From assembly GCA_021890795.1 (NCBI GenBank), contig JAKKUO010000021.1, forward strand, positions 1-33,988: a DNA stretch of 33,988 bases. Direction: 5' to 3'. The notes under the pieces were generated by a model. That model was given only the letters and a program-made list of their open reading frames with translations. It was not told where the DNA came from and made no database searches. This stretch comes from Bacillota bacterium (GTDB lineage Bacteria > Bacillota > Sulfobacillia > Symbiobacteriales > ZC4RG38). The position numbers and the translations under genes were made by a program. Position 1 is the first letter of the stretch; every line of letters starts with the position of its first letter. Below are positions 1 to 33,988 of this stretch, piece by piece.

Positions 1-63
1 GGCTCGCGTACCGCCTTTTCCTCTTGTGGAACCCACACTTTCTAGTCTAGAGCCGGCGGAAGG

Positions 64-93
64 TTGACAGCCGGCCGGAGCGGTGGATATACT
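64..93 (+). promoter_or_regulatory. Sigma-A type promoter of the valS T-box transcript
   Basis: A perfect -35 hexamer TTGACA at 64-69 is followed after 18 bases by TATACT at 88-93. Transcription would begin near 100, just before the T-box leader. This is one of the clearest promoters in the window. Bases 1-63 hold nothing else I can identify. Confidence 0.8.
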
Positions 94-99
94 GACTTA

Positions 100-452
100 C
101 ACAACCGTGGGCTGCCTTGTACAAAGGGCGACGGCTGCGTTGTACAAAGGGCAACGGCTGTGAAGCGGAGGAGTATCCTGGCTACCGCTCCCAGAGAGGC
201 CGGGCCGCAGGGTGGAAGCCTGGCTGGGCAAGGGGCCGGAGAAGGTCGCCGCGGAGCCGCCGGTCCGAAGGCTCCCGGGGGAGCCGGAGGGCTGGCCGGG
301 GTCGGCCCGTTACAGCCGGAAGAGCGCCTGTCCCGGGGACGGACCGGAGGCCGCAGGGCCTGCCGGCTGCTGCGATCCCCGGAGCGGGAATGAAGGTGGT
401 ACCGCGGGCCCTGGCCCGTCCTTCACGGACGGTCTGGGGCCTGTTCGCTTTT
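100..452 (+). promoter_or_regulatory. T-box leader (tRNA-Val sensing) of valS
   Basis: The untranslated leader of valS carries the hallmarks of a T-box riboswitch. Stem I begins near 160 with a GGAGTA-type element at 167-175 and an AGAGAGGC segment at 193-200, followed by GGTGGAAGCC. The specifier candidate is GTC (Val) at 245-247, within GAAGGTCGCCGCGGAGC. The T-box proper, AATGAAGGTGGTACCGCGG, spans 389-407; its TGGT can pair with an ACCA tRNA end, as expected for tRNA-Val with an A discriminator. A competing terminator hairpin (CCGTCC, loop TTCA, GGACGG, inside a longer GGCCC/GGGCC stem) spans about 407-440 and is followed by TTCGCTTTT. Uncharged tRNA-Val should favour read-through into valS. 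The class is certain from the T-box sequence; the exact specifier is inferred from spacing and context. Confidence 0.9.
117..160 (+). repeat. Two tandem 21-nt repeats with TTGTACAA core
   Basis: Bases 117-137 and 140-160 are the same 21-mer with one mismatch (GGGCGACGGCTG against GGGCAACGGCTG). Each copy starts with the perfect 8-bp palindrome TTGTACAA. They lie between the predicted transcription start and Stem I of the T-box. Function is unknown; they could be a protein site or an added hairpin in the nascent RNA. Confidence 0.8.
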
Positions 453-496
453 GGGCCCGAGGCGGGAGCGTTAGCGTCAAGGAGGGGTTGTGCGCG

Positions 497-3316
497 ATGT
501 CGGAGACCACCCTTGCCCCGGGCCGGAGCACCGGCGCCGGCCCGGAGCTGCCCAGCCGCTACGACCACAAAGAGGTGGAGGACCCCATCTACCAGTTCTG
601 GCTGGCGGGGGACTACTTCCGGGCGCCGATCGTCGAGGGGCGGCAGCCCTTCACCATCGTGATCCCGCCGCCCAACGTCACCGGGGCGCTGCACATGGGC
701 CACGCCCTGGACAACACGCTCCAGGACATCCTCATCCGGTGGCACCGGATGCAGGGGGATCCCACCCTCTGGGTCCCCGGCACCGACCACGCCGGCCTGG
801 CGACCCAGATCAAGGTGGAGGAGGTCCTGAAGAAGGAGGAGGGCCTCACCCGGTACGACCTGGGGCGGGAGAAGTTTGTCGAGCGGGTCTGGCAGTGGAA
901 GGCCAAGTACGGCGACACCATCAAGAAGCAGCTGCAGAAGCTCGGCTGCTCCTGCGACTGGAGCCGGGAGCGCTTCACCATGGACGAGGGGCTCTCCCGG
1001 GCGGTGCGGGCCTTTTTTGTCCGGCTCTACGAGAAGGGGCTCATCTACCGCGGCGAGCGGATGATCTCCTGGTGCCCGACGGACCGGACGGCCCTCTCGG
1101 ACATCGAGGTGGAGCGGGAGGAGGAAGAGGGCAAGCTCTACTACTTCCGCTACCCGCTGGAGGACGGCTCGGGCTTCATTGAGGTGGCCACCACCCGGCC
1201 GGAGACCATGCTCGGGGACACCGCGGTGATGGTCCACCCCGAGGACGAGCGGTACAAGCACCTCATTGGCAAGCGGGTCCGGCACCCGGCCACCGGGCGG
1301 CTCATCCCTATCATCGCCGACGAGGCGGTGGACCCGGCCTTCGGCACCGGCGCGGTGAAGGTGACGCCTGCCCACGACCCGACGGACTTTGAGGTGGGCC
1401 GCCGGCACAACCTGGAGTTCATCCAGGTGATCGGCTGGCAGGGGGAGATGACCGAGGCCGCGGGCAAGTACGCCGGCCTGGACCGGTACGAGTGCCGGAA
1501 GCGCATCGTGGAGGACATGGAGGCCCAGGGGTACCTGGTGAAGGTGGAGGACCACCGCCTCGCCCTCGGCCGGTGCCAGCGGTGCGGGACGGTGGTGGAG
1601 CCCCTTGTCTCCCAGCAGTGGTTCGTCCGGATGAAGCCCTTGGCGGAGCCGGCCATCGCGGCGGTCCGGGACGGCCGGATCCAGATCGTGCCGGAGCGGT
1701 TCACCAAGGTCTACCTGCACTGGCTGGAGAACATCCAGGACTGGTGCATCAGCCGGCAGATCTACTGGGGCCACCGGATCCCGGTCTGGTACTGCCAGGA
1801 CTGCGGCGGCCAGACGGTGGCGATGGAGGATCCCACCCACTGCCAGCACTGCGGTTCGGCCCGGATTGAGCAGGATCCCGACTGCCTGGACACCTGGTTC
1901 TCCTCGGCCCTGTGGCCCTTCAGCACCCTGGGCTGGCCCGATGACACCCCGGACTTCCGGTACTTCTACCCGACCACGGTGCTGGTCACCGGCTACGACA
2001 TCCTGTTCTTCTGGGTGGCCCGGATGATCTTCAGCGCCCTGGAGCTCACGGGCGAGATCCCCTTCCGGACGGTGCTGCTCCACGGCCTGGTCCGGGACTC
2101 CCAGGGCCGGAAGATGTCCAAGAGCCTCGGGAACGGCATCGACCCCCTGGAGGTCATCGACAAGTACGGGGCCGACGCCCTCCGGTTCATGCTGGTTACC
2201 GGCAACACCCCGGGCAACGACCAGCGGTTCTACTGGGAGCGGGTGGAGGCGGGCCGGAACTTCGCCAACAAGCTCTGGAACGCGAGCCGCTTCGTGCTCA
2301 TGAACCTTCAGGACTTCGACCCCGGGGCCATCGGCGACTTCGCCCGGGCCCTTCAGGAGCACGGGGCGCCGGAAGACCGGTGGATCGTCTCCCGGCTCCA
2401 GGCGGTGGCCGGCCAGGTCCAGCAGAACCTGGAGCGGTGGGAGCTGGGGCTGGCCGCGACGGCGCTCTACGACTTCATCTGGGACGAGTTCTGCGACTGG
2501 TATATCGAGATGGTCAAGCCCCGGCTCTACGGCAAGGTGGAGGCGGGGCTCCCCGGCGGCGGCCCCGAGGGCCGGCGGCTGGCCCAGCACACCCTCTGGT
2601 ACGTGCTGGACAGCATCCTGCACCTCCTGCACCCCTTCATGCCCTTCGTCACCGAGGCGATCTGGCAGCGGCTGCCGCGCCTGGGCGGCGACCGGTCGGC
2701 CACCGCGGCCATGGTCCCGGACCCGGACCGGTACGTGGCGTGGCGCCGGGCCCGGGAGGCCGGGGCGCCCCCGGCCCTGGTGGCGGATCCCTGGCCGCAG
2801 CCCAATCCTGCCCTCCGCTTTGCGGAGGATGAGGCCCGGGTCGCCCTCTGGCGGGATGTGATCAAGGCAGTCCGGAACATCCGGGCGGAGATGGGGGTGC
2901 CCGCGGGCAAGAAGGCCGAGGTGGTGCTGCAGGCCGCTACCCCCGAGGTGGCGGAGACCCTCCGGGCCGGCACGGTCCACATCCTCGCCCTGGCCCAGGC
3001 CAGCGCGGTCCGGATCGAGCCGGTCTCCCCGGCCAAGCCCGAGCAGGCCGCGGCGGCGGTGGTCACCGGTGTCGAGGTCTACGTGCCGCTCAAGGGCCTG
3101 ATCGACGTGGAGAAGGAGATCGCCCGGCTGACCAAAGAGCGGGACGAGATCGCCCGGGAACTCGAGCGGACCCGGGCCAAGCTCGCCAACCCGAACTTCA
3201 TCACCCGGGCGGCGCCGGCGGCGGTGGAGAAGGAGCGGGCGAAGGAGGCGGAGTTCGTCCAGAAGCTCTCCGCCCTGGACGCCCGGCTGGCGATGCTGCA
3301 GCGGGCCCGGCAATAG
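497..3316 (+). CDS. valS: Valine--tRNA ligase
   Basis: This class I aminoacyl-tRNA synthetase charges tRNA-Val with valine in the cytoplasm and edits mischarged threonine. The ATG at 497 is chosen because AAGGAGGGG at 479-487 lies 9 nt upstream; the frame is open further upstream, but that part is the T-box leader. The 939-residue product matches usual ValS size. The ATP-binding HIGH motif appears as HMGH at residues 66-69, after PPPNVTG. The editing (CP1) domain shows TTRPETM near 232, and KMSKS is at 539-543. An anticodon-binding helical domain follows. The last ~70 residues form a charged coiled coil beginning [11 protein letters not shown] and including LANPNF, the ValS-specific tRNA-binding arm. 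Regulation by the T-box leader fits the identity. Confidence 0.98.
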
Positions 3317-3375
3317 ATGCTCGAGGGATGCCCCAGCGGGCCTGGCAATCGATGCTGCAGCGGTCCGGCGATAGG
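3292..3375 (+). repeat. Three imperfect 25-26-nt repeats at the valS stop codon
   Basis: The last codons of valS (3292-3317, starting GATGCTGCAGCGGG and containing the TAG stop) recur at 3327-3352 with about four changes and again at 3351-3375 with small changes and a one-base gap. The copies look like local duplication of the gene's 3' end and lie wholly downstream of the stop except for the first. Confidence 0.75.
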
Positions 3376-3376
3376 G

Positions 3377-3406
3377 GATGGGTCCCGGGTTTCCCCGGGA
3401 CCCATC
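3377..3406 (+). terminator. Perfect 13-bp hairpin between valS and the MFS gene
   Basis: GATGGGTCCCGGG at 3377-3389 is exactly complementary to 3394-3406, with the 4-nt loop TTTC. It may end or stabilise the valS transcript. No U-tract follows; only four bases separate it from the ribosome site of the next gene, so it could also affect translation of that gene. Confidence 0.6.
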
Positions 3407-3422
3407 TTCAGGAGGTGTAGGC

Positions 3423-4850
3423 ATGTCCGCGGCAGAACGGTCCCGGAAGTGGCTGGTGCTGGCGGTGGTCGGGGTGGGCACCTTCATGTCCGCCCTGGAC
3501 GGGAGCATCGTCAACATCAGCATCCCACAGATCCAGGCCGAGTACGGGGTCACCATCGGCACCGTGGGCTGGGTCTCCACCGCGTACCTCCTGACCATCA
3601 GCGGCCTGCTCCTCACCTTCGGCCGGCTCGGGGACATGGTGGGGTACAAGCCGGTCTACAACCTGGGCTACATCATCTTTGGCCTGGCCTCCTGGCTCTG
3701 CGGCGTGGCCCCCGGCTTTCCCGCCCTGGTGGGGGCCCGGGTGCTGCAGGGGGTGGGGGCGGCGATGCTGATGGCTATCGGCCCGGCCCTCACCACCACC
3801 AGCGTCCCGCCCCAGGAGCGGGGCCGGGCCCTGGGGATGGTGGCCGCGGCCACCTACCTGGGCCTCACCGTGGGCCCCAGCCTGGGGGGCTACATCACCG
3901 ACCTCTGGGGCTGGCACTGGGTCTTCTGGATCAACGTCCCCGTGGCCGCCCTGGGAGCGGTCCTGGCCGCGGCGGTGCTGCCCCGGGGAGAGACCCGGGG
4001 CGGGCAGCGGTTTGACCTGGTGGGGGCCGGCCTTTTCGCCCTGGGGCTGGTGAGCCTGCTCCTGGCCCTCAGCCGGGTGGAGGAGGTCGGGTGGGCGAGC
4101 CCGGAGCAGGCCGGGCTCTTTGCCCTGGCCGTCGGGGCGCTGGCGGCCTTTGTCTGGCAGGAAGCCCGGGCGCCCCAGCCGGTGGTGCCCCTGGGGATCT
4201 TCCGCAACCGGCTGTTTGCATCGAGCTTCACCGCCGCGTATTTGCAGTACGTGGTCAACTTCATGCTGGTCTTCCTCCTGCCTTTCTACCTCCTGCGCTT
4301 CCGGGGCTTTGCTCCCCGGGTGGCAGGGCTCATCCTCACCGCCCAGCCCCTGACCATGGCCCTTACCTCGCCCCTGGCCGGGGCTCTGGCCGACCGCCTC
4401 GGGACCCGGGGCCTCTCGGTGGCGGGGATGCTGGTAATGGCCGGCGGGATCGGCCTGATGGGCTGGATCCCGGAGGCGGCGCCCCTCTGGCGGATCGTCG
4501 CTCCCCTGGTGCTGGTGGGCCTCGGGGCAGGGCTCTTCACCACCCCCAACAACAGCGCCATCATGGGGTCGGTCTCCCGGGAGCGGCAGGGGATCGCGGC
4601 GGGGCTTCTGGCCACGGCCCGGAACGTGGGGATGGTGACGGGGGTGGCCCTGGCCGGCGCCCTCTTCGCCGCCCTGCAGGCCCGGGAACTGGCCGCGGGC
4701 CGGGGGGAGCCGGAGGCGTTCCTCGCTGCCTTCCGGGAGACCGAGCGGGTGGCGGCGGCCCTGGCAATCCTGGCGGCCCTGGCGGCCGCGGTGCGGGCGG
4801 AGGACCGGGAGTCGGCGCTCCCGGCCGGGGAGACGGCTCCGGGGCGCTAG
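3423..4850 (+). CDS. MFS drug/proton exporter, DHA2 (EmrB/QacA) type
   Basis: An inner-membrane transporter of the major facilitator superfamily, probably exporting a drug or small organic molecule by proton antiport; the substrate cannot be told. The ATG at 3423 follows GGAGGTG at 3411-3417. The 475-residue protein is almost entirely hydrophobic, with room for 14 membrane helices as in DHA2 members. Visible family motifs are the N-terminal SALDGSIVNISIPQIQ (motif D1), GRLGDMVGYKPVY (motif A loop after helix 2), RVLQGVGAAMLMA (motif B) and GPSLGGYITDLWGWHWVFWINVP, the last containing the antiporter motif C. It sits between valS and folC, which are often adjacent in Clostridia-like genomes, so it may be an insertion into an older pair. 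Base composition is like its neighbours. Confidence 0.93.
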   Translation: MSAAERSRKWLVLAVVGVGTFMSALDGSIVNISIPQIQAEYGVTIGTVGWVSTAYLLTISGLLLTFGRLGDMVGYKPVYNLGYIIFGLASWLCGVAPGFPALVGARVLQGVGAAMLMAIGPALTTTSVPPQERGRALGMVAAATYLGLTVGPSLGGYITDLWGWHWVFWINVPVAALGAVLAAAVLPRGETRGGQRFDLVGAGLFALGLVSLLLALSRVEEVGWASPEQAGLFALAVGALAAFVWQEARAPQPVVPLGIFRNRLFASSFTAAYLQYVVNFMLVFLLPFYLLRFRGFAPRVAGLILTAQPLTMALTSPLAGALADRLGTRGLSVAGMLVMAGGIGLMGWIPEAAPLWRIVAPLVLVGLGAGLFTTPNNSAIMGSVSRERQGIAAGLLATARNVGMVTGVALAGALFAALQARELAAGRGEPEAFLAAFRETERVAAALAILAALAAAVRAEDRESALPAGETAPGR

Positions 4851-4878
4851 GGGGAGCCGCGAAAGGAGACGATCGCCC

Positions 4879-6150
4879 ATCGAGTACCTGGATGCCCTGC
4901 GCTGGCTGCAATCCCTTCTCCGCTTCGGCATGAAACCCGGCCTGGAGCGGACCCGGGAGCTCCTGCGCCGCCTGGGGGACCCCCACCGGGCGGGGTACCG
5001 GGTGGTCCACATCGGCGGCACCAACGGCAAGGGCTCCACCGCCGCGATGGTGGCAGCGGGACTCCGGGCCGCCGGCTACCGGGTGGGGCTTTACACCTCC
5101 CCGGCCCTCGAAAGGTGGAACGAGCGGATCCAGGTGGATGGCCGGCCCATCGCCGACGGGGAGGTGGCGGGCCTGGTGGCCCAGGTCCGGCCGGCGGTCG
5201 AGGCGATGGCCCGGGAGGGGCACGAGCAGCCCACGGAGTTTGAGGTGACCACCGCCCTGGCCTTCCTCCACTTTGCCCGGCAGCAGGTGGACTGGCTGGT
5301 GCTGGAGGTGGGGCTCGGCGGTCGGTACGACGCCACCAACGTGGTGGAGCGGCCGGCGGTCACCTGCATCACCAACGTGGAGCTGGACCACACGGAGGTC
5401 CTCGGGCCCACCCACCGGGCCATCGCCTGGGACAAGGCCGGCATCCTCAAGCCCGGGGTGCCCTGCGTCACCGGGGCGACCCACCCGGAGGCCCTGGCGG
5501 TGCTCCGGGCTGAGGCCCGGCGGGTGGGGGCGCCTCTCCTGGAGGTCACGCCGCCCCCCGGGCCCGTGGCTGCGGACTTCACGGGCCAGGTGGCCGACCT
5601 CCCCGGGCTGCCCGGCGCCCGGATCCGGCTCCTGGGCCGGCATCAGCTGGCCAACGCCGCCTGCGCGGCCCGGATTCTCCAGGTGCTGGGGTTGCCCGAG
5701 GCGCCGATCCGCCGGGGCCTCGAGGAGGCCCGGTGGCCGGGCCGGCTGGAGGTGGTGCCCGGCGACCCGCCGGTGCTGCTGGACGTGGCCCACAACCCCG
5801 CGGGCGCCGCTGCCCTGGCCCAGGCGGTCCGGGACTACCTCCCGGGCCGGCCGGTGGTGCTGGTCCTGGGCCTGCTGGCGGACAAGAGCGTAGACGGCTT
5901 CCTCGATCCCCTTCTGCCCCTGGCCCGGCAGGTGGTGGCGGTCACCCCGGCGCACCCCACCCGGGCCCTGCCGGCCCGGGACCTGGCCGCGGCCCTGGCC
6001 CGCCGGGGGCGGACGGCGGAGGTCGCCCCATCCCCCGGGGAAGCCCTCCGCCGGGCCCGGGCTCTCTGCCCCGCGGGCGGGGCGATCCTGGTGGCCGGGT
6101 CCCACTACCTGGTGGGTCCGGTGCGGTCTCTGCTGGTTCCGGTTGAATAA
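4879..6150 (+). CDS. folC: Bifunctional folylpolyglutamate/dihydrofolate synthase, probable ATC start
   Basis: FolC adds glutamate to folates (and usually makes dihydrofolate from dihydropteroate) with ATP. The P-loop GTNGKGST lies near residues 45-52, followed by the family's TSPALERWNERI, VGLGGRYDATNVV, DHTEVLGPTH and DVAHNPAGA. The first in-frame ATG is at 4930, but the 17 codons before it encode IEYLDALRWLQSLLRFG, which matches the normal FolC N-terminus (compare the -LKFGVKPGL- of B. subtilis FolC), and 4930 has no ribosome site. AAAGGAG at 4862-4868 sits 10 nt before an ATC at 4879. No in-frame ATG, GTG or TTG lies between the upstream stop-free region and 4930, so ATC at 4879 is the best start, giving 423 residues, near the family norm of ~430. 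If only standard starts are allowed, the gene is 4930-6150. Confidence 0.93.
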   Translation: MEYLDALRWLQSLLRFGMKPGLERTRELLRRLGDPHRAGYRVVHIGGTNGKGSTAAMVAAGLRAAGYRVGLYTSPALERWNERIQVDGRPIADGEVAGLVAQVRPAVEAMAREGHEQPTEFEVTTALAFLHFARQQVDWLVLEVGLGGRYDATNVVERPAVTCITNVELDHTEVLGPTHRAIAWDKAGILKPGVPCVTGATHPEALAVLRAEARRVGAPLLEVTPPPGPVAADFTGQVADLPGLPGARIRLLGRHQLANAACAARILQVLGLPEAPIRRGLEEARWPGRLEVVPGDPPVLLDVAHNPAGAAALAQAVRDYLPGRPVVLVLGLLADKSVDGFLDPLLPLARQVVAVTPAHPTRALPARDLAAALARRGRTAEVAPSPGEALRRARALCPAGGAILVAGSHYLVGPVRSLLVPVE

Positions 6151-6243
6151 GCCCGGCCCTGTCCGCATAGGGTTGCGGTGGTAAGGAACAGGGCGCCGCA
6201 CCCCCGGGTGCCGGCCGCCCCGGCGGACAGGAGGAGGAGAGCG

Positions 6244-7080
6244 ATGAGTCGTTTTGGCCGGTCCGATGGGCGGTGGGGGGACCGGTGGGGTGGCGGCTTT
6301 GTGGTGGCCGTGGTCCTGCTCCTCGCAGGGGCCGCGTGGCTGGGCAACTACCTGGCGGGGTGGCTCGGGGAGACCCCCGCGTCGACAGAGGACCCGACGG
6401 GGGTGTCGGGAGACGGGTCCCTGCCGGGTGGCGAGGTCGGCCAGTGGGCTGGGACGGGCGAGTACCCCAAGGCCCTCAATGTCTACTTCCTCCAGGCCCA
6501 CGCCCTCCGGTCCCAGGAGAAGGCGGCGGAAGCCGCCCGGAGCCTGGAGGCGATGGGGGTGCCGGCAGCGGTCACCCACGACGGCGAGTGGTATAAGGTG
6601 ATCATCGGCGCTTACGGGAGCAAGGACGCGGCGGATGCCGCCAAGGCCAGCGCCGAGATCACCACCGAGCTGCCCCTGTACGCCAACCACGTCACCATCC
6701 CCGGCGATCCCCCGGCGCTGCCCGCGACGGCAGAGGCCCAGACCCCTTACACCCAGGGAGTGGCGGCGCTGAACAACTTCATGCACCTGGCCGCTGCCTG
6801 GTGGGATCGGTACGCCACCGCGGGGATTCCGGACCCCGCGGACCAGGTGGTCTACCAGACCCAGCAGCTGGAGGCGGTGGCCCAGGCCCTGGCGCCCCAT
6901 GCGACGGACCCGGCGGTAAGTGATCTCTTGCGGGTGACCCAGTTGGCTGTGACCACCGGCCGGCAGATGGGACAGATCACCCCCCAGGTGCAGCCGGGGG
7001 ACGCGGCCTACCAGGATGCCATGCGGAGCTACGTCACCCTGGTGGACACCTACCGAGCCTGGGCCGGCAGCGCCTGGTAG
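6244..7080 (+). CDS. Membrane-anchored SPOR-domain protein
   Basis: A 278-residue protein with a short cytoplasmic N-terminus, one membrane helix at about 18-38 (FVVAVVLLLAGAAWLGNYL), an acidic/Gly-rich linker, and a SPOR-like domain at about 75-150. The latter reads YFLQAHALRSQEKAAEAARSLEAMG, then VIIGAYGSKDAADAAKA, the usual repeat of the fold. SPOR domains bind denuded peptidoglycan glycan strands, often at division sites. The remaining ~120 residues are helical and unassigned. The ATG at 6244 is preceded by GGAGGAG at 6230-6236; an earlier in-frame start at 6178 would add an implausible Arg/Pro-rich tail. It precedes the maf-mre-min block, which agrees with a role in the cell envelope. 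Confidence 0.85.
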   Translation: MSRFGRSDGRWGDRWGGGFVVAVVLLLAGAAWLGNYLAGWLGETPASTEDPTGVSGDGSLPGGEVGQWAGTGEYPKALNVYFLQAHALRSQEKAAEAARSLEAMGVPAAVTHDGEWYKVIIGAYGSKDAADAAKASAEITTELPLYANHVTIPGDPPALPATAEAQTPYTQGVAALNNFMHLAAAWWDRYATAGIPDPADQVVYQTQQLEAVAQALAPHATDPAVSDLLRVTQLAVTTGRQMGQITPQVQPGDAAYQDAMRSYVTLVDTYRAWAGSAW

Positions 7081-7234
7081 CCCCGATCGGCAAGGCGGCC
7101 ATTGTTGGCAGGGGCGCCGGCCCGGTCGGAACGGGACCGGCCCCCGCCGAAGGAGGGGCCCCGGCCGGCGGTCGGCTGCCGCTAGGGCGGGGGGCGATCC
7201 CGGGCCGCGGCACGGCGGCCGGCGCCAGATGGCA

Positions 7235-7262
7235 AGGGCCGGAGCAAAAGGGCTCCGGCCCT
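7235..7262 (+). terminator. Hairpin downstream of the SPOR gene
   Basis: AGGGCCGGAGC at 7235-7245 pairs perfectly with 7252-7262 around the loop AAAAGG. No U-tract follows, so termination may be weak. The surrounding gap from 7081 to 7482 holds this hairpin, a possible -10 near 7318, and otherwise GC-rich sequence without a convincing gene. Confidence 0.55.
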
Positions 7263-7293
7263 CACCGCGGGTTGGCAGGCGGCCCGGGACCCC

Positions 7294-7323
7294 CTGGCGG
7301 CCAGGGCGGTCCGGGGGTACAAT
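7294..7323 (+). promoter_or_regulatory. Possible promoter ahead of the DUF4321-maf-radC-mre block
   Basis: TACAAT at 7318-7323 is a good -10 element in a GC-rich gap just after the hairpin at 7235-7262. The -35 region (CTGGCG at 7294-7299, 18 bases upstream) is poor. It would lie about 160 bases before the small membrane-protein gene. Confidence 0.4.
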
Positions 7324-7482
7324 AGAAGAAAATGGAAGGCGACTCCGGGCCGGTCGCTCCTGGGGCCCGCACCAGGAATTTCAGCCCGGGATCACGAAAC
7401 CCCACAAAGTTCTCAGGTGTCAAAGGGGTGGGCGTCCGCCCGGGGTGGGGCGGGCGCCGCCCCGCGGGAGGGCGCAACGGTC

Positions 7483-7704
7483 GTGCAGAAGTCCCCGGGG
7501 CTTGTCTTGCTGGTCACCCTGGCCGGGGCGGTGGTGGGCAACGTCTTGGGCCAGGCGATCCCTGTAGAACTGCTGCACCAGAGCACGGAGCTCGGCCGCC
7601 TTAGCCTGGCGGTGGCTACCTTTTCCATCGACCTGATGCTCCGGCTGACCGTCGCCGGTGCCCTGGGGCTCCTCATCGCCCTGGTGCTGATTCTCCGCCG
7701 CTGA
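7483..7704 (+). CDS. Small two-helix membrane protein, DUF4321-like
   Basis: A 73-residue protein made of two hydrophobic segments, about residues 5-25 (PGLVLLVTLAGAVVGNVLGQ) and 47-70 (LRLTVAGALGLLIALVLIL), with a polar stretch between. Length, topology and position directly ahead of maf match the DUF4321 family of Clostridia-like genomes (remembered context, not searched). Function is unknown. GTG at 7483 is preferred because GGGAGGG at about 7466-7472 lies 10 nt upstream; the ATG at 7417 would add a non-hydrophobic Gly/Ala-rich leader. It is 28 bases from maf and probably co-transcribed. Confidence 0.7.
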   Translation: MQKSPGLVLLVTLAGAVVGNVLGQAIPVELLHQSTELGRLSLAVATFSIDLMLRLTVAGALGLLIALVLILRR

Positions 7705-7732
7705 AAGCCGGAGAGAGGAGGAGCGCACGGCA

Positions 7733-8311
7733 GTGCTGATCCTCGCATCCCAGTCGCCCCGCCGGCAGCAGCTCTTGGCCCAGGTCGGGATCCCATTCCA
7801 GGTCGAACCCAGCGGCGCAGAGGGCCGGGTGGACGTTTCGGCCCTGCCCCCTGCGGAGCAGGCCCGGACCCTGGCCCTGGCGAAGGCCCGGGAGGTAGCC
7901 CGGCGCCACCCGGAGGCGGTGGTTCTGGGCGCCGACACGGTGGTGGTGGCGGACAGCCAGGTCCTGGGCAAGCCCCGGGATCCGGACCACGCCCGGGCGA
8001 TGCTCCGGCAGCTCTCGGGCCGGGACCACCTGGTGATCACCGGCGTGGCCCTGGTCCAGGCGGCCTCCGGGCGGGAGGTGGTGACCCACGAGACCACCAG
8101 GGTCTGGATCCGGCCTCTCACGCCGGAGCAGATTGAGTGGTACGTCCGTTCCGGTGAACCCCTGGACAAGGCTGGAGCCTACGGGATTCAGGGGCTGGCC
8201 GCAGCATTAGTAGAGCGCATCGATGGTTGCTACTATAATGTAGTTGGACTGCCCCTGAGCCGTGTGATCCGCCTACTGGAGGAGGAGTTCGGGATTCCCG
8301 TGCTCCGGTAG
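7733..8311 (+). CDS. maf: Maf family nucleotide pyrophosphatase
   Basis: Maf proteins hydrolyse non-canonical or modified nucleoside triphosphates (dTTP/UTP and methylated forms) to monophosphates; overproduction of the B. subtilis protein blocks septation. The family signatures are visible: LASQSPRRQQLL at residues 4-15, GADTVVV near 68-74, GKPRDPDHARAML, ITGVAL, and GAYGIQG followed by YYNVVGLPL. At 192 residues it is full length. GTG at 7733 follows GAGAGGAGGAG at about 7711-7721. The codons for YYNVV are unusually AT-rich, making a TATAAT at 8234-8239 inside the gene. It stands in its classic place upstream of radC and mreB. Confidence 0.95.
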   Translation: MLILASQSPRRQQLLAQVGIPFQVEPSGAEGRVDVSALPPAEQARTLALAKAREVARRHPEAVVLGADTVVVADSQVLGKPRDPDHARAMLRQLSGRDHLVITGVALVQAASGREVVTHETTRVWIRPLTPEQIEWYVRSGEPLDKAGAYGIQGLAAALVERIDGCYYNVVGLPLSRVIRLLEEEFGIPVLR

Positions 8312-8414
8312 GCCCGGCCCGGGGGCACCCAGGGCGCGGGGCGCCGGCACCGGGGTGCGGCGTCCGAGGCGCCCTCGACCCCCGGGGGAGGACCGGTCGG
8401 AAGGAGGACAGGCT

Positions 8415-9122
8415 TTGGCGCCAGGTGTACCGATGCGGGAACTCCCGCCGGGGGAGCGGCCCCGGGAGCGGCTCATGCGCCTGGGGCCCCAGGCCCTTTC
8501 GGATGCGGAGCTGATCGGCATCCTGATCGGCTCCGGCGTCCGGGGGGAGAGCGCGGTGCAGCTCGGGCAGCGGCTCCTGCGGCTCGGGGCCGCGGAGGCC
8601 GGCCACGGCCTGCGGTTTCTGAGCGGGGCGACGGCTGCGGACCTCACCCGGCGAATCCGGGGGCTGGGACCGGCCCGGGCTGCGGTGCTCCTGGCGGCGG
8701 TGGAACTGGGGCGCCGGCTGGCGGAGATCCAGGTGGACCTGCCGGCGATCCAGGGCCCGTCGGATGTGGCCCGGCTGCTGATGCCCCGAACCCGGGGCCT
8801 GGACCGGGAACAGTTCTTCTCGGTCTTGCTGAACACCCGGCATCAGGTGCTGGGGATCGAACTGGTCGCGGTGGGAAGCCTGAACGCGGCGCTCGTTCAC
8901 CCCAGGGAAATTTTTAAGACTGCCATTCGCCGCAGCGCCCACGCGATAATAGTGGCACACAACCACCCTAGCGGGGACCCAACGCCCAGTGCCGAGGACC
9001 GGGCTCTGACCCGCCGCTTGGTTCAGGCTGGCCGGCTCCTCGGCATCGCGGTGCTGGATCACGTCATCCTGGGGGATCACCGTCACATCAGCCTGCGGTC
9101 GTGCGAAGAACTCTGGGAGTAG
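8415..9122 (+). CDS. radC: RadC family JAB/MPN-domain protein
   Basis: RadC-type proteins carry a JAMM metalloprotease-like domain. Despite the name, a DNA-repair role is not established. The N-terminal part holds helix-hairpin-helix-like sequence (RLGPQALSDAELIGILIGSG, then IRGLGPARAAVLLAAVELGRR). The metal motif is H182-N-H184-PSGDPTPSAED195, and the chain ends in ILGDHRHISLRSCEEL, as in the family. TTG at 8415 is chosen because AAGGAGG at 8401-8407 is 7 nt upstream; the ATG at 8433 is too far from it. The product is 235 residues, the usual size. radC precedes mreB in many Bacillota. Confidence 0.93.
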   Translation: MAPGVPMRELPPGERPRERLMRLGPQALSDAELIGILIGSGVRGESAVQLGQRLLRLGAAEAGHGLRFLSGATAADLTRRIRGLGPARAAVLLAAVELGRRLAEIQVDLPAIQGPSDVARLLMPRTRGLDREQFFSVLLNTRHQVLGIELVAVGSLNAALVHPREIFKTAIRRSAHAIIVAHNHPSGDPTPSAEDRALTRRLVQAGRLLGIAVLDHVILGDHRHISLRSCEELWE

Positions 9123-9197
9123 AGCCCAGGTCGGCGCCCCCGCAGGGTCGGCTGGCCCTCGCAGCAAGGGGACGGGCTGCAGAAAGGAGCACAGGAC

Positions 9198-10214
9198 GTG
9201 GCGTTCTGGAATCTGTTCGGTGGCGACATGGGGATCGACCTTGGGACGGCCAACACCCTGGTCTACGTCAAGGGGCGGGGAATCGTCCTGCAGGAGCCGT
9301 CGGTGGTGGCCATCGACCGGGACACCAAAGCCCCGATGGCGGTGGGGCAGGAGGCCAAGGAGATGATCGGCCGCACCCCCGGGAACATCATCGCGGTGCG
9401 GCCGATGAAAGACGGGGTGATCGCCGACTTCGAGATCACCCAGACCATGCTCAAGTACTTCATCCAGAAGGCGATGCCCCGGCGGAGCCCCTTCCGTCCC
9501 CGGGTGGTGATCTCCTGCCCGTCCGGGGTGACCGGGGTCGAGCGCCGGGCGGTGAAGGACGCGGCCCAGCAGGCCGGCGCCCGGGAGGCCTATATCATCG
9601 AGGAGCCCATGGCGGCCGCTATCGGCGCGGGGCTCCCGGTGGAAGAGCCTACGGGCAGCATGGTGGTGGACATCGGCGGCGGCACCACCGAGGTGGCCAT
9701 CATCTCCTTGGGTGGCCTTGTCACCTCCCGTTCGATCCGGATCGCGGGGGATGAGATGGACGAGGCCATCGTCCAGTACGTCAAGCGGACCTACAACCTC
9801 CTTATCGGCGAGCGGACCGCGGAGGAGATCAAGGTCACCATCGGTTCCGCCTACCCGGTGGGGGAGGAGACCTCGATGGAGATCCGGGGGCGGGACCTGG
9901 TGACCGGTCTGCCCCGGACCCTGACCATCACCTCCGAGGAGGTACGCCGGGCCCTGGCGGAGCCGGTCTCGGCCATCGTCGAGACCGTCAAGATCACCCT
10001 GGAGAACACCCCGCCGGAGCTGGCCGCGGATATCATGGACCGGGGCATCGTCATGACCGGCGGCGGCTCTCTCCTGCGGGGGCTGGATGTGCTGCTTTCC
10101 AAGGAGACGGGCATGCCGGTGCACGTGGCCGATGAGCCCATGCTCTGCGTGGTCCGGGGCACGGGCCAGGCCCTGGATTCGCTGCATATCCTCAAGCGGG
10201 CGTCCCGCATCTGA
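9198..10214 (+). CDS. mreB: Rod shape-determining protein MreB
   Basis: A bacterial actin that forms membrane-bound filaments guiding lateral wall synthesis. The 338 residues show the actin-fold nucleotide-binding blocks: [18 protein letters not shown] near the start, [64 protein letters not shown] and [15 protein letters not shown] at 9198 lies 8 nt after AAAGGAG (9183-9189). It heads the mreBCD-mrdA cluster and is followed after 42 bases by mreC. Confidence 0.98.
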
Positions 10215-10256
10215 CACGTGCCAACGAATGCCGCTCAAAGAGGGGGTCAGGGCCGG

Positions 10257-11117
10257 ATGCTACCGCCCCCCCATCTCCGGCGCACCACCCGGTCCACCCT
10301 GACCTGGGTCCTGGTGGTGCTGACCGGACTCATGCTTACTTTCACCCTGATCGCTGTCACCTCCGGTGACCGGCGGGCCGCCTCCCTGCCGGAGAACCTC
10401 CTGGCGACGCTCCTTTACCCCTTCCAGAACGCGGCCGGGTGGGCGACCGACCGGATCCGGGACGTCACCGGTGGGATCCGGGAGCTCATGTACCTCCGGG
10501 AAGAGAACGCCCGGCTGCGGGAGCAGGTGGAGCGGCTGGTCCATCTGGAGCGGCTCAACGCCCAGCTGATCCAGGAGAACCAGCGGCTCCGGGAGGAGCT
10601 GGACCTCCGGGAACGGCTCTCCCATCGGCTGATCGCGGCCCAGGTGATCGCCCGGGATCCCTCCCTCTGGTTTCAGGCGGTGGTGATCAACCGGGGCGCC
10701 CGCCACGGGATCCGGGAGGGGCTGGTGGTGATCAACCACCAGGGGGTCGTGGGCCTGGTGGAGCGGGTCACCCCCTTCACGTCCACGGTGCGGCTCATGA
10801 CTGCGGGCAACTTTGAGATCACCGCCCGGAACAGCCGCAACGGCGAGTTCGGCGTGGTCAAGGGCCAGGGGGACGGGGTGGTGGTCCGGTTCCCCTACGG
10901 CGGCCGGGACGCGGTTCGCCAGGGGGACATCATCGTCACCGGGTGGTTTCAGCCGGAGATCCCCGGAGGCCTGTACATCGGGGCGGTGGCCGAGGTGGAG
11001 CGCGGGGATCACGACCTGATCCCCATCGGGATCCTCCGGCCTGGCGTGGACTTCCAGCACCTGGACCTGGTGCAGGTGGTGGTGCCGGAGCCGCCGGGTG
11101 AGGAGGCGGCCCAATGA
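10257..11117 (+). CDS. mreC: Rod shape-determining protein MreC
   Basis: MreC is a bitopic membrane protein that links MreB with MreD and the class B PBP outside the membrane. The 286-residue chain has a basic N-terminus, one membrane helix at about 15-34 (TWVLVVLTGLMLTFTLIAV), a coiled coil at about 75-115 (EENARLREQVERLVHLERLN, then QRLREELDLRERL), and the C-terminal beta domain with INRGARHGIREGLVVINHQG, GLVERVTPFTSTVRLMT and GDIIVTGWFQPEIPGGLYIG. ATG at 10257 is preferred over the GTG at 10218 because AGAGGGGG at about 10239-10246 is correctly placed. The stop overlaps the mreD start (ATGA). Confidence 0.96.
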   Translation: MLPPPHLRRTTRSTLTWVLVVLTGLMLTFTLIAVTSGDRRAASLPENLLATLLYPFQNAAGWATDRIRDVTGGIRELMYLREENARLREQVERLVHLERLNAQLIQENQRLREELDLRERLSHRLIAAQVIARDPSLWFQAVVINRGARHGIREGLVVINHQGVVGLVERVTPFTSTVRLMTAGNFEITARNSRNGEFGVVKGQGDGVVVRFPYGGRDAVRQGDIIVTGWFQPEIPGGLYIGAVAEVERGDHDLIPIGILRPGVDFQHLDLVQVVVPEPPGEEAAQ

Positions 11118-11635
11118 GGTACTGGGTCCTGGCGGCGATTCTGGGGGTCGCCTTCCTGGCCCAGACCACCGTGGTGGGCTTTCTGCAGATCGGCGGGGTG
11201 GCGCCCAACCTCCTGCAGGCGGTGGTGGTGAGCTACGGCCTGCTTTTCGGCCCCCAGGTCGGGGCGGTCGCCGGCGCCCTGGCGGGGCTCCTCCGGGACG
11301 TGGCCTTTGGGCGGTATATCGGCCTCAGCGTCCTCAGCCTGGGGGCGGTGGGCTGGGTGGCGGGGCTGGTGGAGAGGCGGGTGTACAAGGAGAACCCCCT
11401 CCTGCCGGTGCTGGGGGGCCTTCTCTCCACCTTCCTGGCCGAAGGCATTCATTATGCGGTGCTCCGGCTTCTGGACCCGGACCTGGTGGCGGCGGTGCCG
11501 GTCTCCCGGCGGGTCCTGCCTGGAGCCCTTTACACGACAGCGGTGACCTTTCTGGCCTACCGCCGAATCCTGCGAGCCTATGCCTACCTGCGCCCGGAAT
11601 CCGGCGGAGTGATTCGCTCCGTACGGCGGAGGTGA
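11114..11635 (+). CDS. mreD: Rod shape-determining protein MreD
   Basis: A 173-residue integral membrane protein with about five hydrophobic segments and no large soluble part, as in MreD. Typical features are the start MRYWVLAAILGVAFLAQTTV, GVAPNLLQAVVVSYGLLFG, and a GLLRDVAFGRYIGLSVLSLG segment characteristic of the family. It overlaps mreC by 4 bases, indicating translational coupling, and its stop codon lies inside the ribosome site of mrdA. It acts with MreC and the RodA/PBP2 pair in wall elongation. Confidence 0.95.
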   Translation: MRYWVLAAILGVAFLAQTTVVGFLQIGGVAPNLLQAVVVSYGLLFGPQVGAVAGALAGLLRDVAFGRYIGLSVLSLGAVGWVAGLVERRVYKENPLLPVLGGLLSTFLAEGIHYAVLRLLDPDLVAAVPVSRRVLPGALYTTAVTFLAYRRILRAYAYLRPESGGVIRSVRRR

Positions 11636-11641
11636 TCCCAG

Positions 11642-13606
11642 ATGTCCAAGGAGATCGACCGCCGGGGCTTTCTCCTGATGATGCTGTACGGGCTGGGGAC
11701 CATGGCGGTGGTGGGACAGCTGGGCAACCTCCAGTTCCGGAAGCGGGATATCCTGGCGGCGACGGCGGCGGCGCAGCATACCCAGCGGCTTACGGAGCCC
11801 GCTCCCCGGGGGGAGATCCTGGACCGGAACGGGGTCCCGCTGGCTACCAACCGCCCCTCCAACGTGGTGGTGATCCGGTACCCGTACTACAACTACCGGA
11901 AGAACGAGGAGTACCGGCGCTCCCTTGAACTGCTGGCGGACCTCACCCGGGTCGACCTCCAGGAGCTATTGGAGCGGGTGGACTACAAGCTGGAGACCGA
12001 CATGCGGTTCTTCGACCCGGTGGTGGTCAAGGCGGACATCACCCAGGAGGAGTACGCCGCCATCGTGGCCAACCGGGACCGGCTGCCCGGGGTCGACGTG
12101 GTGGTGCGGCCGGTACGGCAGTATCCCCAGAAGGACCTGGCCGCGCACGTGATCGGGTACGTCGGGGAGATCACCCGGGAGGAGCTGGAGGCCCTGGCCG
12201 GCCAGGGCTACCGGGGCGGAGATGTGATCGGCAAGGCCGGACTGGAGCGGTATTACGAGTCCTACCTCCGGGGAACCCCCGGGATCCGGCAGGTGCAGAT
12301 CGACTACAGCTTTGTCCCCATCGGCGACCTCGGATGGCTCAAGGAGCCGGTGCCGGGGGCCAACCTGATCCTGACCCTCGACGTGGGGCTCCAGGCCCTG
12401 ACGGAGCGCGCCCTGGACTGGCAGATGTTACGCATTCAGAATATCTACCATGTAAACGACCGCAAAACCTACACCGAGGCCAAGGCCGGGGCGGCGGTGG
12501 TGATGGACGTCCGGACCGGCGCGATCCTGGCCATGGCCAGCCGGCCTTCTTACGACCTGAATCTGTGGGTGCCGGCCATCTCCCCGGAGGACTACGAGCG
12601 GCTCGTCAACGACCCCATCAGCCCCCTCTGGAACCGGGCGGTCCAGGGCACCTACCAGCCGGGTTCCACCTGGAAGATGGTCACCGCCGCGGCAGCCCTG
12701 ATGGAGGGGGTCGTGACCCCCCGGGAAGAGGTCTTCTGCGGCGGCCGTTACAAGGAGACCAATCAGAACTGCTGGAACCGGTGGGGGCACGGCCGGGTCG
12801 ACGTGGCCCGGGCGCTCCGGGACTCCTGCAACGTGTACTTCTACGAGATGGGCCGCCGGCTCGGTATCGACCGGCTGGTCAAGTGGGCCCAGATCTTCGG
12901 CTTTGGCAGCCGGACCGGGGTGGACCTGCCGGAAGAGGAGCCGGGGTTTCTCCCCACCCGGGAGTGGCGGGAGGCCCGGGCCCGGGACGAGGGCCTGGAA
13001 TGGTACCTCGGGGACACCACCTCCGCTGCCATCGGCCAGACCTTCCAGGTCACCCCGGTGCAGCTGGCCCGGTACTGCGCGGCCATCGCCAACGGCGGGA
13101 CGCTCCTGCGCCCCCGGCTGGTGGAGCGTATCGTGGCCGCGGACGGCACGGTGCTGAAGTCCTTCGGCCCCGAGCCCCAGGGAGAGTTGCCGGTCTCCCG
13201 GGAGGCCCTGGCGGAGATCGTCCGGGGCATGAAGATGGTCAACGCCCCGGGCGGCACCTCGGATTTCGGCCGGTGGCCTCTCCCCGGGATCCCCACCGCC
13301 GGCAAGACGGGCACCGCCGAGTACCCCGGCTCCGACAACCTCGGGGTTTACGTCTGCTTTGCCCCTGCGGACAACCCGGAGGTCGCGGTGGCGGTGGTCA
13401 TCGAGCGGGCCGGCCACGGCGGCTCCGTAGCCCCGGTGGCCCGGAGCATCCTGGCGGGGTACTTCGGGGTGGAGCTGCCGCCGGAGGACCCGGCCTTCAT
13501 CCCGCCGGAGTTCCCGGAGAAAAAGGAGGAGATCGCCAGGGCCCTGCGGTCCGGCCGGCGCTGGATCTCCCGCCGGAGCCAGGGCAACGGGGCTGTGAGC
13601 GACTAG
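11642..13606 (+). CDS. mrdA: Penicillin-binding protein 2 (class B, elongasome)
   Basis: A class B PBP: a peptidoglycan transpeptidase working with RodA in lateral wall growth. The 654 residues begin with a short cytoplasmic tail and one membrane helix (residues ~10-27). A PBP dimerisation domain follows (PAPRGEILDRNGVPLATN, then DVVVRPVRQYP and HVIGYVGEI). The transpeptidase domain has S342-T-W-K345 (SxxK), S395-C-N397 (SxN) and K555-T-G557 (KTG). The RBS GGAGGTGATCC at 11628-11638 is an extended match to the 16S rRNA tail and covers the mreD stop. A patch with AT-rich codons lies at about 12424-12480, encoding QMLRIQNIYHVNDRKTYTEA. The gene ends the mre part of the block; the neighbouring rodA supplies its glycosyltransferase partner. 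Confidence 0.97.
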   Translation: MSKEIDRRGFLLMMLYGLGTMAVVGQLGNLQFRKRDILAATAAAQHTQRLTEPAPRGEILDRNGVPLATNRPSNVVVIRYPYYNYRKNEEYRRSLELLADLTRVDLQELLERVDYKLETDMRFFDPVVVKADITQEEYAAIVANRDRLPGVDVVVRPVRQYPQKDLAAHVIGYVGEITREELEALAGQGYRGGDVIGKAGLERYYESYLRGTPGIRQVQIDYSFVPIGDLGWLKEPVPGANLILTLDVGLQALTERALDWQMLRIQNIYHVNDRKTYTEAKAGAAVVMDVRTGAILAMASRPSYDLNLWVPAISPEDYERLVNDPISPLWNRAVQGTYQPGSTWKMVTAAAALMEGVVTPREEVFCGGRYKETNQNCWNRWGHGRVDVARALRDSCNVYFYEMGRRLGIDRLVKWAQIFGFGSRTGVDLPEEEPGFLPTREWREARARDEGLEWYLGDTTSAAIGQTFQVTPVQLARYCAAIANGGTLLRPRLVERIVAADGTVLKSFGPEPQGELPVSREALAEIVRGMKMVNAPGGTSDFGRWPLPGIPTAGKTGTAEYPGSDNLGVYVCFAPADNPEVAVAVVIERAGHGGSVAPVARSILAGYFGVELPPEDPAFIPPEFPEKKEEIARALRSGRRWISRRSQGNGAVSD

Positions 13607-13621
13607 CCCTTGCCCCCGGAC

Positions 13622-13669
13622 GGGCGCTGCGGGCGTTTTCTCAGCCGAAGCGCCCGGCCATTCTTTTTT
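13622..13669 (+). terminator. Intrinsic terminator after mrdA
   Basis: GGGCGCT at 13622-13628 (with C13621) pairs with AGCGCCC at 13649-13655, enclosing a 20-nt loop, and TTCTTTTTT follows at 13661-13669. The long loop lowers confidence. The gap 13607-13909 also carries three 21-nt repeats but no convincing gene. Confidence 0.6.
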
Positions 13670-13710
13670 CCCTGGGGCTGGGATCCCGGCCGCCGGGCCG
13701 GGGCGCGGGC

Positions 13711-13773
13711 GTTGGAACTCTGGCCGCGGGCGCCGGAGCCCTGGTCATGGGAGTTGGAGCCCTGGCCGGACTT
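13711..13773 (+). repeat. Three tandem 21-nt degenerate repeats
   Basis: Units at 13711-13731, 13732-13752 and 13753-13773 share a GTTGGAGCCCTGGCC-like core. Each unit is a multiple of three, so the reading frames passing through show a 7-residue repeat, but no start with a ribosome site and no homology make this a gene. Function unknown. Confidence 0.7.
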
Positions 13774-13909
13774 GCCGGTGACTTCTCTATTTTTCTCGCG
13801 GAGGGAGGATTTGGCGCTCGAGCCCGAGAATCATCCCCACAGGAGGTCGAGAGGGCCCTGAAACTCCGTGGCCCGAACCCACTGGCGTACAGCAGAGTAG
13901 GGAGTCAGC

Positions 13910-14623
13910 ATGCAAAGGGACGTGGTCTTTCGCGGAACCCGGGATGGCCTACTGGTGGTACTCAGCGACGGCCCTGACTTTTCCCAGCTGCTGGATACGC
14001 TGGAACGCAGGCTGGAGGAGACGGGCGGGTTCTTCCGGGGGGCGTCGGTGACCGCAGCGGTGTTGGGCCGGCGGCTGACCCCGGAGCAGCGTTCCCGGCT
14101 GATCCACTTGCTGGAGGACCGGTTCGGGATGGTGCTGCGCCAGATCCGGGAAGGGGAGAGCGCAGCAGCCGTGCTGGGCCGGGGGCCTGGGGAGCCTGGC
14201 AGAGCGGCCAGGTCCCCGGGCGGGGGGCCAGGAGGGGAAGGGCGCCGGCCCGAAGGGAAGGAATGGGAGTGGGCAGTGCCCGCCCCCCGGGCCGAACCGC
14301 CCCTCGTCCTGGCCCGGACGTTGCGTTCCGGCCAGGCGGTCTACCACCGGGGCGACGTGGTGATCCTCGGGGACGTCAACCCGGGGGCTGAGGTGGTGGC
14401 CACCGGGCACATCGTGGTGATGGGCGCGCTGCGAGGCGTGGCCCACGCGGGCGCCGGCGGCGACGAGACCGCGGTCGTGGCGGCCCTGCGGCTGGAGCCG
14501 ACCCAGCTGCGCATCGGCAGCCGGGTGGGGCGGGCTCCCGACGATCCCGTCCGGGAGGCCCCGGGAGTGCCCGAGGTCGCCAGGGTTGTGGACGGGCAGA
14601 TCGTCATCGAAGGTCGCCGGTAA
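13910..14623 (+). CDS. minC: Septum site-determining protein MinC
   Basis: MinC inhibits FtsZ ring assembly away from mid-cell and is recruited by MinD. The N-terminal domain (about 1-90: VVFRGTRDGLLVVLSDGPDF and EETGGFFRGASVTAAVLGRRL) is joined by a long Gly/Pro/Glu-rich linker (about 90-130) to the C-terminal beta-helix domain. That domain shows RSGQAVYHRGDVVILGDVNPGAEVVATGHIVV followed by GALRGVAHAG, the MinC signature, ending EVARVVDGQIVIEGRR. Length is 237. ATG at 13910 follows AGGGAG at about 13898-13903. It begins the minCDE cluster, 106 bases from minD. Confidence 0.95.
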   Translation: MQRDVVFRGTRDGLLVVLSDGPDFSQLLDTLERRLEETGGFFRGASVTAAVLGRRLTPEQRSRLIHLLEDRFGMVLRQIREGESAAAVLGRGPGEPGRAARSPGGGPGGEGRRPEGKEWEWAVPAPRAEPPLVLARTLRSGQAVYHRGDVVILGDVNPGAEVVATGHIVVMGALRGVAHAGAGGDETAVVAALRLEPTQLRIGSRVGRAPDDPVREAPGVPEVARVVDGQIVIEGRR

Positions 14624-14729
14624 GAAAGAAGATTCCCGTTACATTTCGAATCGGAGCCGGGCGGACGGGTCCGGGCGGCGGAGCACCGGCGCCCCATCGC
14701 CCGGGACAGGGTGGCGGAGGAGGTTCGCC

Positions 14730-15530
14730 ATGGGACAGGTTATCGTGATCACCTCAGGCAAGGGCGGGGTCGGGAAGACCACCACCACCGCCAACCTTGG
14801 AGCCGGACTGGCCAGCCACGGTCACCGGGTCTGTCTGGTGGACGCGGACATCGGGCTGCGCAACCTGGATCTGCTCCTGGGGCTGGAGAACCGGATTGTC
14901 TACGACCTGGTGGACGTGGCCAACGGCTACTGCAAGTACAAGAAGGCCCTGATCAAGTCGAAGCAGTTTGACAACCTGTTCCTGCTCCCCGCGGCCCAGA
15001 CCAAGGACAAGACCGCGGTCCGGCCGGACCAGATGCGGGACCTCTGCGAGGAGCTGAAGCAGGAGTTCGATTACGTTCTGGTGGACAGCCCCGCGGGGAT
15101 CGAGCAGGGATTCCAGAACGCGGTGGCCGGGGCGGAGAAGGCGATCATCGTCACCACCCCCGAAATGGCAGCCCTCCGGGATGCCGACCGGGTGGTTGGC
15201 CTTCTCGAGGCCATGGACAAGGAGCGGCCAATGCTGATCATCAACCGGTACCGGCCCGGGATGGTCCGCAAGGGTGACATGCTGGCCATCGACGACATGC
15301 TGGAGATCCTGGCCATCGATCTTCTGGGCGTGGTGCCGGAGGATGAGCAGATCGTGGTGACGACCAACCGGGGCGAGCCCGCGGTCCTGGACAAGCACTC
15401 CCGAGCGGGGGAGGCCTACCGCAACATCACCCGGCGGCTGATGGGGGAGCAGGTGCCCCTTATGAACCTGGATGACGACGACGGGATTCTCAGCCGGATC
15501 AAGCGGGTCTTTGGCTTTGGGGCACGGTAG
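14730..15530 (+). CDS. minD: Septum site-determining protein MinD
   Basis: A membrane-associated ParA/MinD-type ATPase that places MinC at the cell poles. The deviant Walker A KGGVGKTT is at residues 11-18, followed by LVDADIGLRNLDLLLGLENR, VDSPAGIEQGF (Walker B region) and VTTPEMAALRDADRVVGLLE. The C-terminus ends in the amphipathic membrane-targeting helix GILSRIKRVFGFG. ATG at 14730, after GGAGGAGG (14715-14722), gives 266 residues, the family norm; the longer open frame upstream has no homology. A 14-base gap separates it from minE. Confidence 0.98.
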   Translation: MGQVIVITSGKGGVGKTTTTANLGAGLASHGHRVCLVDADIGLRNLDLLLGLENRIVYDLVDVANGYCKYKKALIKSKQFDNLFLLPAAQTKDKTAVRPDQMRDLCEELKQEFDYVLVDSPAGIEQGFQNAVAGAEKAIIVTTPEMAALRDADRVVGLLEAMDKERPMLIINRYRPGMVRKGDMLAIDDMLEILAIDLLGVVPEDEQIVVTTNRGEPAVLDKHSRAGEAYRNITRRLMGEQVPLMNLDDDDGILSRIKRVFGFGAR

Positions 15531-15544
15531 GGAGGGGGATTCCG

Positions 15545-15811
15545 GTGCTCGACCTGATCGCCAAAGTCTTCGGGCGGGAGAGCCCCAGCGCGGAGATTGC
15601 CAAGGAGCGGCTGCGGCTCGTGCTGGTCCACGACCGGTCCAGCGTCACCCCCCAGTTTTTGGAGCGGCTCAAGGAGGACCTCATCCGGGTCATCTCCGAG
15701 TACATGGACATTGACACGGAGACCATGGATGTGCGGCTCTCCCAGACCGAGCAGCATGCGGCTCTGGTGGCCAGCATCCCGGTCCGCCGGGTGAAGCGGG
15801 TGGCTCCGTAG
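15545..15811 (+). CDS. minE: Cell division topological specificity factor MinE
   Basis: MinE stimulates MinD ATPase and drives pole-to-pole or ring positioning of the Min system. The 88-residue product has the normal size and order: N-terminal membrane helix (LDLIAKVFGR), the MinD-contact segment AEIAKERLRLVLVHDRSSVTPQFLE, and the topological domain with LKEDLIRVISEYMDID followed by VRLSQTEQ. GTG at 15545 follows GGAGGGGG at 15531-15538. Its presence means this organism has a MinCDE rather than a MinCD/DivIVA-only arrangement. Confidence 0.96.
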   Translation: MLDLIAKVFGRESPSAEIAKERLRLVLVHDRSSVTPQFLERLKEDLIRVISEYMDIDTETMDVRLSQTEQHAALVASIPVRRVKRVAP

Positions 15812-15846
15812 CCTCCGACCCAGCTCCGACGGCAAACCTTTCCGGT

Positions 15847-15878
15847 CCGGCGCCGCGCCGCCGGGCTTTCTTTCTTGT
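15847..15878 (+). terminator. Hairpin and U-tract after minE
   Basis: CCGGCG (15847-15852) pairs with CGCCGG (15859-15864), loop CCGCGC, followed by the T-rich run GCTTTCTTTCTTGT. The U-tract runs into the -10 of the next promoter. Confidence 0.6.
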
Positions 15879-15884
15879 TACAAT
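15876..15884 (+). promoter_or_regulatory. Extended -10 promoter ahead of rodA
   Basis: TGTTACAAT at 15876-15884 fits an extended -10 element (TGn followed by TACAAT). No good -35 hexamer lies 17 bases upstream, which is common for extended -10 promoters. It is 33 bases before the rodA start. Confidence 0.5.
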
Positions 15885-15917
15885 GAGACGAAGGCTGAAG
15901 TAGCGAGGGAAAACGCA

Positions 15918-17054
15918 TTGAACTTCGAGTGGCGCCTACTCCGGTATCTGGACTGGGTCCTGCTGCTGACGGTGCTGCTCCTCACCGGGGTCGGCCTGGT
16001 GATGGTCGCCAGCGCGGCCCGGGGGTACCAGCCCGGGAACTGGCAGATTTACGTGTACAAGCAGCTGGCCGGGATGGTGCTGGGCCTCCTGGCCATGGCG
16101 GTGACCCTGCTCTTCGACTACACCGAGTTCGGCCGGATGCACCGGTTCCTGTACGTGGTGAACCTGATCCTGCTGCTCCTGGTGTGGGTGCCGGGCCTTG
16201 GGGTGGAGCACAACAACGCCCGCAGCTGGCTGAACCTGGGGATCGTGGAGCTGCAGCCCGCGGAGCTGACCAAGATCCTGGTCATCCTCACCCTGGGGTG
16301 GCAACTGGCCCGGGCCGAGTCCCTCCGGGAGTGGTGGGACCTGGTCCCCCACGTGGCCCATGTGCTGCCGTTCCTGGCGCTGATCCTGATGCAGCCGGAC
16401 CTGGGTTCGGCCCTGGTGCTCCTCGCGCTGGCGGCCGGGATGCTTTACATGGCCGGGGTTCCCGGCTGGCGGTTTCTCGTGGCGGGAGGGCTCGCAGCGG
16501 CCCTGGTGGCCGGGGTGCTGGTGGCCTATGAACACGGCATCGACCTGCCGGGTATCAGCGAGTACCAGGTCAACCGGATCCGCTGCTGGCTAAACCCGGA
16601 GTTCGACACCCGGGAGGCCTGCTACAACGTCATCCAGTCCCGGGTGGCCATTGCCGTCGGAGGGCTGCAGGGCGCCGGCCTCTTCTCCGGGACCCAGACC
16701 CAGCTCGGCTTTGTGCCGGAACAGCCGACGGACTTCATCTTCTCCGCGGTGGGGGAGGAGCTGGGGTTTCTTGGCGCGAGCGGCGTGCTGCTGCTCTTCC
16801 TGATCCTGATGTGGCGGATTCTGCTGACGGCGATCCAGGCGAAAGACCGGTACGGGACCCTGATCGCGACCGGGGTGGCCGCGATGCTGGGGTTTCACGT
16901 CCTGGAGAACACCGGCATGGCGGTGGGGCTGATGCCGGTGACCGGGATTCCGCTTCCCTTCATCAGCTATGGCCCCACCGCACTGGTGGCGAACTACATC
17001 GCCATCGGCCTGGTGCTCAACGTGGGGATGCGCCGGCAGCCGATCCTGTTCTGA
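15918..17054 (+). CDS. rodA: SEDS peptidoglycan glycosyltransferase RodA
   Basis: A polytopic membrane enzyme that polymerises lipid II with its class B PBP partner during elongation. The 378 residues contain about ten hydrophobic helices and SEDS motifs: NNARSWLNLGIVELQPAELTK, LPFLALILMQPDLGSALVLL (with the catalytic-region Asp), RVAIAVGGLQGAGLFSGTQ followed by LGFVPEQPTDFIFSAVGEELGF, and the closing GLMPVTGIPLPFISYGPTAL. RodA rather than FtsW is supported by the mre/min neighbourhood and the lack of the longer FtsW tail. TTG at 15918 has a weak GAGGGAAAA ribosome site; no better start is visible. Confidence 0.95.
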   Translation: MNFEWRLLRYLDWVLLLTVLLLTGVGLVMVASAARGYQPGNWQIYVYKQLAGMVLGLLAMAVTLLFDYTEFGRMHRFLYVVNLILLLLVWVPGLGVEHNNARSWLNLGIVELQPAELTKILVILTLGWQLARAESLREWWDLVPHVAHVLPFLALILMQPDLGSALVLLALAAGMLYMAGVPGWRFLVAGGLAAALVAGVLVAYEHGIDLPGISEYQVNRIRCWLNPEFDTREACYNVIQSRVAIAVGGLQGAGLFSGTQTQLGFVPEQPTDFIFSAVGEELGFLGASGVLLLFLILMWRILLTAIQAKDRYGTLIATGVAAMLGFHVLENTGMAVGLMPVTGIPLPFISYGPTALVANYIAIGLVLNVGMRRQPILF

Positions 17055-17071
17055 CCGGGAGGCCTGTACCC

Positions 17072-18331
17072 GTGGATCTCGTCTGTCCTCGTTGCGGCAG
17101 CGCCTGGCCCCTGGCCTCCGGGGTCTGGCGCTGCTCCTGCGGTTCGCCCCTCGACCTCCGCCTGACGCCGGTGCTGGACCCCGGGGCCATCCGCCAGGGG
17201 CCGCGGAACCTCTGGCGGTACGCCGGGGCGCTGCCGCCGGTGGAGCCCCGGTATCGGGTCAGTCTGGGGGAGGTCCTGACCCCCCTGGTGCCGGCGGACT
17301 GGGGCGGACGGCCGGTGCTCTTCAAGGTGGACTACCTTTTCCCCACCGGCTCCTACAAGGACCGGGGGACCGGGGTGATGGTGAGCGCCCTCCGGGCCGC
17401 CGGGGTGGCCGAGGTGGTGGAGGACTCCTCCGGCAACGCCGGGGCGTCCCTGGCCGCTTACTGCGCCCGGGCGGGAATCCGGTGCACCGTCTATGTGCCG
17501 GCGGCGGCCTCGCCGGCCAAACTGATCCAGATCCAGGCCTACGGCGCCCGGGTGGTGCGGGTGCCGGGGCCCCGGGCGGAGGCGACCCGGGCCGCGCAGA
17601 AGGCCGCGGCCACCCGGTTCTACGCCAGCCACAACTGGAATCCCCTTTTCCTGCACGGAATGAAGACCCTGGCCTTCGAGATCTGGGAGCAGCTGGGGTG
17701 GCAGGCGCCCGGGGCCGTGGTCTTCCCCTGCGGTTTCGGCAGCCTGCTCCTGGGGTGTTACCTGGGCTTTCAGGACCTCCGGCGGGCCGGGGCCATCTCG
17801 CGGCTCCCCCGGCTGTACCCGGTGCAGGCGGCCGCCTGCGCCCCCCTCTACCGGGCCTGGGTCCGCCGGGAGGCCGGGGAGGGCAGGTCCCCCGCCCCGG
17901 AACTGGGACCGGAGCTGGCGCCGACCGGGGAGGAGGGGGCGACGGACGCCGGCCCGACCCTGGCGGAAGGGATCGCCGCGGCCCAGCCGGTGCGGCTGCC
18001 CCAGATGCTGGCGGCGGTGGCGGAGAGCGGCGGGGCGGTTCTGGCGGTGACGGAGGCGGAGATTCGGGCAGGGCTTGAGGCGCTGAGCGCCCGGGGCTTT
18101 TACGTCGAACCCACCTCAGCGGTGGTCGCCGCCGGCCTGGACCGGCTGGAGGCGGCCGGGCTTCTCGACCGGGACGGTCCGGTGGTGGCGGTGCTCACCG
18201 GCAGCGGCCTCAAGGCGACGGATACCCTCCTCCGCCTGGGCGTCTCACCGGCGGAGCCGGGGGCCGAGCCTCCGGGCCCGGGGCAGCCGGCAGGACCGGC
18301 GAACCCCGGGCCGGCCGGGGAGCGTCAGTAG
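17072..18331 (+). CDS. thrC: Threonine synthase-like PLP-dependent enzyme
   Basis: A fold type II pyridoxal-phosphate enzyme, most likely threonine synthase (O-phosphohomoserine to threonine). The N-terminus carries a rubredoxin-like zinc knuckle (C5, C8, C21, C23) seen in many prokaryotic threonine synthases. PLP would bind K96 in TGSYKDRGTG; the phosphate-binding loop SSGNAGAS and FPCGFGSLLLG follow. A Pro/Glu-rich insertion of about 30 residues (GEGRSPAPELGPELAPTGEE region) precedes PTLAEGIAAAQPVR. GTG at 17072 is placed by GGGAGG at 17057-17062; it is 17 bases after rodA and probably co-transcribed. 419 residues. Substrate is inferred; a threonine dehydratase/synthase relative cannot be excluded. 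Confidence 0.85.
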   Translation: MDLVCPRCGSAWPLASGVWRCSCGSPLDLRLTPVLDPGAIRQGPRNLWRYAGALPPVEPRYRVSLGEVLTPLVPADWGGRPVLFKVDYLFPTGSYKDRGTGVMVSALRAAGVAEVVEDSSGNAGASLAAYCARAGIRCTVYVPAAASPAKLIQIQAYGARVVRVPGPRAEATRAAQKAAATRFYASHNWNPLFLHGMKTLAFEIWEQLGWQAPGAVVFPCGFGSLLLGCYLGFQDLRRAGAISRLPRLYPVQAAACAPLYRAWVRREAGEGRSPAPELGPELAPTGEEGATDAGPTLAEGIAAAQPVRLPQMLAAVAESGGAVLAVTEAEIRAGLEALSARGFYVEPTSAVVAAGLDRLEAAGLLDRDGPVVAVLTGSGLKATDTLLRLGVSPAEPGAEPPGPGQPAGPANPGPAGERQ

Positions 18332-18358
18332 CAGTGACAGCAGCGGCTCTATCTCACC

Positions 18359-20179
18359 ATGCGGAGACGGGAGGCGGTTCCTCTGAAGCGGGTACCCAAG
18401 CGGGAAGAGATTCCGGAGCAGTATCGGTGGGACCTGGAGCGGATCTTCCCCAGCGACGAGGCCTGGGAGCAGGAGTACCAGGCGGTGGAGAGCCTCATCC
18501 CGCGGCTGCAGGCCTACCAGGGCACCCTGGCCCAGTCCGCGGCCCGGCTCCTGGAGTGCCTCCGGCTCCGGGACGAGATCGGCCAGCGGGTGGAGACCCT
18601 GTACGCCTATGCCTCCATGCGCAAGGACGAGGACAACACCGTCGCCCGGTACCAGGCCCTCCATGACCGCGCGGTAGGGCTTTACAGCCGGGCGACCGCG
18701 GCCATGGCCTTCATCCGGCCGGAGATCCTGGCGATCCCCGATGACCGGCTGGAGCAGTTCCTGGCCGAGGAGCCGGGCCTGGCCGTCTACCGCTTCCACC
18801 TGGAGGACATCCGCCGGGAGCGGGAGCATGTCCGCAGCCCGGAGGTGGAGGCCCTCCTGGCCCAGGCGGCGGAGATCGCCCACAGCCCCGCGATCATCTT
18901 CAGCATGCTCGACAACGCGGACATAAAGTTCCCCACGGTCCGGGACGAAGAGGGCAACGAGGTGGAGCTGACCAAAGGGCGCTACCTCCGGCTGATGGAG
19001 AGCCAGGACCGGCGGGTGCGGCGGGATGCCTTCATGGCCCTGTACGGAACCTACCGGAAGTACATCAACACCCTCGCCGCCAGCCTGGCCGCCAGCGTCA
19101 AAAAGGACGTCTTCTACGCCCGGGCCCGGAACTACCGCTCCTCCCTGGAGGCGGCCCTCTTCCGGGATAACATCCCGGTCTCGGTCTACCACAACCTGAT
19201 CGCCACGGTTCGGAAGAACCTGCCGGTGCTCCACCGGTACATGGCGGTGCGCAAGCGCCTCCTGGGCCTGGATGAGCTCCACATGTACGACATCTACGTC
19301 CCCCTGGTGCGGGGCGTGGACCGGAAGATCCCATACGAGGAGGCGGCGGAGACCGTCGCCGCGGCCCTGGCCCCCCTGGGGGAGGAGTACGTGAGCGCCC
19401 TCCGGGAGGGGCTGCGCTCCCGGTGGATCGACGTCTACGAGACCGCGGGCAAGACCAGCGGGGCGTACAGTGGCGGGGCCTACACGACGGCACCGTACAT
19501 CCTCCTGAACTACCAGGAGAACGTGGACAGCATGTACACCCTGGCCCACGAGCTGGGCCACTCCCTGCACTCCTACTTCACCCGCCGGAGCCAACCTTAT
19601 GTTTACGGTGATTACACCATCTTCGTGGCCGAGGTGGCCTCCACCCTGAACGAGGCCCTGCTGACCGAGTACCTCCTCCGGAACACCGATGACCCGCAGC
19701 TCAGGCGGTACATCGTGAACCACCAGGTGGAGACCATCCGGACCACCCTCTTCCGCCAGACCATGTTCGCGGAGTTCGAGCTGGCGATCCACGAGCAGGT
19801 GGAACGGGGCGAGGCCCTCACCGCGGAGTCCCTCTGTGCTCTGTACAAGGAGCTGAACGAGGCCTACCACGGCCCCGAGATGGTGGTGGACGAAGAGATC
19901 GCTCTGGAGTGGGCCCGGATCCCCCACTTCTACCGGGCGTTCTACGTCTACCAGTACGCGACGGGGATCAGCGCGGCGATGGCCCTGGCCCGGCAGATCC
20001 TGTCCGAAGGCCGGCCGGCGGTGGAGCGGTACCTGGAGTTCCTCCGCAGCGGCTCGTCGGATTACTCCATTCACCTTCTGCGCCGGGCCGGGGTGGACAT
20101 GACCAGCCCCGAACCGGTGCAGGCGGCCATCGACCACTTCGCCCGGCTGGTGGAGGATCTGGCGGCCGGTGCCACCTAG
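18359..20179 (+). CDS. pepF: Oligoendopeptidase F (M3 family zinc peptidase)
   Basis: A cytoplasmic metallopeptidase cleaving short peptides. The zinc motif HELGHSLHSYF begins at residue 397, with the second-sphere FVAEVASTLNEALLTEYLL downstream supplying the glutamate ligand. The N-terminal helical domain (REEIPEQYRWDLERIFPSDEAW) and GAYSGGAY are typical of PepF/M3B. At 606 residues it is full length. The ATG at 18359 lacks a ribosome site; a CTG at 18383 lies 8 nt after GGGAGG (18369-18374) and would start at KRVPKREEIPEQY, close to the usual family start, so the true start may be non-ATG. It is followed by a strong hairpin. Confidence 0.95.
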   Translation: MRRREAVPLKRVPKREEIPEQYRWDLERIFPSDEAWEQEYQAVESLIPRLQAYQGTLAQSAARLLECLRLRDEIGQRVETLYAYASMRKDEDNTVARYQALHDRAVGLYSRATAAMAFIRPEILAIPDDRLEQFLAEEPGLAVYRFHLEDIRREREHVRSPEVEALLAQAAEIAHSPAIIFSMLDNADIKFPTVRDEEGNEVELTKGRYLRLMESQDRRVRRDAFMALYGTYRKYINTLAASLAASVKKDVFYARARNYRSSLEAALFRDNIPVSVYHNLIATVRKNLPVLHRYMAVRKRLLGLDELHMYDIYVPLVRGVDRKIPYEEAAETVAAALAPLGEEYVSALREGLRSRWIDVYETAGKTSGAYSGGAYTTAPYILLNYQENVDSMYTLAHELGHSLHSYFTRRSQPYVYGDYTIFVAEVASTLNEALLTEYLLRNTDDPQLRRYIVNHQVETIRTTLFRQTMFAEFELAIHEQVERGEALTAESLCALYKELNEAYHGPEMVVDEEIALEWARIPHFYRAFYVYQYATGISAAMALARQILSEGRPAVERYLEFLRSGSSDYSIHLLRRAGVDMTSPEPVQAAIDHFARLVEDLAAGAT

Positions 20180-20206
20180 GGCGTTGTACCGCCCCGAACT
20201 CGGTTC

Positions 20207-20234
20207 CAACCCCTGCCCCTGTGGGCAGGGGTTG
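20207..20234 (+). terminator. Strong 12-bp hairpin terminator after pepF
   Basis: CAACCCCTGCCC (20207-20218) is perfectly complementary to 20223-20234 with the tetraloop CTGT. The following bases (TATCAATTGT) are T-containing but not a clean U-tract. It likely ends the rodA-thrC-pepF transcript. Confidence 0.75.
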
Positions 20235-20269
20235 TATCAATTGTACAAGGTCTCGGGTACGCGCCCGAG
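20232..20269 (+). promoter_or_regulatory. TTGTA-N7-TACAA element and small hairpin upstream of the CodY-like gene
   Basis: TTGTATCAATTGTACAA at 20232-20248 has inverted arms TTGTA/TACAA and contains the palindrome TTGTACAA also found twice in the valS leader. A 6-bp hairpin (CTCGGG/CCCGAG) follows at 20252-20269. The rest of the gap up to 20390 is locally AT-richer (TTTATAAAG near 20290) and may hold the promoter, but no convincing -35/-10 pair is seen. Confidence 0.4.
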
Positions 20270-20390
20270 GCAGCCCAAGAGGAAATCAGTTTATAAAGTA
20301 GGTCAAATACATCTTTCGGGTCTACAAGCCGTCCGGCTATGGTGTAAACGAGGAGCCAGCGGGATTCCTGGCAGAGGGAGGGTCTGCCGG

Positions 20391-21032
20391 ATGGCTGTAG
20401 TTGCAGTGTTGGAACTGGACTTGCTCCGTGCGGTGCGGGAGCTGCGCGCGGCGTTTCTGGCCGGGCTGCACCCCGACACCGATGGCCTGCTGGATGCTCT
20501 GGCACGGCTCACGGGGAGCGCGGTGATGTGGTGGCCTGGGGCCGGGTCCCAGCCGCCCAACCAGCTGGGTAACGATGAAACCCTGGTGGTCCCGGTGGAG
20601 AAGGACGGCCGGCAGCTCGGGGCGCTCCTGCTCACCCGGGCGGAGAAGCCCTACGGGGAAGCGGAGCAGCTTCTGGCTGAGCACGTCGCGGCGCTGCTGG
20701 CGGTGCTCCAGGCAGCGGCGGAGCGGCAGCAGCAGGCCGCGGACGAGGGCGCCCGGCAGGCTGCCCGCCTGGCAGCGGGGAGCCTCTCGGAGACCGAGCG
20801 GCAGGGGATGATGGCCCTGCTGGCCGAGTACAAGGGCCCCATGACCGTCCGACTCAAGGAGGTCGCGGCCCGGGCTGGCGTCCATCCCAGCGCGCTGGTC
20901 CAGGCCCTGGCCAAGCTCCGGGCGGCAGGGGTCATCACCGCGGTCTCCCGGGGCCGGCGGGGAGTCCACGTCACCGTCCTCAACCCCTGGCTGTTGGAGG
21001 AACTCCGACCGGCGGCGGTCCGGCGGGGCTAA
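20391..21032 (+). CDS. CodY-like transcriptional regulator with shortened GAF region
   Basis: The C-terminal 85 residues align by eye with CodY of B. subtilis. SLSETERQGMMALLAEY (131-147) corresponds to the CodY linker SLSYSELEAIEHIFEEL. LKEVAARAGVHPSALVQALAKLRAAGVI (155-182) corresponds to its winged helix, and the end VTVLNPWLLEEL to its final strand. Before this, VVPVEKDGRQLGALLLTRAEKPYGEAEQLLAEHVAAL (66-102) matches the last part of the CodY GAF domain. The product is 213 residues against about 259 for CodY, and the missing part is the N-terminal GAF segment that in CodY binds branched-chain amino acids. ATG at 20391 follows GGGAGGG (20376-20382). It likely binds DNA; ligand and targets are unknown. 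Confidence 0.8.
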   Translation: MAVVAVLELDLLRAVRELRAAFLAGLHPDTDGLLDALARLTGSAVMWWPGAGSQPPNQLGNDETLVVPVEKDGRQLGALLLTRAEKPYGEAEQLLAEHVAALLAVLQAAAERQQQAADEGARQAARLAAGSLSETERQGMMALLAEYKGPMTVRLKEVAARAGVHPSALVQALAKLRAAGVITAVSRGRRGVHVTVLNPWLLEELRPAAVRRG

Positions 21033-21089
21033 GGGCCTCGCCGGACTGCCCCATCTGGCCCCCGGAATTTCCCAGGAGGGGAAAGGAGC

Positions 21090-21131
21090 AAGAAAAGTGA
21101 AATCAGGCGAGCCCCTTGGGCCTCGCCTGAT
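21090..21131 (-). terminator. Terminator of the Gly/Ala-rich gene
   Basis: ATCAGGCGAG (21102-21111) is complementary to CTCGCCTGAT (21122-21131). Read on the minus strand the stem is followed by TTCACTTTTCTT, a U-rich tail, so it fits an intrinsic terminator for the leftward gene, 27 bases past its stop. It may also stop rightward transcription from the CodY-like gene. Confidence 0.65.
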
Positions 21132-21157
21132 ATCGCGTGTGCGCAACCCGATGGAGC

Positions 21158-21766
21158 CTACCCCATGCCCTGGGTAAGGCTGCCGGCGCTGCCCCCGGCC
21201 GCCCCCAGCTGGGTAAGCCCAGACTGGACTGCGGCCTGGTGGTTCTCCTGATTCCGGTACTGCCGGTAGGTGGGGCTGCCCTCGGCGTAGGACTGGGCCG
21301 CGCCGTAACCTGCGGTCAGGCCCCCGGAGACGGCTCCGGTGCTCGCGACCGTGCCGGTGCCGAAACCGGCGCCCAGGCTGCCGGCCCCGGCGCCGTAACG
21401 GGCGCCTGCCCCGCCGAAGGCCCCGGCACCGCTGAGCTGACCGGTGGCGAAGCCGCCGCCGCTGGTGCCGGCGAGAAGCCCACTGGTGGGCGACTGGTAG
21501 GCGCCCGCCGTGAGGCCGACTCCGCCAAAGCCCGTGGCCCCGGCGGCTCCGGTGGCCATGCGGGCGGCCCCGCCGGCCGTACCGCCCATACCGGCGGCCC
21601 CGGCGGCTGCACTGCCCATGCCCCCGGCTCCAGCGCCCTGGCCACCCTGGAACTGGACCTTCAGCGGTACCCCGCCAAAGCCGAGGGTGCCTTGCAGACC
21701 CTGGCCCGTGCTACCAGCCGTGAAGTTGCCCCCTGCGCCTCCGGCCTGGGTGGACTGGTTGTGCAT
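21158..21766 (-). CDS. Gly/Ala-rich low-complexity protein of unknown function
   Basis: A 202-residue product dominated by glycine and alanine with scattered Phe, Tyr, Ser and Thr. It contains recurring GAGA, GGAG, GFGG and TAG/TGA-type short units through about residues 8-165. The N-terminus begins MHNQSTQAGGAGGNFTAG, and a more ordinary C-terminus follows (SPTYRQYRNQENHQAAVQSG). No signal peptide, membrane helix or known domain is seen. It is taken as a real gene because GGAGGTGA lies 6 nt before the ATG at 21766 and a U-tailed hairpin follows its stop. It is divergent from the PerR/Fur-like gene. Glycine-rich proteins of this kind occur among spore-coat and surface proteins, but that role is only a guess. 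The longer frame starting at 21868 lacks a ribosome site. Confidence 0.6.
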   Translation of the reverse strand: MHNQSTQAGGAGGNFTAGSTGQGLQGTLGFGGVPLKVQFQGGQGAGAGGMGSAAAGAAGMGGTAGGAARMATGAAGATGFGGVGLTAGAYQSPTSGLLAGTSGGGFATGQLSGAGAFGGAGARYGAGAGSLGAGFGTGTVASTGAVSGGLTAGYGAAQSYAEGSPTYRQYRNQENHQAAVQSGLTQLGAAGGSAGSLTQGMG

Positions 21767-21972
21767 TGCAGTCACCTCCGCAAACTGGTGAACCGGACCC
21801 GTCTTTAGTCTCCCCCGGCAGCCGGTTTTCCCGCTTCGTAAACTGTGGCCAGCACTGGAGGTCCGCACCAGGGGCGCCGGCTCCTGGCGAACGGGCGGCC
21901 GCCCGCTCAGGGACTCTTCCGGGAGGACCCGCCGGGGGCGGAGGGAACGGGTGGGGCCAGGGGGATACCGCC

Positions 21973-22016
21973 TTGACAGGGATCGTGGGGCCGTCTATCT
22001 TAGAATTAGTCTAAGA
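21973..22016 (+). promoter_or_regulatory. Promoter with overlapping PerR/Fur-like palindrome
   Basis: TTGACA (21973-21978), 17 bases, then TATCTT (21996-22001) form a good promoter for the Fur-family gene. Over the -10 and start point lies a perfect palindrome, TCTTAGA (21998-22004), 5 bases, TCTAAGA (22010-22016). Its inner 15 bases TTAGAATTAGTCTAA (22000-22014) resemble the 7-1-7 PerR box (TTATAATNATTATAA). Autorepression is likely. The rest of the gap 21767-22078 shows no promoter I can name for the leftward gene. Confidence 0.7.
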
Positions 22017-22078
22017 CTCATTCTCAACACGCGCCACGGGTCCGCGGCAGCGGCCACCCGGACAAGGGGGGATGAACG

Positions 22079-22528
22079 ATGGCCGGTACCGGACAGCTCC
22101 GGCTGACGGCCCAACGCCGGGCGGTACTGGAGGTGGTGCGGGCGGCCCGGGACCATCCGACCGCGGCGATGATCTACCACCGGGTCCGGCAGCGCCACCC
22201 GGGGATCGCCTACGCTACCGTCTACAACGCCCTGAACTACCTGGTCCGGATGGGTCAGGTCCGGGAGCTCAGGTTTGGCGACGGGGCGAGCCGATACGAC
22301 GGCCGCATCGAGCCACACCTCCACGTGATCTGCATCCAGTGCGGCGCACTGGATGAAGCCGACCTGACCCTGCCGGAGGAGCTGGTGAACGCAGCGGAAC
22401 AGGCAACGGGCTATACCTTTGAGACACCCATCGTCCAGGTCTTCGGACTCTGTCCCTCCTGCCGGGAAGAGGCCCGGGCGACGAAGGAGACCAAGGAGCG
22501 GCAAGAGACCACCGACTCCTCCGGTTAG
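22079..22528 (+). CDS. Fur family metalloregulator, PerR-like
   Basis: A dimeric metal-dependent repressor of the Fur superfamily, 149 residues. The winged helix is at about 5-65 (TAQRRAVLEVV, HPTAAMIYHRV, YATVYNALNYL). The structural zinc site is C85-x-x-C88 and C125-x-x-C128. Regulatory metal ligands corresponding to B. subtilis PerR are H26, D74, H80, H82, and D92 or E93. GDGASRYDGRIEPHLHVICIQCG is closer to PerR ([23 protein letters not shown]) than to Fur, and D74 is the residue linked to iron/peroxide sensing in PerR, while E93 at the last ligand position is Fur-like. ATG at 22079 follows AAGGGGGG. It converges on the SufR-like gene, their stop codons overlapping. Confidence 0.9.
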   Translation: MAGTGQLRLTAQRRAVLEVVRAARDHPTAAMIYHRVRQRHPGIAYATVYNALNYLVRMGQVRELRFGDGASRYDGRIEPHLHVICIQCGALDEADLTLPEELVNAAEQATGYTFETPIVQVFGLCPSCREEARATKETKERQETTDSSG

Positions 22529-23280
22529 TCTACCCAGACCTGCCCGTCCAGTCGGGCGGGGACCCCGGTGGGGACGCTGTAGACGCACCGCCGGTCGCCC
22601 CGGGGCAGGGAGGCCTCCGCGTGGACCTGGGCTGCGGGGAGGCATTCCTCGGCAAGCCCCTGCACCATCCCCTGGCAGAGGTGGCAGACGTACTCCGGGT
22701 GCCGCAGAGCGACCTCCCGGAAGCCGCAGTTGCTGAAGATGAGGGAGACGTCGCCGTCCGTCCCGGCCACCACTTCAACGCCCACCCCGTGGGCGCCCAG
22801 CAGCCGGGCGGTGGCTTCCAGGAGCTGCCAGGGGCTGGGCCGGGAGGCGTCTCCGGTCAGGGTCTGGAGTGCCTCCTGGGCCATCCGGCGCCCGTACGCC
22901 CGCCCCACCTGGGTCAGAACCGGGAGAGCCTCGTCCCCCATCTGGGCCAGCGCTTCGGAGAGCAGGTCCGAGAGCAGCCGGTAGTCCCGGGCCGGGACTG
23001 TCACGCTCACCGCCTGGCCGGTGGGCGAGTAGGTGTGCACGGGCCTGCCGCCTCGGCCGGTCTTCTCGGCCCGGCTGGTCAGCAGCCCGATGTCCGCGAG
23101 TTTCGTGAGGTGCATCCGGGCCACGTTCGGGTGGAGGCCAAACCGGCGGGCGATCTCCTGGGCCGTGACGGAGCCCCGTTCCGACTGGAGGATGTACTGG
23201 TAGATCCGGTAGCGGGTGGGATCGCCGAGCACGGCGGCCACCTTGAGCGGATCCTGGGTCTGGGTCACGACTCCTTCCAC
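22525..23280 (-). CDS. SufR-like iron-sulfur transcriptional regulator
   Basis: A 251-residue helix-turn-helix regulator. The ArsR/DeoR-like winged helix is at about 10-85 (DPTRYRIYQYILQ, TAQEIARRFGLHPNVARMHLTKLADIGLL, GRGGRPVHTYSPT). The C-terminal half has cysteines C185 (SNCGF), C199 and C202 (YVCHLCQ), C213 and C232 (RRCVYS), in the spacing of SufR proteins, which hold a [4Fe-4S] cluster and repress suf when the cluster is present. It is divergent from sufC, which is the expected position. The TAA stop shares TTAG with the TAG of the Fur-like gene (22525-22528). GTG at 23280 has a poor ribosome site; GTG at 23268, 8 nt after GAGGTGG, is a good alternative and would remove four residues. 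Confidence 0.85.
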   Translation of the reverse strand: MEGVVTQTQDPLKVAAVLGDPTRYRIYQYILQSERGSVTAQEIARRFGLHPNVARMHLTKLADIGLLTSRAEKTGRGGRPVHTYSPTGQAVSVTVPARDYRLLSDLLSEALAQMGDEALPVLTQVGRAYGRRMAQEALQTLTGDASRPSPWQLLEATARLLGAHGVGVEVVAGTDGDVSLIFSNCGFREVALRHPEYVCHLCQGMVQGLAEECLPAAQVHAEASLPRGDRRCVYSVPTGVPARLDGQVWVD

Positions 23281-23297
23281 CTCGCTCGATCAGGCCA

Positions 23298-23317
23298 GAC
23301 CACCGGCACCGGTGGTC
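23298..23317. promoter_or_regulatory. 20-bp palindrome, candidate SufR-like operator
   Basis: GACCACCGG (23298-23306), CA, CCGGTGGTC (23309-23317) is a perfect inverted repeat just upstream of the SufR-like gene. The half-site CCGGTGGTC occurs again at 23468-23476 in the suf leader, on the far side of the divergent promoters. Binding by the SufR-like protein is inferred. Confidence 0.5.
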
Positions 23318-23360
23318 ACGGGGGTAGGTTGCCCCCCGGATTCGTTCCATGGTACATTCC

Positions 23361-23366
23361 ATTATA
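23361..23366 (-). promoter_or_regulatory. -10 element of the SufR-like gene
   Basis: On the minus strand a perfect TATAAT occupies 23366-23361 in an otherwise AT-rich pocket. The -35 region at 23389-23384 (TACCCA) is poor, as is usual for activator-dependent or weak promoters. The start point would be near 23354, about 75 bases before the gene. Confidence 0.5.
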
Positions 23367-23402
23367 TCGTTTCTCGTTTCCGTTGGGTACCGGTTTGCAC
23401 TG

Positions 23403-23432
23403 TTGACATAGTGGAAACCGGGCAAATACAAT
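23403..23432 (+). promoter_or_regulatory. Promoter of the suf operon
   Basis: TTGACA (23403-23408), 18 bases, TACAAT (23427-23432). The predicted start lies near 23439, within GGAGTGAGACTCATTTGC. TGAGACTCA there is a short palindrome sharing GACTCATT with the sequence just after the PerR-like box upstream of the Fur-like gene (22015-22022). The 120-base leader also has a 7-bp hairpin ACCAGGC/GCCTGGT (23478-23497). Confidence 0.8.
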
Positions 23433-23553
23433 GGGAGTGAGACTCATTTGCACCAGGACCGGTTTGCCCGGTGGTCGACCAGGCAGCATGGCCTGGTATT
23501 TCCATGACCAGACTTGTGAATAGCACAGTTCAGGAAGGAAAGGGGACGGCGCT

Positions 23554-24306
23554 GTGGCGGAGCGGCCTGTGTTGACGATCAAGGATCTGCGGGTCAGCGT
23601 GGACGGCAAGCCCATCGTCAAGGGGCTCGACCTGGAGATCAAGGGCGGGGAGATCCACGCCCTAATGGGCCCCAACGGCTCGGGGAAGACCACCCTCTCC
23701 AAGGCGATTGCCGGGCATCCCCGGTACACCATCGACGGCGGCGAGGTGCTCCTGAACGGGGTCAACCTCCTGGAGCTCTCCCCGGACGAGCGGGCGCGGG
23801 CGGGGCTCTTCCTCGCCTTCCAGTACCCGGTGGAGGTCCCGGGGGTGACGGTGGCGAACTTCCTCCGCACCGCCCTCCAGGCCATCCGGGGTGAGGAGAT
23901 TGGCGTTTGGGAGTTCCAGGAGCTGCTGGCGGAGAAGATGAAGCTCCTGGAGATGGACGAGTCCTTTGCCACCCGTTACCTGAACGAAGGTTTCTCCGGC
24001 GGCGAGAAGAAGCGGAACGAGATGCTGCAGATGGCCCTGCTCCAGCCCAAGATCGCCATCCTGGACGAGACCGACTCCGGGCTGGACGTCGACGCCCTCA
24101 AGGTGGTCGGCAAGACCGTCAACGCGATGCGCGGCGAAAACTTCGGCGCCCTGATCATTACCCACTACAACCGGATCCTGAAGCACATCCGGCCCGATGT
24201 GGTGCACATCATGGCCGACGGCCGGATCATCCGCACCGGCGGCCCTGAGCTGGCCGACCTGGTGGAGGAGAAGGGCTACGACTGGATCCGTAGCCAGGTG
24301 GCGTAG
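23554..24306 (+). CDS. sufC: Fe-S cluster assembly ATPase SufC
   Basis: The ABC-type ATPase of the SufBCD scaffold that builds [4Fe-4S]/[2Fe-2S] clusters. The 250 residues show Walker A GPNGSGKTT (39-47), Q-loop AFQYPVEVPGV (around 90), signature FSGGEKKRNEMLQ (147-159), Walker B ILDETDSGLD (169-178) and the H-loop ITHYNRIL. FQYPVE..GV and DETDSGLDVDAL are specific to SufC. GTG at 23554 follows GGAAGGAAAGGGG. It is the first gene of the operon; sufD begins 12 bases after it. Confidence 0.98.
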   Translation: MAERPVLTIKDLRVSVDGKPIVKGLDLEIKGGEIHALMGPNGSGKTTLSKAIAGHPRYTIDGGEVLLNGVNLLELSPDERARAGLFLAFQYPVEVPGVTVANFLRTALQAIRGEEIGVWEFQELLAEKMKLLEMDESFATRYLNEGFSGGEKKRNEMLQMALLQPKIAILDETDSGLDVDALKVVGKTVNAMRGENFGALIITHYNRILKHIRPDVVHIMADGRIIRTGGPELADLVEEKGYDWIRSQVA

Positions 24307-24318
24307 GAGGGCGTACCG

Positions 24319-25620
24319 ATGGCGCAGCTGACGTCTCTCACCTCCCGGGCTGCCCTTGAGGCGGAGGCCCGCCGCCGGGGCGAGCCCGATTGGCTCCGCG
24401 AGTTCCGGCTCCGGGCCTGGGACCTCGCCCTGGGCCTGGATCTGCCCAGCCGCACCGATGAGAAGTGGCGGCGGACCGATCTCACCGGCCTCGACCTCGG
24501 CCGGGTGAGCCCGGAGGTACCGGCCGGGGCGCCCCAGGAGGTGCCGGAGGCCTTCGCCCCCATGGTCGGGGAGGGCAAGACTCTGGTGCTCCGGAACGGC
24601 GTTGCGGTCCGGGTGCCGGAGGGCCTGCCCGCCGGGGTGATCGTCACCGACCTGGAGACCGCGGCCCGGCAGTATCCGGACCTGGTGCAGCCCCACCTGA
24701 TGACCCAGGCGGTCCGGCCGGAGGAGAGCATCTTCACCGCCTTGCATGCGGCCTTCTTCCGGGGCGGCGCCTTCGTCTACCTGCCCCGGGGGGCCCAGGT
24801 GGAGGACCCGATCCAGATCCTGACCTGGGCCGACGGGCCCGGCGCCGGACTCCTGGGCCACACCCTGGTGGTGGCGGAGGAGGGCGCCTCCGCCCGGGTG
24901 GTGGAGTACTGGGCCTCCGCGGCCGTGCCTGAGGGGACGCCGCACCTGGGGGTTGTGGAGATCCTCACCGGCCCCGGGGCTCGGATCGACTACAGCGGGG
25001 TTCAGAACTGGGGCCCTGGGGTGTGGAGCTTCACCACCCGCCGGACCAAGGTGGGCCGGGACGCCAGGGTCAACTGGCTGCTGGCGGAGTTCGGCGGCGA
25101 GCTGGTCCGGTCGGAGCAGTACACCGCCCTGGACCAGGAGGGCGGCGAGGGCAACCTGAAGGTGCTCTTCTTCGGCTCGGGCAACCAGCACATCGACATC
25201 GTCGCGGAGGACCTCCACTATCCCACCGGCCGCCGGACGGTGGGGGACATCGTCGGCCGGGGGGTCCTTCAGGACCAGGCCCGGGTTGTCTTCCGGGGCA
25301 AGGGGCATATCATGCGGGGAGCCAAGGGCAGCACCTGCTTCCTGCGGGAGAACGCCCTGATGCTCAACCGGGGCTGCCGGGCGGACTCCATCCCGAGCCT
25401 TTTCATCGACGACGACCAGGTGGAGCGGGCCGGTCACGCCGCCACTTCGGGTAAGGTCGACGAGGATGAGCTCTTCTACCTCATGAGCCGGGGCCTCACC
25501 CGGAAGCAGGCGACCCGGCTGATCGTCGAGGGCTTCTTCAAGCCGATCCTGGATACCGTAGAACTGCCAGCACTCCGTCGCGAGCTTGAGAGTCTCGTGG
25601 ATAGGAAGTTGGGCCTATGA
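24319..25620 (+). CDS. sufD: Fe-S cluster assembly protein SufD
   Basis: SufD pairs with SufB on SufC dimers. The 433 residues have an N-terminal helical part (EAEARRRGEPDWLREFRLRAWDLAL, RTDEKWRRTDLTGLDL) and a right-handed beta-helix core (FRGGAFVYLPRGAQVEDPIQ, VVAEEGASARVVEYW, ITG-like LTGPGARIDYSGVQNWG, GRRTVGDIVGRGVLQDQARVVFRGKGHI). The tail [29 protein letters not shown] is shared with SufB. ATG at 24319 follows TAGGAGGG, which includes the sufC stop. It overlaps sufS by 4 bases (ATGA), so the two are translationally coupled. Confidence 0.96.
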   Translation: MAQLTSLTSRAALEAEARRRGEPDWLREFRLRAWDLALGLDLPSRTDEKWRRTDLTGLDLGRVSPEVPAGAPQEVPEAFAPMVGEGKTLVLRNGVAVRVPEGLPAGVIVTDLETAARQYPDLVQPHLMTQAVRPEESIFTALHAAFFRGGAFVYLPRGAQVEDPIQILTWADGPGAGLLGHTLVVAEEGASARVVEYWASAAVPEGTPHLGVVEILTGPGARIDYSGVQNWGPGVWSFTTRRTKVGRDARVNWLLAEFGGELVRSEQYTALDQEGGEGNLKVLFFGSGNQHIDIVAEDLHYPTGRRTVGDIVGRGVLQDQARVVFRGKGHIMRGAKGSTCFLRENALMLNRGCRADSIPSLFIDDDQVERAGHAATSGKVDEDELFYLMSRGLTRKQATRLIVEGFFKPILDTVELPALRRELESLVDRKLGL

Positions 25621-26852
25621 ATGTGGAGCGGATCCGCCAGGACTTTCCGATCCTGGCCCAGCTGGTGAACGGCAAGCCGCTGGTCTACCTGGACAACGCC
25701 GCCACCACCCAGAAACCCCGGCAGGTCATCGACGCCATCCGCCGGTACTACGAGGAGTACAACGCGAACGTCCACCGCTCCATCCACACCCTCGGGGAAC
25801 GGGCCACCGCTGCCTACGAAGAGGCCCGGGCGAAGGTAGCGGCTTTCATCGACGCTCCGGAGCCGGCCACCTGCATCTTCGTCCGCAACGCCTCGGAGGG
25901 GCTCAACCTGGTGGCTTACTCCTACGGGATGCAGGTCCTCCGGCCGGGGGATGAGATCCTCCTCAGCCCCCTGGAGCACCACTCCAACCTGGTGCCCTGG
26001 CAGCTGGTGGCCCGTCGAACCGGGGCCCGGCTCCGGTTCCTGCCCATGCGGCCTGACGGCACCCTGGAGCTGGAGCGGCTCCCGGAGGTGCTGACGGAGC
26101 GGACCCGGATCGTTGCGGTGGCCCACGCCTCCAACACCCTGGGCGCCATCCTGCCCGTGAAGGCCATCGCCGAGGCCGCCCATGCCGTGGGCGCGGTGGT
26201 GGTGGTGGACGGGGCCCAGTCGGTGCCCCATATGCCCGTGAGCGTTCGGGAGCTGGATGTGGACTTCCTGGCCTTCTCGGGCCACAAGATGATGGGGCCG
26301 ATGGGGATCGGGGTGCTCTACGGCAAGCGGGAGCTCCTGGAGCGGATGGACCCCTTCCTGGGTGGCGGCGAGATGATCCGGTCCGTCACCTACGAGGAGT
26401 CCACCTGGAACGACATCCCCTGGAAGTTCGAAGCCGGTACCCCGAACGTGGAGGGCGCGGTGGGGCTGGCGGCGGCCATCGACTATATCAACGAGGTGGT
26501 CGGCGGCGTCGCCAACATCCAGCGGCACGAGCACGACCTGGTTCAGTACGCGATGCGCCGGCTGCGGGAATCCTTCCCGGAGATCCGGATCTACGGGCCG
26601 GAGGAGAACCGGGCCGGGATCCTCGCCTTCACCTTCGGCGATCTCCATCCCCACGACGTGGCCACCGTCCTGGACGCCGAGGGGGTGGCGATCCGGGCCG
26701 GCCACCACTGCACCATGCCCCTGCACCGGGAGGTGCTGCAGGTGGTCGCGACGAACCGGGCATCCTTCTACGTGTACAACACCCGTGAAGACGTGGACCG
26801 CCTCGTAGAGGCCTTGGGCAAGGTAAAGGAGTTCTTCAGCCATGTCGCTTGA
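25617..26852 (+). CDS. sufS: Cysteine desulfurase SufS
   Basis: A group II PLP-dependent cysteine desulfurase that takes sulfur from cysteine and passes it as persulfide to SufU. The 411 residues show YLDNAATTQKP (24-34), NVHRSIHTLGERAT (51-64), PLEHHSNLVPWQ (118-129), VDGAQSVPHMPV (198-208), the PLP lysine K224 in FSGHKMMGP, and the catalytic C365 in RAGHHCTMPLH. It starts inside the sufD stop and overlaps the sufU start by 11 bases. Confidence 0.98.
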   Translation: MNVERIRQDFPILAQLVNGKPLVYLDNAATTQKPRQVIDAIRRYYEEYNANVHRSIHTLGERATAAYEEARAKVAAFIDAPEPATCIFVRNASEGLNLVAYSYGMQVLRPGDEILLSPLEHHSNLVPWQLVARRTGARLRFLPMRPDGTLELERLPEVLTERTRIVAVAHASNTLGAILPVKAIAEAAHAVGAVVVVDGAQSVPHMPVSVRELDVDFLAFSGHKMMGPMGIGVLYGKRELLERMDPFLGGGEMIRSVTYEESTWNDIPWKFEAGTPNVEGAVGLAAAIDYINEVVGGVANIQRHEHDLVQYAMRRLRESFPEIRIYGPEENRAGILAFTFGDLHPHDVATVLDAEGVAIRAGHHCTMPLHREVLQVVATNRASFYVYNTREDVDRLVEALGKVKEFFSHVA

Positions 26853-27297
26853 ACACGATCCCCGGTACGCGGTCAATCTGAACGAACTCTACAAGCAGGT
26901 GCTCATGGACCACTTCGCCCGGCCCCGGAACAAGGGAAGACTGGACGAGGCGGACTTCACGGTCCACCTGGAGAACCCCACCTGTGGCGACACCATCGAG
27001 GTGCAGCTCAAGGTCCGGGATGGCCGGGTGGAGGAGGTGCGCTGGCAGGGGCACGGCTGTTCCATCAGCATGGCCTCTGCCTCTATGACCACCCAGGCCA
27101 TCAAGGGCAAGACCCTGGCAGAGGCCGCCCAGTTCCTGAGCCGCTGCCGGGCGATGATCAAGGGTGAGCCGGGGGACTATAAGGAACTGGGCGAACTGCA
27201 GGCCCTGTCCGGGGTGGCCAAATTCCCGGTCCGGGTCAAGTGCGCCACCCTCGCCTGGAACGCGGTGGAAGAAGGTTTGAAGCGGGTCCAACCCTGA
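26842..27297 (+). CDS. sufU: Zn-dependent sulfurtransferase SufU
   Basis: SufU accepts sulfur from SufS through zinc-bound ligand swapping in Bacillota-type SUF systems. The 151-residue protein has the IscU-like fold and the zinc ligands C48 and D50 (NPTCGD), C73 ([10 protein letters not shown]) and C134 (RVKCATLAW), plus the insertion between domain halves ([18 protein letters not shown]) that separates SufU from IscU. ATG at 26842 lies within the end of sufS. sufB follows 14 bases after its stop. Confidence 0.97.
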
Positions 27298-27311
27298 GGG
27301 GAGGTCAACCG

Positions 27312-28715
27312 ATGGCCAGGGAAGCCCTGGATTTCCTGCCCAGTGAATACAAGTACGGGTTCCGGGACCCGGAGAAGTACGTCTTCAAGGCCCGGAAGGG
27401 CCTGGACCGGGAGGTTGTGGAGCAGATCTCCCGGATGAAGGGCGAGCCGGACTGGATGCGGGAGTTCCGGCTGAAGAGCCTGGAGATCTTCCTCTCCAAG
27501 CCGCTGCCCACCTGGGGTGCGGACCTGTCGCAGATCGACTTTAACGACATCTACTACTACGTGAAGCCGACGGAGAAGCACGCCCGCTCCTGGGACGAGG
27601 TGCCCGAGGAGATCAAGCGCACCTTCGACCGGCTGGGCATCCCCGAGGCGGAGCGGAAGTTCCTGGCCGGGGTGAGCGCCCAGTACGAGTCCGAGGTCGT
27701 CTACCACAACATCCGGAAGGACCTCGAGGAGAAGGGTGTCATCTTCATGGACATGGACTCGGCGCTGAGGGAACACCCGGACCTGGTCCGGCAGTACTTC
27801 GGCACCGTGGTTCCGCCGACGGACAACAAGTTCGCGGCTCTCAACAGCGCGGTCTGGTCCGGGGGCTCCTTCATCTACGTGCCGCCGGGGGTCCATGTGG
27901 AGATCCCGCTCCAGGCCTACTTCCGGATCAACGCCCAGAACATGGGCCAGTTCGAGCGGACCCTGATCATCGTCGATGAGGGCGCCTTTGTCCACTACGT
28001 GGAGGGCTGCACCGCGCCGATCTACTCCACCGACTCCCTCCACGCGGCGGTGGTGGAGATCATCGTCAAGCGGGGCGCCCGGTGCCGGTACACCACCATC
28101 CAGAACTGGTCCCACAACGTCTACAACCTGGTGACCAAGCGGGCCGTGGCCTACGCCGACGCCACCATGGAGTGGGTGGACGGCAACATCGGCTCCAAGG
28201 TGACCATGAAGTACCCCGCGGTCTACCTGATGGAGCCCGGTGCCCGGGCGGACATCATCTCCGTCGCCTTCGCCGGCAAGGGGCAGCATCAGGACGCGGG
28301 CGCCAAGGTCCTGCACCTGGCTCCGAACACCTCGTCCCAGATCACCTCGAAGTCCATCTGCAAGGATGGCGGCAACACCACCTACCGGGGCCTGGTGCAG
28401 GTGGCCAAGGGCGCGACGGGCTGCAAGGTGAAGGTCAACTGCGACGCCCTCATCTTCGATGACAACAGCAAGACCGACACCATCCCGTATATGGAGATCA
28501 TGGAGGAGGACGTGGCCATCGAGCACGAGGCCACCGTCTCCAAGGTCTCCGAGGAGCAGCTCTTCTACCTGATGAGCCGGGGCATCTCCGAGCAGCAGGC
28601 GACCCAGATGATCGTCCAGGGCTTTATCGAGCCCTTCACCAAGGAGCTGCCCATGGAGTACGCGGTGGAGCTGAACCGGCTCATCGAGCTGGAGATGGAG
28701 GGCAGCGTCGGTTAA
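27312..28715 (+). CDS. sufB: Fe-S cluster assembly scaffold SufB
   Basis: The main scaffold subunit of SufBCD. The 467 residues begin with [21 protein letters not shown] and [20 protein letters not shown], typical of SufB, followed by [55 protein letters not shown] and the C-terminal [22 protein letters not shown]-rich sites include the EGCTAP cysteine, conserved in SufB. ATG at 27312 is chosen because GGGGAGG at 27298-27304 precedes it; the open frame upstream overlaps sufU without homology. Confidence 0.98.
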
Positions 28716-28738
28716 CGATTCGGCTGTCGATGGAGACC

Positions 28739-28774
28739 GGGGCGGGTATGGGGGCAAGCCCCCCATCCCGCCCC
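28739..28774 (+). terminator. GC hairpin between sufB and the Rieske gene
   Basis: GGGGCGGG/ATGGGGG (28739-28754, one bulged T) pairs with CCCCCAT/CCCGCCCC (28760-28774): 15 base pairs, loop CAAGC. Only TTGC follows, so it may be a partial terminator or a processing/stability element that lowers expression of the two distal genes. Confidence 0.6.
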
Positions 28775-28794
28775 TTGCAAAGGAGGCACTGGCC

Positions 28795-29103
28795 GTGAGC
28801 GACTTTGTGCGGGTGGCTGCCCTCAGCGAGGTGCCTCCGGGCAGCGCCCGGTGTGTCCGGGTGGGCCGGAAGCGGGTGGCGCTCTTCAACGTGGACGGGC
28901 AGATCTACGCCATCGACGATACCTGCACCCACGCGGAGGCCTCCCTCTCGGAGGGGACGGTGGAGGGCTGCGAGGTCGTCTGCCCGCTCCACGGCGCCCG
29001 GTTTGACCTCCGCACCGGTGCGGCCCTCTCCCTGCCCGCGGTCATTCCGGTGGAGACCTATGAGGTGAAGGTGGAGGGGGACGAGGTCTTCATCCGGGTG
29101 TAA
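28795..29103 (+). CDS. Rieske-type [2Fe-2S] ferredoxin
   Basis: A 102-residue soluble single-domain Rieske protein. The cluster-binding boxes are CTHAEASL (C-x-H) near residues 43-50 and CPLHGARFD (C-x-x-H) near 63-71. There is no membrane helix, so it is a ferredoxin rather than a bc-complex subunit. It resembles NirD/BphF-like ferredoxins. Its place after sufB, with AAAGGAGGC before the GTG at 28795, suggests a role as electron donor in, or a client of, the SUF pathway; that is inferred. Confidence 0.92.
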   Translation: MSDFVRVAALSEVPPGSARCVRVGRKRVALFNVDGQIYAIDDTCTHAEASLSEGTVEGCEVVCPLHGARFDLRTGAALSLPAVIPVETYEVKVEGDEVFIRV

Positions 29104-29181
29104 GGCTGGAGGCAGGCGCCGGCTCCGGCCTGCCGGCTGGAGGAGGCTTGGAACCGGCCCTGTCAGGGAGGTGAAGCAGGC

Positions 29182-29490
29182 ATGCCGACCAAGGAAGAGG
29201 TCATGAAGGCTCTGGAGGTCGTCAAGGACCCGGAGCTTCGGATCAACGTGGTGGACCTCGGCCTGGTCTACAACGTGAACATCGACGGCGGCAAGGTGGA
29301 GGTGGACATGACCCTCACCACCCCGGCCTGCCCGATCGGTCCCATGATCGTCAGCCAGGCTGAGGCGGTTCTCCGGCGGCTGCCGGGGGTGGAGGAGGCC
29401 CGGGTCAACCTGGTCTGGGATCCCCCGTGGACCCCGGACATGATGAGCGAGCGGCTGAAGAAGGCCCGGGCGATGGGGCTGCTGCCGTAG
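29182..29490 (+). CDS. DUF59/MIP18 family Fe-S maturation protein (SufT-like)
   Basis: A 102-residue DUF59 protein with VMKALEVVKDPELRINVVDLGLVYNV, TLTTPACPIGPMIVSQAEAVL and VNLVWDPPWTPDMMSERLK. The DPELRINVVDLGL and TTPACP segments are the family hallmarks, and the cysteine in TPACP is the conserved one. Members help deliver or mature Fe-S clusters (SufT, PaaD, MIP18). It follows the Rieske gene and starts after GGGAGGTG. It is the last gene before the suf terminator. Confidence 0.93.
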   Translation: MPTKEEVMKALEVVKDPELRINVVDLGLVYNVNIDGGKVEVDMTLTTPACPIGPMIVSQAEAVLRRLPGVEEARVNLVWDPPWTPDMMSERLKKARAMGLLP

Positions 29491-29567
29491 CCGGTCACCC
29501 GCCGGTCCCCCGGCCCGCGCCCTGGGCCGACGCTGCCAGGCTTCAGCCCGTACGGCCTGTCCACCGG

Positions 29568-29614
29568 CACGCGCTCTACCCCTGGGTCGCTCTGGGGCGG
29601 AGCGTGTGCTTTTT
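29568..29614 (+). terminator. Intrinsic terminator of the suf operon
   Basis: CACGCGCTC (29568-29576) pairs with GAGCGTGTG (29600-29608, one G-U), with an inner CCCC/GGGG helix, and CTTTTT follows. A convincing terminator 78 bases after the DUF59 stop. The rest of the gap 29491-29776 holds the promoter below. Confidence 0.75.
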
Positions 29615-29663
29615 GCGCGCCTGACAGCCAGATATTACCATACCTAAAAGAAAGTATCGCACA

Positions 29664-29693
29664 TTGTACGGGTTACCAAGAAACCGCTATCAT
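29664..29693 (+). promoter_or_regulatory. Promoter of the M23 peptidase gene
   Basis: TTGTAC (29664-29669), 18 bases, TATCAT (29688-29693), in an AT-rich pocket after the suf terminator. The leader then carries a perfect 7-bp inverted repeat CACCGGG/CCCGGTG (29709-29725) and two direct copies of GGTGCCACC. Confidence 0.6.
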
Positions 29694-29776
29694 GGTACAG
29701 GACGGTGCCACCGGGGGTCCCGGTGCCACCATCGCGGTAGGAGACCGGACAACCATCGCAGCGGGAGGCGAAGGAA

Positions 29777-30715
29777 GTGAGGCGGTTCGTTGCGCTTCTG
29801 CTCTTCTCCGCGACCCTCCTGGCCACCCTCGCCACCGGGCCCAGGGCCCTGGCCCACAGCCCGTACCGGGTGGAGGTGGAGGGGGTCACGGCCCTCGATG
29901 GCGCCCACCTGTACCTGCGGGACGGGCAACTGATGGCCTCGGCAGGGCCCCTGGCGGCGGCCCTGGGGCTGCAGGTCCGGTGGAACGACACCGATCGGCG
30001 GCTGGACCTGAGCGGCCGGGGGCACTGGGCGGTCTTCTGGCTGGGCTCCCGGACGGTATACCGAGACGACGTCCACTACCTGGCCCCCGCCCCCACCTCC
30101 CTCCACGATGGGCTGGTCTACGTCCCGGTCTGGTTCACCGCCCAGCTCTTCGGGTACCATGTGACCTGGGACGGCAGCGTCATGCGGCTGACCCGGAAGG
30201 ACGGCACCGGCAGCGCGGCCCCGGGGGATCCCCTCCGGCACCCGAACTTTGTCTTCCCCTTCCCGGCCGGGGTCCGGTACGAGCCCTACACGGACAACTA
30301 CGGGGAGGGCCGATCCTGGTCCCCCGGGGGGACGGCCGTCCGGGGGCACGAGGGCATCGACATCCTGGCGCCGAAGGGCACCCCCCTGGTGGCGGTCGCG
30401 GACGGCACCGTGGTCCGGGTGGGCTGGAACGAGTATGGCGGCTGGCGGCTCCAGATCCGGCCCGATGTGGCGCCGGAGTACCGGATCTACTACGCACATC
30501 TGAACGGGTATGGGGCGAACCTTTATGAAGGGGCCCGGGTCCGGGCCGGCCAGGTGGTGGGGTACGTGGGCCGGACCGGCTACGGCCCCCCGGGGACCGA
30601 GGGGGACTTCCCGCCCCACCTGCACCTGGGCATCTACCGGGCCGACGGGAGTACCATCAATCCCTACCCGTACCTGAAGGAGTGGGAGCGCCGGCCCCTG
30701 GCCCGGTTGTGGTAG
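29777..30715 (+). CDS. Secreted M23 (LytM-type) endopeptidase with copper-amine-oxidase-N-like domain
   Basis: An exported peptidoglycan hydrolase of 312 residues. A signal peptide is at 1-26 (VALLLFSATLLATLATGPRALA, cleavage near A26). Residues ~40-140 resemble the copper amine oxidase N-terminal-like repeat (QLMASAGPLAAALGLQVRWN, GLVYVPVWFTAQLFGYHVTW), a common wall-binding module in Bacillota. The M23 domain has H191 and D195 in HEGIDILAPKGTPLVAVADG, H241 in YYAHLNGYG, and the HLH motif with H281/H283; all zinc/catalytic residues are present. GTG at 29777 follows GGGAGG (29763-29768). It has its own promoter. Confidence 0.93.
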   Translation: MRRFVALLLFSATLLATLATGPRALAHSPYRVEVEGVTALDGAHLYLRDGQLMASAGPLAAALGLQVRWNDTDRRLDLSGRGHWAVFWLGSRTVYRDDVHYLAPAPTSLHDGLVYVPVWFTAQLFGYHVTWDGSVMRLTRKDGTGSAAPGDPLRHPNFVFPFPAGVRYEPYTDNYGEGRSWSPGGTAVRGHEGIDILAPKGTPLVAVADGTVVRVGWNEYGGWRLQIRPDVAPEYRIYYAHLNGYGANLYEGARVRAGQVVGYVGRTGYGPPGTEGDFPPHLHLGIYRADGSTINPYPYLKEWERRPLARLW

Positions 30716-30815
30716 GGGCCCGGCACCGGGAGGGCCCGGCACCCCGGCCCCTGGCGCCGGGCGGTGCCGGCGGCTGCCGGGGTGCCGCGGCTGCCTGGAA
30801 AGGAGCTGAGGAGCG

Positions 30816-31403
30816 ATGCGGGAACCGGAGGGAACCCCTCATCCGGAGGGCGCCTCCATCCCTGTGGAGGAGGTTCTGGCCTACCTGCGGGGCGGTCAGG
30901 ACGCCCTGTACGAGGTGGTCCGGACCTACGGCCGGACCCTGAGCCCGGAGGAACACTGGTGGCTGGGGGTCTGCCTGGCCGCCACGGTGCTGGCGGAGCT
31001 GAGCGAGGTCTCCCACGTCGTCCGGCAAGTGGGGCTGCTCTCGGAGCGTATCGGCACCCGGGGGGCGACCCCGGAGGTGGTCGAGGAGCTGATCGCGGAG
31101 CTGGCCAAGATCGACAGCCTTGGGCTGCTCTGGCCGGTCTACGAGCGGGACCAGGGCCAGTGGCGCCGCGCCGAGGTGGCCATCGCCCCGGACTTCGGCC
31201 CTGAGGCGGCTTACTGGCTGGCGGTGGCCCACCTGGGGGCCGCCCTGCTGGTCCGGGAGGGCCGGAGCGGGGAGATCCCGGACCTGGCGGCGACCATCGG
31301 CGACCTGGTCACCGGCGGCCTGCGCCCGGAGCACCGGGAACGGATCCTCGCGGTTTTCCGGAAGAGCGGCGGGGCCGGGGGCGGGTCCGGAGCGCTGGAG
31401 TAG
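30816..31403 (+). CDS. Hypothetical helical protein
   Basis: A 195-residue protein I do not recognise. It looks soluble, mostly alpha-helical and rich in Glu, Leu and Val, with one moderately hydrophobic stretch (WWLGVCLAATVLAELSEV, ~50-67) that could be a buried helix. A single cysteine lies in it. The last 15 residues are Gly/Ser-rich. It has a good ribosome site, AAAGGAG plus GAGGAG before the ATG at 30816, and follows the M23 gene by 100 bases, so co-transcription is possible. It converges with the dehydrogenase gene, leaving only one base between the two stops. No function is offered. Confidence 0.75.
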   Translation: MREPEGTPHPEGASIPVEEVLAYLRGGQDALYEVVRTYGRTLSPEEHWWLGVCLAATVLAELSEVSHVVRQVGLLSERIGTRGATPEVVEELIAELAKIDSLGLLWPVYERDQGQWRRAEVAIAPDFGPEAAYWLAVAHLGAALLVREGRSGEIPDLAATIGDLVTGGLRPEHRERILAVFRKSGGAGGGSGALE

Positions 31404-31404
31404 G

Positions 31405-32673
31405 TCATCCGGCGCCGGGGCTCCCAAGGAGGCCCCGGGCCCGGAGTCCGGCCCGGATCCGCTCCAGGGCGACCACGTAGGCTGCGGTCCGGGTGTCGGT
31501 GCCCCGGCTCTGGGCCGCCGCGGCCACCTGGGCAAAGGCCCGGACCATCCGCTCCTCCAGCCGGGCCCGGACCTCGGCCTCGCTCCACGGGTAACCGGTG
31601 CGGTTCTGCACCCACTCGAAGTAGGAGACCGTCACCCCGCCGGCGTTGCACAGAATGTCGGGGATGACGAAGACGCCCCGGTCCCGGAGAACCTGGTCGC
31701 CCTCCGGGGTGGTGGGGCCGTTGGCGGCTTCGGCCACCACCTTGGCCCGCACCCCCTGGGCCACCTCGGCGGTGATCGCCCCCTCCAGCGCGGCAGGTAC
31801 CAGCACCTCGCACTCCAGTTGCAGCAGCTCCACCTGGTCGATGGCCTCGGTGCCCGGCAGTCCCACCACGCTGCCGGTTTCCTCTTTGTGCCGGATCGCG
31901 GTCTCCACATCCAGCCCCCCGGGGTGGTAGATCCCACCCCGGGAGTCGCTGATCCCGACGATTCGAGCCCCTTCCCGGGCCAGGAGCCGGGCCGTGAACT
32001 GCCCGGCGTTGCCGAAGCCCTGGATCGCGACCCGGCTCCCCGCCAGAGGCATCCCCAGGAGCCGGGCCGCCTCCCGGACGGCAAAGGCGACGCCCTGGCC
32101 GGTGGCGGCTTCCCGGCCCACAGAGCCCCCCAGGGCCAGGGGCTTGCCGGTGATCACCCCGGGGGCGGCGCCGCCGGCGATCCGCTCGTACTCGTCGAGC
32201 ATCCAGCCCATCACCCGGGGGCCGGTGCCGGCGTCCGGGGCCGGGATATCCCGGTCCGGCCCCAGGACCGGGGCCAGGGCCCGGATATACCCCCGGGACA
32301 GCTGTTCCAGCTCTTCCTCCCGGAGGGGCCGGGGGTCGACGACCACCCCGCCCTTGCCGCCGCCAAAGGGGAGGCCGGCCAGGGCAGACTTGAAGGTCAT
32401 CCAGATGGAGAGGGCCTGCACCTCTTCCCGGGAGACCCCGGGGTGGAACCGGATGCCGCCCTTGCAGGGCCCGAGGACCGAGAGGTGCTGGGCCCGGTAG
32501 CCGGTGAAGACCCGGACGGACCCGTCGGCCATCCGCACCGGGATCCGGACCTCCACCGTCCGCTGGGGCAGCCGGAGCAGCTCGTAGAGATCCTCGCCGG
32601 CTCCCAGGGCCTCCACCGCCTTCCGCACCTGGGCTTGGGCCGCCGCCAGGGGACCGGGTGCCGTCCTTTCCAT
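31405..32673 (-). CDS. gdhA: Glu/Leu/Phe/Val dehydrogenase (glutamate dehydrogenase)
   Basis: Catalyses reversible oxidative deamination of glutamate to 2-oxoglutarate with NAD(P)H. The 422 residues show the substrate pocket GPCKGGIRFHP (68-78), SALAGLPFGGGKGGV (96-110, catalytic K107), PAPDAGT with D147, and the Rossmann fingerprint GFGNAG (219-224) followed by SDSRGGIYHPGGLD. Length and motifs fit hexameric bacterial glutamate dehydrogenase of the GudB/RocG type; leucine dehydrogenase is less likely because that family is shorter (~365). Start at 32673 has GGAGGAGG upstream; the frame remains open far beyond but only as an antisense shadow. The terpene synthase-like gene lies 86 bases upstream on the same strand. 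Confidence 0.94.
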   Translation of the reverse strand: MERTAPGPLAAAQAQVRKAVEALGAGEDLYELLRLPQRTVEVRIPVRMADGSVRVFTGYRAQHLSVLGPCKGGIRFHPGVSREEVQALSIWMTFKSALAGLPFGGGKGGVVVDPRPLREEELEQLSRGYIRALAPVLGPDRDIPAPDAGTGPRVMGWMLDEYERIAGGAAPGVITGKPLALGGSVGREAATGQGVAFAVREAARLLGMPLAGSRVAIQGFGNAGQFTARLLAREGARIVGISDSRGGIYHPGGLDVETAIRHKEETGSVVGLPGTEAIDQVELLQLECEVLVPAALEGAITAEVAQGVRAKVVAEAANGPTTPEGDQVLRDRGVFVIPDILCNAGGVTVSYFEWVQNRTGYPWSEAEVRARLEERMVRAFAQVAAAAQSRGTDTRTAAYVVALERIRAGLRARGLLGSPGAG

Positions 32674-32759
32674 CCCTTTCCTCCTCCCGGATCTTCCGCC
32701 CTCGCCCCTCTTTGGTCCGGCGCCTGGCGGGGGTGGGGCTTGCCCCCCTGTCTGCCAGG

Positions 32760-33932
32760 CTACCGCACCGGAGGACACAGGGTGCAGTAGAGGTACGCAG
32801 CCAGGCCGGGGAGGCCTCCCTGGCGGAGGAGCCGCCGGGTCTCCGGCAGCCGCCGGTGGGCTGCCACCTTGGGATCCGAGAGGTAGAGCCCCGGCAGTCC
32901 GGCCAGGATCAGCCGGTGCAGCCCCTCGGGGTCCAGGGGGAGGACCTGCTCCCGGGCCCGGCGGGCGATCCACCCCAGCCGGCCCAGGGCCGTGGTCCGG
33001 TCCGGGTAGTAGCTGGCGAAGTTCAGGTCCCCTCCCTGCCGGTCCTCCTCCTGGTCGATGTAGTAGTCCAGCAGGATGTGGAGCGCCCCCACCCAGGGGA
33101 AGTAGGCCCGGTAGAGCCCGTCCACCGCGGCGGGGGCCGGGTGGCCCAGAGCGGCGGCCCGAAGAAGGGCAAAGATCCCCAGGGTCGAGCCGCAAGCCGC
33201 CGCCAGTTCCCACCAGTGCAGTTCCGGGTACCGGCGGCACAGGGGCTCGAGCCACCGGACCAGCCGCTCCTGCCGGACCGGGACCTCCAGGTGCTTCAGC
33301 ACCTGCAGGGTGGCGTAGAGACCGCCGAGGCGCAGGGCCGTCCGCTCCACCTCCCCCCGGTACCCGGGGAGCCGGGCGAGGCTCTGGCGGCACGCGTACA
33401 CCAGGTCGGTCAGGTATCCGCCGTCGGGGTCCGGGAGGCCGCCGGGGTAGTAGCCGCCGGGCGGCTGTCCCCCGGGGGTGAGGGCGTCGGCGACGGCCCG
33501 GTGGAGCCGGACCAGGGTCGCCGGACTCTGGACGCCGCACCGGTCCGAGAGGTTGTCCAGGTAATCGACCAGGATCTGGAAGGCGCAGATGACCCGGGTG
33601 AGGTCCGGAACCCGGCCGGTCCCCGCGGCGTACGCGGCGCCGCCCTCGCAGTGGAAGCACTTGTACCGGAGGCTCAGGAGCGCCTGGCGCCGGAGGGCGG
33701 GATCCGGGATGCCTTCGGCCCGGCGCCGCCAGGCCGCCACCTCCCGGAGGGCGAGGGGGCGGCACTGCCGGTGGATCGCCAGCATGAGGCCGATCCGGCC
33801 CCCGGGCAGCCGGGGCTCCGGACCGCCGGGGAGGCCCCACCGCCCAGGCGCGCTGCTTCGGTCCCCGGCCGGCCACGGTTCCCGGGTCCTGTCGCCGCGG
33901 ATCCGGAGCAGCCACCTTACCGGCATCCCCAT
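32760..33932 (-). CDS. ytpB: Tetraprenyl-beta-curcumene synthase-like protein (YtpB/DUF2600)
   Basis: A large-type terpene synthase-like protein of 390 residues. In Bacillus the YtpB family cyclises heptaprenyl diphosphate to tetraprenyl-beta-curcumene, the precursor of C35 sesquarterpenes found in spores. Recognisable segments are RYKCFHCEGGAAYA (89-102), ICAFQILVDYLDNLSDR with aspartates at 123-130, LYATLQVLKHL, WWELAAACGSTLGIFAL, FPWVGALHILLDYYIDQEEDRQGGDLNF (278-305) and YYPD. The Asp-rich motifs would bind Mg-diphosphate. ATG at 33932 follows GGGGAGGC; the ATG at 33926 is a near alternative. The ~45 N-terminal residues look unconserved (Arg/Pro/Gly-rich). The 56 bases beyond the start hold no other feature. 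Confidence 0.88.
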   Translation of the reverse strand: MGMPVRWLLRIRGDRTREPWPAGDRSSAPGRWGLPGGPEPRLPGGRIGLMLAIHRQCRPLALREVAAWRRRAEGIPDPALRRQALLSLRYKCFHCEGGAAYAAGTGRVPDLTRVICAFQILVDYLDNLSDRCGVQSPATLVRLHRAVADALTPGGQPPGGYYPGGLPDPDGGYLTDLVYACRQSLARLPGYRGEVERTALRLGGLYATLQVLKHLEVPVRQERLVRWLEPLCRRYPELHWWELAAACGSTLGIFALLRAAALGHPAPAAVDGLYRAYFPWVGALHILLDYYIDQEEDRQGGDLNFASYYPDRTTALGRLGWIARRAREQVLPLDPEGLHRLILAGLPGLYLSDPKVAAHRRLPETRRLLRQGGLPGLAAYLYCTLCPPVR

Positions 33933-33988
33933 CCCTGCCTCCCCGGTTTTCCTTAGGTTTTCCCCCGGGGCCCGGATCCAGCCGTGCC

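Follow-up and report, generated by a model that had tools for sequence, protein, structure and literature searches.

Where translation of folC begins is the question raised by the window, the 33,988-nucleotide stretch of DNA analysed here, which comes from a draft genome (G000; 2,788,697 bases in 103 contigs) of a heat-loving bacterial group. The gene (positions 4879–6150, forward strand; 423 residues plus the stop codon at 6148–6150) is annotated as bifunctional dihydrofolate/folylpolyglutamate synthase, and a standard ORF call starts it at the first in-frame ATG (4930–4932). The first-pass annotation had proposed that folC probably starts on an ATC at 4879–4881, and our analysis supports this proposal through the frame, the spacing of the Shine–Dalgarno sequence, the match in length to relatives and the presence of ATC in a second genome. 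Judged from sequence, translation of folC from the ATC at 4879 is the reading that we favour, with a probability of roughly 0.85.

The folC frame is limited upstream by an in-frame TGA at 4636–4638, 81 codons 5′ of the ATC, and the 80 codons between the two contain no ATG, GTG or TTG. Reading the frame onwards also bears out the earlier statement that no such codon occurs between the ATC and the ATG at 4930, 17 codons downstream. When CTG, ATC, ATT, ATA, ACG, AAG and AGG are counted as near-ATG codons, the 44 codons 5′ of the ATC hold three AGG codons only. The Shine–Dalgarno sequence AAAGGAG (4862–4868) was said to be correctly spaced for the ATC, and the measured distance is 10 bases (scored as AAGGAG with a spacing of 10); a CTG at 4888, downstream of the ATC, is 19 bases from it. 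The ATC lies 28 bases 3′ of the stop of the upstream ORF.

By sequence the protein is an ordinary member of its family: it scores 389.8 bits against the NCBIfam model TIGR01499, above the curated cut-off of 162.65, with an alignment that starts at residue 22 and takes in model positions 1–399 of 400, and the Mur_ligase_M and Mur_ligase_C domains are both matched. The ATC start is what sets it apart from the FolC/FPGS-DHFS family described by this model. A protein search of the window genome found only one FolC, the second match being weak and to a frame with a Mur ligase domain. With phmmer, the alignment to Thermotoga maritima FolC (1o5z) begins at residue 2, and that to Lactobacillus casei FPGS (1fgs) pairs residue 3 of the query with residue 3 of the chain, so that chain residue 1, counted back, would fall on the ATC. 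These alignments agree with the first-pass annotation, in which homology to FolC was held to reach 17 codons 5′ of the first ATG. Conservation is lower in these 17 codons than in the remainder of the gene (seven of 17 residues are identical between the window and the second genome described below, compared with 267 of 404 elsewhere), but despite this they retain the FolC pattern of the relatives.

The second genome (G002) is complete and belongs to another genus of the same family. Its folC locus (L010) has an ATC at the same aligned codon as the window, and as it is the sole other genome of the family with the region, conservation of the codon is seen in two genomes (n = 2); G001, from the same genus as the window, yielded only the C-terminal part of folC and the 5′ half was not found. 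At L010 the gene directly upstream is valS, identified by its Pfam domains, and the junction reads TAGGGGGGGAGCACCCC-ATC-ACG-TAC; 14 bases separate the valS stop from the ATC, and a start at this codon would give the FolC N-terminus (M)TYEEAIAYIHGLYR. A Shine–Dalgarno sequence thus precedes the ATC in both genomes, AAGGAG at 10 bases in the window and GGAG at six bases in L010, at different placements, and the run of G bases containing the latter starts inside the valS stop codon. The nearest upstream in-frame canonical codon in L010 is a GTG 160 codons away, within valS, and there is one ACG nine codons upstream of the ATC.

The FolC proteins of the two genomes share 65% identity, and the genes differ at 110 of 203 fourfold-degenerate sites; at this distance a read error is very unlikely. 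ATC is a single base away from ATG, and ATG is what was read at the folC start in the other genomes of the order, both of which could suggest that an ATG at 4879 was misread or misassembled; yet the same ATC stands in a complete, independently sequenced genome of another genus, and two independent errors in two diverged genomes are not credible. We give this explanation almost no weight, and the ATC is probably real rather than misread. The first-pass annotation had taken relatives with ATG or GTG at this position as the sign of such an error: outside the family the codon is indeed mostly ATG, GTG or TTG, but L010 has ATC. The identity of the two codons proves little by itself, because ATC is also an isoleucine codon favoured by high GC content. 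Most simply, ATG changed to ATC a single time, before the family's two genera diverged, and the ATC was then retained; that the third-position C was kept across this single split could be chance.

The genes preceding folC differ between the two genomes. In the window, an ORF for valS (212–3316, forward strand; tRNA-synt_1, Anticodon_1 and Val_tRNA-synt_C domains; the ORF as listed probably extends too far 5′), 75% identical to its orthologue in G002, is followed by an ORF for an MFS transporter (3378–4850, forward strand, start approximate; MFS_1, 202.1 bits), which lies between valS and folC. The MFS gene is absent from this junction in L010, which indicates an insertion or a loss there. The ATC is therefore shared although the upstream neighbour is not. 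This arrangement bears on the possibility that ribosomes reach folC through a frameshift or after starting far upstream, the ATC then being an internal isoleucine codon. The frame would allow it, as it is open for 80 codons upstream of the ATC in the window and for about 660 in L010, but the genes that would supply the start are different (MFS in one, valS in the other), the DNA 5′ of the ATC is unrelated (three to four matches per 10 bases, ungapped) and the protein alignment starts just two residues before the ATC. We regard such an entry as highly improbable.

For a wider view of the start we used 108 relatives, made up of 28 loci from one search and the best 80 of 84 from another. In the first search 58 of 61 genomes had matches, amounting to 30 loci; two of these were excluded, namely L009, the locus of the window, and L032, where only the C-terminal half is present. 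L058 and L059 probably duplicate L011 and L014. Among these 108 relatives (including the best 80 of 84), there are 74 in which the aligned codon itself is ATG, GTG or TTG, a further 32 have a canonical start within 15 codons, and two, L010 with its ATC and L109, have none at or near it; ATC was absent from the aligned codon in the 107 relatives other than L010. L109 (positions 4960–5060) is folC from a Kiritimatiellae metagenome-assembled genome, and the lack of a canonical start around the place where one is expected may reflect a rare start or an assembly error.

Translation might instead begin at the ATG of 4930 and leave the upstream 17 codons untranslated. This ATG is the one picked by standard ORF calls, it is present in the window and in L010, and the segment that would be lost is the less conserved part of the protein. 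It sits, however, within the motif FGMKPGL, and by eye no Shine–Dalgarno-like sequence was seen in the 25 bases preceding it in either genome. A start there would also drop the N-terminal segment that aligns with the solved FolC structures, and it is at odds with 106 of the 108 relatives (including the best 80 of 84), in which a canonical start stands at the upstream position or no more than 15 codons from it. We consider this start very unlikely; with the ATG disfavoured by homology and by the missing Shine–Dalgarno sequence, neither genome has a usable canonical start.

A start at the ATC of folC has a counterpart in infC. In the order to which the window belongs, infC (L138–L145) starts on ATC in seven of eight genomes and on ATT in the eighth, preceded by AGGAGGTGT or GGGAGGTGT, so that ribosomes of these genomes can be expected to initiate on AUC. 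PMC5472188 likewise gives ATC as the start of infC in Streptomyces. Both infC and folC have a non-canonical ATN start behind a Shine–Dalgarno sequence, and ATC starts both in the same genomes; the Shine–Dalgarno sequence of folC is the weaker, with six and four bases compared with seven and eight for infC.

Whether ATC is peculiar to folC was examined by comparing 1.08 Mb of the window genome (39% of it) with 1.60 Mb of G002 (44%). The first screens (115 pairs and then 383) were noisy owing to shadow frames and to alignments starting in the middle of genes; with shadow frames removed, 383 reciprocal-best pairs were retained. A canonical start with a Shine–Dalgarno sequence of at least four bases was found at the same column in both genomes in 124 pairs and the start codon was identical in 74 of these, which shows that start codons turn over at the distance between the two genomes. 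The strict screen of the 383 pairs looked near the start of homology for Shine–Dalgarno-preceded positions that have, in both genomes, no canonical codon six codons or fewer away. It returned 55 positions, three of which have ATC in both genomes: folC, infC and a selD-like gene. The last is an artefact, as its alignment starts after an in-frame UGA, taken as selenocysteine, that precedes GCKIGPADL. With infC as a fair positive control, the strict screen recovers the known case together with folC. All of these screens cover less than half of each genome and pass over genes in which an in-frame canonical codon happens to lie close to the start.

Other settings were used on the same pairs. When a canonical, Shine–Dalgarno-preceded start of one genome served as the anchor, 12 rows lacked a canonical codon in the partner genome; one of these rows has CTG and none has ATC. 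A relaxed screen gave 23 shared near-ATG rows, where only folC and infC were judged start-like by eye; a further ATC row (C6:14122) is preceded by a Shine–Dalgarno sequence in just one of the genomes and falls within a long frame. The one-sided list of the relaxed screen has six rows, including a CTG in addB of the window genome and an ATC in a LigT-like gene of G002, but the LigT-like gene was rejected since it has ATGs 11 and 16 codons upstream. Two further candidates were also set aside: a pheS-like gene has a GTG directly before its ATC, and a window ORF at 30816 begins with ATG. A loose filter applied to 288 pair sides per genome left 30 and 31 without a canonical codon from −25 to +5, many of which have one a few codons later. 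The non-canonical candidates elsewhere in the two genomes indicate that folC need not be a special case.

If folC starts on the ATC, the AUC at 4879 would be read by fMet-tRNA, guided by the Shine–Dalgarno sequence AAAGGAG, with the initiator tRNA pairing with the first two bases of the codon. No special initiator tRNA was seen among the 22 and 36 tRNAs of the sampled stretches, in which the methionine and isoleucine tRNAs have CAU and GAU anticodons. AUC is a weak start, for which reason synthesis of FolC should be low. IF3 rejects starts other than AUG, GUG and UUG, and by comparison with infC and Streptomyces sigR the level of FolC would presumably depend on IF3; folC would be translated weakly, in step with infC. 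The product of FolC feeds the formyl-folate used to formylate the initiator tRNA. The frame, the Shine–Dalgarno sequence, the lack of other starts and the shared ATC can be read from the sequence itself; from these we infer that ribosomes probably start at the ATC, that the yield may be low, that IF3 may set this yield and that the cell may make use of it.

The models for such control come from other genes. According to PMC5472188, infC regulates itself through its non-canonical start and IF3, and the GTC start of sigR in Streptomyces, a case outside infC, is repressed by IF3; an in vitro survey (PMC10158994) reports that weak pairs at the third base are disfavoured by IF3. As described in PMC5472188, sigR is a gene other than infC whose rare start is kept within a single lineage, with canonical starts in use elsewhere, and in this it resembles folC. 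It differs in that its codon is GTC, and in that the start responds to IF3 and has been proven by stop-codon mutants and N-terminal sequencing, while the ATC start of folC is supported by sequence. infC acts on itself through IF3, whereas folC is the gene of a folate enzyme, so that any control by IF3 would have to act across genes. The ATC start of infC in the same genomes adds to the comparison between folC and IF3-controlled genes, but this is only an analogy. Escherichia coli pcnB is reported to start on AUU, as shown by experiment. Like folC, it is a housekeeping gene, and it is thought to be held low by its weak start codon, although codon and gene are different and the start of pcnB is an experimental one.

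A regulatory use of IF3 at the AUC of folC is possible by this analogy, but we hold it to be doubtful. The fuller proposal, that an infC-type AUC start places folC under IF3 and that FolC would follow the stringency of initiation and so link the supply of folate to the start of translation, appears distinctly unlikely. The predicted mRNA folds leave the start codon paired in the window (unpaired probability 0.05) and open in L010 (0.83), and with accessibility differing in this way there is no shared mRNA structure to back regulation; the start region of the window folds less well than shuffled sequences (z = 2.14). No folate riboswitch with a score near the gathering score was found in the window or in L010, and a scan for promoters and terminators between 4600 and 6300 of the window gave none.

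The AUC could equally be used without any regulation, a weak start being acceptable either where the demand for FolC is small or where ribosomes coming from valS or the MFS gene reinitiate nearby, so that the choice of codon is relaxed. This alternative places the start at the same codon as our preferred reading and differs on function only, and it is on function that we judge it: a serious possibility, which we rate at somewhat below even odds. It fits the sequence as well as regulation by IF3 does, the gaps to the upstream stop are short (14 bases in L010 and 28 in the window), and the CTG start candidates in these genomes, of which addB is the clearest, suggest a general tolerance. On the other hand, folC and infC are the only shared Shine–Dalgarno-preceded ATC starts in the sample, which covers less than half of each genome, and this looks selective.

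Very few bacterial genes besides infC have been shown to use a start codon outside the set of ATG, GTG and TTG, and such starts escape gene finders by design, as argued in PMC5472188. Non-canonical starts are nevertheless a known kind of gene feature, with infC and sigR as clear precedents. To our knowledge, a conserved ATC start of folC has not been described in the open-licence literature, where searches for an ATC or AUC start (initiation) codon returned mostly mitochondrial genomes and, by title, no folC. A shared ATC start in a gene of folate synthesis would add a case far from E. coli and Streptomyces, in a lineage that has a cultured relative, and a simple orthologue screen is seen to recover infC and folC together.

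The comparison of the two genomes also gave several observations on other genes. The clearest other non-canonical candidate is addB of the window genome (L152:6142; G000:C32:126142), where a CTG lies six bases behind GGAGGTGA; there is an in-frame stop three codons before the CTG, the first canonical codon is 47 codons on and the match to the ADDB_N domain begins at residue 5. In the G002 orthologue the corresponding codon is TTG. A histidine kinase gene of the window genome (L229:7292–9244, minus strand; G000:C103) has a CTG behind AAGGAGG, aligned with the start of homology at LFRTIQRK; a canonical codon follows only after nine codons, and G002 has an ATG three codons before. In uvrA of G002 (L252:7725–10598, minus strand) there is no ATG, GTG or TTG from 25 codons before to 26 codons after the start of homology, and a CTG following GAGGGGGG stands directly before it. 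The selD-like gene (L207:11251–12246, minus strand; G000:C32) and its counterpart in G002 have AIRS domains and an in-frame UGA directly before GCKIGPADL, and the presence of this UGA in both genomes suggests that the product is probably a selenoprotein.
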